From Verrucomicrobiota bacterium JB022 (lineage in GTDB: Bacteria; Verrucomicrobiota; Verrucomicrobiia; Opitutales; Oceanipulchritudinaceae), in NCBI GenBank assembly GCA_030673845.1, contig JAUTCQ010000008.1:1-64000 (forward strand): DNA of 64,000 nt. The letters are read 5' to 3'. Made by a program: the position numbers and the translations under genes. Under the pieces are notes generated by a model. The model saw only the letters and a program-made list of their open reading frames with translations. It was not told the DNA's origin and did no database searches. Every line of letters begins with the position of its first letter. The stretch's first letter is position 1. This document shows, piece after piece, positions 1 to 64,000 of the stretch.

Positions 1-399
1 GTCTGGAACATCCCCTTTAACGGGCTGGCCATCGCCGCCGGGGGCGTCGCCACGGATCGGATCGTCCAGAGCGAACACTTCACCCAGCTCGCCCGCCTGC
101 TCATGCGCGAGGTGCAGGCTGCCGCCCGTGCTCACGGTCACTACATCCCGGACGACTTCCTGGAGTCTCAGATCGAGGAGACCCGGCACATGGACGCCTA
201 CAAGCCCTCCAGTATGCTCGACTACGTCGCCGGGCGCGAAGTCGAGGTAGAGTCGATTTTCGGCGAACCCTTACGCCGGGGGATGTCGAAGAGTGTTGTC
301 ATGCCCCGCCTGGAGACCTTGTATTACCTGCTCAAAGGGCTCTGCCCGCCGCCCGCGAAGGATGGCCACGGCAAGTCCAAGCACCGAAAGAAAGCCTGA
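1..399 (+). CDS. 2-dehydropantoate 2-reductase-like protein, C-terminal part (partial)
   Basis: The reading frame is open from the first base, so the N-terminal NADPH-binding domain lies outside the window. The visible 132 residues begin with a WNIPFNGL segment and continue with DYVAGREVEVESIFGEP. This is the pattern of the C-terminal helical domain of ApbA/PanE ketopantoate reductases (helix carrying the Asn, then the D-x-x-x-G-R-x-x-E substrate-domain motif). The family reduces 2-dehydropantoate to pantoate in pantothenate and CoA synthesis. Several paralogues with other 2-oxo acid substrates exist, so the precise substrate is not certain. The tail after residue 115 is Lys/His-rich and not conserved. 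trpA starts 11 bp after the stop, suggesting co-transcription. Confidence 0.72.
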   Translation, partial: VWNIPFNGLAIAAGGVATDRIVQSEHFTQLARLLMREVQAAARAHGHYIPDDFLESQIEETRHMDAYKPSSMLDYVAGREVEVESIFGEPLRRGMSKSVVMPRLETLYYLLKGLCPPPAKDGHGKSKHRKKA

Positions 400-410
400 C
401 CCTTTTTCCC

Positions 411-1211
411 ATGGACCGCATCGCCGACGCCTTTTCCCGTGCCAAAGCCGAGGAGCGCACGCTCTTTGTCTCCTACCTGTGCGCGGGCGACCCCGATCCG
501 CAGACTTCGTTTGAGGCCTGCCGCGCCTTGATCGACAACGGCGTCGGCCTGATGGAGCTGGGCGTGCCTTTTTCCGATCCGCTGGCCGACGGCAAGACCA
601 ATCAGTTGGCCGCCCAGCGCGCGCTCGAGAACGAGATCCGCCAAAGCGATATCTTTGCCCTCGCCAAGCGCGTGCGCGGCATTACGGACAAGCCGATCAT
701 CTTTTACACCTATTACAACCTCGTGTTCGCCAACGGGGTCGACGCCTATGTGCGTCAGGTCAAGGAAGCGGGCGTCGACGGCATTCTCGTGCTCGACCTG
801 CCGCCCGAAGAAGCCGGCGAAGTGCTCGAAGCCTGCGAGCGCCACGACGTGAAGACCGTTTTCATTGTCGCCCCGACCACTCCGACCGAGCGTCTGTCGA
901 TCATCGCCGAAGCCACCACCGGCTTCATCTATTACGTCTCGCAAGAAGGCGTTACGGGCGTCCGTAAGTCGCTTGCCGAGGATATCGGCGACAAGGTGGC
1001 GAAGATCAAGGAGCACATCGACCTGCCCGTGGTCGTGGGCTTTGGTATCTCGACGCCGGAACAGGTCAAGACGGTCGCCAGCGTGGCCGACGGTGTGGTG
1101 GTGGGCAGCGCCCTCGTCAACTGCATCGGCGACAACCTCGACCACCCCGAGCAGGGTATTGCGAAGCTCGGGGCCAAGGCTCGCGAACTCGTGGGCGGAC
1201 TCAGCTTGTAG
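411..1211 (+). CDS. trpA: tryptophan synthase alpha chain
   Basis: This 266-residue TIM-barrel protein has the family's usual length. It cleaves indole-3-glycerol phosphate to indole and glyceraldehyde 3-phosphate, and the indole is channelled to the TrpB partner. The two catalytic residues are visible: Glu49 in the segment MELGVPFSDP and Asp60 in PLADG, at the same numbers as in the E. coli enzyme. The glycine-rich phosphate-binding loops FGISTPEQV and VVVGSALV are present near the C-terminus. No trpB lies downstream; it would have to be upstream of the window or elsewhere. The gene follows the PanE-like reductase by 11 bp. Cytoplasmic, amino-acid biosynthesis. Confidence 0.97.
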   Translation: MDRIADAFSRAKAEERTLFVSYLCAGDPDPQTSFEACRALIDNGVGLMELGVPFSDPLADGKTNQLAAQRALENEIRQSDIFALAKRVRGITDKPIIFYTYYNLVFANGVDAYVRQVKEAGVDGILVLDLPPEEAGEVLEACERHDVKTVFIVAPTTPTERLSIIAEATTGFIYYVSQEGVTGVRKSLAEDIGDKVAKIKEHIDLPVVVGFGISTPEQVKTVASVADGVVVGSALVNCIGDNLDHPEQGIAKLGAKARELVGGLSL

Positions 1212-1317
1212 TCGCTTTTTGCCTACGCATCCGCAAGCTCGAATGCTCGGGTGGGGTAGCTAGTATCCCCTATCGTTTGGCTTGCTATGGCTAGTATGGG
1301 CACTTAAGAGTGTGACT

Positions 1318-3330
1318 ATGCTAGCTGTCTTGCGGTCGGGCCTTCTGTCTCGGGGGCTGTTTTTGCGTTTCCTGTTTCTGTGCTCGTTGGCCCTGTGCCC
1401 GAGTGCTGGCTGGGCTTGGTCTTGGGGCGTGAAGTGGCAGGAAGTCACGCCGGAAGAGATCGCGATGGCGGAGCCCAAGATCGACCCGGATGCGGGCGCG
1501 GAAATCCTCATCCGCGAGATGGAAGTGGACGACCAGCTCCGCACCGAGGTCGTCCGTCGCAACTACATGCGCTTCAAAGTCTTCGACCAGCGTGGTGTAG
1601 ATCGGCTCAACCCGATGAAGATTGAGGTGGAGCGCAAGGTAAAGGTTTATGGAGTGGCCGCGCGCGTGATCAAGCCAGACGGATCCATTCTCGTGGTGGA
1701 GAAGAGCGATATCTTTTCCCGCGAGACTTCGCGTGACGATGATGAACGCTGGCGCACAGTCTCGTTTTCCTTCCCCGGCATCGAGCCAGGCTGCATTGTC
1801 GAATACCAGTGGGATGAAATCGAAACCGGGCGTAATGCCAGCGGGATGTTTTTCCGTTTCGCTTCCCGTTATCCCACTCACTTGGCCCGCTTTCGGATCC
1901 GCCCCTTCATCACATACAACTGGACGGGCAACATGTTGCAGGGGGAAAGGCTGGAGAAAGGCGGAGCCGGCTACCGCGAAGTGGTCCTGCGCGACTTGCC
2001 CGCGCTACCAGATGAACCTTTCATGCCGCCTCGTTTCGACTATCAACCGTGGGTCAGCCTTTATTATACGGGCGACAGGCGGTATGGAAAGCCGGATGTC
2101 TTTTGGGGAGAAGTCGCCGATTGGCTGCATGATCACCAGCGGCAGCGCTTCAAGTCGCGCCGGTCGGAGATCCGCGAAAAGGCGGCCGAGTTGACGGCGG
2201 GGGCCAATACTCCGCAGGAGAAGATCCAGCGCATTTATGATTTTTGCACCTACCAGATCCGCAATACGCGCATTTCGTTGCCCGATGGCAGCTTTCACGA
2301 CATCCCCAAAGACCTCGACAACGCCGACGCCCCTGCAACGCTAAAGGCCGGGGTGGGGACGCCCGACGATATTGCCATCCTCTTTGGGTCGCTGCTGGAG
2401 GCAGCGGGCCTGCATGTGTCGCTCGCTCTTTGTAACGACCGCTCGCTCTTGAGCTTCTACGTCGAATCTCTCGTGCCCCAGTCTTTGCCCGACTTGATGG
2501 TGGCCGTGCGGATCGACGATTCCCGCTGGGTATACTGCAACCCAGGCGTGCCTTTCGTGCCCAACGGCATGCTACACTGGTCCAATGAAAATGGTGTTGC
2601 CCTACTGGCAGGGGAGAAAGAGCCGAGGTTCCTCAAGCTGGGCGCCTCCCCGGCGGGCGATACCCAAATCAAACGCAGGGCCATTGTGAGCATCGACGAA
2701 GAAGGAAAGCTCTCCGGCACTGTCACCTTCAGCTACACCGGCCATGCTGCCATTCGCCAAAGAGATATATACAATGGCGTTACCCCCGTGAAGCGGGAGG
2801 AAGACATGCTGGAGAAAACGCGGGAGATGTTGCCCAATGCACAGATCACCGAGCTGCAGTTCAAGAACCTGGTCGATTGCAACCTGCCCTTGGAGGTCAG
2901 TTTCGAGATTGAGGTGCCTGCCTATGCGGACGTCGCCGTGCAGCGGATCTTCATTCAGCCTTCGTTCTTTGAAAAGGGTGCCGAACCGGTGCTGAGGAAG
3001 GAGAAGCGCGAACATGCGATCCAGTTTCCTTGTGCCTGGGAGATGCAGGATGAGGTGCGCATTACCTACCCCGACGGCTATGAAGTGGAGGAAGGCCGGA
3101 CGCCTGTCAGCGTTGCCAACGATGAATACCTTACCCATCAGGTGGTCTTTGGAAAGGTAAAGGATCGCAACATGTTGATCTACCGTCGTCAGCAGGCGAT
3201 CAAGTTCCTCAATGTGGGGGCTGAAGGCTATGAACCGATCAAGAACTATTTCGACCTCGTCTATGAGCAAGACCAGCATGTGGTGACGCTGCGCCCAAAG
3301 CAGCCCGACCCGCTCGCAGCCGCCGAATAA
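1318..3330 (+). CDS. secreted DUF3857/transglutaminase-like protein with altered catalytic triad
   Basis: About 670 residues. The ATG at 1318 is chosen because it gives a clean signal peptide (Arg-containing start, hydrophobic stretch, then SAGWAW). A TTG at 1282 in the same frame would add 12 residues. The N-terminal half matches DUF3857 (VRRNYMRFKVFDQRG, later FSFPGIEPGCIVEYQW). The middle is the transglutaminase-like fold, but the catalytic segment reads GVGTPDDIAILF where the family has YGDCKDKxxLL. Cys is thus replaced by Pro (residue 349), the expected Asp becomes Asn in the CNPG segment, and the usual His segment is also lost. It is probably a non-enzymatic periplasmic or envelope protein. 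It is followed 12-15 bp later by an intact paralogue, so the two probably act together. The substrate is unknown. Confidence 0.75.
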   Translation: MLAVLRSGLLSRGLFLRFLFLCSLALCPSAGWAWSWGVKWQEVTPEEIAMAEPKIDPDAGAEILIREMEVDDQLRTEVVRRNYMRFKVFDQRGVDRLNPMKIEVERKVKVYGVAARVIKPDGSILVVEKSDIFSRETSRDDDERWRTVSFSFPGIEPGCIVEYQWDEIETGRNASGMFFRFASRYPTHLARFRIRPFITYNWTGNMLQGERLEKGGAGYREVVLRDLPALPDEPFMPPRFDYQPWVSLYYTGDRRYGKPDVFWGEVADWLHDHQRQRFKSRRSEIREKAAELTAGANTPQEKIQRIYDFCTYQIRNTRISLPDGSFHDIPKDLDNADAPATLKAGVGTPDDIAILFGSLLEAAGLHVSLALCNDRSLLSFYVESLVPQSLPDLMVAVRIDDSRWVYCNPGVPFVPNGMLHWSNENGVALLAGEKEPRFLKLGASPAGDTQIKRRAIVSIDEEGKLSGTVTFSYTGHAAIRQRDIYNGVTPVKREEDMLEKTREMLPNAQITELQFKNLVDCNLPLEVSFEIEVPAYADVAVQRIFIQPSFFEKGAEPVLRKEKREHAIQFPCAWEMQDEVRITYPDGYEVEEGRTPVSVANDEYLTHQVVFGKVKDRNMLIYRRQQAIKFLNVGAEGYEPIKNYFDLVYEQDQHVVTLRPKQPDPLAAAE

Positions 3331-3345
3331 CACAAGATCCCTTTG

Positions 3346-5313
3346 ATGATGCCCTTCAGTTCTCGCCTTCTCTGGTCTGCGCTCTATCTGATCACACTTG
3401 CGTCAGCCGGCGTGGCTGCGCCAAAGCTACCCGCATGGGTAGAACAAGCTCGCCAGACGGCTATCCCCGCGGCTTATACCTCCGCACCGGCGGTCGTGCT
3501 GAACGATGTCTCCGAAGTGGAAGTGGCGCGTTCGGGCAAGATCGAGAGCCGCACCTATTATGCCGTTCGCATCCAAAACGTGGAAGGGCGCGAATATGCA
3601 TCTGCCACCCTTTCCTATAATCTGGAGACGGACAAGGTCCGTGAGCTCAACGCCTGGCTCATCCTGCCCAACGGCGAAGTACGCACCTACAAAGAGCGTG
3701 ATTTCGCCCGTCGGGAGGAAAAACTCTCCCGCAATGTTTACCACGAGGGGTGGGAGCGTAGCCTGGATCTGGAGTCTGCGGCGGCTCCCGGTTCCATCTT
3801 TGCCTGGAGCGCCCGTTTGGAAGAAGATTCGATCTTTCCTCAGTTGATCAGGTATTTCGAGAAAGGGGTGCCAGTGATTCAGACCCGCCTGCAGTTGGAA
3901 CTGCCTGAAGGATGGCGGTTGACCACCACCCCGGTCAACAATCCTACCTACACCTATCAGGAGGAGGGCCTGCGGCACCGTTGGATCGCCAGCTACCTTG
4001 ACGCAGTCGAGTATGAAGAGTGGCAGCCAGACGTGGCTTTCCCTTTTCTTGGCATCAACCTTTTCCCGGCCGAGCAGGATCAGCGACGCGCCCGGATGGA
4101 GACTTATACCGACTGGAACAGCATTGCTGCCTTCCACGTTCCGGTCATGGACGGTGCTGCGACCCCTGACGAAGCGGTGAGAGCCAAGGTCTTGGAATTG
4201 ACCAAGGATTGCTCCACGCAGTGGCAAAAAATCCAGGCAGTATCGCGCTTTTGCCAGGCCGTAAGCTATGCCAGTATCGCGCTCGATTTGAGCAAAGGGG
4301 GCGGCTACCGGCCATACCCTGCGCCCACCGTGCTTAGCCGTAATTATGGCGACTGCAAGGACAAGACGGCCCTGTTGCGCGCCATGCTCTCCTGCCTCGG
4401 GGTTGAAAGCTATGCCGTTGCCTGCCTGGTTTCAGACTCGGATGCCGTCACGCCCCTGTGGGCATCGCCCATGCAGTTTAACCACTGCATCACGGCCTTG
4501 CGTGCCCCGGAAGGTATCGAAACTGGGGCTGCCGTGGACCATCCCGACCTGGGCAAGCTGCTGATTTTCGACCCAACTAACCCCTATGTGCCGGTGGGCA
4601 GTATCAGCAACAGCCTGGCAGGCTCCTTCGCTTTGGTCATCGCCCCGGAAGTGCAGCGCTTGCAGGCAATCCCTACCACGCTTCGTTCGGTGAAGCTTGA
4701 ACTGAAAGGCACGCTCACGCCCCGCGGCGGTCTGACTGCTCATGTGGAGGAAGTGGCGGAGGGCCACGAAGCGGTCCTCGGGCGCAGGCTCTACCGTAAC
4801 CATGGCAGCTCTCACTACGAGCAGGGGCTGCTCAACTGGATGCGTAGCGAACTGTCTGCGACCAGAATTTCCGCCTGGGACGTGACCGACGACCTCGACT
4901 CCGACCGCTTTACCGTGGGGCTTGATCTGGAGGCGCCGTCCTTCGGTCGTGCCTTGGGCTCGACGATGATGATCATCAAGCCCTTCATCAACTCCAACTA
5001 CATGCAGCGGCCCGACTTGGGCGAGAAGCGCGCAGCTCCCATCCGGATGCCCTATTTTTCGACGGAGAATGCCGTCGAGATCGCTTTGCCCGAAGGCTAC
5101 GTGGTCGATGAACTGCCGGCGCCGTTGCTGGTGGAAGATACCTTTGGGCGGGTCGAAGTGGAGTATCGCGAGGAAAACGGCGCGCTTATCGCGCACCGCA
5201 AGGTTTCCCTCAACGGTGCCACGGTGCCCGCTACGGAGCTGGAGCGGCTCAACGCCTTCTTCGATGCCTACCAAAAAGCGGGGCAGGGGCGCGTTGTGAT
5301 CAAGCGCCTCTAA
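3346..5313 (+). CDS. secreted DUF3857/transglutaminase-like protein, intact triad
   Basis: About 655 residues. Start codons TTG-ATG-ATG follow one another at 3343-3351 and the ATG at 3346 is preferred. A signal peptide ends near ASAGVAAP. The N-terminal DUF3857 region contains SRTYYAVRIQNVEGREYASA. The transglutaminase-like domain carries YGDCKDKTALL with Cys337, a His in QFNHCITAL and an Asp in LIFDPTNPYVPVG, so the Cys-His-Asp triad looks complete. The C-terminal region is beta-rich, as in the paralogue upstream. Members of this family are common as tandem pairs in Verrucomicrobiota and Bacteroidota, with no established reaction. Expected location is the periplasm or outer-membrane face. 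Confidence 0.8.
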   Translation: MMPFSSRLLWSALYLITLASAGVAAPKLPAWVEQARQTAIPAAYTSAPAVVLNDVSEVEVARSGKIESRTYYAVRIQNVEGREYASATLSYNLETDKVRELNAWLILPNGEVRTYKERDFARREEKLSRNVYHEGWERSLDLESAAAPGSIFAWSARLEEDSIFPQLIRYFEKGVPVIQTRLQLELPEGWRLTTTPVNNPTYTYQEEGLRHRWIASYLDAVEYEEWQPDVAFPFLGINLFPAEQDQRRARMETYTDWNSIAAFHVPVMDGAATPDEAVRAKVLELTKDCSTQWQKIQAVSRFCQAVSYASIALDLSKGGGYRPYPAPTVLSRNYGDCKDKTALLRAMLSCLGVESYAVACLVSDSDAVTPLWASPMQFNHCITALRAPEGIETGAAVDHPDLGKLLIFDPTNPYVPVGSISNSLAGSFALVIAPEVQRLQAIPTTLRSVKLELKGTLTPRGGLTAHVEEVAEGHEAVLGRRLYRNHGSSHYEQGLLNWMRSELSATRISAWDVTDDLDSDRFTVGLDLEAPSFGRALGSTMMIIKPFINSNYMQRPDLGEKRAAPIRMPYFSTENAVEIALPEGYVVDELPAPLLVEDTFGRVEVEYREENGALIAHRKVSLNGATVPATELERLNAFFDAYQKAGQGRVVIKRL

Positions 5314-5377
5314 CCCCGCTGCTGGCGAAAGGAAAAGGGGTGTTGAGCGAGTGTCCTATTGAGCGGTCCTTTTCACA

Positions 5378-5616
5378 GTGGCACCCCTCCAGGGTGCTTT
5401 ATTCTTCGAACGGTTACCTGCAGTGTCGGTTCGCTCCGCAAACCTCAACTGCAGGCTAAGGGATGGCATCCCTCAGGGATGCTGCATCATCCAGCAAGCC
5501 AGAGGCTTGCCAGCTCGTAGCCCGGGGTTGAGGTCCGCATAAGCGGGCCGATACCCCGGGATATTTAGCTCCCCGCAAAGGCACCCTGGAAGGGTGCCAC
5601 CATAGGACGTGCAAAC
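5378..5616. repeat. composite hairpin repeat, copy A
   Basis: This 239-bp block fills most of the gap between the DUF3857 gene and glgE. It is built of nested hairpins: an outer pair (GGCACCC at the left, GGGTGCC at the right), a middle pair around CCCCGGG, and a 55-bp core (5462-5516) that itself contains two palindromes, one on GCATCCCT/AGGGATGC and one on GCAAGCC/GGCTTGC. A second copy lies at 61151-61387. Outer parts of the two copies are in the same orientation while the core is inverted. No open reading frame or transposase is associated. It is probably a dispersed repetitive extragenic element. Nothing else is seen in this intergenic stretch. Confidence 0.8.
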
Positions 5617-5664
5617 ATCTTGTTGAAGGAATTCGCTTTTGCGAGCATTCACCCCAACGCGACA

Positions 5665-7635
5665 CTAGATCAGCACCTCGAAGATGTGGGCCGGGTTCTT
5701 TTGCGGGTCCAGCTTGATGAAGGCCTTACGGCCCTTCCAGCTATAGACGGGCTGGGTCGGGTCGTTGAGGTCGCGCACCCCGAATTCACGATTGGCGTCG
5801 ATGCCCATGGCTTCCAGCGGCAGCTCGATGAAGCCCTGCTGCGTCCAGTGCCAGTCCATATTGACGACGACGAGGATACGGCTGGAGCGGTCGAAGTTCT
5901 GCTTCAGGTAGGCGAGGAACTGCGGGTTGTCGGTCTCGACGAAGGTGATGTTGGCCGTGCGGCGCAGGGCGGCATGCTCGCGGCGCAGGTTGTTTACGCG
6001 GCGGATCTCCTCTTTGAGGTTGCCCGGCTGGTCCCACTTCCAGTCTTTGAGCTGATACTTCTCGTTGTGGTTGTACTCTTCCTTGCCGGGGAAGGGCTCC
6101 TTGTCCATCAGCTCGTAGGCGGGGCCGTAGATGCCGTGGTTGGAGCTGAGGGTAGCGGCGAGGATGTAGCGGCCGAGGAAGGTGGCGCGGTTGCCCTGCT
6201 GCAGGTCTTCGTGCAGGATGTCGGGCGTATTGGGCCAGAAGTTGGGCCAGAAGTAGTCGCGCACGGGCGTCTGGGTCAGCTCCTCCACGTATTCACGCAG
6301 CTCCGCCGGGTTATTGCGCCAGGTGAAGTAGGTGTAGCCGTGGGTGTAGCCGGCCTTGCCCAGCCAATACTTGCGCTTGGGGCGGGTAAAGGCTTCGGCG
6401 AGGAAGATGACTTCCGGGTGCTGCGTCTTGATCTCCGTGACGCACCAGTTCCAGAAGGGGAACGACTTGGTGTGCGGGTTGTCGACGCGGAAGACCTTTA
6501 CGCCACGCTCGATCCAGAATTCAAAGACGCTCTTCAGCTCTTCCCACAGGTTTTCCCAGTCCTCCGTCTCGAAGTTGAAGGGCAGGATGTCCTGATACTT
6601 CTTGGGCGGGTTTTCGGCGTACTGGACGGTGCCGTCGGGGCGCCACTTGAACCACTGCGGGTGCTCCTTCACGTAAGGGTGGTCGGGGGCGCACTGGAAG
6701 GCGATGTCCATCGCCAACTCCATGCCGTGCGCCTCCGCCTGCTCGCGGAAGAAGGCAAAGTCTTCAAACGTGCCCAGCTCGGGCAAGAGCGCCTTGTGGC
6801 CGCCTTCGGTCGAGCCGATGGCCCAGGGGCTGCCGACGTCTTCGGGGGTGGGGGTGAGGCTGTTGTTGCGGCCCTTGCGGAAGACGCGCCCGATGGGGTG
6901 GATGGGCGGCAGGTAGACGATGTCGAAGCCCAGGCGCGCCACTTCGGGCAGCAGGCGGGCGGCATCGCGGAAGGTGCCGTGCGTCACGCCATCGTGGGTG
7001 GCGGAGCGGGGGAAAAATTCGTACCAGGCGCTGCAGGCGGCCAGCTCGCGCTCTACCAGCAGGCGGCAGGGCTCGGCCAAGGTCGTTTCCAGCGCGCGGT
7101 TGGGGTAGCGCTCCATCAGGTGGTGCAGCTCGTCGCTGCGGGCAAGGCTGAGGCGCTGACCGAGGTCGCGCTCCTTGTCGCTCAGGAAGGTGCCCCAGCC
7201 CTGCAGGCGTTCCTTCTCTTCACCGATGGCGCGCAGGGCCGCCGCGATGACAAGTTCGCCACCGATCAGCAGCTCCACGTCGAGCTTCTGGCCGGAATCG
7301 GCCTTCTTGATAAAGCCTTCGCGCCAGCTGCCCCAGTGGTCGATCAGGCCGGCCACGGTGTATTCGTAGGCGCCGATCTCGCCGGGCGTCCAATGCGCGT
7401 CCCACTCGTCGTTGCCGAGGGGGCGCATGCGCTGCTCCTGCCAGTCGGTCGAGCCGAGGCGGCGGGTGCGGAGATAGACGCAGACGAGGTCGTGGCTGTC
7501 GGCGAAAACGTGGGCGTTAAAGTGGATCTGGTCTCCCAGCACGCGCTTGATGAAGAACTGGCCGCCGGGGATTCCGGGGCTGACTTGATCGACCAAGACG
7601 CGGCGTTGGGCGGGGGCTTTAAGCGAGGGTGCCAT
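5665..7635 (-). CDS. glgE: alpha-1,4-glucan:maltose-1-phosphate maltosyltransferase
   Basis: GH13 enzyme of about 656 residues that transfers maltosyl units from maltose 1-phosphate to the non-reducing end of alpha-1,4-glucan. The N-terminal beta domain (residues 15-115) is of the GlgE type. The barrel carries the nucleophile Asp385 in VFRVDNPHTKSF and the general acid Glu414 in FLAEAFTRPK, plus LPPIHPIGRVFRKGRNN near residue 245. The ATG at 7635 is chosen over an in-frame TTG at 7644. Either start overlaps the end of the upstream glgM gene, so the two are translationally coupled. Together they make the GlgM-GlgE route to glycogen-like alpha-glucan. Cytoplasmic. Confidence 0.93.
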   Translation of the reverse strand: MAPSLKAPAQRRVLVDQVSPGIPGGQFFIKRVLGDQIHFNAHVFADSHDLVCVYLRTRRLGSTDWQEQRMRPLGNDEWDAHWTPGEIGAYEYTVAGLIDHWGSWREGFIKKADSGQKLDVELLIGGELVIAAALRAIGEEKERLQGWGTFLSDKERDLGQRLSLARSDELHHLMERYPNRALETTLAEPCRLLVERELAACSAWYEFFPRSATHDGVTHGTFRDAARLLPEVARLGFDIVYLPPIHPIGRVFRKGRNNSLTPTPEDVGSPWAIGSTEGGHKALLPELGTFEDFAFFREQAEAHGMELAMDIAFQCAPDHPYVKEHPQWFKWRPDGTVQYAENPPKKYQDILPFNFETEDWENLWEELKSVFEFWIERGVKVFRVDNPHTKSFPFWNWCVTEIKTQHPEVIFLAEAFTRPKRKYWLGKAGYTHGYTYFTWRNNPAELREYVEELTQTPVRDYFWPNFWPNTPDILHEDLQQGNRATFLGRYILAATLSSNHGIYGPAYELMDKEPFPGKEEYNHNEKYQLKDWKWDQPGNLKEEIRRVNNLRREHAALRRTANITFVETDNPQFLAYLKQNFDRSSRILVVVNMDWHWTQQGFIELPLEAMGIDANREFGVRDLNDPTQPVYSWKGRKAFIKLDPQKNPAHIFEVLI

Positions 7636-8839
7636 GTTGGGCAATGATCTGGGCGTAGAGCTGATGGGTTTGCTTGGCGATGGCCTGCCAGCTAAAGGTG
7701 TCGACCGCGCGGATCCGGCCCGCCTTGGCGAAGCGGTTGCGCAGGGCCTCGTCTTTCATCAGGCGGTTGATCTGGTGCGCGAGGTCTTTGGAAAACTCTT
7801 CGGGGTGGTAGGGCGTGAAGGGGCTTTCCTGGTGTTGCGCAACCGGCACGAGGAAGCCCGTCTCGTCGTGCACCACCACCTCGGGGATGCCGCCGACGCA
7901 GGAGCCGACCACCGGGGTCTCGCAGGCCATGGCTTCGAGGTTGATAATGCCGAAGGGCTCGTAGATCGAGGGGCAGCAGAAGACGCTGGCGCCTGAGTAG
8001 AGCTGGATCAGTGTCGGCTTGTCGACCTTCTCGGCGATCCAGTGGATGCCCGAGCGCTCCTTGGAGGCGGCGGCGACGGCCTGCTTCATCTCTTCGGCGA
8101 TCTCCGGGGTGTCGGGCGCACCGGCGCAGAGCACCACCTGATAGCTCGGGTCCATGTGCTTGATCGCTTCGACGAGGTAGATGATGCCCTTTTGCCGGGT
8201 GATGCGGCCAACGAAGAGCAGGTAGGGCTGCTTCGGGTCGATCCCGTAGCGCTGCAGGGCCGAGGCGGCATCGACGGGGCGGTATTCCTCCGGGTCGATC
8301 CCGTTATAAATGATGTGGATACGGTTTTCCGGCACGTCGAAATGCTTCAACACGTCGGTCTTGGTGCCGTGGGAGACGGCGATGACGGCGTCGGCCATCT
8401 CCAGCGCAGTCTTTTCGACCCAGCAGCTGAAATCGTAACCGCCGCCGAGTTGCTCGCGCTTCCAGGGGCGCAGCGGCTCCAGCGAGTGCACCGTGACGAC
8501 CAGCGGGATGCCGTAGCACAGCTTGGCCATGATGCCGCCCAGATGAGTATACCAGGTGTGGCAGTGCACCACGTCGGCGTCGATCTTCGTGGTGTTGAAG
8601 TCGAGGCAGCGCTGGGCGGCGCCGAAGAGGCCCTGCAGATTGGGCGGGCAGGTGTAGCCGGCCTTGCTGAAGTCGAAGCCGCGCACGCGCAATGCTCCCT
8701 GCTGGAGGTTTTGATCGCCAAAGGCGCGCACATCCACGTCCATCAGTTGGGCTAGCTGTTGGGAGAGGTATTCGACGTGCACCCCGGCTCCGCCGTAGGT
8801 GTAGGGAGGATACTCGTTCGTCAGGAGCAGGGTTTTCAT
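7619..8839 (-). CDS. glgM: GT4 glycosyltransferase, probable alpha-maltose-1-phosphate synthase
   Basis: A 406-residue GT-B glycosyltransferase with the glycine-rich N-terminus [19 protein letters not shown] and the nucleotide-sugar motif [12 protein letters not shown] (the E-x7-E motif of family GT4). [10 protein letters not shown] marks the hinge before the C-terminal Rossmann domain. Family GT4 also contains ADP-glucose glycogen synthases of the actinobacterial GlgA/GlgM type. The overlap of its 3' end with glgE supports the role of making maltose 1-phosphate from ADP-glucose and glucose 1-phosphate. It is shorter than classical GT5 GlgA (about 480 residues). Cytoplasmic. A plain alpha-glucan synthase role is the alternative. 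Confidence 0.85.
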
Positions 8840-8967
8840 CTGTCAGTCAAAAAGTAAGGGGAATCGCTAATAAACGGCCGGGCAGGGGGAGACGTTGTAC
8901 AGGCACCGGCCTCGTCTAGCGGTTTAAGCGCGTGGTGGCTGCTTGTCGAGTCTTGATCCTGCGCGAC

Positions 8968-10056
8968 TTAGGCGGCGGCGTTGGCGCTGCTGGGCGGGGG
9001 CGTGTGGGTGTCTTCCTCGTATTCGAGGCGGATGGAGAAAATCATCGAGAGGATGAGCAGGCCGGCGACCGTCAGCACCAGCACAAGGTTGCCCGCCACG
9101 TCGTGGATGTTGCCCAGGTCGATGCCGGCGAGGTGCACATGGTCGTGCAAGGCATCGGGGCCGTGCGTATAGGCCCAGATCGTGAGGAAAAGGCTGCGCA
9201 GGAGGTTGTTGAAAAACGCGAGAGCCATCGCGCTGGCCACGAGCGCCACCTTTTTCCACACCTCGTCGAAGAAGATCGCGGAGATGAAGGAGCCGGCGAA
9301 GAGACAGGCCATGAGCGAGCGGATGCCCGAGCAGGCTTCGGCCACGCCCACCTCGCCTTGCGGCAGCACCAGCACGCTGTGGCGCTGCTCGATCACAAAG
9401 CCGAGCGCGTTCATCACGTTGAAGACGACCGTCGCTACCTTCAGCATGAGGAAGGTCGAGACGGTGTGGTCGAGCGAGCCGAACATCGGCACCGACAGCA
9501 GCCAGATCAGCGCCGGGAAAATAAAGAAGCTGGCGAAAGTCAGCCGCAGCTTGCCGTTGAGGGGCTGGCCCTGCTTGTCTTCGCGCGCCAGGAGGAAGGC
9601 CGAGCCGAGCAGCATGCCCGCAAAGCCCAGCGAGTAAAAATTGGACGTCACCAGGTTGCGCCCTTCGAGCGCGTGGTAAAAGCCGCCCCAGATAAAGAGA
9701 AACGCGCCAAATGCCACCGCCGTGATCGCCAGCACGTTGGCGGCGGGGATCCAGCCCTCCAGCGGGCCGGAGCGCTTCTTCAGCCGTTCGAGGAACTTGC
9801 CGTGCTGCTTGCGCTGGGTCTTGGTCAACGTGCTTTCATCGGGCCGCTGCAGTAGCCATTGCATCCGCGTATAGCGCTCGTAGAGCACATAAAGCACGAA
9901 AAGCGGCACGAGGTAGCCAAACATATATTCGTCGTCGCGCTCCCACCACACTTGCTGATTGAGGATCATGATCACCATCAGGCCGGCCAGGATCAAGGCG
10001 GCGTAGCGGAGAGGCGGGGTGAGCGCGGGCAGGAATTTGGCAAGCATCGAAGGCAT
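8968..10056 (-). CDS. exosortase (PEP-CTERM sorting transpeptidase)
   Basis: A 362-residue multi-pass membrane protein. The exosortase triad is visible: Cys242 in VAEACSGIRSL, Arg287 in NNLLRSLFL and His318 in NIHDVAGN. About eight hydrophobic segments flank these. Exosortases cleave C-terminal PEP-CTERM tails and are thought to attach the protein to the cell surface. Possible cargo proteins lie in this window at 11509-12195, 46362-47135 and 57596-58240. The frame stays open for 91 codons upstream, but the ATG at 10056 gives a protein that begins just before the first membrane segment. A charged loop (about residues 71-100) separates the N-terminal helices from the catalytic core. It lies 128 bp upstream of glgM. 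A divergent promoter region is shared with rpsR. Confidence 0.88.
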   Translation of the reverse strand: MPSMLAKFLPALTPPLRYAALILAGLMVIMILNQQVWWERDDEYMFGYLVPLFVLYVLYERYTRMQWLLQRPDESTLTKTQRKQHGKFLERLKKRSGPLEGWIPAANVLAITAVAFGAFLFIWGGFYHALEGRNLVTSNFYSLGFAGMLLGSAFLLAREDKQGQPLNGKLRLTFASFFIFPALIWLLSVPMFGSLDHTVSTFLMLKVATVVFNVMNALGFVIEQRHSVLVLPQGEVGVAEACSGIRSLMACLFAGSFISAIFFDEVWKKVALVASAMALAFFNNLLRSLFLTIWAYTHGPDALHDHVHLAGIDLGNIHDVAGNLVLVLTVAGLLILSMIFSIRLEYEEDTHTPPPSSANAAA

Positions 10057-10176
10057 GAGCTTGCAGGGTATCGGCCCCGATACAAGCCGAAGCGAACGCG
10101 AGATGACGTTTGCAGGAACTTCTGCGTTTTTTCCTTGCGCGCTATGCCCAATCCGCATTTGATGCGTGTTTTTCCC

Positions 10177-10377
10177 ATGAGCAACGAGCCCAGCGAAGCC
10201 CAGCAGAATTTCAAGAACCCGCAAGAGATCACCATCTTTGACGTGGAGCAAATGCAGCGCTATGTCACCGATACCGGTAAGATCCTGCCGCGCAAGTTCA
10301 CCGGCCTGAACGCCCAGCAGCAACGCCACGTGACGAAGACGATCAAGCGTGCGCGTAACATGCTGTTGATGAAGTAG
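10177..10377 (+). CDS. rpsR: 30S ribosomal protein bS18
   Basis: A 66-residue basic protein with the S18 core: ITIFDVEQMQRYVTDTGKILPRKFTGLNAQQQRHVTKTIKRARNMLLM. It binds 16S rRNA and partners S6 on the platform of the small subunit. The ATG at 10177 (MSNEPSE) is chosen for length. In-frame ATGs at 10144 and 10162 are alternatives, and no clear Shine-Dalgarno site decides. The gene stands alone, not beside rpsF or rplI as in many bacteria, and is followed by a strong terminator. Confidence 0.93.
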   Translation: MSNEPSEAQQNFKNPQEITIFDVEQMQRYVTDTGKILPRKFTGLNAQQQRHVTKTIKRARNMLLMK

Positions 10378-10402
10378 GCCTGCAAGCCGACTTTTTACGA
10401 CA

Positions 10403-10436
10403 AAGCGCGGGAGCCGAAAAGGGTCCGCGCTTTTTT
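10403..10436 (+). terminator. rho-independent terminator after rpsR
   Basis: An 8-bp perfect stem, AAGCGCGG pairing with CCGCGCTT, with a 14-nt loop, runs into six T residues. It lies 25 bp after the rpsR stop and ends that transcript before the Sua5-type gene. Confidence 0.85.
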
Positions 10437-10480
10437 CGTGCCACTGCCCGATCCTCCGCTACGATCAGCCTCTTGCCATC

Positions 10481-11464
10481 ATGCAACGATTTGAAGGTAA
10501 CAACGCGTCCCTCGAGTTTCTGGCGGGGCGCCTGAAGGCGGGCGAAGTGGTCGCCCTGCCCACCGAAACGGTTTACGGCCTCGCAGCCAATGCGCTCAAC
10601 CCGACCGCCTGCCGCCAGATCTTCGAGATCAAGGGCCGCCCGTTGATCGACCCGCTCATCGTGCATGTCGGCTCACAGAATGCCGCCCGCCGCCTGGCGG
10701 AGTGGCCGGAAAAGGCGCTGTTGCTGGCCGAACACTTCTGGCCAGGCCCGCTGACCCTCGTGTTGCCCAAGAAGAAGCTCGTGCCCGACCTCGTAACGGC
10801 GGGGCGCGATACGGTGGCACTCCGCCAGCCCGCGCACCCACTCGCCCTGCGCCTGCTCACGGGTTACGACCTGCAGCTCGCGGCCCCGAGTGCGAACCCC
10901 TTCGGTTACGTTTCGCCTACCACGCTGGACCACGTCGAGGCGTCGCTGGGCGAGCGCGTGGCTTGGGGCCTCGAAGGCGGGCCCTGTCAGGTGGGGGTCG
11001 AGTCCACCATTGTGGCGGTGACGAAAGCGGGCGAAGTCGGCCTGTTGCGCCCCGGAGGGGTCTCGGTCGAGGCGCTGGAGCAGGTCCTCGGGCAGCCGGT
11101 GAACGACCTCCGCCGCGCGGCTCCCGACCATGTGAAGGAAGGCCTCGCTGCCCCCGGCATGTTGGCCCGCCATTACAGCCCCAGCACGCCGCTTGCGCTC
11201 TTTGCGGGTGGAGAAACCCCGGCGGTGGGGGAGGGTGAGGCCATCGTCTGGCAAAAGCGACCCGCTTCCGGTCCTGCCATCGACGGGCAAACTTTCTGGT
11301 TGAGCGAAGACGGCAACCCGGCGGTCGTGGCGCGCGAATTGTTCGGCATGTTGCGCCGTCTCGACGAGCGGGGCTTCCCGCGCGTGTGGTTCGAGTTGGC
11401 CGAAGACAGCGGTCTCGGCCTTGCGATCAACGATCGGCTGGGCCGAGCGGCGGCCAAACGCTGA
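10481..11464 (+). CDS. tsaC: L-threonylcarbamoyladenylate synthase, Sua5 type
   Basis: A 327-residue protein that forms threonylcarbamoyl-AMP from threonine, bicarbonate and ATP, the first step of the t6A37 tRNA modification. The YrdC-type N-terminal domain (about residues 5-200) has ALPTETVYGLAANA, FEIKGRPLIDPLIVH, APSANPFGYVSPT and GVESTIVAV. The C-terminal Sua5 domain begins after GLAAPGMLARHYSPSTP, a typical linker. The two-domain architecture separates it from the short TsaC of E. coli. The ATG at 10481 follows the rpsR terminator by about 45 bp, so it probably has its own promoter. Confidence 0.94.
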   Translation: MQRFEGNNASLEFLAGRLKAGEVVALPTETVYGLAANALNPTACRQIFEIKGRPLIDPLIVHVGSQNAARRLAEWPEKALLLAEHFWPGPLTLVLPKKKLVPDLVTAGRDTVALRQPAHPLALRLLTGYDLQLAAPSANPFGYVSPTTLDHVEASLGERVAWGLEGGPCQVGVESTIVAVTKAGEVGLLRPGGVSVEALEQVLGQPVNDLRRAAPDHVKEGLAAPGMLARHYSPSTPLALFAGGETPAVGEGEAIVWQKRPASGPAIDGQTFWLSEDGNPAVVARELFGMLRRLDERGFPRVWFELAEDSGLGLAINDRLGRAAAKR

Positions 11465-11508
11465 AGACGAGAGAGTCGACCCTCGTCCTCAACAGTGGTA
11501 GAAACTTC

Positions 11509-12195
11509 TTAGCGGCTGGCGCGGAGGCGCTTGCGCATGGCGACGGCTGCGAGGCCCAGGCCACCCGCCACCAGTGCGATCTGGGAAGGCTCGGGAATGG
11601 CGGCGCCTGGGATCGGCGTGGCGACTCCCGGTTGGTCCTCATAACCCCAGCTATAGACCGAGAGGGTGCTGTCGCTGGAGTAGGAGAACTCGAGCCAGCC
11701 ATACTTGTAGGTATCGCTCGAGCCCTTGTCGCGGAATCCGTAGCCGAGGAAGAACACTTCGTCGGGCGTGTAATTGGCGAAATCGAAAGCGAGGTAAGGC
11801 GAATCCACCACTGCATTTTCGCTGCCGACGATGTCGCCGGGAGAGAGCAGGGTAGGCTGGTATTGGGTGTAGCAGCCCATGTTCACGCCTTCACCGACGA
11901 AAAGATACTCATGCTCGGAGTCATAGGTAGGCACGATACCACCGAATTCCAAATTCGGGCCTACACAGAATGGAAGACCGGGCGAAGTCGATGTGATGGG
12001 GCCGTAGTCGTTACCATCGACGTCTACGTAGTGCAGACCGCCGCCCCCTTCGACAGGGCCCTCGTAAGGGCTGGGGTTGGGCACAAATACCTGCACGGCG
12101 GCAGCGGCTTCGGTGCTCAGCAGGGCCATGGCTGCGGCGATACCGGCAGCGTTGGCAGGAGATCCAGAGACAGGACTAGCGAGGCGTTTTTTCAT
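11509..12195 (-). CDS. PEP-CTERM surface protein
   Basis: A 228-residue secreted protein. The N-terminus (MKKRLASP, then an Ala-rich hydrophobic stretch ending TEAAAA) is a signal peptide. The C-terminus has the sorting signal IPEPSQIAL, a short hydrophobic helix and a basic tail (MRKRLRASR), as recognised by exosortase. The middle is rich in Gly, Asp and aromatic residues and shows no domain that I recognise. It contains segments such as GGGLHYVDVDGNDYGP and LAFDFANYTPDEVFFLGY. It probably ends on the cell surface or in extracellular polymer. It is transcribed divergently from the glycosidase-like gene. Confidence 0.88.
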   Translation of the reverse strand: MKKRLASPVSGSPANAAGIAAAMALLSTEAAAAVQVFVPNPSPYEGPVEGGGGLHYVDVDGNDYGPITSTSPGLPFCVGPNLEFGGIVPTYDSEHEYLFVGEGVNMGCYTQYQPTLLSPGDIVGSENAVVDSPYLAFDFANYTPDEVFFLGYGFRDKGSSDTYKYGWLEFSYSSDSTLSVYSWGYEDQPGVATPIPGAAIPEPSQIALVAGGLGLAAVAMRKRLRASR

Positions 12196-12373
12196 AATGC
12201 CGTTCAGGCTGGCTAATATAAAGAGTAACGCAACATCTTTCGGGGTGCGGCGAAGGATCGCCTGTCAGCCTTGGTTTTTACGCCGACCGCCTTGCCCGCT
12301 GGCTCGACGCTTAGGCGTGACAAGTGCAGTGGGGCTTTGTTACGCCTTAATGCCTCCCCTACACCCTCAGGAC

Positions 12374-14452
12374 ATGCTACGTTTCCCCCTTTTCCTTCTG
12401 CTGTGCCTCTGCGTGCATCTTGCCCAGGCGGCCCAGAGTGACGATGAATTGATTCTCGGCCACGTGCGCGAGCTGCTGAGCGCCTCCGGTCAGGCCGACA
12501 AGGTGAGCTACCGGATCGATGCGAGCCTCGAGAACCCCGAAGTCTTCCGGCTGGAGCGCAAGGGTGGGGCGGTAGAAGTCGTGGCAGGCGGTGCCCCCGG
12601 CGTCTTCTACGGCGCGCAGGAGACCGTTTTGCCCCATAGCGTAGTGGAAGCCGAGGGCGCGCCCGACTTCGATATCCGGGGCTCGGTGCTGATGATGCTC
12701 AGCGCGAGCTGGGCCTACCAGTCCGACCTCAGCCCGGAGACCTACCCGTGGTTCTTCGACCGCGAGCTGATGACGCGCTACCTCGACTACATCGCCTCGG
12801 CCCGCATCAACACCCTCATCGTGTGGTCGGGCCACCTCTTCCCGCACATCCTCGAGCTGCCCGGCTATCCCGACGCCTCGCAATTTTCGGACGAGGAGAT
12901 CCGCCGCAACCAGGAGCAGTTCCGCTGGCTGGCGACGGAAGCCGCCAAGCGCAACATCTCCGTGCTCACCCACTTTTACAACATCCACATCAGCGAGCAC
13001 ATGGCCGAGGCCATGCACCGCGAGCCGACCGAAGGCGACGACCCGACGCGCTATCAGGTGCCCGACCAGTTCGTCAGCGACTATTATTACACCATCCTCA
13101 GCCGCTACTTCGAGGAGTTCCCGCACGTGGGCCTCTACGTCTGCCCTGGCGAATCGCTCAAGCTGGAACACCAGGAAGCATGGTTCCGCGACGTGATCTT
13201 CAAGGCGGCCCAGGACAGCGGCAAAGACCCTCTCCTCATCATCCGCGACTGGACGCTCGACGACGACTTCAAGGCCGCACTGCCCGGCATGTATGACAAC
13301 CTTTACTCGGAGTTGAAGCACAACGACGAGACGATCACCAGCCCCTGGCCCGACGTGCGCCACGAGGAGTGGAAGGGCTTCCTCAAGGGCCACATCGTGA
13401 ACCTGCACGACCCGGCCGACACCACGCCCTACCGCGTGGGCAGCCCCCGCCTGATCGGCGAGATGGTGCGCCACTGGGACGAGGCCGGCTGGTTCAAGGG
13501 CGCCTGGTTTTACCCGCCCCAGTGCTGGATCTGGCCCGATACGCTCGACATCACCGAAGACGGCGAGCCGCTGGTCAACTTCGACCGCGACGAGCTCTGG
13601 CACCTGCTGGAAGGCCGCCACCTCTGGCAGGCCGGTCGCGAAATCGAGGCCGACCACCAGTGGGCCAGCGCCTGGCTCGGTCGCAAGTTCGACAACCCCC
13701 AAGTCGGCCCGCTGCTGACGGACTGGTACGACCTGACCGGCCCGATCCTGCCCGGCCTGCAAAACCTGACCGCCACCCGCTTCGGCAACTTTTTCCCCGC
13801 CGCTATCGCCACGGTGCAGGCCAACGTCGACGACATCCTGACCTACCGCGTGCGCCTCGACGACCCCCGGCCCGAAGGCCCGACCGGCTACACCCACCAG
13901 CGCTATTACTCGCAGCCGGTGGATGAGTATACGATCGAGCAATACAGCGAGCGCCACCAGCCCGGCGAGCTGAAGGACCTGCGCAGCCTGCCCGTGGCCC
14001 AACTCGGCGTCGAGCTGGCGGCCGGTCGCGACGGCAGCGGCTATCTGCGCCCCGACTACCTGCTGCAGACCTACCTCGCGATGGCCAAGGAAGCCCTCGC
14101 CAAGGCCGAAGCCGCCGCCGCGCTGCCCAGCAACGACCCGGCCGAGCTGCAACGCTTTGTGCAAGACAGCCGCTGCCTCGTCCTCACGGTCGAATACTAC
14201 CAGTTGAAAGTCGATGCCGCGCTGGAAAAGCGCATGTATCAGCTCACCGGCCGAAAAGCGCGCCTGGAGACCTTCGAGCAGTTGATGGAAGACTCGGTGG
14301 CCAAATACGAGGAGCTGATTGACTACGCCCGCCAGTATTACACCGGCGGCACCCCCATGTTCCACGCGCTGACCTGGGAGCAGACGCTCAAGATGCGCGT
14401 GCAGTGGGACTACGAGCTGCAAATGAAGTGGCTCGAAGGCCTCAACCGTTAA
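12374..14452 (+). CDS. secreted glycoside-hydrolase-like protein (barrel fold, family uncertain)
   Basis: About 692 residues from the ATG at 12374, which starts a clear signal peptide (MLRFPLFLLLCLCVHLAQAAQ). An upstream in-frame ATG at 12350 is possible. Residues 20-100 resemble the small alpha/beta domain found at the N-terminus of GH20, GH67 and GH84 enzymes (VSYRIDASLE, GAPGVFYGAQETV). A barrel follows, with DFDIRGSVLMMLSASW, YLDYIASARINTLIVWSGHLFP and GLYVCPGESLK. The C-terminal third is helical. An acidic catalytic pair cannot be named with confidence. The downstream dehydratase-like gene starts 22 bp later, which suggests an acidic-sugar (uronate or aldonate) pathway. An alpha-glucuronidase-like role is a guess. 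Confidence 0.7.
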   Translation: MLRFPLFLLLCLCVHLAQAAQSDDELILGHVRELLSASGQADKVSYRIDASLENPEVFRLERKGGAVEVVAGGAPGVFYGAQETVLPHSVVEAEGAPDFDIRGSVLMMLSASWAYQSDLSPETYPWFFDRELMTRYLDYIASARINTLIVWSGHLFPHILELPGYPDASQFSDEEIRRNQEQFRWLATEAAKRNISVLTHFYNIHISEHMAEAMHREPTEGDDPTRYQVPDQFVSDYYYTILSRYFEEFPHVGLYVCPGESLKLEHQEAWFRDVIFKAAQDSGKDPLLIIRDWTLDDDFKAALPGMYDNLYSELKHNDETITSPWPDVRHEEWKGFLKGHIVNLHDPADTTPYRVGSPRLIGEMVRHWDEAGWFKGAWFYPPQCWIWPDTLDITEDGEPLVNFDRDELWHLLEGRHLWQAGREIEADHQWASAWLGRKFDNPQVGPLLTDWYDLTGPILPGLQNLTATRFGNFFPAAIATVQANVDDILTYRVRLDDPRPEGPTGYTHQRYYSQPVDEYTIEQYSERHQPGELKDLRSLPVAQLGVELAAGRDGSGYLRPDYLLQTYLAMAKEALAKAEAAAALPSNDPAELQRFVQDSRCLVLTVEYYQLKVDAALEKRMYQLTGRKARLETFEQLMEDSVAKYEELIDYARQYYTGGTPMFHALTWEQTLKMRVQWDYELQMKWLEGLNR

Positions 14453-14474
14453 GCGGCCCTTTTTCCGCACCCAT

Positions 14475-15554
14475 ATGTCCAGCACCACGATCAAGCGCGC
14501 CTCGTTTTACCGGGCGCGATCCCCGCTTTCCCGGCCCATTGCCGACGCCACCCACGAGATCGACGCGATCGAGTTTGTGGTCACGCGGCTCGAACTGGCC
14601 GACGGAACGGTCGGCGAGTCTTACCTGCTCGCCTTCGAGTTTTCGCCGCACGGCATCGCGGGTGCGCTCAAGGATGCCGCCCCGCTGGTCGAAGGCCGCG
14701 AGGTCTGCGAAACAGGCCGCTTCCTGCGCGATTTCGAGCAGCAGAGCGAATACTTCGGCATCAACGGCCTGCACCGCTGGGCCCAAGGCGCGATCAACCT
14801 CGCCATGTGGGACGCCTGGGCACGCGTGCTCGGCCAGCCCGTGTGGAAGCTCTTCGGCGTCTGCCACCACCGCGTGCCCCTCTACGGCAGCGGCGGCTGG
14901 CTTTCTTACACGCCCGACGAGCTGGTCGACGAAGTCACCCGCTACGTCTCCCGCGGCTTCCGGGCGGTGAAGATCAAGGTTGGCTCGCCCGAGCTGGAGC
15001 GCGACCTCGAGCGCCTGCACAAGGTGCGCGAGGCCGTAGGCCCCGGAATCCGCATCATGATGGACGCCAACCAAGGCATGAACCTGCCCAATGCGCTGGA
15101 GCTGGCCCGCGCCGCCCGGCCCATCGGCATCCACTGGTTTGAAGAGCCGCTGCCGCATACCGATTTCGAGGGCTACGCGCACCTGCGCCGTCAGGCCGGT
15201 ATGTCCATCGCGATGGGCGAGCGCGAGTTCGACCTTGTGCCGCTGCGCGAGCTGATCCGCCGCGAGGCGATCGACCTCTGGCAGCCCGACATCCTCCGCC
15301 TCGGCAGCGTCGAGGCCTGGCGCGATTCGGCCGCTCTGGCCCACGCCCATCACCTGCCAGTGCTGCCGCACTATTACAAGGAATACGACGTGCCGCTGCT
15401 GATGACGATCCCCAACCCCTACGGCGCCGAGTCGTTTGACTGGGTCGATGGCATCATCACGCACCCCATCCGCATGCAGGACGGCTTTGCCTACCCCAAC
15501 CCCGGACCCGGTTGGGGCTTCCGTTTCAAGGACGAAGCGCTGCAGGAGTTGTAG
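14475..15554 (+). CDS. enolase-superfamily (mandelate racemase subgroup) sugar-acid dehydratase-like protein
   Basis: A 359-residue protein with the two-domain enolase-superfamily layout. Ligands and catalytic residues are visible: the Lys-x-Lys motif at 166/168 in AVKIKVG, metal ligands Asp197 (MMDANQ), Glu223 (WFEEP) and Glu249 (AMGERE), and His299 in LPVLPHYYKEYD with Asp272 on the preceding strand. This set defines the mandelate racemase subgroup, most of whose members dehydrate acid sugars such as galactonate, gluconate or rhamnonate. It follows the secreted glycosidase-like gene by 22 bp, so the two probably form an operon for a polysaccharide-derived acid sugar. The exact substrate cannot be read from sequence. 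Cytoplasmic. Confidence 0.88.
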   Translation: MSSTTIKRASFYRARSPLSRPIADATHEIDAIEFVVTRLELADGTVGESYLLAFEFSPHGIAGALKDAAPLVEGREVCETGRFLRDFEQQSEYFGINGLHRWAQGAINLAMWDAWARVLGQPVWKLFGVCHHRVPLYGSGGWLSYTPDELVDEVTRYVSRGFRAVKIKVGSPELERDLERLHKVREAVGPGIRIMMDANQGMNLPNALELARAARPIGIHWFEEPLPHTDFEGYAHLRRQAGMSIAMGEREFDLVPLRELIRREAIDLWQPDILRLGSVEAWRDSAALAHAHHLPVLPHYYKEYDVPLLMTIPNPYGAESFDWVDGIITHPIRMQDGFAYPNPGPGWGFRFKDEALQEL

Positions 15555-15574
15555 GAGCCGGCGATTGTATAAGG

Positions 15575-15607
15575 AAAGGCGGTCGAAGCGATTCGGTCGC
15601 CTTTTTT
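15575..15607 (+). terminator. rho-independent terminator after the dehydratase gene
   Basis: AAAGGCG pairs with CGCCTTT, and the inner GTCGAA/TTCGGT adds partial pairing. Seven T residues follow. It closes the glycosidase-dehydratase transcript. The stretch from here to carB (about 170 bp) shows no other feature. Confidence 0.8.
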
Positions 15608-15775
15608 TACACGCGCAGCTCAGTAGCACGGGGCTGCAAGGCCTTTTGCGTAGGCGAGTGCACCTTATAAAATGGCCCCGAACGCCCGGTTTTGGCGACT
15701 TTTGGAGCGTAGGTGCGAGATTGAGCGTTTTTGCCCTTGCGGAGGGGTGGGTGGGGCGACTTATTTACCCACTCA

Positions 15776-19015
<3,240 letters not shown>

Positions 19016-19019
19016 GCCC

Positions 19020-19880
19020 ATGAGCCAGGCTTCGCCAACCCTTACCGCCCTTCTGTTCGGTCCCGACCAGAAGGGCCTGGTGGCCAAGACATCGGGCTGG
19101 ATCTTCGCCTGCGAGGCCAACATCCTCCATGCCGACCAGCATACCGATCTCGAGGCCGGGATCTTCTTCCAGCGCATCGTCTGGCAGCCTCGCCCGGAGA
19201 CGGATGTGGACCGCCACGCCGAAGCCTTCCGCGGCTTTATGCAGGAGCTGGGCATGGAGGTGGAGCTGGCCCGGAGCGACCGTCTGCCCAAGGTAGGCGT
19301 GCTCGTCTCGAAGATCCCGCACTGCTTCCACGACTTCATGCTGCGCTGGAAGTCGGGCGAATTTGCCTGCGAGGTGCCGCTCGTCATCTCCAACCATACG
19401 GAGTTGGCGGACGATGCGGCCTACTACGGCGTGCCCTTCCACCACCTGCCCGTCACGGCCGCCAACAAGGCCGAGGTGGAGCAGCGGCAGATCGAGCTCT
19501 TCCGCGAGGCGGGGGTCGATCTCGTGATCATGGCGCGCTACATGCAGGTGCTGTCGTCGACCTTCCTGGAAAACGTCGGCTGCCCGGTGATCAACATCCA
19601 CCACAGCTTTCTGCCCGCGTTTGCCGGAGCCAAGCCCTACCATCAGGCCTTCGCGCGAGGCGTGAAGCTGATCGGGGCCACCGCCCACTACGCGACGGCA
19701 GTGCTCGACGACGGCCCGATCATCCAGCAAGACGTGGCTCGGGTGAACCACCGCCACTCGGTTAACGACCTCGTGCGCAAAGGCCGCGATCTGGAGAAGG
19801 TCGTCTTCGCCCAGGCCATCCGCTGGCACCTCGAACACCGGGTGCTCGCCTACGGCAACAAAACGGTCGTCTTCGACTGA
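19020..19880 (+). CDS. purU: formyltetrahydrofolate deformylase
   Basis: A 286-residue protein that hydrolyses 10-formyl-THF to THF and formate, balancing one-carbon pools. The N-terminal ACT domain (residues 5-85) includes LLFGPDQKGLVAKTSGWIF. The C-terminal formyltransferase-type domain carries INIHHSFLPAFAGAKPYHQA and GVKLIGATAHYAT followed by LDDGPIIQQDV, the typical Asn-His-Asp active-site arrangement. The start at 19020 lies 5 bp after carB. Nearby purL links the area to purine metabolism, though purL is on the other strand. Confidence 0.95.
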   Translation: MSQASPTLTALLFGPDQKGLVAKTSGWIFACEANILHADQHTDLEAGIFFQRIVWQPRPETDVDRHAEAFRGFMQELGMEVELARSDRLPKVGVLVSKIPHCFHDFMLRWKSGEFACEVPLVISNHTELADDAAYYGVPFHHLPVTAANKAEVEQRQIELFREAGVDLVIMARYMQVLSSTFLENVGCPVINIHHSFLPAFAGAKPYHQAFARGVKLIGATAHYATAVLDDGPIIQQDVARVNHRHSVNDLVRKGRDLEKVVFAQAIRWHLEHRVLAYGNKTVVFD

Positions 19881-19888
19881 TGGTTTGG

Positions 19889-20030
19889 AGCAGGAGTTAA
19901 AAAGAGTTCAAAAGAGTCAGAAATTTTCACAGAAGTGCGCAAAGAACGCAATGCAGGTTAGGAAATGCTCTGTCTTCGCGCTCTCGGTGTTCTTCTGTAA
20001 TTTCTAAAATCCTCTTTTTCACTCCTGTTC
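19889..20030. repeat. imperfect long inverted repeat between purU and the TPR gene
   Basis: The left arm (about 19889-19938) and the reverse complement of the right arm (about 19988-20030) share CAGGAGTxAAAAAGAG and AGAAATT...ACAGAAG with small gaps. The region is AT-rich against its neighbours. No reading frame is present. It resembles in style, but not in sequence, the cleaner inverted repeat at 54050-54180. It could be a non-autonomous mobile relic, or could fold in the RNA as a terminator-like structure. Confidence 0.5.
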
Positions 20031-20117
20031 AATTCCCCTACCGCACCGAGTTTAGCGTTGACCGCGCTAGCTGCTCAGGCCTACTTCTTTAAGCTTTTAT
20101 CCGCCTCGCTTTTTCCG

Positions 20118-20852
20118 ATGAGTTCCCAACCCCCGCACAGCCAGAAGCCCCAGAAAATCGATCCGGCCTTGGATCCCAACCGGGAGCTGCCGCCGGATGC
20201 CGATGTGGATGAGCATTTCATCAACTTCTGGAAGAAGCAGGGGCCCGCGTTTGCCTTTTTCTTCATCGTACTCGGCCTTGGCCTGATCGGCATTCAGACC
20301 TGGAATTACCTGCAGGCCCGCGGCGAGGAAAAGGCCAAGGCGGCCTACCAGGAAGCCCTCGCGGCGGAAGACCCGGCGGCGCTGTTGAGCTTTGCCGACG
20401 CCCACGCCAAGAGCGAACTGGGCGGGCTTGCCTACCTCAACATCGCCCAGCGCGAGTTCGAGCAGGCAGACTACACGCAGGCGGCGGCGCATTACCAGAA
20501 GGCCGTCGACGCCTTGGGCGACTCCGCTTTTGGCCAACGTGCCCGCATGAGCCTCGCGGTGACGCAGCTGCGCAATGGTAATCAGGCCCAGGGCCTCGCC
20601 GGTCTCGAAGATCTGGCGTTTGACCCCAACGCGCTGGAAGCCGTCCGTGCCGAAGCCGCGATCTACCTCGCGGGAGAGCGCTGGTCGCAAAACAACATCA
20701 AGGGCGCGCGTCAGATGCTCCTGATGGTCCAGCAACTGCCCGAAGCCCGCCTCTGGCAGGGCGCGGCGCAAGGCATGCTCGACCAGTTGCCAGCCGACAC
20801 CGCTTCCGGTGAGACGGCAAACGAAGCGATCGAACTTCCGGGCGGCCTTTAG
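20118..20852 (+). CDS. membrane-anchored TPR protein, YfgM-like
   Basis: A 244-residue protein. The short N-terminal cytoplasmic segment (DPNRELPPDADVDEHFINFWKKQG) is followed by one transmembrane helix (FAFFFIVLGLGLIGIQTWNYL) and a periplasmic helical region of TPR-like pairs (SELGGLAYLNIAQREFEQADYTQAAAHYQKAV). This is the layout of YfgM-type proteins, which associate with the Sec translocon and periplasmic chaperones. The assignment rests on topology and repeat pattern only. The ATG at 20118 is chosen because the frame upstream is AT-rich non-coding sequence. A terminator overlaps its stop codon. Confidence 0.75.
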   Translation: MSSQPPHSQKPQKIDPALDPNRELPPDADVDEHFINFWKKQGPAFAFFFIVLGLGLIGIQTWNYLQARGEEKAKAAYQEALAAEDPAALLSFADAHAKSELGGLAYLNIAQREFEQADYTQAAAHYQKAVDALGDSAFGQRARMSLAVTQLRNGNQAQGLAGLEDLAFDPNALEAVRAEAAIYLAGERWSQNNIKGARQMLLMVQQLPEARLWQGAAQGMLDQLPADTASGETANEAIELPGGL

Positions 20853-20866
20853 GCCGCTCTTTTTTT
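20842..20866 (+). terminator. rho-independent terminator overlapping a stop codon
   Basis: GCGGCC pairs with GGCCGC around a 4-nt loop and is followed by TCTTTTTTT. The stop codon of the TPR gene lies in the loop, a compact arrangement. Confidence 0.8.
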
Positions 20867-20879
20867 GCGCGGAAGCTTT

Positions 20880-21872
20880 TTAGATCTGGGGGAAGGCGGG
20901 TTTCATCCAGGCCTCCACCTGCTCGCGGCAGTGCAGCTTCTCGATCCAGTCGGGCGGGATGCCGTCGCCGGCGTCCATGCTGAAGTAGGCTCCGGCCAGC
21001 GCTCCCAGATAGGCGCCGCGTCCGGCGGAGTCGCCCCCGCTGTAGATGTTGCGGCGGATCGCGTCGGCAAAGCTTTGCGCGCCCAGCAAATTCTGGATCA
21101 GGCAGGGCACCCCGTGGTCGAGGTGGCAGTCCATTCCCACCGTTTCGGTATAGGCAACCGGGTCGGCGCCTTTGGCTTTGCGGGCGTGCTCCACCGCCTT
21201 GCGCACCTCGCTGGAGGCCCCTTCCAGAGCTGCATCGAGGGCTGAGTCGAGATCGCACGAGAGCAGCACCTGCTGGAGCAGCACGGTGGCAAAGCGCCCG
21301 TAGGCTACTGCGGTCGCGTTGTTGTTGGTGGCGCGCACGGCAGCCTCTGCTTCGTCGAGCAACGAGTCCGCATTGGCGCGCGCGGCGACAAGCGGGGCCA
21401 GCTTGGCGAGCGCCGGCATCTGGTCGTCGTCGGCCCCCTGCGGGGTAGAGTAGAGCTCGGCTTCGTTGCCGTTGCCCTGCGTGCCCGCATCCAGCTTTTT
21501 GAGGGTCTCCTTGATCGCCACGTCGCGGTAGCCATCGAAGACGCCTTCGGCAAAGCGACCGTGCCAGATGCGCTGGTAGTCGGCCAGTTCAAATTCGCCT
21601 CCGTTGGCCGCAAGGGTCTCCAGCATCACGAGGATCTGCTCGCCATACTGGGTCTGGTCGCCCGCCGTGCGGTTGCCGTGGGCGAAGTAGCCCTTTACGC
21701 CGTCGTAGTGCGCTTGCTTGGGCTCGAGAAACTCGGGGTATTTGTCGGCAATCTCCCGGATGCGCTGGGGGGCATAGATCCAGTGCACACCGAGGGCGGC
21801 TGCGTCGGCAATCAGAGCCCCCCACACGGTGGCTTTTTGCCGCTCAGGCTGAGGACGCTGTTTGTTTTCCAT
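20880..21872 (-). CDS. ADP-ribosylglycohydrolase-fold protein (J1-crystallin/SelJ-like variant)
   Basis: A 330-residue all-helical protein. Near the N-terminus it has GALIADAAALGVHWIY, the first metal-loop region of the DraG/ARH fold. Near the C-terminus it has YSGGDSAGRGAYLGALAGA where classical enzymes have GGDTDT; two of the Mg-binding acidic positions are therefore not conserved. This pattern is known from the crystallin J1/selenoprotein J branch, whose activity is not established. It need not remove ADP-ribose from proteins. No dinitrogenase genes are nearby. It stands alone between the TPR gene (convergent) and a hybrid kinase 63 bp upstream. Confidence 0.8.
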   Translation of the reverse strand: MENKQRPQPERQKATVWGALIADAAALGVHWIYAPQRIREIADKYPEFLEPKQAHYDGVKGYFAHGNRTAGDQTQYGEQILVMLETLAANGGEFELADYQRIWHGRFAEGVFDGYRDVAIKETLKKLDAGTQGNGNEAELYSTPQGADDDQMPALAKLAPLVAARANADSLLDEAEAAVRATNNNATAVAYGRFATVLLQQVLLSCDLDSALDAALEGASSEVRKAVEHARKAKGADPVAYTETVGMDCHLDHGVPCLIQNLLGAQSFADAIRRNIYSGGDSAGRGAYLGALAGAYFSMDAGDGIPPDWIEKLHCREQVEAWMKPAFPQI

Positions 21873-21935
21873 GCATCAGCCTAAGCCTTTCGGTGGGGCG
21901 GGCAACCATGTGGCTCAATTTACCGTTGGGCGGGG

Positions 21936-23936
21936 CTATCCGTTGGTGGCCGGTTTGTGCTTCTGGCAATAGCGCCAGAGGGCGTTGGAAAGCTCTTCGA
22001 TGCGCAGCGGCTTGGCGAGGTAATCGTTCATGCCGGCGTCGAAGCACGCCTGACGGTCTTCGGGACGCGTGTGGGCGGTCAGGCCGATCAGGTGCACCCC
22101 CAGGTGCTGCGAGCCTGCCTTGCCCGCGCGGATCGCTCGGGAGGCTTCAAGGCCGTCCAGCTCCGGCATCTGCACATCGAGCAACACCACCTCGGCTTCG
22201 AACTCGCCCAGCTTGTCCAGCAGTTGGCGACCATCCTCCACGAACACCGGCTCCTGGTTGAGCTTGCGCAGCTGGTTTTCCAGCACCTTGCGGTTGTTGA
22301 TATTGTCTTCGGCGCAGATCAGGCGCAGCGGCGGCACCTGGCGGGGAGGGCGGACGAGACCGCCCCCGGAGGCCTTGGAGCCCTGTCGCGTGTATGGGGC
22401 TACTTCGCGCAACGGCAGTTGCACGGTGAAGATGGTGCCATGGCCTACCTGGCTTTCGCAGCGCACTTGCCCGCCCAGATGGTCGAGCAGTCGGCGGCTG
22501 ATGGCGAGGCCGAGGCCCGTGCCGCCGTAGCGGCGACGGATACTGCTGTCGGCCTGGCGGAAGGGCTCGAAAATCTTCTCCTGCTGCTCGCGGGGGATGC
22601 CTGCCCCGGTGTCGGCCACGCGCACCTCCAGCATGTGCTGCCCGTGGGGCTGCGGCTGCAGGTGGGCCTCGACGCTGATCATGCCGCGGGAGGTGAATTT
22701 GAGCGCGTTGCTGAGCAGGTTGTGCAGCACTTGACTAAAGCGGAGCACGTCGATCTCGATTTGCGGCCACTCGTCGTTGCGCCATTCGCGGAGGAATTTG
22801 ATGCCCTTGAGCGAGGCCTCGCGCGCATAGCTGGCGGTGACGTCGTGCAAGACGAGATTCAGGTCGGCCGGCTCGAAGTGGAGTTGGAGGTTGCCGCTGC
22901 TGATCTTCGAGTAGTCGAGGATGCTGTTGATCAGGGTGAGCAGCAGGCTGCCGTTCTGCTGGATGTGGCGCACGTATTCGGCCCGCTCCTCCTGGTCTTC
23001 CGCATCGGCCAGCAGCTCCGAAAAGCCGATGATGGCGTTCATCGGGGTGCGAATCTCATGGCTCATCACGGCCAGGAATTCGCTCTTGGCCTTGTTGGCC
23101 ACCTCGGCCTCGTCGCGGGCCGCGCGCAGGTCCTGATTGGCCCGCGAGAGCTGTTCTGCCGTCTGCTGCAGCATCGTGTCGGAGTGCTTGCGCCGCGTGA
23201 TGTCTTCCACCACAGCCACCACGCAATAGGGCTCCCCCTGGGAGGTCAGGATCAGGCTCACCGTCAGCTCGGCCCACAAGGTCTGCCCATCGTGGGTGAG
23301 GTAACGCTTCTCCATGCTGTAGCCGGGGATCGAGCGCGAGACGACTTGCTCGAACAACGCCAGATCGGCCTGCAGGTCTTCCGGGAAAGTGATTTCGCTG
23401 AAGGTCCTGCCCACCAGATCGTCGGCGCAGTAGCCCAGCATCTCGCAGAAACAGTGGTTGAGGCGCCACATGTGGCCCTGCAGGTCGGTGTGGACGATGC
23501 CGACGGGGGCGTAGTCCAGCGTGCGGTGGATCAAGTCGAGATGGGCCTTCAGCTGGTCGTTCTCGTCCGTTAAAGCCGGCGCGGGCACGAGGCGCACATA
23601 GTAGACCCCGTAATCGGGCAGCCAGCGCAGGAACAACTCGGCGCGCTGTGAGGGGAACGCTTTGGTGGTGACAAAGACCTGCGCAGCCACGAGGGGGTCG
23701 TTTTTCGCGCGCTCCACCCAGCCGGGGAGCAGGTCCTGATCTTGCGGGCGCAGGGCATGATGCCAGGCTTGGCCTGCGGGGGGCGTTCCCAGCAGACCAA
23801 GCCAGGACTCATTGGCCTGGAGCAAGTGAAGAGACGGCGCTACCAATGCCGTGGGCAGAGGATCTATGTTCAGAAACGTGAGATCAAGATCCTCGGGGAG
23901 ACGACCAGAATGGGAATTATCCGCGCGTGAGTCCAT
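21936..23936 (-). CDS. soluble hybrid sensor histidine kinase (PAS-HisKA-HATPase-REC)
   Basis: A 666-residue protein without transmembrane segments. Residues 20-120 form a divergent PAS-like region and residues 130-250 a clear PAS-PAC domain (APVGIVHTDLQGHMWRLN, then YCVVAVVEDITRRK). A coiled coil leads to HisKA with the phospho-accepting His293 in FLAVMSHEIRTPMNAI. The HATPase domain has VADTGAGIPREQQEKIF and RRYGGTGLGLAISRRL. The C-terminal receiver has the phospho-acceptor Asp587 in VVLLDVQMPELDG. A separate response regulator or Hpt partner is not adjacent. The stimulus is unknown and would be sensed in the cytoplasm. An AT-rich gap of about 200 bp upstream holds no gene. Confidence 0.92.
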   Translation of the reverse strand: MDSRADNSHSGRLPEDLDLTFLNIDPLPTALVAPSLHLLQANESWLGLLGTPPAGQAWHHALRPQDQDLLPGWVERAKNDPLVAAQVFVTTKAFPSQRAELFLRWLPDYGVYYVRLVPAPALTDENDQLKAHLDLIHRTLDYAPVGIVHTDLQGHMWRLNHCFCEMLGYCADDLVGRTFSEITFPEDLQADLALFEQVVSRSIPGYSMEKRYLTHDGQTLWAELTVSLILTSQGEPYCVVAVVEDITRRKHSDTMLQQTAEQLSRANQDLRAARDEAEVANKAKSEFLAVMSHEIRTPMNAIIGFSELLADAEDQEERAEYVRHIQQNGSLLLTLINSILDYSKISSGNLQLHFEPADLNLVLHDVTASYAREASLKGIKFLREWRNDEWPQIEIDVLRFSQVLHNLLSNALKFTSRGMISVEAHLQPQPHGQHMLEVRVADTGAGIPREQQEKIFEPFRQADSSIRRRYGGTGLGLAISRRLLDHLGGQVRCESQVGHGTIFTVQLPLREVAPYTRQGSKASGGGLVRPPRQVPPLRLICAEDNINNRKVLENQLRKLNQEPVFVEDGRQLLDKLGEFEAEVVLLDVQMPELDGLEASRAIRAGKAGSQHLGVHLIGLTAHTRPEDRQACFDAGMNDYLAKPLRIEELSNALWRYCQKHKPATNG

Positions 23937-24143
23937 GCAGAGGGTGCAGGGGAGAAGGAAGGAAGGGGCGTGGAAATAAATGTCGGATGATAACGGCTAG
24001 AATACAGTGTTTTTGGATAAAACACTAACCTGTTTTTGTTTTTTCCTCAAATTAGACCCCTCAGGACGTTATTGACCTTAGTATCACCGGAAAACAGCGT
24101 GAGACTTCTCAGTATTTTTACATAACCATCCTGTAAAAAAAAC

Positions 24144-25754
24144 TCAAAAAGCGTTCGCAAAAAGCTCGTGACGCTGAGCATAGGTTTTGGCGTCCGGCCC
24201 AAAGGCTTGAGCCCATCGGCGATGGAGCGAAGGCTTCAGCGCTGCAGTCGGGTGCGATTTGGCGAACTGACTCCACAGCCGCGGCCACTCCTCCGCTTGC
24301 CACCGCCCCGGGCGGCTCCACAAGCTGCGGAGGTTGTCCTCCGTGGGTGCCAGGCGCGTCAGGGCTTCCAGCTGCAGGCCCAAAGCCGCCGCATGGTCTT
24401 GTGGCTCCAGCCAGTCCATCAGATCCGCCAGGCCTAGCCTCGGAGCGTCGAGGCCCTGAGGCGGGGAGGGTAGAGCCCATGCGGCGCTCAGCAAGGCGAG
24501 GCGGGCGGCGGGGGGCAGGGCACGGATTTCCGCCTCGTCGAGCTTCAGTTGCGAGGGGGTTGGGAAATACCGCACCACTTCTCCGGCCGGGAGCGTCTGC
24601 GCCACGCGGGCGCCTTGGGGCGAGAAGCCGAGCAGGCTGCCGCGCGCGGTCCGCCCCGGGGCCTCGCGCCAAGTTACCGTCACGGCAGGAAATTCGACCG
24701 CCCAGGACCGCCAATCGGCCGACGCGGGTGCTTCGACTGACCTGGAGGGAGCGGGCGGCAAGGGGGCTTCGAGCCAGCTTTGCCATTGCGCTGCCTCTGG
24801 GTGGTCAGGGCTCTCACGCAAGAGGCGCTCCAGCACGCGCTGGGCGGCTTCAGGCGCGATTGCCTGCTCGCGGCGCGCCCACCAGCCCTCCACGCGGCGG
24901 CGCTCCGTGGAGGCGGGAAAAAGATCGAGATACTGCTGCAGCAGGCGGCGATCGGCCATGTCCTCCGCACTCTCCCGCTCCGCCAGCAGCCGGAGGAAGT
25001 GTAGGGCCTCTTGCCGCGAAGGCGTCAGCCCGGGCTGGTAAGACGCGACCTCTGCCAACATCGCCGCGCGCTCGGCCTCACCTTGGGTGAGGCAAAGGCG
25101 GGCGTAAGTCTCCAGCCAGGCGGTGACGAGCTGGCGGTCGATCGCCCGGGCCTGAACGCGCTGCTCGCCCATTTCCCGCCGCCAGCGGATCACGGCGGCC
25201 TCCCAGCTCGTCTCTTGCAAGGGCAAGGCGAGGGCGGCCTCGGCCTCCGCTTGCATCAGCAGACGCTCCCAATCTTCCAAGGGAAAGGTGGCCAAGTGCC
25301 TGCGGGCTGCCGCCGGTTCATGTTGCCCCAGCCAGGCCTGAGCCACGGCCAGCCGCAGGTAAAGGTCTCCCAGTGGGTCGAGGCGGGCGGGGGGCGGGGG
25401 CGTCTGCTGCAAAAGGCGATCCGCGGCGGCCACGTCGCCTCGCTGCAGGTAGGTGGCCACGCCAATGCGCCACAAATAGTCTCTCAACGGCCCCGGCTCG
25501 GACTGTGCGGCCCAGAGCTCGAGTTGGCCCGGCTCGACGCCTTGCGGCCCCCACTGCGCCTGCCAGATGCGGGCCAGCGCCCACGGTTGGCTGCCAGCGG
25601 GAAAGGCGGCCACATCGGGCACCCGGCGTTGCGCCCAGGCGGCGGCGAGTTCCGCCCCGGGATCGGTTGCCTGTCCAAATCCGCCCGTCGCCATGCACAG
25701 GCAGCCGAGCAATGCCCACCAACGCCTTAAGAAAACGAGGTGTCGGCCGCCCAT
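24144..25754 (-). CDS. secreted helical-repeat protein of unknown function
   Basis: I do not recognise this 536-residue protein. It starts with a signal peptide (FLRRWWALLGCLCMATGGFGQA). Residues 30-330 are Ala/Leu/Arg-rich helical pairs that look TPR-like (YLWRIGVATYLQRGDVAAADRLLQ, LYLRLAVAQAWLGQHEPAAARRHL). Residues 345-400 look like a small beta module (VTVTWREAPGRTARGSLLGF). The rest is helical again. It starts 6 bp after the end of the M50 protease gene, so the two are co-transcribed and it may be a substrate or partner of that protease. It is GC-rich like its neighbours, with no sign of transfer. Confidence 0.72.
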   Translation of the reverse strand: MGGRHLVFLRRWWALLGCLCMATGGFGQATDPGAELAAAWAQRRVPDVAAFPAGSQPWALARIWQAQWGPQGVEPGQLELWAAQSEPGPLRDYLWRIGVATYLQRGDVAAADRLLQQTPPPPARLDPLGDLYLRLAVAQAWLGQHEPAAARRHLATFPLEDWERLLMQAEAEAALALPLQETSWEAAVIRWRREMGEQRVQARAIDRQLVTAWLETYARLCLTQGEAERAAMLAEVASYQPGLTPSRQEALHFLRLLAERESAEDMADRRLLQQYLDLFPASTERRRVEGWWARREQAIAPEAAQRVLERLLRESPDHPEAAQWQSWLEAPLPPAPSRSVEAPASADWRSWAVEFPAVTVTWREAPGRTARGSLLGFSPQGARVAQTLPAGEVVRYFPTPSQLKLDEAEIRALPPAARLALLSAAWALPSPPQGLDAPRLGLADLMDWLEPQDHAAALGLQLEALTRLAPTEDNLRSLWSRPGRWQAEEWPRLWSQFAKSHPTAALKPSLHRRWAQAFGPDAKTYAQRHELFANAF

Positions 25755-25760
25755 ATGCGT

Positions 25761-26429
25761 CTAGGGCAGGAAGAGCGTGTAAAGCGTCCCTCCCAGCCAC
25801 ACGAAGGGCTGCATTAGCATGATGATCGGCCTCGTGTAGAGCATCTGCCCTTGCGGAATATTGATCAGCACGATCAGCAGAATGAGGCCAGGCATCGCCA
25901 TCTGCGCCATAGTCTCGCGCGAGATGCCGAAAATGTGCCGCACAAAGTGCGAACCGTCGAGCGGCGGAATCGGCATCAGGTTGAAGACGAAGAGGGCGCA
26001 GTTGACCTGAATCACCATGATTCCAAGGTCTGCCAAGGGGGCCCAGAAGGCAGCTCCCGCTAGAATCAATGCGCCGACGAAGGCCTGCACCAGGTTCATG
26101 CCGGGGCCGGCGGCGACCGTCAGCAGTTCGCGGCGCACAGGGTTAGGGAGGCGGTCGAAGGCCCGCCCATCGTAGACGACCGGCTTGCCCCAGCCAAGCA
26201 TGACGGGGGCGCCGGGCGACATGATCTGCGCGAAGATGTTGATGCCGGGGATCACGAACGACCCGATGGGATCCAGGTGGGCCATCGGGTTGAGCGTCAC
26301 GCGCCCTTGCTGACGGGGCAGGTAATTGCCCATCAGGTCGGCGACCTTGGCGTGACCATATTCGTGCAGTGCAATGCTGATCAGCAAGACGATGAACAGC
26401 AAAACGGCATTGGCGACTTCGGGAGGCAT
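25761..26429 (-). CDS. M50-family intramembrane metalloprotease (site-2 protease)
   Basis: A 222-residue, multi-pass membrane protein. The zinc motif HEYGH (near residue 22) lies in the first helix, and the third ligand region NLMPIPPLDGSHFV lies in a later helix. The protein is short and lacks PDZ or CBS domains, so it belongs to the minimal Rip/SpoIVFB-like branch often labelled site-2 protease family. Such enzymes cut membrane-embedded segments of anti-sigma factors or signal peptides, but the substrate here is unknown. The gene lies 38 bp after purL and 6 bp before the secreted helical protein on the same strand. Confidence 0.88.
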   Translation of the reverse strand: MPPEVANAVLLFIVLLISIALHEYGHAKVADLMGNYLPRQQGRVTLNPMAHLDPIGSFVIPGINIFAQIMSPGAPVMLGWGKPVVYDGRAFDRLPNPVRRELLTVAAGPGMNLVQAFVGALILAGAAFWAPLADLGIMVIQVNCALFVFNLMPIPPLDGSHFVRHIFGISRETMAQMAMPGLILLIVLINIPQGQMLYTRPIIMLMQPFVWLGGTLYTLFLP

Positions 26430-26467
26430 GTGTGGAACTTACAACAAAGCGGGGGTGAATGCCGCCA

Positions 26468-29400
26468 TTAATGGAAATATTGCACCCCGGCCTCGAAGAG
26501 CGGCTGATAGTGGTTGCCCGGCACGTTGACCCCCACAAACGGTCCCACCCGCTCACTATGGCCCATTTTACCCAGCACGCGACCGCAAGGGCTGGTGATG
26601 CCCTCGATGGCGTGAATCGAGCCGTTGGGGTTGTGACGCGGGTCGTAGGTCGCGCGACCCTCGGCGTCGATGTACTGCGTGGCCACCTGGTCGTTGGCCC
26701 ACAGGGTTTGCAGGGCCTCGGTGCTGGCCTCGAAGCAGCCTTCGCCGTGCGAGATCGGGATCATGTGCTCTTCGCCCAGTCGGCAATGCGCCAGCCACGG
26801 GCTCTTGGTCGAGAGCACGCGGGTGCGGGCGTAGCGCGACATGTGGCGACCGATCCAGTTGTAAGTCAGCGTCGGGTCGCCCGGCTGCAGGTCTCGGATT
26901 TCGCCAAAGGGCAGCAGGCCCAGCTTCACCATGGCCTGGAAGCCGTTGCAGATACCCAGCGCGAGGCCGTCGCGCTCGTGCAACAAGCGGTGCGTGGCAT
27001 CCTTGACGGCAGCCTGGCGGAAGACGGAGGCGATGAACTTGCCGCTACCGGCCGGTTCGTCACCCGCGCTGAAGCCGCCTGGCAAGACGAGGATCTGGCA
27101 CTGGTCGAGGCGGCGCACGATGCGCTCCAGCGAACCGGCCACATCGGCGTCGGTCAGGTTGCGGAAGATTTCGACCTGCGGGATCGCGCCGGCCCGGGCA
27201 AACGCACGAGCGGTATCGTATTCGCAGTTCGTCCCCGGGAAGACGGGGATGAAGACGCGCGGCTTGGCCACCTTGGTCTTCGGGCGATGACGCTCGCGAG
27301 GGGCAAAGCGCTGCTCCTGCGGGCGGCCTTCGCGCGCCGGGGCTTCCACCGGGAAGATCTTTTCCAGCGGCTCTTCCCACCAGCTGCGGAGCTGCGCCAA
27401 GGGCAAAACGGTGCCGGCGGCGTGGATTTCGGCGGCTTCGAGCGTTTCGCCCAGCACGGTGTGCGGCAAGTCGCGCAGGTCAGCTCCGGCGGTTACTTCC
27501 AGCAACAGCGCACCGTAGTCGGGCTGGAGCAGTTCGGCTTCGGCGATGGCAGCATCGAAGGCAAAGCCTACGAAGTTGCCCAGCGTCATCTTCGTCACCG
27601 CTTCGATCAAGCCACCGGCCTTCACGCTGATGGCGGAGAGCACCTGACCGGCACCGATCAACTCGCTCACGCGGTCGTAACGGGCACGCAGGGCCTCAAA
27701 ATCGGGCAGGTAGGCGGCGTTCTTGGGCACCTGCACCCGGATTACGCGGCTGCCGGCGCGCTTGAACTCGGGTGAGATCACGCGCTCGACATCCACCGGG
27801 GCGAGGGCAAAGGAGACCAGCGTCGGCGGTACATCCAGATCGTGGAAGCTGCCCGACATGCTGTCCTTGCCGCCAATCGCGGCCGTTTCCAGCTCCAGTT
27901 GGGCGTGGAGGGCTCCGAGCAGGGCGGCCAAGGGCTTGCCCCAGCGCTCGGGCGATTCGCGCAGGCGCTCGAAGTATTCCTGCAGGGTCAGGCGCACGCG
28001 GTCGCGCTGGCCACCGGCAGCCACGATGCGGGCGACCGATTCCAGCACGGCATATACGGCGCCGTGGAAGGGGCTCCAGCTCGAAAGATACGGGTTGTAG
28101 CCGTGGCTCATCAGCGTGGCGGTGGCGGTGTCTTCGACCACCGGCACGTCGTCCAGCTCTTCACCCGGCTCGATGCCGCCGGCGGCGAGGGGCACCTTGG
28201 CGGCCATCGCTTCGGGGGCCGTCAGCTCGTGCGCGCCGCCAAAGGGGAACAGGACCGTGCCAGCGCCGATGCTGCCGTCAAAACGTTCCATCAGGCCCTT
28301 TTGCGAGCACACGTTGAGGTCTTGCAGCACCTGCTGCCAGCGCTCGGCGAGGCTCAGGCCTTCGGGCAGGGCAGGGCGGAAGGTGGGCTCACCTTGCGGG
28401 GCGGTCACGCGGGCGGTCGTCTCCTGGCGGCAGCCGTTGGTATCGAGGAACTCGCGGTCGAGGTTCACGATACGCTCGCCTTGCCAGAACATCTCCAGCC
28501 GGCCCGTGTCGGTGACTTCCGCCACCTGGCTCGCTTCGAGGTTTTCTTCGGCGGCGAGCTGGGCAAAGGCTTCCACGTCTTCCGGGGCGAGCACCACGGC
28601 CATACGCTCCTGGCTTTCGCTGATCGCAAGCTCAGTACCGTCGAGGCCGGCGTATTTCTTGGGCACCGCGTCGAGGTTGATGCGCAGGCTGGGGGCCAGC
28701 TCGCCAATGGCGACGGACACGCCGCCTGCGCCAAAGTCGTTGCAGCGCTTGATCATGTGCGCCGCGCGGGGGCGACGGAAGAGTCGCTGCAGCTTGCGCT
28801 CGGTCGGGGCGTCGCCCTTTTGCACCTCGGCGCTGTTTTCGAGCGCCTGGGTGTTGTGCTCCTTGGAAGAGCCGGTGGCACCGCCGATGCCGTCGCGGCC
28901 GGTGCGGCCACCGACGAGCAGGATGATGTCGCCCGGGGCCGGGCGCTCGCGGCGCACTTGGCGACGTGGCGCGGCACCCACTACGGCGCCGATTTCAAGG
29001 CGCTTGGCGACATAGCCGGGGTGGTAAATCTCGGTCACGGCACCCGTGGCGAGGCCGATCTGGTTGCCGTAGCTGCTGTAGCCGCGGGCGGCTTCCTGCG
29101 TGATGCGGCGCTGCGGCAGCTTGCCCTCCAGCGTCTCGCCGATGGGTAGGCGCGGGTCGGCGGCACCCGTTACACGCATCGCCTGGTAGACGTAGGCGCG
29201 ACCGGAGAGGGGATCACGGATGCAACCGCCGAGGCAGGTGGCGGCACCGCCAAACGGTTCGATCTCGGTCGGGTGGTTGTGCGTCTCGTTCTTGAACATC
29301 ACGAGCCACTCTTCGACGCGCTCCTCGACCTTGGCGTGGCCGGTGCCGGTGGCCTGGGCGGGCTCGGCGGCCTTGCTGCCGGTGGGGCAGGTCTCGGGGG

Positions 29401-30358
29401 CCGGGGGCGGGAAGGGCTCGTTGCGGCGGATCTTGACCGGCACGATGATGCTCGCGGCGTTGATCTCCTCCGAGGCTTCCAGATCGTCGAGCTGGCCGCG
29501 CTGGCGGAGCTGCTTAAGGCCGATCGTCGCCAGATCCATCAGGCAGATCGGCTTGTCGGCCTGCCGCTCCAGATAGAGGCTCGAGCGCAGGGTCGTGTAA
29601 GTCTCCCACACCTGCTGGATCGGCTTGGTCAGCGGGCTTTCCTCAAACTCGGCCTTGGTGATCTCGGTGAGGAAGGTGGTGTGGCGGCAGTGGTCGCTCC
29701 AGTAAGTGTCGAGCAGCTTCAGCTCGGTCAACGACGGGTCGCGCTGCTCCTGCTCGCGGAAATAGGCCTGCGTGTGGCGCAGGTCGTCCAGCGTCATGGC
29801 GAGGCCCTGATCGCGGCGGAGGGCCTCCAGCGCCTTGTCGTCGTGGCCGATAAAGCCTGCGAGCACGGGCACGGGGCGCGGGGCCGGGATGTTGGACTCC
29901 AGCGTCTCCGGGCGGTCGAGCGAAGCTTCGCGGCTGTCGACCGGGTTGATGAGGTAGCGGCGGGCGGCGGCGAGGTCGTCGGCGGAGAGATCGCCCGTCA
30001 ACACATACAGCGTGGCGGTGGCGATGAGCGGACGATGCCCGGCGATGATCTGGATGCACTGGGCGGCACTCTCGGCGCGTTGGTCGAACTGGCCGGGCAG
30101 GAACTCGACGGCGATCACGTGCGCCTTTTCGGGCAGCGGGGCGGCGTCTTCGTGGATATCGTCCACCGGCGGTTCGGCAAAGACGGTCCACTTGATGGCC
30201 TCCCACTTGTCGGCGGGCACGCCCTCGACATCATAGCGCAGCAGCAGGCGCACCTCCTCAAGGCCCTTGAGGCCCAGGAGGGAACGCAAGTCGTCCCGCA
30301 AATGTTGCGCTTCCTGGCGAAGCGCGGGCCGTTTCTCCACGAAAAGGCGCTGAATCAT
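26468..30358 (-). CDS. purL: phosphoribosylformylglycinamidine synthase (large single-chain type)
   Basis: A 1296-residue enzyme that makes FGAM from FGAR, glutamine and ATP in purine synthesis. The ATG at 30358 gives MIQRLFVEKRPAL. The synthetase core has TYWSDHCRHTTF and FKNETHNHPTEIEPFGGAATCLGG. The fused glutaminase domain at the C-terminus has its nucleophile Cys1137 in LGICNGFQAM and the His-Glu pair at 1267/1269 in GKMGHSERVGP. This is the long PurL type of Proteobacteria and eukaryotes, not the PurLQS complex. The N-terminal region is close to full length. No frameshift is seen. Confidence 0.97.
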   Translation of the reverse strand: MIQRLFVEKRPALRQEAQHLRDDLRSLLGLKGLEEVRLLLRYDVEGVPADKWEAIKWTVFAEPPVDDIHEDAAPLPEKAHVIAVEFLPGQFDQRAESAAQCIQIIAGHRPLIATATLYVLTGDLSADDLAAARRYLINPVDSREASLDRPETLESNIPAPRPVPVLAGFIGHDDKALEALRRDQGLAMTLDDLRHTQAYFREQEQRDPSLTELKLLDTYWSDHCRHTTFLTEITKAEFEESPLTKPIQQVWETYTTLRSSLYLERQADKPICLMDLATIGLKQLRQRGQLDDLEASEEINAASIIVPVKIRRNEPFPPPAPETCPTGSKAAEPAQATGTGHAKVEERVEEWLVMFKNETHNHPTEIEPFGGAATCLGGCIRDPLSGRAYVYQAMRVTGAADPRLPIGETLEGKLPQRRITQEAARGYSSYGNQIGLATGAVTEIYHPGYVAKRLEIGAVVGAAPRRQVRRERPAPGDIILLVGGRTGRDGIGGATGSSKEHNTQALENSAEVQKGDAPTERKLQRLFRRPRAAHMIKRCNDFGAGGVSVAIGELAPSLRINLDAVPKKYAGLDGTELAISESQERMAVVLAPEDVEAFAQLAAEENLEASQVAEVTDTGRLEMFWQGERIVNLDREFLDTNGCRQETTARVTAPQGEPTFRPALPEGLSLAERWQQVLQDLNVCSQKGLMERFDGSIGAGTVLFPFGGAHELTAPEAMAAKVPLAAGGIEPGEELDDVPVVEDTATATLMSHGYNPYLSSWSPFHGAVYAVLESVARIVAAGGQRDRVRLTLQEYFERLRESPERWGKPLAALLGALHAQLELETAAIGGKDSMSGSFHDLDVPPTLVSFALAPVDVERVISPEFKRAGSRVIRVQVPKNAAYLPDFEALRARYDRVSELIGAGQVLSAISVKAGGLIEAVTKMTLGNFVGFAFDAAIAEAELLQPDYGALLLEVTAGADLRDLPHTVLGETLEAAEIHAAGTVLPLAQLRSWWEEPLEKIFPVEAPAREGRPQEQRFAPRERHRPKTKVAKPRVFIPVFPGTNCEYDTARAFARAGAIPQVEIFRNLTDADVAGSLERIVRRLDQCQILVLPGGFSAGDEPAGSGKFIASVFRQAAVKDATHRLLHERDGLALGICNGFQAMVKLGLLPFGEIRDLQPGDPTLTYNWIGRHMSRYARTRVLSTKSPWLAHCRLGEEHMIPISHGEGCFEASTEALQTLWANDQVATQYIDAEGRATYDPRHNPNGSIHAIEGITSPCGRVLGKMGHSERVGPFVGVNVPGNHYQPLFEAGVQYFH

Positions 30359-30448
30359 GGTAAGGCTGTGATGCCGAAGGCCGTGCATCAGCGCAAGCGC
30401 ATTTGCCCAGATGGCCCTGCAACTTATGCACAGCGCCCTTTTCGGCCC

Positions 30449-32773
30449 TCACCCGAGCCGCGCGATTTCGAGCAGTTGACGCAGCGGGAAGGGGCGGGGG
30501 AGCAGGAGCGCACGCTTGGGCAGGTGGGCCTTGGCGGCGTCCATTTCGTCGCGGCGCGCGATCACGACCAGTTGCAGGTGGTCGTTGGCTTCGAGGGCTT
30601 CCTGCACGTCGTCGCTGATCTCGGTAAAGATCCGGTAGGGCAGCAAGAGCAGATCCTGGCCGGCGGCGATCTCCTTCACCTTGTCGAAATCGGATTCGGG
30701 GGTGAAATACGAGAGCTTGGCGCCACGGGCGAGCATGGCGGTGTGGGCGGCGCGTAAGGCCAGGTCGCCATCGTCGACCATCAGCACATGGCTGGGGCGC
30801 GAAGGGTCGCGGGGCGGGAGGGCGCGCACGGGGGGCACCTTGAAGGTCTGCGCCCGCTCTTCCTTTTTGGCGGGCTCGCTTTTGGCTTCCGCCGTGACGG
30901 GGAAGAACAGCACGAAGCGCGCGCCTTCGCCCGGGGCCGAGTCGACCGCGATGCCGCCGCCCTGCGACTGCATGAGCGTGTAGGCGGTGCTCAGGCCGAG
31001 GCCCATGCGGTCTTCCCGCGCGTGGCCGGAGTAGAAGGGGTGGAAGATCTCCTGGTGCTTCTCTGCCGGGATGCCGCAGCCGTCGTCGTCGACCTTAAGG
31101 CAGGCGTAGCGGCCCGGCGGGGGCGGCAGGATCGCGGTGCGGAAGTCTTCCGCCTCGACGACCAGCTCCTGCACCTCGAAGTTGACGCGGCCCCGGCTGG
31201 AGCCGATGGCGTCGCGGGCGTTGCAGGCCAGGTGCAGCAATACTTGCTCGATCTGGGAGGCGTTGCCCTCGATTTCAAGCGAATCCGTGGGCAGGCTGAA
31301 GCGGAGCTGGATCTGCTCGGGCAAGAGCAGACGGATGAGCGGCTCCACCTCGCGCACGAGCGTGGCCAGGTCGAGGCGCTCGCGGTGGTGCGGGTCGTTG
31401 AGCGAAAACGTCATCAGTTGCGAGACGACGGCGGCCCCGCGGCGGCTGGTCTCGAGGATCTTGTCGGCCTTTTGTGCCACGTCGCTTTCCGGCGGGTTGC
31501 TGTATTTGAGCAGCTGAGAGATGCCGCTGATGATCGCGATGATGTTGTTGAACTGGTGGGCTACCCCCTGCGCCAGTTGCGCGACCGTCTCCATGCGCAG
31601 GGCGTGTTGCAGGTTGTCTTCCACCAGCTGCTGGTAAGTCAGGTCGCGCAGGATCAGCACGTAGTAGCGCTGCAGGCGCTCCCGGGTGGTGATCTTCGAG
31701 CCCGCCAGCTCGGCGTAATAAGTAGAGCCGTCGGGCCGGGTGAGGGTGTAGCGGCGGCTGAAGCCCGTGTTCTCTTCCTCTGTGCGCTGGAGGGCGCGGG
31801 TCAGGTCGCTCAGGCGCGAGCGGTCGAGGATCAGTTCGAGGCCGGTTTCGAGCAGCTCGCTCCGGCGACGGCGGGTGATACGTTCGCTGGCAGGGTTGGT
31901 GTAGACCACTTCCAGCGCCTCGTGCTGCACCGAGTGGCGCACGACGAGCACGCCTTCCTCCAGGTGTTCGATGGCGGAGGCCAGGAGGGTGATCTGCTGC
32001 TCCGACTGGTAATTGGTCGTCTGGTCTTCGATCAGCACCACTTCGCCCGAAGCGTGGTCGCCATAGGGCATCGACCGGCGGTGGATGCGCACGATGTGGC
32101 GATGCCGCTGTCGGCTCTGCAGCAGGTAATGGCGCGGGTTGGTGCGGTCGAGCTTGAACGATTCGAAGAAATCGACCGGGCGATGCTCGTGCAGCGTATA
32201 CAGCTCCAGGACGGGCCCCACTTCCTTGCCCACCAGTTGTTCATTGGGCTCGCCCAGCAGGCGCACGGCGGCGGCGTTGGCAAAGACGATTCCGCTGCCT
32301 TCCTCGTAGTGCAGCACGGCCGTGGGCAAGGCTTCCAGCACGGCCCGCAGGCGCACCTCGCGCTGGATGCGGTCCTGTTCGAGGCGGTGACGGTTGACTG
32401 CCAGCTCCAGCGCGATGGCCAGCTCGCGCTGCGAAACGGGCTTCACGAGGTAAGAGCCGGGGTCGGTCGCGAGGGCGCGTGTCACGCGGTCTTCGTCGGA
32501 CATGCCGCTGACGTAGATGATTGGCACATTGTGCTCGCGGCGCAGGCGGTCCCCGGCCTCGATGCCATCCATCCCGCCCACGAGCACGATATCCATCACC
32601 ACAATATCGACTTGCACTTGTTGTACGATGTCGAGCGCCTCTTCTGCCAGTGGTACGGCCGCGATGAGGTTGTGCCCCGCAAGCTTGACGAAGGCCCCGA
32701 ACACTTCACGTGAGGAGGCATCGTCTTCTACGATCAGGACGGAAAGCGGATGGCGGGTGTGGGAAACAGGCAT
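30449..32773 (-). CDS. hybrid response regulator/histidine kinase (REC-PAS-PAS-HisKA-HATPase-pseudo-REC)
   Basis: 774 residues from the ATG at 32773 (MPVSHTRHPLSVLIVEDD). The N-terminal receiver has acceptor Asp61 in IVVMDIVLVGGMDG and Lys111 in YLVKPVS. Two PAS-type sensor regions follow (about 140-255 and 260-385). The HisKA-type helix carries His406 in AQGVAHQFNNIIAII. The HATPase has DDDGCGIPAEKHQEIF and MGLGLSTAYTLMQS. The last 115 residues look like a receiver (HVLMVDDGDLALR) whose acceptor position is Pro (LLLLPYRIF), so it should not be phosphorylated. No transmembrane segment is present. The gene is divergent from the 32894 gene. A shared 120-bp promoter region lies between. Confidence 0.9.
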   Translation of the reverse strand: MPVSHTRHPLSVLIVEDDASSREVFGAFVKLAGHNLIAAVPLAEEALDIVQQVQVDIVVMDIVLVGGMDGIEAGDRLRREHNVPIIYVSGMSDEDRVTRALATDPGSYLVKPVSQRELAIALELAVNRHRLEQDRIQREVRLRAVLEALPTAVLHYEEGSGIVFANAAAVRLLGEPNEQLVGKEVGPVLELYTLHEHRPVDFFESFKLDRTNPRHYLLQSRQRHRHIVRIHRRSMPYGDHASGEVVLIEDQTTNYQSEQQITLLASAIEHLEEGVLVVRHSVQHEALEVVYTNPASERITRRRRSELLETGLELILDRSRLSDLTRALQRTEEENTGFSRRYTLTRPDGSTYYAELAGSKITTRERLQRYYVLILRDLTYQQLVEDNLQHALRMETVAQLAQGVAHQFNNIIAIISGISQLLKYSNPPESDVAQKADKILETSRRGAAVVSQLMTFSLNDPHHRERLDLATLVREVEPLIRLLLPEQIQLRFSLPTDSLEIEGNASQIEQVLLHLACNARDAIGSSRGRVNFEVQELVVEAEDFRTAILPPPPGRYACLKVDDDGCGIPAEKHQEIFHPFYSGHAREDRMGLGLSTAYTLMQSQGGGIAVDSAPGEGARFVLFFPVTAEAKSEPAKKEERAQTFKVPPVRALPPRDPSRPSHVLMVDDGDLALRAAHTAMLARGAKLSYFTPESDFDKVKEIAAGQDLLLLPYRIFTEISDDVQEALEANDHLQLVVIARRDEMDAAKAHLPKRALLLPRPFPLRQLLEIARLG

Positions 32774-32893
32774 GTTTGTGCCGGAGACAAAGGCTTGAGG
32801 GCAAAAATGCAACAAATCCCTGCTGAGGTAAAGCGCATCCCAAAGATACAGATTTGTTAAAGACCTTCTGGGGGAAGTCGATTTACACCGCAA

Positions 32894-33640
32894 ATGCAAG
32901 TCTCAGCCTGCCACTTCCGCCGCCTCTTGCCGGGGCGTGACCGTCGCCGCCTCGTCACCCTGGCGTCGATGCTGGTGGCGCCGGGCTTGTTTGCCGGTGA
33001 AGCCGGCCCCCGCTACCAGCGTGAGGCAGAAGACACCGGGCCGGACATCCGCTTCATGGGCCCGGCCGTTTCGATGCCGGCCGAGCAAATCACCGGTTCC
33101 AAGCGCCGCGAAGGCAACTTCTGGCTGTGGGGCAACCATCCGTATCTGCAGGTGGTAGAGCCGGTGGGGATGCGCTTCGAGCCCTACACCCCGCCTGCCG
33201 ACCGGACCGATCTGCTGACCCCACCCGAATGGGTCGACCACGAGGCCATCGCGTTGAAGAAGCATCAGGAGCGCGAAGCCGCAAAGGCCGAAGCCCTGGC
33301 CGCCCTCGAAGCCGAAACAGGCGTCTCGGTGGACCCCATGGTGGCCGCGCCTGTTTCCAGCCAGCCGCCCGGTTCGCCCATCTTGCCGCTCGATGGTATT
33401 ACCATTTCTTCAGCGGGTGGTGGCTCGACGGCTGCCGCTGCGCCCCAAACGGTCGAGCCGGGGGTGGATACGCTCGACGTTTCCAACGAATACCTCATTC
33501 TCTTCGAGAAGCAGCTACGCGAAGGCGAAGCCAAGGTGCCGTTCCGCCTGCCGGGTGAAGCCGGTTCGGGGGTGGATACGCCGCGATTGGTGCCGCCGGG
33601 CCGTAGCGAAGGCAGCGCGCGTTACCGGGTCATTCCTTAA
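32894..33640 (+). CDS. exported Pro/Ala-rich protein of unknown function
   Basis: A 248-residue protein that I do not recognise. Basic residues followed by a hydrophobic stretch (RRRLVTLASMLVAPGLFAGEAG) look like a signal peptide or Tat-like export signal without a clear twin-Arg core motif. The mature part starts with a compact region (FMGPAVSMPAEQITGSKRREGNFWLWGNHPYLQV) and ends in low-complexity Ala/Pro/Ser/Gly. VSNEYLILFEKQLREGEAKVPFRLP near the C-terminus is the most ordered-looking segment. It is followed 34 bp later by the TPR scaffold gene and may work with it at the envelope. Confidence 0.65.
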   Translation: MQVSACHFRRLLPGRDRRRLVTLASMLVAPGLFAGEAGPRYQREAEDTGPDIRFMGPAVSMPAEQITGSKRREGNFWLWGNHPYLQVVEPVGMRFEPYTPPADRTDLLTPPEWVDHEAIALKKHQEREAAKAEALAALEAETGVSVDPMVAAPVSSQPPGSPILPLDGITISSAGGGSTAAAAPQTVEPGVDTLDVSNEYLILFEKQLREGEAKVPFRLPGEAGSGVDTPRLVPPGRSEGSARYRVIP

Positions 33641-33674
33641 TTTTCCGGTATTTCGGCCGCTGGGGAAGCAGCAC

Positions 33675-35858
33675 ATGGGGCATATTGCTTGCAAGATCGT
33701 ACTTCGTACCGCCAGTTGGGCCTTCCTGCTGTGTAGTCTTTCCTGGGCGGCTGGCCCGCGTATGAGCGGTGCCGCCCGCGTCCGCGAAGCCGAGCCGCCG
33801 CCTCAAACGGCCCCGGCTGCCGAAGTAAGGCCCGCTCCGCGCCCCGCCGCCCCGGCCCCGCGCGAGACGCCGCCTGCCCCGGTCGAGCCAGTGGTGGAGA
33901 CGCCCGCCGCGCCAGCCGAACCCGTCGCCGAGGTAGTGGTGGAAGAGCCGCCTGCACCCGCGCCCGTAGTGGCAGAAAAACCGGCGGAGCCCGCACCGGT
34001 GGAAAAGCCGCTCGTCGTCGAAGCCCCGCCCCCCGCACCCGTCGCGGAGCCTGCTGCGCCCCGCGAAGAGCCCGCGCCGGTAGTCCCTACGTTTGGTGAT
34101 GCCCCGGTGGTAATGGCAGACCCGGCGCAGCCCCAGTGGCTCTCCTACGCCGAAGAAGTCGCTCCGGAGCCCGCGGCCGAGCACGCTGAGCCCAGCCATT
34201 CCGCCTCTGCGCCTGGCCATGCGGCCCCGGCTTCAGTTGCCGCACCCGCTCTCGAAGAGCATCACGACCCGGCCCCCGCGCCCGCCGCTCCCGTGGTCGC
34301 ACATGAGGAGCCGCACCACGAGCCGGCGCCAGCAGCCCCTTACGATCCCTTTGCGCCACCGCCTCCCGTTTTGCATGAAGACCATGCGGACGAGCATCAC
34401 GTGGCGGAGGTAGACGACCATCATACGCCCACGCCCGGACCTGTCGCCCATGCGCCGGAGCCTGCTTCTTCGCACGGCGCTCATGACTCGCATGTGCCGG
34501 AGCCGCTGCCCTTGTCACAGGCGATGGCGGCCCAGCAGCACGAGGCGCATGCCGCGCCCGCCCACGACGATCATGATGCGCATGCCGCGTCGGACCACGG
34601 GATGAGCGATGCCCACCACGGGCACACGCCCGAAGTCGCCTTGCCCGCCCGCCCGCCGCGCGACCCGATGCCCTCGCTGGTCGATGTCGATACGCTGGAG
34701 CGTTTGCTGCTTGAAGACGAAGGCAGCTCCAACACCGTTTTGCGCGATTTCGAGCCGGTCTCGGTGGACCCCAAGCTGCAGGCGCTGGAGCGCTCGGCCT
34801 GGGTGCAAAAGACCATCGGCCAGCTCCCGCAGGCGGAAAAACTCTACCTCCAGCTGCTGCAGGAGACGCCCGACCGCTACAAGCCGGAGATCTACCTCGA
34901 ACTGGCCAATTTTTACACCGAGACGCAGCAATACCTGAAGACGATCTCCGTCTACGAGCGCTTCGTCCGTCGCTTCGAGCAAGACCCGCGCGTGCCGGAA
35001 GTGCGCCTGCGCCTCGGTATGCTCTACCGCCGCTACGAGAACTACAAGCTAGCGATCGACAGCTTTTTCTCCGTCCTGCAAATCTCGTTCTACATCCCCG
35101 AAGAGCGCGTCGACTCCTACCGCCGCCTCTCCGAGATGGCCCAATACGAGATTGCCGAAACGTATTACCAAAAGGGCGACTACACCCGCGCGGCCGAATT
35201 TTACCAACGCCTGCAGCGCGTTTCCAAGAGCCCGAAAATCCAGGCCGAAGCGCGGCTCAAGCAGGCCTATGCCGACCTCCTGCTCGGCAATTATACGCTC
35301 GTCGTGCGCGAGTTGCGCACCTTTTCCGAGGAGTTTCCGCAAAGCGATTTCCTGGCCGACAGCCGCTTCCTGCTCGCGCGTGCCTACTACATGCTGGGCG
35401 ACCGCGACCTCGCCCGCCGCGAAACCCTGAAGATCCTCGGCACCGAGCTTCGGCCGGTCGATGACAGCCTCTGGGGCTACTGGCTCAAGACCATCGGCAA
35501 CCAGCTCGCCAACGACCTCTACGAGTCGAAGGACTACGAGGGCGCGCACCGCATTTATCACGCTCTGCTCAGCATGAGCGAAGACCCCGAGTGGCGCTGG
35601 CCCATCGTCTACCAGATTGGACTTTGCCTGGAGCGCCAGCAGCAGGACGCCAAGGCGATCGAGATCTACGCCCGCTTGCTCGACCAGACTTCCAGCCTCG
35701 TCGAGGCCCAGCCCGACACGGAGACGCGACAGCGCTTTTCCGAGCTGCGCCAGCGCGCGCAAACCCGCCTCGACCACCTCCAATGGCGCGACAATTTCAA
35801 TCGCCAGGTCGACCAGCTTGCGCCGCAGGACTTGGGCCCTTTAATCAAGCCCTCATGA
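33675..35858 (+). CDS. envelope-spanning TPR protein with Pro-rich and His/Asp-rich linker
   Basis: 727 residues from the ATG at 33675. A single N-terminal hydrophobic segment (RTASWAFLLCSLSWAAG) is a signal peptide or anchor. Residues 35-190 are Pro/Ala/Glu/Val-rich, like the extended linker of TonB. Residues about 194-322 hold around two dozen His residues mixed with Asp, Glu, Ala and Pro. The C-terminal 400 residues are TPR-type repeats (YLQLLQETPDRYKPEIYLELANFYTETQQYLKTISVYERFV and similar). No enzymatic domain is present. A scaffold or metal-binding role in the periplasm is inference. Its stop overlaps the start of the next gene (ATGA), so the two are translationally coupled. Confidence 0.72.
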   Translation: MGHIACKIVLRTASWAFLLCSLSWAAGPRMSGAARVREAEPPPQTAPAAEVRPAPRPAAPAPRETPPAPVEPVVETPAAPAEPVAEVVVEEPPAPAPVVAEKPAEPAPVEKPLVVEAPPPAPVAEPAAPREEPAPVVPTFGDAPVVMADPAQPQWLSYAEEVAPEPAAEHAEPSHSASAPGHAAPASVAAPALEEHHDPAPAPAAPVVAHEEPHHEPAPAAPYDPFAPPPPVLHEDHADEHHVAEVDDHHTPTPGPVAHAPEPASSHGAHDSHVPEPLPLSQAMAAQQHEAHAAPAHDDHDAHAASDHGMSDAHHGHTPEVALPARPPRDPMPSLVDVDTLERLLLEDEGSSNTVLRDFEPVSVDPKLQALERSAWVQKTIGQLPQAEKLYLQLLQETPDRYKPEIYLELANFYTETQQYLKTISVYERFVRRFEQDPRVPEVRLRLGMLYRRYENYKLAIDSFFSVLQISFYIPEERVDSYRRLSEMAQYEIAETYYQKGDYTRAAEFYQRLQRVSKSPKIQAEARLKQAYADLLLGNYTLVVRELRTFSEEFPQSDFLADSRFLLARAYYMLGDRDLARRETLKILGTELRPVDDSLWGYWLKTIGNQLANDLYESKDYEGAHRIYHALLSMSEDPEWRWPIVYQIGLCLERQQQDAKAIEIYARLLDQTSSLVEAQPDTETRQRFSELRQRAQTRLDHLQWRDNFNRQVDQLAPQDLGPLIKPS

Positions 35859-36238
35859 GTGCGCGCGAAACCTTCGAACGGCATGCCGGGCTGTGCCAGG
35901 AAATCCTGGAGCTACTGCAGCAGGAAAATCAGTTTTTGCGGGACAACCGCGAGCCTTCGCCCGAGATCGTCGAGGCCAAACAGCGCCTGCTGCCCCAGCT
36001 TGGGGAAAGCCTCGACGCGATCAAGAACCTCCAGCTGCGCCCCGAAGAGCGCACCAACCAGCTCCGCCAGCAAAAGCAGAAGCTGGAGCAGCTCCTGATG
36101 CGCATCTTTCTGATCGACAAGGAAAACGAGAAGCTGCTGCTGGAGGCGACCAAGCAACAGCGCGCCCCACGAGCCAATCCGCGCCGCGCCAGCCTGGCCG
36201 ATATCCAGAAGGCCTACCAGCAGGGTCTGAAGCGGTAG
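35855..36238 (+). CDS. small coiled-coil protein coupled to the TPR gene
   Basis: A 127-residue helical protein. The ATG overlaps the TGA of the upstream TPR gene by one base pattern (ATGA), which fixes the start. It has heptad-like helices rich in Leu, Glu and Gln (ILELLQQENQFLRDNR, then LRQQKQKLEQLLMRIFLIDKENEKLL) and a basic tail. The general look is that of FlgN-like chaperones or other export-associated coiled coils, but no specific motif proves it and no flagellar genes are present. The product is predicted to be cytoplasmic. Confidence 0.7.
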   Translation: MSARETFERHAGLCQEILELLQQENQFLRDNREPSPEIVEAKQRLLPQLGESLDAIKNLQLRPEERTNQLRQQKQKLEQLLMRIFLIDKENEKLLLEATKQQRAPRANPRRASLADIQKAYQQGLKR

Positions 36239-36302
36239 GCGTGCACAAAAAAAACGCCCGGACCGAAGAGGCACGAGCGTCGCAAAGAGATGGAAGGGTA
36301 GG

Positions 36303-36860
36303 TTACAGCAAGCCCAGCTCCATCTTGCCGGTCTCGCTGATCATGTCCTGATTCCACGGCGGGTCCCAGACAATGTCGACCGTCGCTTCGCGGACCCCGG
36401 GCACGCCCTCGAGCTTGTACTTGGCGTCCTGCGCGATGGCCGGGCCCATGCCGCAGCCGGGGGCCGTGAGGGTCATCGCCATTTGCACGTCGTAGGCGTC
36501 GGCGGCTTCGTCCTTGACCGTCTCCAGCGTGTAGACCAGCCCGAGATCGACGATGTTGACCGGGATTTCCGGGTCGAACACCGCGCGCAGGGCCTCCCAG
36601 AGGGAGTCTTCGCTGGGCGGGCCTTCGTGGTCGTCACCCTTGTCGCTCTGCTTGGCGTGTTCGGGCGTCTCTTCACCCAAGGCCTCGGCATACTTGCCGT
36701 TGATCTGGGCCATACCGCCTTCCCAAGTCACCGTGAAGTTGCCGCCGAGTCGGTGGGTGATCGTCACGCGCGTGCCTTCGGGGATCGTCACCTGATCCCC
36801 ATATGGCACAATCGTGGCCGGAACCGCACTGCTCAGCGTGCGCTCGTCCATTGAATACAT
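36303..36860 (-). CDS. sufT: Fe-S cluster assembly protein SufT (DUF59/MIP18 family)
   Basis: A 185-residue protein. The C-terminal MIP18-type domain carries [20 protein letters not shown] and the signature [11 protein letters not shown] with the reactive Cys. The N-terminal extension (about 80 residues, [27 protein letters not shown]) is typical of SufT, which helps maturation of Fe-S proteins. No sufBCDS genes are adjacent, so it stands alone on the minus strand. An ATG at 36851 is an alternative start. In the 64-bp gap to the coiled-coil gene only an A-rich run and a weak GC hairpin are visible. Confidence 0.92.
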
Positions 36861-36932
36861 GAGGCAAACTTAATGAGGCTAATTCTCAAAAGCAAGCCGC
36901 GAGCCCACGTTGCGGTGAGATTTTAGCAGAGC

Positions 36933-38630
36933 TTAAAACCGCACCGCGTAGGCCTCGGCCGTCAGGCGCGTGCAAGGCTCGACATTCCAGGTGATGCGGA
37001 CGGTAGCCGGCACCGCCGGGTTTGGAAAGCGGCGTGCGACCCAGGTGATGTCGGCCCAGGTGGGGGCGGAGGGTACCTCCTGCACGGGCGTAGACCGACC
37101 CTGCAGGTCTTCGAGGGAAATGGTCAGCACCTGGTGGGCCTTCGGGCGGTCAGCGCCGTCGATCCGGGTATTCTGGGCGCCGAAGCCGCGCGGGCGCAGC
37201 GGGTGGAGGTCTTCCGTATCGCCCTCCCAGGCGCGCGCGATCACCAGCAGGTCGAAGCCCTTGGGCAGGGGCTGCTCCAGCCGACCCTCCAGCCCGTAGG
37301 CGCTCCGGCGAAACTGCATCGGCACCAGCCGCACATCGCGGGGCAGGGGCGGGTCGATCTGCGAGCGCAAGGCCCGCATGTCTGCAAAGTCGCCCAGCCC
37401 GATCAGCGCCATTTGCTCCGGCCCCAGCTCGATCAGCAAGCGGTCTTCGGTGTGCTGGAGCGGCGGGGGCAGGATGCTGTCCGAGAAAAGCACGTGAGCG
37501 GCGGCAAGGTCGGGCAGCGTCAGCTCGATCAACTGCGGGCGCAGGCGCGGGTTAACCAGGTAGAGCAGACCCGCTTGAGCCCCGCCGGTAAGCCAGCCGT
37601 GCCAAGGGGCCACCGTGGGCTCGCCGTCGCCCAGGTAACGTGTCTCCAGCCCCCGGCTCCAAGCCTCGACAAACCAGGCGCGCGAATCCCGCAGGCACTT
37701 CACGTCGCTGGGCTGGAGCAGGGTAGGGTCGCCGGAAAAAGCATCGCAACGGCTGCCGCGCGCGAGCTGGGCCAGGTGGCTGCGCAGGAGGCCCGTCGTG
37801 CCGCGATAGGAGGCCGTATTGGTCATGCCGATCAGCTTCCCGTGGTCGGCCACGCGATGCCATGGCACCCCGGCCTGATGCAATTGCCAGGTGCCGCGGT
37901 CGACAAAAAGGTCGAGGCTGCGCGTGGCGGCGGTCGCAGGCAGGTCGCCCAGATGAGGGTCGCCGGGGCAGAGCGCGTCGAATAGCTCCAGCAGGGCCGG
38001 ATCGAGGGCCGGGGCGTGCGGCCAACCGTGCCGCTCGTGTTGCCGGTCGCGCGTAAAGCCATTTTGCCCGATCAGGCAGACGTCGGGGCAGGCCTGCCGC
38101 AGGCGGCGGATCATGGTGCGGAAGCGGTCGAGCCCCAGCCGGTAGGCCTCGCGCGGGCTGCGACTGCTCCCCGACACGTCGGCCCCCAGTCGGGCGTAGT
38201 CAAATTTGAAGCAGCGCACGCCCCAGTTGCTCGCCGCGTTGAGCAAGGCCTGCTCCAGCGCGTCCGCAAAAGGGCCCTCGATCAAGGAGTAATGCCAGTG
38301 GTCGGCGCTCAGGCTCTCCTGCCACTCGGGCACTTTGAGCCACGCCCCGCTGGTAGAAAACCAGAGCCCGGGCGTAAATCCCGCCTGCCGCACCTCCTGC
38401 AGAAAATCCTGCATCGGCGTGAGCCAGTAGAGCCGGTTGGCGTGCTCGAAGCCCAGCTCTTGATCGAACCAGAAGCCGTCGAGCGCAAACACCTCCATTT
38501 CGAGCCCCTGTGCCCGCCAGCTCTTGAGCGACTGCAGGGCCTGCCGCGCCAGCTCCTCGGTCAGCGCCACGCGGTCTCCCAACTCATCGTGGAAGCCCCA
38601 GGTGCTATAGATGCTGCGCCAACCTGCCAT
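36933..38630 (-). CDS. GH36-like (alpha-galactosidase clan) glycosidase, cytoplasmic
   Basis: A 565-residue protein with an (alpha/beta)8 barrel of the alpha-galactosidase clan. The segment VFALDGFWFD and the nucleophile strand VRCFKFDYARLG (Asp in FKFDY) match the GH36/GH27 pattern. GLWFSTSGAW lies between them, as in the family. The C-terminal third is a beta-sandwich. There is no signal peptide, and the N-terminal sandwich domain of large GH36 enzymes is missing. Substrate specificity could be alpha-galactosides or another alpha-linked sugar. No transporter or regulator is adjacent. The start at 38630 matches the first Met of the conserved region. Confidence 0.75.
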   Translation of the reverse strand: MAGWRSIYSTWGFHDELGDRVALTEELARQALQSLKSWRAQGLEMEVFALDGFWFDQELGFEHANRLYWLTPMQDFLQEVRQAGFTPGLWFSTSGAWLKVPEWQESLSADHWHYSLIEGPFADALEQALLNAASNWGVRCFKFDYARLGADVSGSSRSPREAYRLGLDRFRTMIRRLRQACPDVCLIGQNGFTRDRQHERHGWPHAPALDPALLELFDALCPGDPHLGDLPATAATRSLDLFVDRGTWQLHQAGVPWHRVADHGKLIGMTNTASYRGTTGLLRSHLAQLARGSRCDAFSGDPTLLQPSDVKCLRDSRAWFVEAWSRGLETRYLGDGEPTVAPWHGWLTGGAQAGLLYLVNPRLRPQLIELTLPDLAAAHVLFSDSILPPPLQHTEDRLLIELGPEQMALIGLGDFADMRALRSQIDPPLPRDVRLVPMQFRRSAYGLEGRLEQPLPKGFDLLVIARAWEGDTEDLHPLRPRGFGAQNTRIDGADRPKAHQVLTISLEDLQGRSTPVQEVPSAPTWADITWVARRFPNPAVPATVRITWNVEPCTRLTAEAYAVRF

Positions 38631-38778
38631 GCGCCCGCCAGCTTAGCCAGCGGTCATCCAAATGAAAGGGTAAATTACCTAGATAGCGGAAAATACGGAG
38701 GGAAACGCTAGGGGTGGGCGAAGCCGACGCACCGCGCGGTTGATTCCTGGATGAAAGCACCGCTATACCTAAGTCTTC

Positions 38779-39234
38779 ATGAGCGACGTTCTGATCCTGA
38801 GCATGATCGTGATTCTTGTGGGAACCCAATTTCTATTGGGACGGCGGTCTGCTTTTAATCGACCTCCGCAGCTGAAAAACGGCAAACGCTGGTGCGCTCC
38901 GGAGCTTCTCTTGGCAGTCGTCGGGATCATCCGTGAGATCTTGCTGTGCTGCCTTGCGGTATGGGTGTTCTGGAATTACTTCCGGCCGGCGTGGAATCTG
39001 CCGTCATGGGGAAACCTGCTGGCTGCTGCTGCTCCGGTGTGTTGGTCGGGTTGGAAGATCCTGAACCTGCGCCGCGTCGGTTGGGACGACTCCGGCCTAT
39101 ATGAATCCAGTCTCCTCCGCACGCGGTTCGTAGAGTGGGCTCAAGTCCAGCGTCTGAGCTTCAGGCTCTGCTTCTACCAGATGCATTCATCTCAGGGGAC
39201 GATTTCGGCCGATGCAGTGGACTGGAGCCAATGA
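38779..39234 (+). CDS. small membrane protein of unknown function
   Basis: A 151-residue protein with one hydrophobic N-terminal helix (VLILSMIVILVGTQFLLG) and a pair of further helices (LLLAVVGIIREILLCCLAVWVFWNYF and LLAAAAPVCWSGWKIL). The C-terminal 50 residues (LRRVGWDDSGLYESSLLRTRFVEWAQVQRLSF) resemble the PH-like tails seen in small bacterial membrane proteins. No family can be named with confidence. It is the only plus-strand gene between 36.3 and 41 kb, and its neighbours give no functional hint. Confidence 0.65.
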   Translation: MSDVLILSMIVILVGTQFLLGRRSAFNRPPQLKNGKRWCAPELLLAVVGIIREILLCCLAVWVFWNYFRPAWNLPSWGNLLAAAAPVCWSGWKILNLRRVGWDDSGLYESSLLRTRFVEWAQVQRLSFRLCFYQMHSSQGTISADAVDWSQ

Positions 39235-39295
39235 ATTGGTACAGGAAGCGGCGCAAAAAACCGGCCTCACGTGGAGCTAGCCTCGCCTGCCATCC

Positions 39296-40069
39296 TCACA
39301 ACTCCTGCGGGTCGATTCCGCGCTTGAAGAGGTCGGCTTCGGGGAGGGCAAGGCGTTCGTCGCGGAGCTGGAGCTGCTTGAGGCGGTCCTTGTCGGCGAG
39401 CCAGTCGGCCCCGTCGAAGAAGTAGGCGCCGCGCGTGCCCTGGCTCTTGTAGGCGCTCTTCTGGCGGTAGGCCGTGCCGAGATAGACGTAAGGGACGGCT
39501 TGCTCCTGGGCCCATTCCAGCGTGCGGCCCATCAACCATTTGCCCAGCGAAAGCTCCGTGACCACCGCGCTGTCGTAAAACGAATACCAGTAGTGCACCC
39601 CCTGCGACCACGCCACGAGCAGCGCGTAGGCCACCACCTTGCCCTCCAGCCGCACCTCCGCGATCCGGTTCAGGTAAGGCTTGGCGAGGATGTAGCGCAG
39701 ACGCTCGGGCGTGAGGTAGGCCTGGTCGAAACGCTGATCGATCCACTGCAACGCGTCGACCTCCAGTTGCACCTGGTGGGCGGCCAAGTAGGCGTCCTTT
39801 TCGTGCAGCGAGAATACCGGGCCTAGCTCGTCGAGCCGCCGCTGGTGGTAGCGTCGCTTCTTGTCGAAGCCAAATTCAGCGGTATTTACCCGCAGGCTCC
39901 GGCACTTGTAAAAGAGGTGGCGAGGCTCACCCGGGTCGCCCGAATAGGGCAGGTAGCCGCGCGCATAGATCGGCTCAAGATCGTCCCCCGGCTCCCATTG
40001 CGCATATTCGCAGTAGCCGAAGGAGTAGGTCGCGTAGTTGTTGACGAATTCAGACGCAAAAAACCGCAC
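39296..40069 (-). CDS. Ate/Bpt-like aminoacyl-tRNA-protein transferase domain protein
   Basis: A 257-residue GNAT-fold protein resembling arginyl/leucyl-tRNA-protein transferases. The N-terminal part has YSFGYCEYAQW and HLFYKCRSLRVNTAEFGFDKKRRYHQRRL, comparable to the Cys-rich and CR-x-L/S regions of Ate/Bpt. The C-terminal part has YWYSFYDSAVVTELSLGKWLMG and VPYVYLGTAYR, matching the acyl-transfer core. The classical CxxC...CC cluster of Ate is not fully present, so activity on N-degrons is uncertain. The gene stands alone. If active it would tag proteins for ClpS/ClpAP degradation. Confidence 0.7.
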   Translation of the reverse strand: MRFFASEFVNNYATYSFGYCEYAQWEPGDDLEPIYARGYLPYSGDPGEPRHLFYKCRSLRVNTAEFGFDKKRRYHQRRLDELGPVFSLHEKDAYLAAHQVQLEVDALQWIDQRFDQAYLTPERLRYILAKPYLNRIAEVRLEGKVVAYALLVAWSQGVHYWYSFYDSAVVTELSLGKWLMGRTLEWAQEQAVPYVYLGTAYRQKSAYKSQGTRGAYFFDGADWLADKDRLKQLQLRDERLALPEADLFKRGIDPQEL

Positions 40070-40195
40070 CTCCTCAGCATACCCGCTGCACCTTCCAGCA
40101 AAAGCGCGAAACGCTGACGTAGTGCAAGCTGCTTGTTATCAATCACAAAAGACTGGCCGCCACCTATCGGATCCTGCTCGCTCAAAGCCACGATG

Positions 40196-40227
40196 CAAAA
40201 AGAAAGCACCGCTGGCGGGCGGTGCTT
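40196..40227 (-). terminator. rho-independent terminator after the MBL-fold gene
   Basis: On the minus strand, AAGCACCGC pairs with GCGGTGCTT (9 bp, 6-nt loop) and is followed by TCTTTTT. It lies 29 bp after the stop of the metallo-hydrolase gene. Confidence 0.85.
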
Positions 40228-40255
40228 GAAAGGGAAAGGCGCGAACTTGACTCGC

Positions 40256-41158
40256 TTAAGCTTCGAGGGGAGCCCAGGCAAAGGCGTCGTCCTTTTGCTT
40301 CACGCGGCCCAGACCCGGGTAGGGGAAGTGGGTGCCGAAGACGGGCATGCCGGTTTCGGCCAGCTGGTGCAACGTCTCGTAGCGGGTCTCGATGGCCTCT
40401 TCGTGGTCGAGGTCGAGGAGGAAGTCCCAGTGCGGGTTGGCCAGGTAAATGTGCTGGTGCAGCGTGAGGTCCGACAGGTGGAAGAGCACGGGCTTGCCAT
40501 TCACCTTCAGTTGCACGGCGCAGTGGCCGGGCGTGTGGCCGGGCAGGGGCACCAGTTGCATGCCGGGCAGGGCTTCGTCCCACGAGCGGCAGATCACGAG
40601 GTTGCCTTCGATGGCTTGCCAGATCTCGCTCAAAGCGTCGATCGTCACCTGCTGGTCGGCCGCGACGTGCTCCTGGGCGATCAGCTCTTGCCAGTGGGCG
40701 GCTTCGGCTTCGTGCAGGAACACCGTGGCATGGGGGAAGAGCGCGCGGCCTTCGCCGTCTACCAAGCCACCCGTATGGTCGAGGTGGGCGTGGGTGAGGA
40801 TCAGCTTGGTGACCTGCTGGGGCTGGAAGCCAGCCGAGCGCAGGCTCTTGACCAGGTGGCCGGCCAGCGGGTAGGCGGTGCGGTCGCGGCCACAGCCGGC
40901 GTCGACCAATACCAGGTCGTCTGCGGTCTGGATCAGCAGGGCGAGCACCGGCAGGCGCAGCGTGTCGCCAGCCTGGTCGATCTCGGCCAGGGCATCCTGG
41001 ACCTCTTCGCTACTGGCGGTACGGGGGGCGATGAAGCTATTCACCGGCACCTCCATCCAGCCGTCGTGCAAAGCCCACACCTTCCAGCCGGCGGACTTCA
41101 CCGGCAAGTTGAGTTCGCGGGCGGTCGGGACTACGGAAGGTAAAGTGGTGATGGACAT
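40256..41158 (-). CDS. MBL-fold metallo-hydrolase
   Basis: About 300 residues, starting at the ATG at 41158 (MSITTLPSVVPTARE); an ATG at 41167 is equally possible. The zinc motif HAHLDHTGG is intact, preceded by LVDAGCGRD. The second His (PLPGHTPGHCAVQL), the bridging Asp (FHLSDLTLHQH) and the last His (PVFGTHFPYPG) are all present. The pattern fits the lactonase/AttM-like subgroup of the superfamily, which includes N-acyl-homoserine lactonases and many unassigned hydrolases. There is no signal peptide. It is divergent from tmk, with about 220 bp between the two. Confidence 0.88.
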   Translation of the reverse strand: MSITTLPSVVPTARELNLPVKSAGWKVWALHDGWMEVPVNSFIAPRTASSEEVQDALAEIDQAGDTLRLPVLALLIQTADDLVLVDAGCGRDRTAYPLAGHLVKSLRSAGFQPQQVTKLILTHAHLDHTGGLVDGEGRALFPHATVFLHEAEAAHWQELIAQEHVAADQQVTIDALSEIWQAIEGNLVICRSWDEALPGMQLVPLPGHTPGHCAVQLKVNGKPVLFHLSDLTLHQHIYLANPHWDFLLDLDHEEAIETRYETLHQLAETGMPVFGTHFPYPGLGRVKQKDDAFAWAPLEA

Positions 41159-41381
41159 GGAAGACATTTTAGTGGCGATTTGTAATTCGTAAATAGTAAT
41201 CGGCGAATCCAATGAGATTGTCGAGAATAAACGACAAATATTTCGCAAATTATTTTACGCAAGTCGTGAGAGGCGGGCGGGGCTTGCCAAGCGCGTGGGC
41301 TGCCGACTACAAACAGGCACGCAACGTGATTGGGTTTGCCGCGTCCCCGGGAAATCCTCAACCTCTCCCCTCACTGTTACC

Positions 41382-42032
41382 ATGCCGAAAGAGAATGATG
41401 ATACACGCGGCTACCTGATCACCTTCGAAGGCTCGGAGGGCAGCGGGAAGTCGACCCAGATCAGCCGCATTGCCAACCGCTTCGAAGATGCGGGCTACGA
41501 AGTCGTGGTGACGCGCGAGCCAGGCGGCACGCGCATCGGCGAAGAGATTCGCCAGATCCTGATGCACAACGATTCGTCGTCGAACATGACGCCGGAGGCC
41601 GAGCTGCTGCTCTTTGCCGCCAGCCGGGCCCAGCTCGTGCGCGAGCTGATCACCCCCGCGCTCGAGCGCGGCTGCATCGTCTTGTGCGACCGCTTCATGG
41701 ATTCGACGACCGTCTATCAAGGCATCGCTCGCCAGATCGCCTCGGAGCCGGTGAAGCTGATCAACGAATTTGCGGTGGGCGATGTGGAGCCCGACGTGAC
41801 GGTGGTGATCGATGTGCCGGCCGAGCTGGGCTTCGAACGCATCAAGTCGCGCGTCAGCGACCTCTCCGACCGCATGGAGCAGGAAAACATCGAGTTTTAC
41901 CAGAAGGTGCGCAACGGCTACCTGATGCTCGCCAAGGCCATGCCTGAGCGCTTCATCATCGTCGACGGCCAGCCCCAGCGCGCGGAAGTCGAGGAAACCA
42001 TCTGGCGCGCCCTCCGCGACCGCGTGGTGTAG
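41382..42032 (+). CDS. tmk: thymidylate kinase
   Basis: A 216-residue enzyme that phosphorylates dTMP to dTDP. The P-loop FEGSEGSGKST lies at residues 15-25. The DR-x motif (LCDRFMDSTTVYQG) and VVTREPGGTRIGEEIR are present, and RVSDLSDRMEQENIEFYQKVRNGYL includes the LID region. The ATG at 41382 (MPKENDDTRG) is chosen because the frame upstream lacks conservation. holB starts 6 bp after its stop and hisI follows, so this is a three-gene operon. Confidence 0.97.
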   Translation: MPKENDDTRGYLITFEGSEGSGKSTQISRIANRFEDAGYEVVVTREPGGTRIGEEIRQILMHNDSSSNMTPEAELLLFAASRAQLVRELITPALERGCIVLCDRFMDSTTVYQGIARQIASEPVKLINEFAVGDVEPDVTVVIDVPAELGFERIKSRVSDLSDRMEQENIEFYQKVRNGYLMLAKAMPERFIIVDGQPQRAEVEETIWRALRDRVV

Positions 42033-42038
42033 ACGACG

Positions 42039-43010
42039 ATGGCCCTCTCCAGCGCTCTCCCTCCCGCCTTGCGGCAGACGCGCCCGGTCCAGGTGCTGGA
42101 GCGCCTGCATGCCCGGCGGCGCCTGCCCCACGCCATGCTCCTGCACGGGGATTCCATGCCCGCGCTGGTGGAGCTGGCCCAGGCGCTGGCGGCCGAGCTG
42201 CTGAAGACGACCCCCGCCAAGGCCGAGACGCACCCAGACTGTTTTGTGCTGCGCCCCGCCCGTCGGGGCCGCCAGATCCGCATTGTGGACGACAAGGGCA
42301 AGGCCAGCCCCAACACCATGCGTTGGATGTTGCAGCAGCTCATGCAAAGCTCCAGCGCGGGCGGCAGCAAGGTGGGCATCGTCTACGAGGCCGACCGGCT
42401 CAACCGCTCGGCCGAAAACGCCTTTCTCAAGACGCTGGAAGAGCCGCCCCGCGAGACGCACCTGTTGCTTGTGACGACGCGGCCTTACGAGCTGCTGCCC
42501 ACCACGCGCAGCCGCTGCTTCCAGTTTCGCGTGCCGCTGGCAGACAAGCCGATCGCGCACGAAGGCTGGCGCCAATGGATCGCCGATTACCAGCGTTGGC
42601 TCGACAAGGCCCGCAGCGTGGCGGGCGATGCGGGCGCGCGGGCCGACGTGATCATGCTCACCTACGGCCTCATCTCGCGCTTCACCGCACTGCTCGACGA
42701 GATCGTGGGCGGTTCGTGGAAGGCCGAGCGCGACAACATCTCCGAAGAGTGGAGCGACGAAGAGATCGAGGCGCAGGAAGTTGGCCTCAAGCGGGGGATG
42801 CGCGTGCGCCTGTGGCAGGAGATCGAGCTGGCTACGCGCGACCACGTGCTGACCCAATCGTTTGATCGCGCGGCGGCCCAGAGTCTCGGCCAGGCCGTCG
42901 AAACCCTGGAGGAGATGGATTTTCTGACCGGCGTCTTCAACCTCAACGACGAGGTGGCGCTGGAGCAGTATTTCCTCCGTTCGCTCCGCATCTGGGCGAT
43001 GGCCCAGTAA
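42039..43010 (+). CDS. holB: DNA polymerase III delta' subunit
   Basis: A 323-residue AAA+-like clamp-loader subunit. The N-terminus has HARRRLPHAMLLHGDSM in place of a functional Walker A, as usual for delta' proteins. The segment VGIVYEADRLNRSAENAFLKTLEEPPRETHLLLVTTRPYELLPTTRSRCFQF includes the SRC motif. The region equivalent to the zinc module is short or lost. The C-terminal domain is helical. tmk-holB adjacency is common in bacteria and supports the call. Confidence 0.92.
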   Translation: MALSSALPPALRQTRPVQVLERLHARRRLPHAMLLHGDSMPALVELAQALAAELLKTTPAKAETHPDCFVLRPARRGRQIRIVDDKGKASPNTMRWMLQQLMQSSSAGGSKVGIVYEADRLNRSAENAFLKTLEEPPRETHLLLVTTRPYELLPTTRSRCFQFRVPLADKPIAHEGWRQWIADYQRWLDKARSVAGDAGARADVIMLTYGLISRFTALLDEIVGGSWKAERDNISEEWSDEEIEAQEVGLKRGMRVRLWQEIELATRDHVLTQSFDRAAAQSLGQAVETLEEMDFLTGVFNLNDEVALEQYFLRSLRIWAMAQ

Positions 43011-43028
43011 CCTCTATTTTTACCGACC

Positions 43029-43451
43029 ATGACCCACCACGAACTCGAAGAGGGCAGCGTCGAAGCGCTCGACTTTACCAAGCTCAACCAGATCGGCCAG
43101 CAAGGGCTGCATGTGATCCCCGCCGTGGCGCAGGAAGTCGAGACGGGCGATGTCGTCATGCTCGGCTATGTCAACCGCGAGGCCCTCGAAGCCGCCCAAC
43201 GCGAGCGCAAGGCCGTCTTCTGGAGCACCAGCCGCAACGAGCTATGGATCAAGGGGTTGACCAGCGGCAACTACCTTGAGCTGGAAGACATCCGCGTCAA
43301 CTGCGAGCAGAACAGCATTCTTTACCGCGTGCGCCTGCGGGGCGACGGAGCCTGCCACACCCTCGTGGCCGGGCAAAAAAAACGTCACCGCCGCAGTTGC
43401 TACTACCGTAGGCTGGGCGATGACGGAAAATTGGAAATGATCGAGGAGTAG
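43029..43451 (+). CDS. hisI: phosphoribosyl-AMP cyclohydrolase
   Basis: A 140-residue protein for the third step of histidine synthesis, opening the purine ring of PR-AMP. It has VVMLGYVNREALEAA, AVFWSTSRNELWIKGLTSGN and zinc-binding cysteines Cys92, Cys109 (GACHT) and Cys124 (RRSCYYR). The Mg-binding D-x-D-x-D positions of classical enzymes read N91, E93 and N95 here. A small insertion (AGQKKRH) separates the last two cysteines. It is monofunctional, without the HisE domain. It follows holB by 18 bp. Confidence 0.93.
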   Translation: MTHHELEEGSVEALDFTKLNQIGQQGLHVIPAVAQEVETGDVVMLGYVNREALEAAQRERKAVFWSTSRNELWIKGLTSGNYLELEDIRVNCEQNSILYRVRLRGDGACHTLVAGQKKRHRRSCYYRRLGDDGKLEMIEE

Positions 43452-43919
43452 CTACTCCGTTTCCTCGATGATGTAAGTCAGGCTGGTTCCCAGCTTCTGG
43501 AAAATACCGGTGCTGAGATCCCCGTCGTCCAGGAGTTGATCGATTTTTACCTGGAATTCCTCGCTTATGGTGGGATCCGTAATGGCCAGGGCGGCGTGGA
43601 TGCCGTTCTGGTCCAGTTGCCAGTCCCAGTTGCCACCGATCTTGGTGGTGCCGGTGAAGCTGTCGCTCACGAAGTAGCCTTCCATCCCCGTGGGAGTGAC
43701 GCCCGGAGTCGTGTCGTCCGGCCAGCCACGGTTGTCAAAGGCGTAGTGTTCGAAAAGGCCGACAAAGGTGCGGAATTCCTTGGCCGTCGTCGATGCGTGG
43801 GTCGTGGCACGCAGGGCACGGAAGGTGGGCACCGCGATCGCGGCCAGCAGGCCGATGATCACGACCACCACCATCAGCTCGAGCAGCGTAAAGCCTGAGC
43901 GTTGGCTCCGTGTGTTCAT
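43452..43919 (-). CDS. type II/IV pseudopilin-like protein
   Basis: 155 residues from the ATG at 43919. The class III signal peptide is clear: MNTRSQRSG/FTLLELMVVVVIIGLLAAIAVPTF, with the cleavage Gly, the methylated Phe and Glu at +5. The C-terminal domain is short, with GGNWDWQLDQNGIHAALAI. Many Verrucomicrobiota encode dozens of such proteins, often for type II secretion-like or surface assembly. No secretion genes are adjacent. It ends at the stop of the convergent hisI, with no intergenic space. The roughly 200 bp upstream hold only AT-rich, promoter-like sequence. Confidence 0.9.
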   Translation of the reverse strand: MNTRSQRSGFTLLELMVVVVIIGLLAAIAVPTFRALRATTHASTTAKEFRTFVGLFEHYAFDNRGWPDDTTPGVTPTGMEGYFVSDSFTGTTKIGGNWDWQLDQNGIHAALAITDPTISEEFQVKIDQLLDDGDLSTGIFQKLGTSLTYIIEETE

Positions 43920-44120
43920 GAGAAGATGAATATAATGATCGGGATGAAATGTGCCCTTATAAGAGGACACCCTGAAGCCAATCACTTACGGACATCTTGG
44001 GCAATGTTTAACTTGGGCACCCTTTTTAAGTGTCAATAGGGTAATAACATTGAAAATCGCCCGGGATGAAAGGTTCTGCATGTGATCGACTTCACTGCAG
44101 ATAATACGTAATTACTGTAG

Positions 44121-44801
44121 TTAGTTCAACTCGATTTCATCTTCTCTTGTTCGCCCTTGCAGTAAGCGCTTTACCTCTCGGCGTTTAGCTTCACGGCCGA
44201 GGTAGTCAATTAGTATATCAAACCGTTTGCCTACCTCCAGGGCGTTTAACACTAGCTGGCGCAAAAATGGGTCGGGGCAGAAGTTGGCGGCGGCCAGATC
44301 TGCAAAGGTTGCCGGGTCGTCGACATGGCTCAGGCACTCCAGAAACTCTTCCGGCGCCTCTTCGCACAGGGCGGGCTCGGCGCGGATGATCTGGGCGGTG
44401 CGATCCTGCATCTGGCGGGCGGCCTGCAGCGTCACCGCGTATTCGCTGACGAGGGGCGAGACCCGCGCCACGCGGTAGGGCTGTTCGCGCACGATGCCCT
44501 CGATCTTGATGCGGGTGATGCCGTGCAGCACGAGGTTGGAGGTGCCGTCGGGCTGCAGGTAGCTGGCGCGGATGAGGCCTGCCGTGCCCACTTGCTCCAT
44601 CGGTTCCGGCTCGGCGGCGCCTTGCCCCTCCGGCCGTTCCTGGACGATGGCGAAGATGCGGTTGGTTTCGAGCACGTCGCGCAGCATTTCGCGGTAGCGC
44701 GGCTCGAAAATATGGAGCGGCATTACGGCACGCGGAAACAGCACCTGCGACGACAGCGTCATCACGGGCATCTCTTCCGGCAGCTTCCCATCAAAGTCCA
44801 T
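44121..44801 (-). CDS. Lon N-terminal (substrate-binding) domain protein
   Basis: About 226 residues from the ATG at 44801 (MDFDGKLPEEMPVM). The pattern LSSQVLFPRAVMPLHIFEPRYREML, followed by VGTAGLIRASYLQPDGTSNLVLHGITRIKI, is typical of the PUA-like N-terminal domain of Lon proteases. There is no ATPase or protease domain. Stand-alone versions exist in many bacteria and are of unknown role, perhaps substrate recognition. The C-terminal helical part (FLRQLVLNALEVGKRFDILIDYLGREA) also matches the Lon linker helices. Confidence 0.9.
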   Translation of the reverse strand: MDFDGKLPEEMPVMTLSSQVLFPRAVMPLHIFEPRYREMLRDVLETNRIFAIVQERPEGQGAAEPEPMEQVGTAGLIRASYLQPDGTSNLVLHGITRIKIEGIVREQPYRVARVSPLVSEYAVTLQAARQMQDRTAQIIRAEPALCEEAPEEFLECLSHVDDPATFADLAAANFCPDPFLRQLVLNALEVGKRFDILIDYLGREAKRREVKRLLQGRTREDEIELN

Positions 44802-44876
44802 TCTGCAGCTTAGCGCGGTTAAGGCCTCATGCAACGGGCCGGGGCTATTTTCCCGCCCGCCGCATGCCTTGGGGCT

Positions 44877-45182
44877 CTACTCAAGCCACTGCCACACCTG
44901 CAGTTTTTTGGGGTCGGGGTCGGGCGTCTCCGCAAAGTAGACGGCCAAGCGCAGGGCGCCCAGGCGGTCGGCGGGCGTTTTGGGCCGCAGTTTGCGCAGG
45001 TCGTCGAACAACGTTTCCGGGGAGCGCCCCTGCAGCTCGTCGATGTTCCAGAAGCCCAGGTCGATCAAGTCTCGGGTGGCCGCGATGGGCATTCCCGGGA
45101 TGCGCGAGAGGGGAGACTTGAGAGCCTCGTGATCCGTTTCCTTCTTCTTGCGCGGCGTGGGCGCGGCAAAAAAATCGTCCAT
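44877..45182 (-). CDS. helix-hairpin-helix (Cdd1-like) protein
   Basis: A 101-residue protein. It has an HhH-like start (LSRIPGMPIAATRDLIDLGFWNIDELQGRSPETLFDDL) and a terminal DRLGALRLAVYFAET followed by a Trp-containing end (VWQWLE). This pattern matches the small pathogenicity-locus Cdd1 family of predicted HhH proteins. It is located 3 bp after the end of the aldo/keto reductase gene (same strand), so the two are co-transcribed. No biochemical role is known. Confidence 0.82.
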   Translation of the reverse strand: MDDFFAAPTPRKKKETDHEALKSPLSRIPGMPIAATRDLIDLGFWNIDELQGRSPETLFDDLRKLRPKTPADRLGALRLAVYFAETPDPDPKKLQVWQWLE

Positions 45183-45185
45183 CGC

Positions 45186-46205
45186 CTATTTACGGATGAT
45201 CCGGTCGAAGGTGTCACCACGGAAAAAGTGCCGCGGGCCGTCGCTGAGCAGGAAATCATGCGGGAAGCCCAGCTCGATGGCACTCACCTGGTCCAGCCGC
45301 TCGACCTGTTCGGGCGAAAGCTCCCAATCGACGCAGGCGATGTTATCCTTCAGCTGGTCGAGCTTGCGCGCTCCGACGATGGGGAGGGCACCCTTGGCGC
45401 GCAGCCAGTTGAGGGCGACCTGCGCAGGACTGTGACCCGCCTCCTTCGCCACCGCGATCAGCTCATCGGCGATCTTCAGGTTGCGGTCGTTGAAGCGCTT
45501 GTCGTCGCCCCGGGTGGTGTCGACCTTGCCCTTGTTCTGGCTTGAGAACTTGCCGCTGAGCACGCCGGCCCCGAGCGGCGACCATGCGCAGACGGTCAGG
45601 CCCAGGTGGTCGGCCATCGGCGTAAGATCGCGCTCCACCGTGCGCTCGACCAGGCTGTATTCGATCTGCAGGCCAGCAAACGGCGTCCAGTCCTTCAACT
45701 CGGCCAGCGTATTGGCGCGGGCCACCAGCCATGCCGGCATGTCCGACACCCCGACGTGTAGCACCTTGCCTTGGCGCACCAGGTCATCCAGCGAGCGCAT
45801 CACTTCGTCGATCGGGGTGATGAAATCCCACGCGTGCAGCCACAGCACATCAAGGTGATCGGTCTGCAGGCGCTTCAAACTACCTTCAACGGACTGGCGC
45901 AGGTTTTTGCGGTGGTTGCCCCCACTGTTGGGGTCGTCCTGCCGCTTCATGAACGTATATTTGGTCGCGATGACAAAGCGGTCGCGCTCTTTCTTCGCAA
46001 ACTCGCCCACAAACTTCTCGCTCGTGCCGCCGGTGTAGCCATCGGCCGTGTCGATAAAGTTGCCGCCCGCATCCACGAACGCATCCCATTGCTGCTGCGA
46101 CACCTTTTTGTCGGCGCCGAAGCCCCAGTCTTCCCCAAAAGTCATGGTGCCGAGCGACAGCTCCGACACGCGCAAGCCTGTATTGCCAAGTAGTCGATAA
46201 CGCAT
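45186..46205 (-). CDS. aldo/keto reductase
   Basis: About 339 residues from the ATG at 46205 (MRYRLLGNTGLRVSE). The NADPH-dependent AKR barrel shows the catalytic Asp-Tyr-Lys-His set: FIDTADGYTGGTSE, VIATKYTF and DVLWLHAWD. The cofactor end has PIVGARKLDQLKDNI. It resembles the large group of aryl-alcohol or YajO-like AKRs that reduce diverse aldehydes. The natural substrate cannot be inferred. The 3' neighbour is the Cdd1-like gene, 3 bp away. Confidence 0.92.
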   Translation of the reverse strand: MRYRLLGNTGLRVSELSLGTMTFGEDWGFGADKKVSQQQWDAFVDAGGNFIDTADGYTGGTSEKFVGEFAKKERDRFVIATKYTFMKRQDDPNSGGNHRKNLRQSVEGSLKRLQTDHLDVLWLHAWDFITPIDEVMRSLDDLVRQGKVLHVGVSDMPAWLVARANTLAELKDWTPFAGLQIEYSLVERTVERDLTPMADHLGLTVCAWSPLGAGVLSGKFSSQNKGKVDTTRGDDKRFNDRNLKIADELIAVAKEAGHSPAQVALNWLRAKGALPIVGARKLDQLKDNIACVDWELSPEQVERLDQVSAIELGFPHDFLLSDGPRHFFRGDTFDRIIRK

Positions 46206-46361
46206 GCCTGCACTGATACCACGCCTAGCGGCAGCCGCAAGCGGGTGGGGGAGGGAGAGCGGAAAGGCCAAGGATTTTTTCCCTTGCCTCGCTGGTGATG
46301 TGCAGGAACGTTATTTTGCGGTTGCCGTAGATGACGGAATATCAGAAGCTGTTTGGTAGTG

Positions 46362-47135
46362 ATGAAATTATCTTCTATGTCCTGTCTCGCCCTGGCTTTG
46401 GCAGTCTCCGTGAATGGAGCTGTCGGTCTGGATGTCTCCGATATCATGTTTGTGGGCTACTCTTCGGATGGCGACACCGACGACTTTTCCTTCGTTTTGT
46501 TCGAGGATTTGACGGCGGGGACCGAGATTCGCTTTACCGATCACGCCTGGAACGGCACCGCGTTCGATACCAGCAATATCAACTCGGACGGTGAAATCGT
46601 CTGGACGGCCGACAGCGCCCTCGGCGCGGGTAGCGTGGTGCGCATTTCCATGACCACCGAACAGAATACCACTGCCACGTTCGGTTCCGTTTCCGGTTCG
46701 TTCGGTTCGTCGAATCTGTCGGGCGCCGGCGATGTATTCTTCGCCTTCCAAGGCTCCCTGACCTCCCCCAGCTTCATCCATGGTTTAAACTATCGGGGCG
46801 CTTACAACACGCCTGCCGTCGGGAGCGGTTTCGACTCGCTCTTGCCCGACGCCCTGGATGTGCCCAATGGTAACATTCTGGTGAGATCGGGAAGCTCCCC
46901 GGACAACGGTGAGTATACGATTGACCGGGAGCTGGCGGATTTCGCGGACAACAAGGCGCTGATCTCCGACCGCAACAACTGGTTCGTCTCGGATGATGAT
47001 TTCGAGCTGGCTTACCTCACGATCCCCGGCCCCGAGGATCCTGGCCCGGTGGTCCCGGAGCCTGAGACCTATAGCCTGATCCTCGGCGCCGCCGCCTTCC
47101 TCGGCTTGGCATTCCGCCGCTTCCGCCGCGCGTAG
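46362..47135 (+). CDS. PEP-CTERM surface protein (Ca/Asp-rich N-terminal domain)
   Basis: About 257 residues from the ATG at 46362. The N-terminal signal peptide is MKLSSMSCLALALAVSVNGAVG. The main domain starts with LDVSDIMFVGYSSDGDTDDFSFVLFEDLTAGTEIRFTDHAW, a pattern seen in secreted beta-rich domains next to nuclease or lamin-tail-like modules. The sorting signal VPEPETYSLIL with a hydrophobic helix and FRRFRRA ends the protein, so it is a probable exosortase substrate. It is followed by a strong terminator. Confidence 0.9.
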   Translation: MKLSSMSCLALALAVSVNGAVGLDVSDIMFVGYSSDGDTDDFSFVLFEDLTAGTEIRFTDHAWNGTAFDTSNINSDGEIVWTADSALGAGSVVRISMTTEQNTTATFGSVSGSFGSSNLSGAGDVFFAFQGSLTSPSFIHGLNYRGAYNTPAVGSGFDSLLPDALDVPNGNILVRSGSSPDNGEYTIDRELADFADNKALISDRNNWFVSDDDFELAYLTIPGPEDPGPVVPEPETYSLILGAAAFLGLAFRRFRRA

Positions 47136-47162
47136 GCATACTTCGAGACGCTTTTTGATGGA

Positions 47163-47193
47163 GGCCATCGCTCACTCGTAGCGATGGCCTTTT
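47163..47193 (+). terminator. rho-independent terminator after the PEP-CTERM gene
   Basis: GGCCATCGCT pairs perfectly with AGCGATGGCC (10 bp, 7-nt loop) and is followed by TTTT. Confidence 0.85.
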
Positions 47194-47214
47194 CGTTTGA
47201 ATCATGTCGGAGGC

Positions 47215-49017
47215 TCATCGTGCCGGGCTGCTGCCTGCGCCGAAGGCGGAATGAGAGGACGGCGGCAAAGGCTCGTTCCTGCCCGTGACCTGAAACGCCT
47301 GGCAATCGGGATCGAGTGCCTTGAAGTGAAAGAAGGTGGATACCTTTGGGGAATCGAGGCCGCCTCGGATTTGGCCGTGCAGCAGCGCGGCTCGCGAAAT
47401 GTCCCCCTCTCTCTTGCCGGAAAACCTGCCATCTTGAAGCGAGGCGATGGATAGACGGTAGTCTGCGCCTTCTTGGCCATCCTTTACTTCGCTGACTCGG
47501 CAGCTGTAGATGCGGATGGTCTCGTCTGATGCCTCGGCTGCCATGACAAAAGTCTGTCCTAACTGAATTTCGCCACTTACGCTTTCGCCGAGCGAGACCA
47601 CGGAAATGCCCGCCGCTGCTAGCGTCTGACGGTTCATCCAGCTGGAAGGCGTGTCATCTTCTCCCAGAAGCTGATTTGCGACCTCCTCGAAGCGCTCGGC
47701 CTGTTTCTGGTCCCAATACGGGGAGTCAAGGTAGGAGCGAAGCAAGAGGGATCGTATCTTGTCTTGCGACCACTCAGGGTGCGCATGGACGATCAGCGGC
47801 AGATAATCGACCTTCAGCGATTTGCCCGCATCATGAAGATCTAGCGCTTGCGCGATGAACGCCTGCCGTTGCTCCGGAGACCACCAGGTTTCCAAAGCGA
47901 AAAGGATGTCCAGCGGCTGGTCCGTCTCGAACGCCCTTTGGGTTGCAGCCCGGTACTCGTCGTCCCCCATCGTATGTTGGTGGAAAATGAAAAATTCACG
48001 CGGCTGGGGATTCGTTTCGGCTGAGGATTGCTCATGAATCCCCCAGGGGTGGACTGGTTCTGGGGCCTGCCAGCGGATGACCAGCTGTTCGTGGGGGCCT
48101 CGATTGAGTTGCAGGATCGTGTAAGCAGGGGCCTCGTCTAAATAAACCTCGATGGCCCAATCTTCCTCCAGGGCTTGCCTGACCTGCGCGAGCGGTTGGC
48201 TGCTATCGGCCGGGACTGTAAAACGCCAGGTGGAGACGTCGTGGCGAAAGAGCGCCGGCCCGCTATAGAGCAACTCCGGTTCAAAGGCGGCCAACGAGGC
48301 CGGAAGTTGAAAGGGAGTGTGCGACGGGTAGAAAAAGGCGGGTAGGGCCTGCTCAAGGTCGAAACCTGCTTCGGTTTCGCGAAACGCCCGTGCGACAATA
48401 GAGCCTGCGATTTCGTCCGCGATCTTTCTCTCAAAAGCGGAGCCCAAGGTCAGTCCTATGTGTTCCGCTTGCACTCTAACCACCCCCGTTACGCTATCTT
48501 GCGAGGCTAGCGGGAAGCGCTGAAAAAGGGTCGGATATTCGGGATTCTGGAACGCAGGCCCCATTCCGTAGCGAACCTCCACCGTCTGGGCACGCTTCGG
48601 CGGCAGATTGTGCGAACGCTCATGCTGCAGTAATTCGATGAAGAGCCAGAGATCGGGCGGGAGCGCGCTTGCCTCCGTCGCCAGAATTACCGATTCGACC
48701 TGCGGATGCTCTTTGAGGTGCTCCGCTGTCGCGCGGACAACTTCCTCGGCGAGGAGGGAGCCGCCGCCGCCCACCCATACACGTAGCGGGCGTCGCAGTT
48801 GCTGCTGATCGTAGCTCGGGTCCAGCCTCTGGCAAGAGCTTTGGGTGGCCAGTGTATGGGCTCCTGCCTGGAAGCTGAAGGGAAGAAGCCTGCCATGCCC
48901 AGCTGCTTCGATCAAAATTGCCGCCAGCAGTGCAATCCCGAGCGCGGAGCCAATGGCCACCCATATCTTTTGTATCTTCGTCACCCCAAGGAGGCTATCG
49001 TTTAGAATCGTAAGCAC
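47215..49017 (-). CDS. membrane-anchored protein of unknown function
   Basis: I do not recognise this 600-residue protein. A single hydrophobic segment (IWVAIGSALGIALLAAILIEAAG) near the N-terminus would anchor it, with the rest outside the cytoplasm. The first 150 residues look alpha/beta (LRVWVGGGGSLLAEEVVRATAEHL), and the middle contains many short aromatic and acidic segments. Residues 340-470 are helical and rich in Trp and Glu (ETWWSPEQRQAFIAQAL, HPEWSQDKIRSLLLRSYL). Codon use is less GC-biased than in the neighbours. It lies alone between a PEP-CTERM gene and a toxin-antitoxin pair. Confidence 0.68.
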   Translation of the reverse strand: MLTILNDSLLGVTKIQKIWVAIGSALGIALLAAILIEAAGHGRLLPFSFQAGAHTLATQSSCQRLDPSYDQQQLRRPLRVWVGGGGSLLAEEVVRATAEHLKEHPQVESVILATEASALPPDLWLFIELLQHERSHNLPPKRAQTVEVRYGMGPAFQNPEYPTLFQRFPLASQDSVTGVVRVQAEHIGLTLGSAFERKIADEIAGSIVARAFRETEAGFDLEQALPAFFYPSHTPFQLPASLAAFEPELLYSGPALFRHDVSTWRFTVPADSSQPLAQVRQALEEDWAIEVYLDEAPAYTILQLNRGPHEQLVIRWQAPEPVHPWGIHEQSSAETNPQPREFFIFHQHTMGDDEYRAATQRAFETDQPLDILFALETWWSPEQRQAFIAQALDLHDAGKSLKVDYLPLIVHAHPEWSQDKIRSLLLRSYLDSPYWDQKQAERFEEVANQLLGEDDTPSSWMNRQTLAAAGISVVSLGESVSGEIQLGQTFVMAAEASDETIRIYSCRVSEVKDGQEGADYRLSIASLQDGRFSGKREGDISRAALLHGQIRGGLDSPKVSTFFHFKALDPDCQAFQVTGRNEPLPPSSHSAFGAGSSPAR

Positions 49018-49112
49018 AAGCTTCTTGTTGTGGGTGAGGTTTAAGGCTGTTGCGGTCAGCGTCTGTCGATTCAGTTTGCCTGCTTTGCAAACTTTAGAAA
49101 AGATAGAAAAGC

Positions 49113-49340
49113 ATGCACAACTACCCTCACATCGTGTCGGTCCCCGGGGTGATGCAGGGAAAGCCTTGTATCAAGGGAACTCGCATTACGGTTGCCAACA
49201 TCGTGCGCCAGATTGGCGATGGGCGTTCGGTAGAAGCAATCTGCGCCGATTACCCCCAGCTTGCTCCTGAAGCTATTCGCGAAGCTCTCTTGTTCTCTTC
49301 AGAGTTGGCCAGCTTCGAGACATACGAGCTTGTCAGCTAA
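49113..49340 (+). CDS. DUF433 antitoxin
   Basis: A 75-residue protein. The pattern VPGVMQGKPCIKGTRITVANIVRQIGDGRSVEAICADYPQL, then EAIREAL, is typical of DUF433, a winged-helix-like DNA-binding family used as antitoxins of VapB type. The stop codon TAA overlaps the ATG of the next gene (TAATG), so the two are translationally coupled. It would neutralise and autoregulate the downstream PIN-like toxin. Confidence 0.9.
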   Translation: MHNYPHIVSVPGVMQGKPCIKGTRITVANIVRQIGDGRSVEAICADYPQLAPEAIREALLFSSELASFETYELVS

Positions 49341-49702
49341 TGCGAATCGTGCTCGACGAGAATCTACCTTCTTCCTGGAAGGCGGAACTGGCACAGGAAG
49401 GGCACGAGGCTTGGCACTGGCTGGAGTTGGGCAAGGGCGGAACTCCAGATGAAATTGTTTTTGAAAAGGCAGCCCAACTGGAGGCGGTTCTACTGACTCA
49501 AGACCTTGATTTTGGAGAGATACTTGCCCGTACGGGTAACCAAACTCCAAGTGTGATCCAGTTGAGGGTGGAATCGCCGATTCCGCAAATCTGCGGGCGG
49601 GACATTCGGCAAGTTCTGCGAGAACAGGGCCGTGCATTGGCTGCAGGCTGCTTGATTACCTACGACGGCAAACGACACCGCATCCGCCTCCTCCCACTGT
49701 GA
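49340..49702 (+). CDS. DUF5615 PIN-like toxin
   Basis: A 120-residue protein of the PIN-like DUF5615 family. The start MRIVLDENLPSSW has the first acidic residues of the PIN site, and LLTQDLDFGEIL has the later Asp pair. The pairing with an overlapping DUF433 gene is the standard toxin-antitoxin layout of this family. The predicted activity is a ribonuclease, as for VapC. It lies upstream of dnaK, with a gap of about 170 bp holding the dnaK promoter and ribosome site. Confidence 0.9.
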   Translation: MRIVLDENLPSSWKAELAQEGHEAWHWLELGKGGTPDEIVFEKAAQLEAVLLTQDLDFGEILARTGNQTPSVIQLRVESPIPQICGRDIRQVLREQGRALAAGCLITYDGKRHRIRLLPL

Positions 49703-49861
49703 CACCCCTTGCGCACTCCTTGTCTCAAGTGAGACATGAGGTGGGACATTGATGAGGGTTTGGCACACTTTGGATTGGGCAAATAGCGTAGTTTTTGACG
49801 TTTAAGCTGTTGTTATATATTAACTTGTGAGAAATGTTTCCGTTTGGGCCTCCAGCCTGCT

Positions 49862-49872
49862 GGAAGGGGAGG
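49862..49872 (+). promoter_or_regulatory. strong Shine-Dalgarno site fixing the dnaK start
   Basis: GGAAGGGGAGG lies 4 nt before the ATG at 49876. It selects this ATG over an in-frame ATG at 49834 and gives the canonical N-terminus [14 protein letters not shown]. It is one of the few clear ribosome sites in the window, fitting for a highly expressed chaperone. Confidence 0.85.
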
Positions 49873-49875
49873 CAA

Positions 49876-51807
<1,932 letters not shown>

Positions 51808-51819
51808 CAACCTTTTGCT

Positions 51820-51855
51820 CCCCGTCGCGGGCGTTCTGCGGCGGGGACTCCTTTT
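51820..51855 (+). terminator. possible terminator after dnaK
   Basis: CCCCGTCGC can pair with GCGGCGGGG (one mismatch-type bulge) around a 14-nt loop, and TTTT follows after a short gap. The T-run is not directly adjacent, so termination may be partial. Confidence 0.5.
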
Positions 51856-51931
51856 GGCTCGATGGCGGCACTGCCCGCCCGGCCGGATACCTTAAACCAA
51901 GAAAAACTCAACCATTAGTCTGACATCTACT

Positions 51932-52222
51932 ATGGCGAACGTGAATATCACCCCTCTCGGCGATCGAGTGCTGGTCAAGCCCGTCACGGCGGACGAAGAA
52001 GTGAAGGGCGGGATCATCATCCCCGACTCGGCTAAGGAAAAGCCCACTACCGCAGAAGTGCTCGCCCTCGGCACCGGCAAGAAGGACGGCGAAGACTACA
52101 AGTTCACCGTCAGCGTCGGCGACCGCGTGATCATCAGCAAGTACGGCGGCACCGTGGTGAAGTACGACAACGTCGAATACACCATCCTGCGCGAAGACGA
52201 CATCCTCGGCATCGTCCGCTAA
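51932..52222 (+). CDS. groS: co-chaperonin GroES
   Basis: A 96-residue protein that forms the seven-fold lid of GroEL. It has the canonical start [35 protein letters not shown] and the mobile loop between, and ends with [14 protein letters not shown]. No CIRCE-type inverted repeat (TTAGCACTC-N9-GAGTGCTAA) is visible upstream, so HrcA control of this operon is not indicated. groEL follows 54 bp later. Confidence 0.98.
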
Positions 52223-52255
52223 GGCCGACCTCGCCTGACAACCTCCTACTGATAA

Positions 52256-53914
<1,659 letters not shown>

Positions 53915-53960
53915 GGCACCCGCCTTACCGGCCCTCCCCACCAAAATCACTTGCTCATTC

Positions 53961-53993
53961 GCTCCCGGTGCCCCGCGCGCCGGGAGCTTTTTT
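53961..53993 (+). terminator. rho-independent terminator after groEL
   Basis: GCTCCCGG pairs with CCGGGAGC (8 bp; further GC pairs inside) and is followed by six T residues. Confidence 0.88.
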
Positions 53994-54049
53994 GTGGTCT
54001 GGTGTTGTCCTTGTGAGACTACCGCTACGGCATATGATTATGCGTTATT

Positions 54050-54180
54050 TTAACCACAAAAAGCACAGAATCCACAAAAACCAAACCCTATCTAAAATGA
54101 GTGCTTCCATGTCTGGACTTTCACTTTGCCACTCCCCGCTTGTGTTTCTCTTTTGTGAATTCTGTGCTTTTTGTGGTTAA
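54050..54180. repeat. 30-bp inverted repeat flanking a 71-bp spacer
   Basis: Left arm 54050-54079 and right arm 54151-54180 are inverted copies that match at 29 of 30 positions (core motif TTAACCACAAAAAGCACAGA). The element is AT-rich and sits between the groEL and cimA terminators, where it disturbs no gene. No transposase or reading frame is inside. It looks like a small non-autonomous element of the type dispersed in many bacterial genomes. The rest of the groEL-cimA gap (53915-54284) holds only the two terminators. Confidence 0.85.
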
Positions 54181-54224
54181 AGTTTATACCGTGGATTTTC
54201 CCGCACCGACCAAGAAGCAGGCAT

Positions 54225-54260
54225 AAAAAACGCCCGGCTCGAACAACATCGAACCGGGCG
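54225..54260 (-). terminator. rho-independent terminator after cimA
   Basis: On the minus strand, CGCCCGGTTCG pairs with CGAGCCGGGCG (one mismatch) and is followed by TTTTTT. It lies 24 bp after the cimA stop. Confidence 0.85.
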
Positions 54261-54284
54261 CGAAGAACAAACGGGTGACGACCT

Positions 54285-55895
54285 CTACACTGCGGCGGGT
54301 GCGGCCTGTTGCTGCAGCTTCATCAGCTTGAAGCGGTAGGAGTCGCGGAGGGCCTGCCAAGAGGCTTCGATGATGTTGGGCGAAGCGCCGCAGGTCCACC
54401 AATCCTGCTCGCCGTCGCTGGAATTGATCAGCACCTGCACGATGGAGTCGGTGCCGCTGTTGGCCTGGAGGATGCGCACCTTGTAATCCGCGAGGTGGAC
54501 GTTTTGCAGCTCGGGGAAGTGCGTGCCGAAGGCCTTGCGCGCGGCGTGGTCGAGCGCGCCGACCGGGCCGCCGCTTTCGGCGATGGCGAGGTGCACTTCG
54601 TCGTCGTTGTTGACGCGGAGTTTGATCACCGCCTCGGCGATCACCTCTTCGCGCTCGCGCACCACTTCGGAGATCGTGCGGTAGCTGACGAGCTTGAAGT
54701 TGTCTTCGAGGCCATGGAAGTGCTCGTTGAGCAGCACTTCAAAGGACGCATCGGCGTTCTCGAACTCGTAGCCCACGTTTTCGAGCTCCTTGAGGCGCTG
54801 GAGGAACGAGCGCATCTCAGGGCTCTTGTGGTCGACGTCGATGCCCAGCTCGGCCGCCTTCATCGCCACGCTGCTGCCGCCCGCCATGTCGCTGAGCAAG
54901 ATGCGCTGGCGGTTGCCGACCGTCTCCGGCTGGATGTGCTCGTAGCTGTGCGCCACCTTTTGCGCCGCGTTGGCGTGCACGCCGCCCTTGTGGGCAAACG
55001 CGCTCTGGCCGACCCACGGGGCCTTTTTGTTGGCCACCTGGTTGGCGTAGCGGGCCACTTCGAGCGAAAACGGGCGCCACTGGGGCAGGCTGGCCCGGCA
55101 GTTGACCGGGTAGCCGAGCTTGAGCGCGAGGTTGGGCACGATCGTCGTGAGGTCGGCATTGCCGACGCGCTCGCCGTAGCCGTTCATGGTGCCCTGGACG
55201 AGTGTGGCGCCGGCTTCGACGCCTGCCATGCTGACGGCGACGCCGAGGCCGCAGTCGTTGTGGCAGTGCATGCCGATGCGCGTGTTGGGGAAGTGGGCCA
55301 CGACCTTGCGCACCGTCTCCTGCAGCCAGCTGACCATCGAGCCGCCGTTGGTATCGCAGAGCGTGAGGCACTGGGCACCGCCGCGTTCGGCTGCTTCGAG
55401 GGTGGCCAGCGCGTAGGCCGGGTCGTCCTTGTAACCGTCGAAAAAGTGCTCGGCATCGTAGATCACCTCGCGGCCCTTGCTGGTGAGGAAGCGCACGGAG
55501 TCTTCGATCATACGCAGGTTTTCCTCCGGCGTGGTGCGCAGGACCTCCGTCACGTGCAGCAGCCAGGTCTTGCCAAAGATGGTGACGACGGGGGTGTCGG
55601 CGGCCACGAGGGTCGCGAGCTGCGCGTCGTCCTCCGCTTTGATGCCGGCGCGGCGGGTGGAGCCGAAGGCCGCCAGCTTGGCGTGCTGGAACTGGGCGCC
55701 GCGGGCCAGGTCGAAGAAGGCCATATCGCGCGGGTTGCTGCCCGGCCAGCCGCCTTCGATGTAGTCAAAGCCCATGGCGTCCATGCGCTGGGCGATGATC
55801 AGCTTGTCTTTGGCGGAAAAGGAGATGCCCTCGCCCTGCGTGCCGTCACGCAAAGTGGTATCGTAGATCAGAACGGGCGGTTTCTCGGAACTCAT
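54285..55895 (-). CDS. cimA: (R)-citramalate synthase
   Basis: A 536-residue enzyme of the isopropylmalate-synthase family. It condenses pyruvate and acetyl-CoA to citramalate, the entry of the threonine-independent route to isoleucine. The ATG at 55895 gives MSSEKPPVLIYDTTLRDGTQGEG with the metal ligand Asp12. GMHCHNDCGLGVAVSM holds the His ligands and HKGGVHANA the CoA-side motif. The C-terminal regulatory (LeuA dimer) domain is present. The length and TLRDGTQ motif separate it from LeuA (TLRDGEQ). An Ile/Leu-rich leader peptide lies 172 bp upstream and suggests attenuation. Confidence 0.94.
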   Translation of the reverse strand: MSSEKPPVLIYDTTLRDGTQGEGISFSAKDKLIIAQRMDAMGFDYIEGGWPGSNPRDMAFFDLARGAQFQHAKLAAFGSTRRAGIKAEDDAQLATLVAADTPVVTIFGKTWLLHVTEVLRTTPEENLRMIEDSVRFLTSKGREVIYDAEHFFDGYKDDPAYALATLEAAERGGAQCLTLCDTNGGSMVSWLQETVRKVVAHFPNTRIGMHCHNDCGLGVAVSMAGVEAGATLVQGTMNGYGERVGNADLTTIVPNLALKLGYPVNCRASLPQWRPFSLEVARYANQVANKKAPWVGQSAFAHKGGVHANAAQKVAHSYEHIQPETVGNRQRILLSDMAGGSSVAMKAAELGIDVDHKSPEMRSFLQRLKELENVGYEFENADASFEVLLNEHFHGLEDNFKLVSYRTISEVVREREEVIAEAVIKLRVNNDDEVHLAIAESGGPVGALDHAARKAFGTHFPELQNVHLADYKVRILQANSGTDSIVQVLINSSDGEQDWWTCGASPNIIEASWQALRDSYRFKLMKLQQQAAPAAV

Positions 55896-56005
55896 GTCGG
55901 AAATAAGCAAAAGTGCAGTCTTGATGGGGGCCTCGTTGAGGCAAACGAAAAGATCGGACCGGCGGGAAAACCGGGAAAAGCGCAGCCCGGCGTGGGTGGG
56001 CTTGC

Positions 56006-56067
56006 AAAACAAAAGGCCAGGTCAAAGGGGCCGGTCGGCCGAAATCAGACGCACAACAGCCGGCCCC
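56006..56067 (-). promoter_or_regulatory. putative transcription attenuator between the leader peptide and cimA
   Basis: Directly after the leader stop codon the minus-strand RNA can form an 8-bp perfect stem, GGGGCCGG (56067-56060) with CCGGCCCC (56034-56027). GGCC blocks at 56015, 56029, 56037 and 56062 allow mutually exclusive pairings. A T-rich run (TTTTGTTTT, 56014-56006) follows. This fits alternative antiterminator/terminator folding, but the hairpin next to the T-run is short (4 bp), so the exact terminator is not certain. Confidence 0.5.
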
Positions 56068-56124
56068 TCAGCTAATAATGAGGGTGCCAATAATCAGTCC
56101 GAGAATGAGCTGATGGCTGGGCAT
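56068..56124 (-). CDS. putative Ile/Leu-rich leader peptide of cimA
   Basis: A short reading frame on the minus strand encodes MPSHQLILGLIIGTLIIS (18 residues), with five Ile and four Leu. All five Ile codons are ATT, although neighbouring genes mostly use ATC. A purine-rich GGTGGGG site lies about 3 nt before its ATG. Position (upstream of cimA, same strand), composition and the GC-rich hairpin after its stop are those of classical leader peptides of branched-chain amino-acid operons. Ribosome stalling at Ile or Leu codons would sense shortage of the pathway end products. Confidence 0.65.
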   Translation of the reverse strand: MPSHQLILGLIIGTLIIS

Positions 56125-56284
56125 TACCCCACCAACAAGCCCCATCTCTGCCCGCCGGTCAAGCCTTTCGTTGCGCAAGTTCCGGCCATGCTCGCCCGCG
56201 CCGCCACCGCACCCGCCCCAGGATCACGATTTTTCCGATTGCCAGCCACCCCGCCGCCCCGTTTATTCTCGTTCTTTCGTCACC

Positions 56285-56374
56285 GGAGGCTTGGCAGAGT
56301 GGACGATTGCGGCGGTCTTGAAAACCGCAGGGCCCGCAAGGGTTCCGGGGGTTCGAATCCCTCAGCCTCCGCCA
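56285..56374 (+). tRNA. tRNA-Ser (anticodon UGA)
   Basis: The acceptor arm GGAGGCT (56285-56291) pairs with AGCCTCC (56364-56370). The discriminator G and an encoded CCA (56372-56374) follow. The anticodon stem GCGGT/ACCGC encloses the loop CTTGAAA with anticodon TGA (56319-56321). A long variable arm and the T-loop GTTCGAATC are present, as expected for serine tRNA. The stretch between cimA and this gene (55896-56284) holds the leader peptide and hairpins. The AT-rich PIN-like gene begins 80 bp downstream. Confidence 0.97.
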
Positions 56375-56454
56375 TTTTTTTTAGGGGTGGTGGCAGGAAA
56401 GCTGACATTGAAAAGCAGCTAGCATCTCTGTGGACTCTTGGAAAAGATTTTGAA

Positions 56455-57501
56455 ATGGACACAAACGAAAGCGTTAAAAAGCCAACTCTTTATCTTGATC
56501 AGAACGTCCTCGACATGTTCGTAAAGCGCGGAGTAGAATCAACGCTTAACGCCATTCGCAAGCAATATCAAGTTGTTTATTCGGATGTCACTCTGCAGGA
56601 AATTAAGAACTCGGGTCCGTGGAGTGATGCTTTTATTAAACTTCTTATCCGGTTGGATGCAGCATATCTGCGCATTAGGGTTGAAAACGGATATCAGGTT
56701 ACTGGGGAAGCTTTTATATTGAAAGAGGATCCGGCGGTAGTCTATGAAGGATATCTAGAGGATGAGGGTCCTATGTTGGTCCAGCAAATTATGACCCCGT
56801 TTCTCGTTAAGTTGTACGGTGGTAACACCAATCAGAGCTTGTCAGATATCGGAAATAGGGAAGCATTGTTGTTTGAAGAGCTTCTCAGCGTATTGGCTAA
56901 CTCAAGTGAGCTTTTTGGTGATGAGAATCCGATGATCGCTCAGCGCATTCAAGAGCATGTAGTCATGCTTAACGATAATTTTAGGAAGGCAATAAATGAG
57001 AGAAACGAAAAGATGAAGGATATGGTTGACGAGGCTGGATGTCGTTCCATGGTTAAAGATTATCGTGCAGCTATAAAAGTAGATCCTAAGGTTTTAAATA
57101 ACATAAAATCTCCAAAGATTATAGAGAAAATCTGGAGTTTGGTTAAGGATCAAGATTCCTTTAAGGGGCTGTCTGTTGATGATTTTTTGGGTATTTCTCG
57201 TCATCCCACCCAAGAAAGGCATCAATTTCTTTTCGAAAAAGTGTCAACTATTTACAATGCCTTAAATTTTATCGGATTTTATCCTGATTCTAAAATGAAC
57301 ATTGAGAGGCGTATGATTGCCGCATTGGGCGATGCGGATCACGCATCAAGAGCGTGCTTTGCACGTGAATTTTGGTCTGCCGATTCAAATTTAGTGAAGA
57401 AAACGAAAGCGATTTACGAATATCTTAATATAGGTACGATTGTGACAGAAGTTAAATTTATATTAGATGAAGAAGAACCGGGTCAAAGCTCTGTGCAGTA
57501 G
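56455..57501 (+). CDS. AT-rich PIN-like domain protein, probably horizontally acquired
   Basis: A 348-residue protein. The N-terminus has TLYLDQNVLDMF with Asp15 and VVYSDVTLQEIKNSG with Glu49. The C-terminus has ALGDADHASRACFAREFWSADSNLV with Asp293, Asp295 and Asp310. This arrangement fits the PIN-like nuclease core, with a large helical insertion between. Composition differs strongly from the window: base use is AT-rich, with codons such as TTA, ATA and GTT. It sits directly behind tRNA-Ser. The family and partners are not recognised. A role in RNA cleavage, defence or growth control is inference. The ATG at 56455 is preferred; upstream frame sequence runs through the tRNA. Confidence 0.78.
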   Translation: MDTNESVKKPTLYLDQNVLDMFVKRGVESTLNAIRKQYQVVYSDVTLQEIKNSGPWSDAFIKLLIRLDAAYLRIRVENGYQVTGEAFILKEDPAVVYEGYLEDEGPMLVQQIMTPFLVKLYGGNTNQSLSDIGNREALLFEELLSVLANSSELFGDENPMIAQRIQEHVVMLNDNFRKAINERNEKMKDMVDEAGCRSMVKDYRAAIKVDPKVLNNIKSPKIIEKIWSLVKDQDSFKGLSVDDFLGISRHPTQERHQFLFEKVSTIYNALNFIGFYPDSKMNIERRMIAALGDADHASRACFAREFWSADSNLVKKTKAIYEYLNIGTIVTEVKFILDEEEPGQSSVQ

Positions 57502-57532
57502 TATTGTTTTGAGCCTGGAATTTCAGTGTTAT

Positions 57533-57563
57533 AAAAAAATCCACCCCCATTTCGGAGGTGGAT
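57533..57563 (-). terminator. rho-independent terminator for the PEP-CTERM gene
   Basis: On the minus strand, ATCCACCTCC pairs with GGGGGTGGAT and is followed by seven T residues. It lies 33 bp after the stop of the gene at 57596-58240. On the plus strand it may also end the PIN-like transcript weakly. Confidence 0.85.
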
Positions 57564-57595
57564 GTATAAATATGAAACAAGCTCCAGTTCTCGCG

Positions 57596-58240
57596 TTAGT
57601 CGTGGCGGCGGCGGTAGGCGATAAAGCCGAGGGCGCCGAGACCGGCGAGAGCGGCGTAGGTCGAGGGCTCGGGGACGAGCGGGGCGGCGTCGGGGCCGGA
57701 CACGGTAAAGCTGCCGAAGTTATAGGAGTAAGAGCCGAGCACGTCGTGGGTAATGGTGACGGTATTGCCTGAGACGGTGCCGCCTTCGAAGTGGGCCAGT
57801 TCAACGGTATCACCGTTGGCGGGGGTGGCGACGCCAGGACCGTTCCAATACGGGCTCGCAATGGTGAGGCCGTTGTTGATCTCAAAGCTGGGCGTATAGG
57901 GCTCGCTGTAGAGCCAGAGGTAGAACAGGCCGAAGAAATCGGGCGACAGGTAGGTGGCCTCCGGGAAGGTCACCGAGAAAGTGCCGTTCAGGAGCTGGTT
58001 GCTGGCACCCGAAACCGTGACGAAGGGATCGCTGATCAGCGCCCCCGGGAGCCCAAAGGGTGTGTTGGCACCGCTGTAGACCTCGTCCTCGGTCGTAAAG
58101 GTAAAGTCGAACACGCTGCCGTCGAGGCCGAGGCCGTCCGTGCCATTGGCGGTCCATTCAAGGGAGAAGTTGAGGCTCACGGACGCCTGTGAGAGCGCGG
58201 GAAGGAGAGCGAGTGCAAGAAGGGTGATGGTGCGTTTCAT
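57596..58240 (-). CDS. PEP-CTERM surface protein
   Basis: A 214-residue secreted protein. A signal peptide (MKRTITLLALALLPALSQASV) is followed by a beta-rich domain (LNFSLEWTANGTDGLGLDGSVFDFTF, GASNQLLNGTFSVTFP). The C-terminus has VPEPSTYAALAGLGALGFIAYRRRHD, a textbook PEP-CTERM tail. It is a probable exosortase substrate like two other proteins in this window. No domain with known ligand is recognised. It stands alone with its own terminator. Confidence 0.92.
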   Translation of the reverse strand: MKRTITLLALALLPALSQASVSLNFSLEWTANGTDGLGLDGSVFDFTFTTEDEVYSGANTPFGLPGALISDPFVTVSGASNQLLNGTFSVTFPEATYLSPDFFGLFYLWLYSEPYTPSFEINNGLTIASPYWNGPGVATPANGDTVELAHFEGGTVSGNTVTITHDVLGSYSYNFGSFTVSGPDAAPLVPEPSTYAALAGLGALGFIAYRRRHD

Positions 58241-58439
58241 GAGAATAATATGATTTTAGACCCCTGCTGTATTGTTGGGGTGTAAACCCAATAACCGCGC
58301 TACTTGATTAGTCGATTGAATAAGCGGTAAAAGAATCGCGAATCTTGCAGCCGCGTTTGTCAGGGCCTTGGAGCGTTTCGTGGTTGCTGCGCGGCTTTTG
58401 TCGCATCAAAAGAGCGTTGAGCCTTCAACCGCCACCGCC

Positions 58440-58778
58440 ATGACACAATATCTGGTCACGATTCATCGCCCGAACGACTACGACCCCTCCCGCGAGGACG
58501 ACGCGATGGCCCGCGCCATCGATGCGGTCAACGATGAGATGGTGGCGGCAGGCGTGCGGGTGTTCGTGGGCGGTTTGCAGCCGATTGGGCAGGCGCGCTC
58601 GATCCGGCCTCAGCCCGATGGGCAGGTCGCGGTGACGGAGGGGCTATATCTGGGCAGCCCGGAGCATGTGGGCGGGCTGTGGGTGCTTGAGGTCGCGACG
58701 TTCGACGAGGCGCTGGAGTGGGGGCGCAAGGCCGCCATCGCTTGCCGGGCTCCGGTCGAGGTGCGCCCGTTTCACTAG
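58440..58778 (+). CDS. YCII-related (DGPF-like) protein
   Basis: A 112-residue protein. It has the ferredoxin-like YCII pattern: MTQYLVTIHRP, then INDEM-like helix VNDEMVAAGVRVFVGGLQP and GLYLGSPEHVGGLWVLEVATFDEALEWGRKAA. These small proteins are often paired with sigma-70 ECF or AraC regulators and are of uncertain role. Here an AraC-family gene ends 3 bp after its stop, convergent. The ATG at 58440 matches the family start. Confidence 0.85.
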   Translation: MTQYLVTIHRPNDYDPSREDDAMARAIDAVNDEMVAAGVRVFVGGLQPIGQARSIRPQPDGQVAVTEGLYLGSPEHVGGLWVLEVATFDEALEWGRKAAIACRAPVEVRPFH

Positions 58779-58781
58779 CCG

Positions 58782-59672
58782 CTACGCCAGGCTTAGCATG
58801 TCTTCGCGCAGGCGGGCGACGGTTGCGCCGGGGGTGTCGCCAAAGTAGCGCTTGAATTCGCGGCTGAACTGCGAGGCGCTTTCGTAGCCGACGCGCAGGG
58901 CCGTTTCGGCTGCGCTCAGGCCTTCGTGGAGCATCAGGAGTCGGGCGCGGTGCAGGCGGATGTTTTTCAGATACTGTAGCGGCGAGAACGACGTGACCGC
59001 CTTGAAGTGCGCATGGAAGGTCGAGACGCTCATGCCCGCCTCGCGCGCCAGCCCTTCGACTTCGATGGGCCGGGCGCAGTCGGCCTGCAAGCGGTTGATG
59101 ATGCGGCAGATCTGGCCAAAATGGTTGTCGGGCGCGGCGAGGGCGCGGAGGTTGTAGCCCAGCGGCCCCTTTAGCGCCCAGTAAGCCACCTCGCGCACCA
59201 GTTGGGGGCCCAGCACGGCCGCTTCTTCGTCGCTGCGGAGGGCTTGCAGCAGGCGGGCGGTAGCGTCGCGGATGGGGCCGTCGAGCCGGGCCGATTCGAT
59301 GGCCTGCGGGCGTTCGCGCGTGGGTGCCGCGCCCACCTGCAGCGCCAGCTCCGACACGAGGGCGGGGGTGACGCCGATGGACAGGCCGAGTAGCGGCTCG
59401 CCCTCGCGGCACTCGGTCGAGCAGTCGAAAGGCATCGGCACGGTCAGCACCAGATAGTTGTCGGCATCGTAGACGAAGCGCTTGTCTGGCAGGTGCCCGT
59501 ATTTGCGGCCCTGCGCGATGATCACGATGCTCGGCTCGTAAGACACCTTCATCTCCGCATAGCTCCGTGTCGCGCGCATGAACTTGACGCCCGGCAGGCG
59601 GGTGGGGCTGAAGCCTTCGCCGGTGGCCATATCCAACAAGGGTTCGACGAGGGAGAGTCGATCGGTGATCAT
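58782..59672 (-). CDS. AraC-family transcriptional regulator
   Basis: A 296-residue regulator. Residues 30-180 form an AraC-type N-terminal domain (MRATRSYAEMKVSYEPSIVIIAQGRKYGHL), a ligand domain of unknown specificity. The C-terminal 100 residues carry two helix-turn-helix units: EGLAREAGMSVSTFHAHFKAVTSFSPLQYLKNIRLHRARLLM and AALRVGYESASQFSREFKRYFG. It is divergent from the SDR gene, with about 175 bp between, and probably regulates the SDR-CMD operon. This pairing with oxidoreductases is common. Confidence 0.92.
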   Translation of the reverse strand: MITDRLSLVEPLLDMATGEGFSPTRLPGVKFMRATRSYAEMKVSYEPSIVIIAQGRKYGHLPDKRFVYDADNYLVLTVPMPFDCSTECREGEPLLGLSIGVTPALVSELALQVGAAPTRERPQAIESARLDGPIRDATARLLQALRSDEEAAVLGPQLVREVAYWALKGPLGYNLRALAAPDNHFGQICRIINRLQADCARPIEVEGLAREAGMSVSTFHAHFKAVTSFSPLQYLKNIRLHRARLLMLHEGLSAAETALRVGYESASQFSREFKRYFGDTPGATVARLREDMLSLA

Positions 59673-59848
59673 AGGGTGTATGCTAGGATCGGGTTATGAT
59701 TCTGGCGAATAGAATGTGTAGAATTGATTCGTTTCAGAGAAATAGGCAATCCTGTCGGAGGTCTGGGTATGGCGTGGCGCATCGGGTTTTGATATTCTGA
59801 GTGCATCGTCCAGAGCAGGAATGAACCTGCGGACGAGCTTTCAAAACC

Positions 59849-60583
59849 ATGTCTCAGATCGCCCCCAAAGTCGTCCTCATCACCGGTGCCAGCAGTGGGA
59901 TCGGTGAAGCTACCGCCCGCCACCTCGCCGACCGTGGTGCCACCGTCGTCCTCGGCGCCCGCCGCACAGAGCGCCTCGAAAAGATCGCGGCCGAGATCGA
60001 AGCCGCCCGGGGCCGTGTCGCCTACCGCGCGCTCGATGTCACGAGCCTTGAAGACATGCAGGCCTTCGCCGCGTTTGCCCAGGAGCGCTTTGGGCAAGTC
60101 GATGTGCTGATCAACAACGCGGGCCTGATGCCGCTCTCGCCGCTGGCCGAGCTGAAGATCGACGAATGGAACCGCATGATCGACGTCAACATCCGTGGCG
60201 TGCTGCACGGGATTGCCGCCGTTTTGCCGGGCATGGAAGCGCGCGGCAGCGGCCACATCATCAACGTGTCGTCCATCGGCGGCTTCCAGGTCTGGCCGGC
60301 CTGCGCGGTGTATTGCGGCACCAAGTTCGCCGTGCGCGCCATCTCCGAGGGCTTGCGCCAAGAGACCAAAAAGGTGCGCGTGACGATCGTCTCGCCCGGC
60401 GTCGTCGAGTCCGAGCTGGCCAGCACTATTACCGACCCTGCCTCGCAAGCCGCGATGGAGGAGTTCCGCAAGGTGGCGCTGACGCCCGACGCGATTGCCC
60501 GCGCCATGGCCTACGCGATTGAGCAACCCGCCGATGTCGACGTCAACGAACTGGTCGTGCGTCCGACCGCCGGCGCGCAGTAA
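59849..60583 (+). CDS. short-chain dehydrogenase/reductase
   Basis: A 244-residue classical SDR. The NAD(P) motif TGASSGIGEA, the NNAG motif (VLINNAGLMPL), the active-site Ser in IINVSSIGGF and the YxxxK motif (YCGTKFAV) are all present. GARRTER near residue 40 suggests NADP preference. The substrate is unknown. It is the first gene of an operon with a secreted carboxymuconolactone decarboxylase-like protein and lies opposite the AraC regulator. Confidence 0.95.
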   Translation: MSQIAPKVVLITGASSGIGEATARHLADRGATVVLGARRTERLEKIAAEIEAARGRVAYRALDVTSLEDMQAFAAFAQERFGQVDVLINNAGLMPLSPLAELKIDEWNRMIDVNIRGVLHGIAAVLPGMEARGSGHIINVSSIGGFQVWPACAVYCGTKFAVRAISEGLRQETKKVRVTIVSPGVVESELASTITDPASQAAMEEFRKVALTPDAIARAMAYAIEQPADVDVNELVVRPTAGAQ

Positions 60584-60608
60584 CCCGAACCAATGGAGGA
60601 TATTCAAG

Positions 60609-61118
60609 ATGGACCCTTGCCATGAATGCCCGCTGGGGCGCGCTTTCTCCGGTCGCGAGCTGCTGGCGATCTTCGCCCTGATCGCCGCGCTCCTCTTCGT
60701 CTTGCCCGCAGCCAAAGCCGAGACGCCGAGACGACTGGCGGGGGAGCAGGCCCTGCTCGCGCTCAGCCAGAGCGACGAATTGCCAGCCCACGTTCGGCAG
60801 CTCGAACGGGAGTTCCCGGAGATGGCGCACGCCACGATCGAGTATGCTTTGGGTGACGTGTGGGGGCGGGAGGTGCTCGATCCGAAGACGCGGCAGCTGG
60901 TGGCGCTTTCCGCCTTGGCCGCCGAAGGGGCGTGGCCGCAATTCAAGCTCCATGCCACCTATGCGCTCGGCCACGGCGCGACGCCGGAAGAGCTGCTGGA
61001 GGTCACGCACCTGCTCACCGTCACCTCCGGCTTCCCCGCCGCGATGAACGCCACCCAGGCGCTGAAGGAAGTCTTCGCCGCAGAGGGCATCGACCTGCCG
61101 CTCCCGGCGGCAAAGTAG
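60609..61118 (+). CDS. secreted carboxymuconolactone decarboxylase-like protein
   Basis: A 169-residue protein. A GGAGG site 10 nt upstream fixes the ATG at 60609. The N-terminus (MDPCHECPLGRAFSGRELLAIFALIAALLFVLPAAKAE) has an unusual Cys-x-x-Cys before a hydrophobic export segment. The mature part matches the CMD family: VLDPKTRQLVALSALAAEGAWPQFKLHATYALGHGATPEELLEV. It lacks the Cys-x-x-Cys of AhpD, so a peroxidase role is unlikely. The gene follows the SDR by 25 bp, so the two probably act on the same compound or stress. Confidence 0.85.
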   Translation: MDPCHECPLGRAFSGRELLAIFALIAALLFVLPAAKAETPRRLAGEQALLALSQSDELPAHVRQLEREFPEMAHATIEYALGDVWGREVLDPKTRQLVALSALAAEGAWPQFKLHATYALGHGATPEELLEVTHLLTVTSGFPAAMNATQALKEVFAAEGIDLPLPAAK

Positions 61119-61150
61119 ATTCTCATTAATAGCCGTTTGAAACCTCGGTG

Positions 61151-61387
61151 GTGGCACCCTCTCAGGGGTGCATTCTTTAGCTTGGAAAGCCCGGGGTGTC
61201 GGTCCGCTACTGCGGGCCTTAACCCCGCGCTAAGAGCTGGCAAGCCTCTGGCTTGCTGGATGATCCAGCATCCCGGAGGGATGCCATCTCGTAGCCGGTG
61301 GTTGAGGACGCTGTGCGTCCGACACCACCGGATTACACCGTACCGGAGCTTGCACCCCAAAACGGGTGCCACCATAGCGCATGTAAA
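61151..61387. repeat. composite hairpin repeat, copy B
   Basis: The second copy (237 bp) of the element at 5378-5616. Outer hairpins (GTGGCACCCT at the left, GGGTGCCACCAT at the right) and flanks (CTAAG before the core, CTCGTAGCC after it) are in the same orientation as in copy A. The 55-bp core (61234-61288) is the reverse complement of the copy A core, with 53 of 55 positions matching. The rest of the gap between the CMD gene and the dehydrogenase holds one more terminator-like palindrome. Confidence 0.8.
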
Positions 61388-61451
61388 CGTTCGGATGAAT
61401 AAAGAGTGCGGGCCGTTATTCCAGCCAAGTCACATTGGATCTGTAGACCAG

Positions 61452-61486
61452 AAGGCCCCGCCTGAAGATGATTCGGGCGGGGCCTT
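61452..61486. terminator. bidirectional terminator-like palindrome
   Basis: AAGGCCCCGCC pairs with GGCGGGGCCTT (11 bp, 12-nt loop). A and T residues at both ends are too few for a strong classical terminator. It lies between the end of the CMD gene (plus) and of the dehydrogenase (minus), so it can serve both. Confidence 0.65.
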
Positions 61487-61541
61487 TGATGTCTAAACGA
61501 TGATGAACCTAGCTACCTCATGATCTATAGCAAAATGTGCT

Positions 61542-62465
61542 CTAACCGACCTGCTTGAGGATGGTCTTGAGCGCCTGGGCGGAGGCGACGAGGCCTTGCT
61601 CTTCCTTCGGCCACAGCTTTACCTGGCGGTGCTCCAGCACGCCTTTGCGGCCGAGGATCGTTGGCACGCTGATCGACACGTCGCGCAGGCCGTAGCAGCC
61701 ATTCTGGACGGAGGACACGGGCAGGAGGTCCTGCTTGTCGAGCGCCACGGCGTGGACGGTTTCGGCGATCGTCGCACCCACGGCCCAACCGGCACCGCCC
61801 TTGCGGCGGATGACTTCCGCGCCGCTGGTCTTGGTGCGTTGGAAAATCGTGTTCTGGAAGGCGGGCGTCACGACATCCATGCCTGCCATCGGGAGGCCTG
61901 CAATGGTGGCCGACGACCAGACGGGGACCATCGTGTCGCCATGCTCGCCGAGGATCAACGCCTTCACCTGCGAGGCCGAATATTTCAGCTCGGCAGCGAT
62001 GAGGGAGCGGAAGCGCGCGGTGTCGAGCATTGTGCCCAGCCCGTAGACTTGTGGGGTCGGCACGTTGAGCGTCTGCGCGGCGAGCTGCGTCAGGATGTCG
62101 ACCGGGTTGGATACGATGAAGAAGTGCGCACAGGGCTTGTAACCGCCGCGCTGGATGTCCTGCAGGATGTTGCGGAACAGGCTGACGTTGCGGTTGATCA
62201 GGTCGAGGCGGCTCTCGTCGGGCTTGCGGCGCAGGCCGGCGGTGATGACGAAGATGTCGCTGTCCTTGGCGCGCTCATAGTCGCCCGCATAGATGCGTTG
62301 CCCGCCGAGGCAGGACGCACCGTGCATCAGGTCGAGCGCCTCGCCTTCGGCCAGATCCTGGTTCACATCCATGATCTGGATTTCCGAAACGAGGCCCCCG
62401 CATTGGAGGGCAAAGGCGGCATTGGAACCCACGCGGCCACCGCCGCCGATAATGGAAACTTTCAT
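61542..62465 (-). CDS. BMC-associated malate/lactate-type dehydrogenase
   Basis: A 307-residue NAD-dependent dehydrogenase. The Rossmann motif IGGGGRVGSNAA is at residue 6. The substrate loop reads AGLRRKPDESRLDL, with Arg at the position that selects malate over lactate in classical enzymes. Asp148 (LDTARF) and His175 (LGEHGDTMVP) form the proton relay. PVM-type microcompartment loci regularly contain such an enzyme, thought to recycle cofactor or finish lactaldehyde metabolism. Here the upstream genes are a class II aldolase (22 bp gap) and BMC shell genes. Its real substrate is unknown. Confidence 0.88.
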   Translation of the reverse strand: MKVSIIGGGGRVGSNAAFALQCGGLVSEIQIMDVNQDLAEGEALDLMHGASCLGGQRIYAGDYERAKDSDIFVITAGLRRKPDESRLDLINRNVSLFRNILQDIQRGGYKPCAHFFIVSNPVDILTQLAAQTLNVPTPQVYGLGTMLDTARFRSLIAAELKYSASQVKALILGEHGDTMVPVWSSATIAGLPMAGMDVVTPAFQNTIFQRTKTSGAEVIRRKGGAGWAVGATIAETVHAVALDKQDLLPVSSVQNGCYGLRDVSISVPTILGRKGVLEHRQVKLWPKEEQGLVASAQALKTILKQVG

Positions 62466-62487
62466 CGGAAGATGCTGGGTTTAAGGG

Positions 62488-63600
62488 TTAGCGGCCGCCG
62501 AGCTGGGCCAGGATCTGGTCGGTGATCATTTTCACGACCGACTCGGCCTGGCCGTCGTACTTGGCGGGTTGGGCTGGCGCTGGGATGGCGCAGGCGTTGC
62601 CGAGCGGGACGGAGGCAAAGCCGGGGCGGAACTCGGAGTTGTCGCACAGCTCGCATTCCTTCCAGTCGGCCCGCTTGTCTTCCATACCGAGGGACTGGCG
62701 GAGCGCGATCAGCTCCTTCGCCTGCTGGCCGGTGATGGGCGTCAGCTCCTTGCCGAGCTGGGAGGCGACCCAGATCGTGCGGCAATAGGCGTCGGTATTT
62801 TCCATCTTCCAGTAGGCGTCTTCGATGTCCTTGCCCCAGGTGATGACGCCGTGGTTCTCCATCAAGACCGCCATATTTTCCACTGCGGCAGTGCCGACGA
62901 CGTCGGCATTCGCGGGCGTGCCCGGGGTCTGGTAGGGAGCCATGCCGATCTGGCCGAGGAAGACTTCCGCCTCGGGGATGAGGCAGGACGGCGGACGCAC
63001 CTTGGCGACGGCAAAGGCGGTCGCGTGCGGGGGGTGGGCGTGGCAGCAGGCCTTGGCCTTGGGCTGGCGCTTCATGATGCCGAGGTGCGTCATGCACTCG
63101 CTGGTGCGCTTGCGCTTGCCGGCGAGTTGGTTGCCATCCATGTCGACGAGGCAGATGTCCTCGACCGTCATGAAGCCCTTGGAAATGAGGGTGGGGGTGC
63201 AGAGCACGAGGTTGTCACCCACGCGGATCGTGAGGTTGCCGCCGTTACCGTCGGTGTAGTCGCGCTCCCACATGCGGCGGCCGATGTCGACCATCCGGCG
63301 CTTGAGCACCATCATGGGCTCGGAGTTGAAGAAGGCCTGGATGTCGGCGGGTGCCTTGGCATCGCTGCCCGGGGCCCAGCGGTATTCGTAATCCGGCACG
63401 GTGGGGATCGGCGGGGTGGCGGGCTCGGCTGCCTTGGCGACTTTGGCCGTCGGTGCGGTCGAGCGGGTGGCCTGGATGCCGCCGCTGCGCAGCACGTCGC
63501 GGCCGGCTGGCGTGATGATGGCGCCCGCCGGGATGTCGGCTTCGCCCTTGCCCGCGTCGAGCAAGGCCTGCACCTCGTTTGCGGTGTATACTTTGGCCAT
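62488..63600 (-). CDS. class II (fuculose-phosphate-type) aldolase of the PVM microcompartment, with extra terminal segments
   Basis: A 370-residue protein. The central domain (about 85-300) is a class II zinc aldolase with SECMTHLGI (Glu168), CCHAHPPH (His187, His189) and ENHGVITW (His250). It would split fuculose- or rhamnulose-1-phosphate to DHAP and lactaldehyde. Residues 4-42 (TANEVQALLDAG, then AIITPAGRDVL) resemble the N-terminal peptide of EutQ/EutT. Ala/Pro-rich residues 45-68 form a linker. The last 22 residues make an amphipathic helix (ESVVKMITDQILAQLGG) typical of encapsulation peptides. The ATG overlaps the stop of the shell gene upstream (TAATG). Plain aldolases are about 215 residues. 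Confidence 0.9.
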   Translation of the reverse strand: MAKVYTANEVQALLDAGKGEADIPAGAIITPAGRDVLRSGGIQATRSTAPTAKVAKAAEPATPPIPTVPDYEYRWAPGSDAKAPADIQAFFNSEPMMVLKRRMVDIGRRMWERDYTDGNGGNLTIRVGDNLVLCTPTLISKGFMTVEDICLVDMDGNQLAGKRKRTSECMTHLGIMKRQPKAKACCHAHPPHATAFAVAKVRPPSCLIPEAEVFLGQIGMAPYQTPGTPANADVVGTAAVENMAVLMENHGVITWGKDIEDAYWKMENTDAYCRTIWVASQLGKELTPITGQQAKELIALRQSLGMEDKRADWKECELCDNSEFRPGFASVPLGNACAIPAPAQPAKYDGQAESVVKMITDQILAQLGGR

Positions 63601-63908
63601 TATTGAAGGGTGTCCGTTGGTTCGTAACGAAGGGTGTCCAGGATGCAGGCGCAGTAGGCGTCGATGGGCATCGGGTGGTCGAAGGGGCGCATGGCCTCCC
63701 CGCCTTCCACGACGCCGATCAGGTCGCCCTTTTGGGCCCCCAGGTGGTCGTAGGTGACCAGCGTGGCCTGGTTGGAAATCTTGATTTGCTCCGGGTGGAG
63801 CAGCTCTTCCTTGCCCAGGGGAGAAGCGAGGCAGAGCCGGCCCCGGCTTTGGGCCGGGAACAAGGAGTGGCTCAGGACGACTTCTCCGATTACGCGGCAG
63901 ATTTTCAT
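63600..63908 (-). CDS. BMC-P (EutN/CcmL) pentameric shell vertex protein
   Basis: A 102-residue protein of the usual size for the family. It begins MKICRVIGEVVLSHS and continues with LVTYDHLGAQKGDLIGVVEGGEAMR, the typical EutN/CcmL core. It ends with PIDAYCACILDTL, comparable to the family's PVDAxVxGIID. Five copies cap each vertex of a microcompartment shell. Its stop overlaps the aldolase start (TAATG), so the two are co-translated. PVM loci carry about three BMC-P genes; a second one lies just upstream. Confidence 0.93.
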   Translation of the reverse strand: MKICRVIGEVVLSHSLFPAQSRGRLCLASPLGKEELLHPEQIKISNQATLVTYDHLGAQKGDLIGVVEGGEAMRPFDHPMPIDAYCACILDTLRYEPTDTLQ

Positions 63909-63914
63909 CGCAGC

Positions 63915-64000
63915 TCAGGCAAAGGATTCGGCGATCCCCATGATCGTGTTGCGGATCGGGGAATCGGGCTTGTGGTGGTAGGCTTCGGCGGCCGAGCCAT
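63915..64000 (-). CDS. second BMC-P (EutN/CcmL)-like protein, C-terminal end only (partial)
   Basis: Only the last 28 codons are inside the window. They read AAEAYHHKPDSPIRNTIMGIAESFA, then stop. The segment DSPIRNTIMGIAES resembles the end of EutN/CcmL proteins (DSPxDxAIxGIVDx). The stop lies 6 bp before the start of the next BMC-P gene, so they share an operon. Shell identity is inferred from this short tail and context. Confidence 0.6.
   Translation of the reverse strand, partial: GSAAEAYHHKPDSPIRNTIMGIAESFA

Follow-up and report, generated by a model that had tools for sequence, protein, structure and literature searches.

Results

The cimA locus and its upstream reading frame

The 64,000-nucleotide stretch of DNA analysed here, hereafter called the window, carries on its minus strand a cimA gene (54285..55895, ATG at 55895). 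Its product is a genuine citramalate synthase, since it scores 655 bits with profile TIGR00977, whose cut-off is 450. The initial annotation had described a short open reading frame (ORF) upstream of this gene, with 18 codons including five for isoleucine and four for leucine, and such a frame is found at 56068..56124 on the minus strand. It reads MPSHQLILGLIIGTLIIS, runs from ATG to TGA, encodes all five isoleucines by ATT, and ends 172 nt before the cimA ATG. A short ORF rich in codons for the end product of a biosynthetic pathway, placed ahead of a gene of that pathway, is one of the features expected of a ribosome-mediated attenuator, and the cimA leader has it. Short ORFs with five isoleucine codons arose in just 4 of 5000 dinucleotide shuffles of the region upstream of cimA in the window. 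GGCC blocks and a T-rich run, TTTTGTTTT, lie between the leader stop and cimA, as had also been described.

Searches of the window and of the relatives' loci with Rfam covariance models gave tRNA genes as the only matches at the gathering score, with no T-box or other cis-regulatory family, and a known Rfam element was thereby ruled out as the identity of the cimA leader. One tRNA gene lies divergently from cimA in the window (56285-56371, plus strand), and one is also present at the same-genus locus L007.

The promoter of the leader was sought as well. A simple promoter scan of the leader found none. A -35-like box, TTGACC, is nevertheless present at 56157..56162 on the minus strand, 38 nt 5' of the leader ATG, with no recognisable -10 element. 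In 10 of the 11 family genomes that bear the leader, the pentamer TTGAC stands 37 to 43 nt 5' of the ATG, and in the eleventh 55 nt; shuffled 22-nt windows contain it in 1.1% of cases. Given the position of this box, transcription may begin only a few bases from the leader ATG. The purine-rich stretch GGTGGGGTA, originally read as a ribosome-binding site, would then fall at the expected start of transcription if TTGAC is the -35 box, and its role as a ribosome site is therefore doubtful.

Conservation of the leader within the family

Conservation was assessed in the family of the window's genome (f1), of which 17 genomes were searched and 16 carry cimA; G000 denotes the window's genome and G001 its congener. 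Retention of the short ORF and of its isoleucine codons by relatives had been put forward as a check on the leader, and it was borne out, a related leader ORF preceding cimA in 11 of the 16 cimA-bearing genomes and being absent from the other five (L012-L016). The family peptides include MSSHQLNLGLIIGALIIS (from the same genus as the window's genome), MGTAHSVISAIIVGGSLIIS, MKERQHGILIIISAQRIS and MKSVAGIFFLSGTTLRIS. In G002 the conserved stop is lost and the frame reads on. A conserved core, ATTAGCTGAGGGG, closes the ORF and opens a conserved stem; in the 11 genomes it starts 96-186 nt 5' of cimA.

The 14-base form of this core, comprising the ORF end, the stop and the stem arm, was recovered with at most three mismatches at all 11 leader-bearing family loci and at 2 of 94 other loci tested (L047 and L107), with 36 matches in 2220 shuffles. 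A degenerate core pattern with at most one mismatch adjoins cimA in 10 of the 17 family genomes. A covariance model built from the 11 sites finds these 11 and no others, all at cimA, and it gave no match in 212 other genomes of the order under strict filters, by which weak sites may be lost. One extra copy of the core with at most one mismatch is present in the window's genome (L126, G000 C3:185774-185790); it was not reported by the covariance model.

The leader is specific for isoleucine and favours ATT

To identify the sensed amino acid, the best short ATG-started ORF upstream of each cimA gene in the 16 family genomes was compared with shuffled sequences for 15 amino acids. Isoleucine occurred on average 3.56 times per leader ORF against 0.95 in shuffles (z 14.9). 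None of the other 14 amino acids approached this value, the highest being glycine (z 3.0), with leucine at z 1.2 and valine at z 0.5. Because isoleucine stands alone, the cimA leader is, as judged from its composition across the family, an isoleucine leader and not the isoleucine/leucine leader that had been proposed; leucine, which is not enriched across the family, was rejected as the sensed residue.

The codons used for isoleucine are unusual. ATT accounts for 42 of the 47 isoleucine codons of the family leaders; in the cimA genes that follow them the figure is 27 of 215 (P 1e-24). In the window's genome all five isoleucines of the leader are ATT whereas all 23 in cimA are ATC, which confirms the earlier observation that the leader goes against the local preference for ATC. 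The remaining codons of the family leaders (n=154) are near normal, with a GC3 of 0.72 against 0.81 expected from cimA, the arginine codon CGA being over-used (7/14 against 6/343 in cimA). Since ATT and ATC are read by one tRNA, I only infer that ATT is read more slowly, by wobble, in the leader. AT-rich ATT codons may in part serve the structure of the RNA. High sensitivity of attenuators is said, in the accessible part of PMC1183508, to need a particular choice of synonymous codons.

Mutually exclusive pairings around the leader stop

Four RNA segments, all on the minus strand, can be laid out along the leader of the window. Segment 1 (A, GGCACCCTCA, 56079..56088) lies within the ORF, directly after the tandem isoleucine codons 11-12, and pairs with segment 2. 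Segment 2 (B, GAGGGGCCGGC, 56059..56069) starts at the stop codon and pairs with either segment 1 or segment 3. Segment 3 (C, CCGGCCCC, 56027..56034) pairs with segment 2, forming the B:C helix, or through GGCC with segment 4 (D, GGCC then TTTTGTTTT, 56006..56018), giving a candidate weak terminator. The arm after the stop, written GGGGCCGG or GAGGGGCCGG, is thus contested by the end of the ORF and by a downstream arm.

The A:B duplex of the window has a predicted energy of -16.9 kcal/mol, which a fraction of 0.003 of 300 shuffled A segments equalled. Among the 11 family leaders, the fraction of shuffles that matched A:B was 0.09 or less in eight, and in G007, G008 and G002 A:B did not outdo the shuffled sequences. 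The B:C helix was examined in an alignment of the 11 genomes: 95.5% of 88 cells were paired, against at most 67.4% when the arms were slid. The number of paired cells, the number of two-sided cells and the covariation score were each reached by 8 of 500 shuffles. Two pairs were changed on both sides; 61 of 500 shuffles had as many two-sided pairs and 237 of 500 as many pair types. In G010 and G007, a free duplex search picked B:C partners other than the aligned arm.

Folding with and without a stalled ribosome, which the initial annotation had suggested, was carried out by masking each isoleucine codon in turn in G000 and G001. Masking from isoleucine codon 11, 12 or 16 allowed B:C to form and C:D did not form, whereas masking from codon 17 gave C:D in both genomes. 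With the ribosome masked at the stop, GGCC paired in G000 with the GGCC that precedes TTTTGTTTT, and in G001 a bigger hairpin formed that ends before TTCTTTCG. A stall on codon 7 in G000 yielded A:B together with C:D, that is termination, which speaks against the model. The fold of the whole leader of the window was no better than that of shuffled sequences (z -0.10). The mutually exclusive pairings around GGCC that had been claimed thus hold, as judged by folding with masking, by the B:C alignment and by the A:B duplexes: 1:2 and 2:3 exclude each other and are placed so that a stalled ribosome could choose between them, A:B being unconvincing in 3 of the 11 leaders.

The putative terminator

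A GC-rich hairpin followed by a T-rich run had been claimed between the leader stop and cimA. The pairing of GGCC blocks before TTTTGTTTT is present in the window, but the 3:4 hairpin is weak, with four pairs and -4.3 kcal/mol, and it is inconsistent in relatives. A simple scan found no terminator in the leader of the window. A scan for U-tract terminators found none in 4 of the 11 family leaders and was inconsistent in the rest; of the 11 f20 leaders scanned (f20 being another family of the order, see below), eight had none. The same scan gave some match in 37 of 44 control cimA upstream regions, with values up to -21.6, and a family-wide U-tract terminator was rejected on this ground. A 3:4 terminator with its U tract is thus weak in the window, inconsistent in the family, and strong in the f14-type leaders described in the next section.

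Isoleucine leaders before cimA in other families

Isoleucine leaders that differ from those of f1 precede cimA in 8 of 12 f20 genomes as judged by the filter, with three more recognised by eye (e.g. MESLAQSSTSLRAAVGRAIIPAIITIIGL). Similar leaders were found in 4 of 10 f21 genomes (e.g. MQFIVTTLAIARIR), to which one read by eye (L136) can be added; the listed L147 is unlike the four. Further cases were 4/18 in f14 together with the named locus L043, 1/1 in f23 and 1/3 in f4. The ATT bias is weaker in these families, 16 leaders containing 48 ATT and 24 ATC codons. A leader end of the form Arg-Ile-X-stop (Arg-Ile-Ser or Arg-Ile-Arg; CGA ATT nnn stop) is common to f21 (L025, L028, L149, L154), f23 (L180) and part of f1 (L017, L018, L021), and the disfavoured CGA codon sits in this shared end.

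In a comparison with shuffles, isoleucine leaders were counted in 10/16 upstream regions of f1 (0.19 expected), 4/18 of f14 (0.17) and 7/12 of f20 (0.07). The same test gave 0/10 for f21 under the filter and no excess for the other families of the order (4/54 against 2.85 expected). Isoleucine was not enriched over 85 upstream regions from outside the family (z 0.3), and 80 named upstream regions held 7 isoleucine leaders against 2.7 expected and a shuffle maximum of 8, which is no clear excess. Since there is no order-wide excess over shuffles, the evidence beyond f1, f14 and f20 amounts to individual cases. Isoleucine-containing ORFs in f2, f3, f5, f8, f9, f11, f12 and f15 were taken as chance occurrences, the pooled other families showing no excess over shuffles. 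The differing leaders of several families hint at a repeated origin.

Hairpins of -14.5 to -19.4 kcal/mol precede T tracts in the four f14 leaders and in L043, where 2:3 pairings of -13.7 to -18.6 are also possible and candidate antiterminator arms lie inside the ORF after isoleucine codons; the 1:2 pairing assigned to L190 and L043 is open to doubt. L173, L188 and L043 retain the terminator in their minimum-energy fold despite a stalled ribosome, and the 2:3 pairing would therefore need to win kinetically. The stalled-ribosome folds of L182 and L190 ended before their terminators and are uninformative.

A valine leader before ilvB

Of the two ilvB genes of the window's genome, one (L227, G000 C17:451765-453414) is preceded by a valine leader, MISFAHRAVVALVTVVLVLVVGISPVERAR, in which 7 of 9 valine codons are GTA, against 0 of 36 in ilvB itself, and which is followed by a hairpin (-18.1 kcal/mol) and then TTTTTG. 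The other ilvB gene, L219, gave no leader match. Valine-rich leaders also precede ilvB at L225, L215 and L210. Pooled over the four ilvB leaders counted, GTA stood at 19/38 versus 12/154, L210 using it for 0 of 7 valines. Upstream regions of ilvB were examined at 18 of 26 places and gave eight matches, seven of them rich in valine or leucine; those of ilvD, examined at 12 of 18 places, gave two weak matches. Nothing matched the leuA profile TIGR00973 at the set threshold. Two of the 17 family genomes, not including that of the window, have a match above the cut-off of TIGR01127, the sole ilvA model used. Because a valine leader with a terminator precedes ilvB in the window's genome and isoleucine leaders precede cimA in other families, the lineage appears to use leader attenuation with the residue matched to the pathway.

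Discussion

The control of cimA by a leader peptide and attenuator, proposed at the outset, is supported by conservation in the family, by the ATT bias and by the exclusive pairings. The leader ORF encodes a real, conserved isoleucine leader peptide that is very probably part of a cimA attenuator, and ribosome-mediated attenuation of cimA by isoleucine supply is, on this comparative evidence, a reading to which I attach high confidence. When isoleucine is short, the ribosome would wait on the ATT codons and cover arm 1, so that arm 2 could pair with arm 3. With arm 3 so held, no termination structure would form and transcription would proceed into cimA. When isoleucine is plentiful, the ribosome would reach the stop and cover arm 2, or depart and let 1:2 form; arm 3 would then be free and transcription would end before cimA. 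This last step, from a free arm 3 to termination, I infer from the GGCC/GGCC pairing and TTTTGTTTT in the window's genome alone.

A variant of this reading, whose odds overlap with it, is that the leader is translated and senses isoleucine but works without an intrinsic terminator, B:C being the effector of, for example, Rho-dependent termination or transcript stability. Four of the 11 family leaders and eight of the 11 f20 leaders have no U-tract terminator and yet B:C is kept, and mycobacterial cys leaders are described without obvious terminators in the accessible text of PMC1262725. Against this stand the GGCC/GGCC pairing followed by TTTTGTTTT in the window, the bigger hairpin before TTCTTTCG in the congener, and the intrinsic terminators of the f14-type cimA leaders and of ilvB in the window's genome. 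The variant is possible, at odds clearly below even. The family might also lack an intrinsic terminator and use an arrest close to the stop: the leader end (Ile-Ser-stop, often Arg-Ile-X-stop, beside the GGGG arm) would halt the ribosome two codons before the stop, or the nascent chain would respond to isoleucine, and either would set B:C. The CGA ATT nnn stop end recurs in f21 and f23; I regard such an arrest as unlikely.

The alternative that the conserved core belongs to a structured RNA element, binding a protein or a metabolite, with the ORF incidental, draws on the conservation of ATTAGCTGAGGGG as nucleotides. It is improbable in view of the isoleucine and ATT enrichment across the whole ORF, the differing isoleucine leaders before cimA in other families and the lack of an Rfam match. 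That a chance ORF lies beside chance hairpins, as the fold z of -0.10 and the absence of the leader from 5 of 16 family genomes might suggest, is contradicted by the conservation, helix and enrichment results and is barely credible.

Ribosome-mediated attenuation as favoured here resembles the trp attenuator of enteric bacteria (trpL): regulatory codons sit in a leader ORF, segment 1 lies where that ORF ends, the stop separates segments 1 and 2, and 2:3 is the alternative pairing. Unlike trpL, the cimA leader carries isoleucine instead of tryptophan codons, has cimA as its target and a weak 3:4 terminator, and its 5' leader may be very short and lack a clear ribosome site. The ilvGMEDA and ilvBN leader peptides are rich in branched-chain residues, carry codons for several of them and act by intrinsic termination, whereas the cimA leader is specific for isoleucine, matching a gene used for isoleucine. 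Both of these attenuators are named as known in the accessible part of PMC1183508. The leader peptides of ilvB, leuA and cys genes in actinobacteria (PMC1262725, as far as its accessible text goes) were likewise identified by comparison, and some lack obvious terminators; they differ in phylum, genes and RNA, and the word 'citramalate' does not occur in the accessible main text of that paper. Six candidate attenuators of Shewanella precede branched-chain and other amino-acid operons according to the accessible text of PMC3223726, in the main text of which, to the same extent, 'cimA' does not appear. No earlier report of a cimA leader peptide was found in the literature on cimA or citramalate attenuation or on leader peptides of Verrucomicrobia/Opitut, which is weak evidence of absence as most subscription journals lie outside the coverage. 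A familiar mechanism would thus act on an apparently undescribed target.

If so, this little-studied group would place the first committed step of its citramalate pathway under the control of an isoleucine leader peptide. The amino-acid specificity matches the gene, isoleucine before cimA and valine before ilvB. Disfavoured synonymous codons, ATT at cimA and GTA at ilvB, are used almost to the exclusion of others, which provides a natural test of the way in which codon choice sets the sensitivity of an attenuator.

Although the 80 named upstream regions showed no clear excess when taken together, isoleucine-rich leaders with an alternative pairing arm in the ORF were also seen before cimA at L051 (Syntrophaceae bacterium UBA6112; terminator-like hairpin of -18.8 kcal/mol) and at L080 (Desulfobacteria bacterium; terminator-like hairpin of -11.0 kcal/mol), which suggests that cimA attenuators may exist outside this order.
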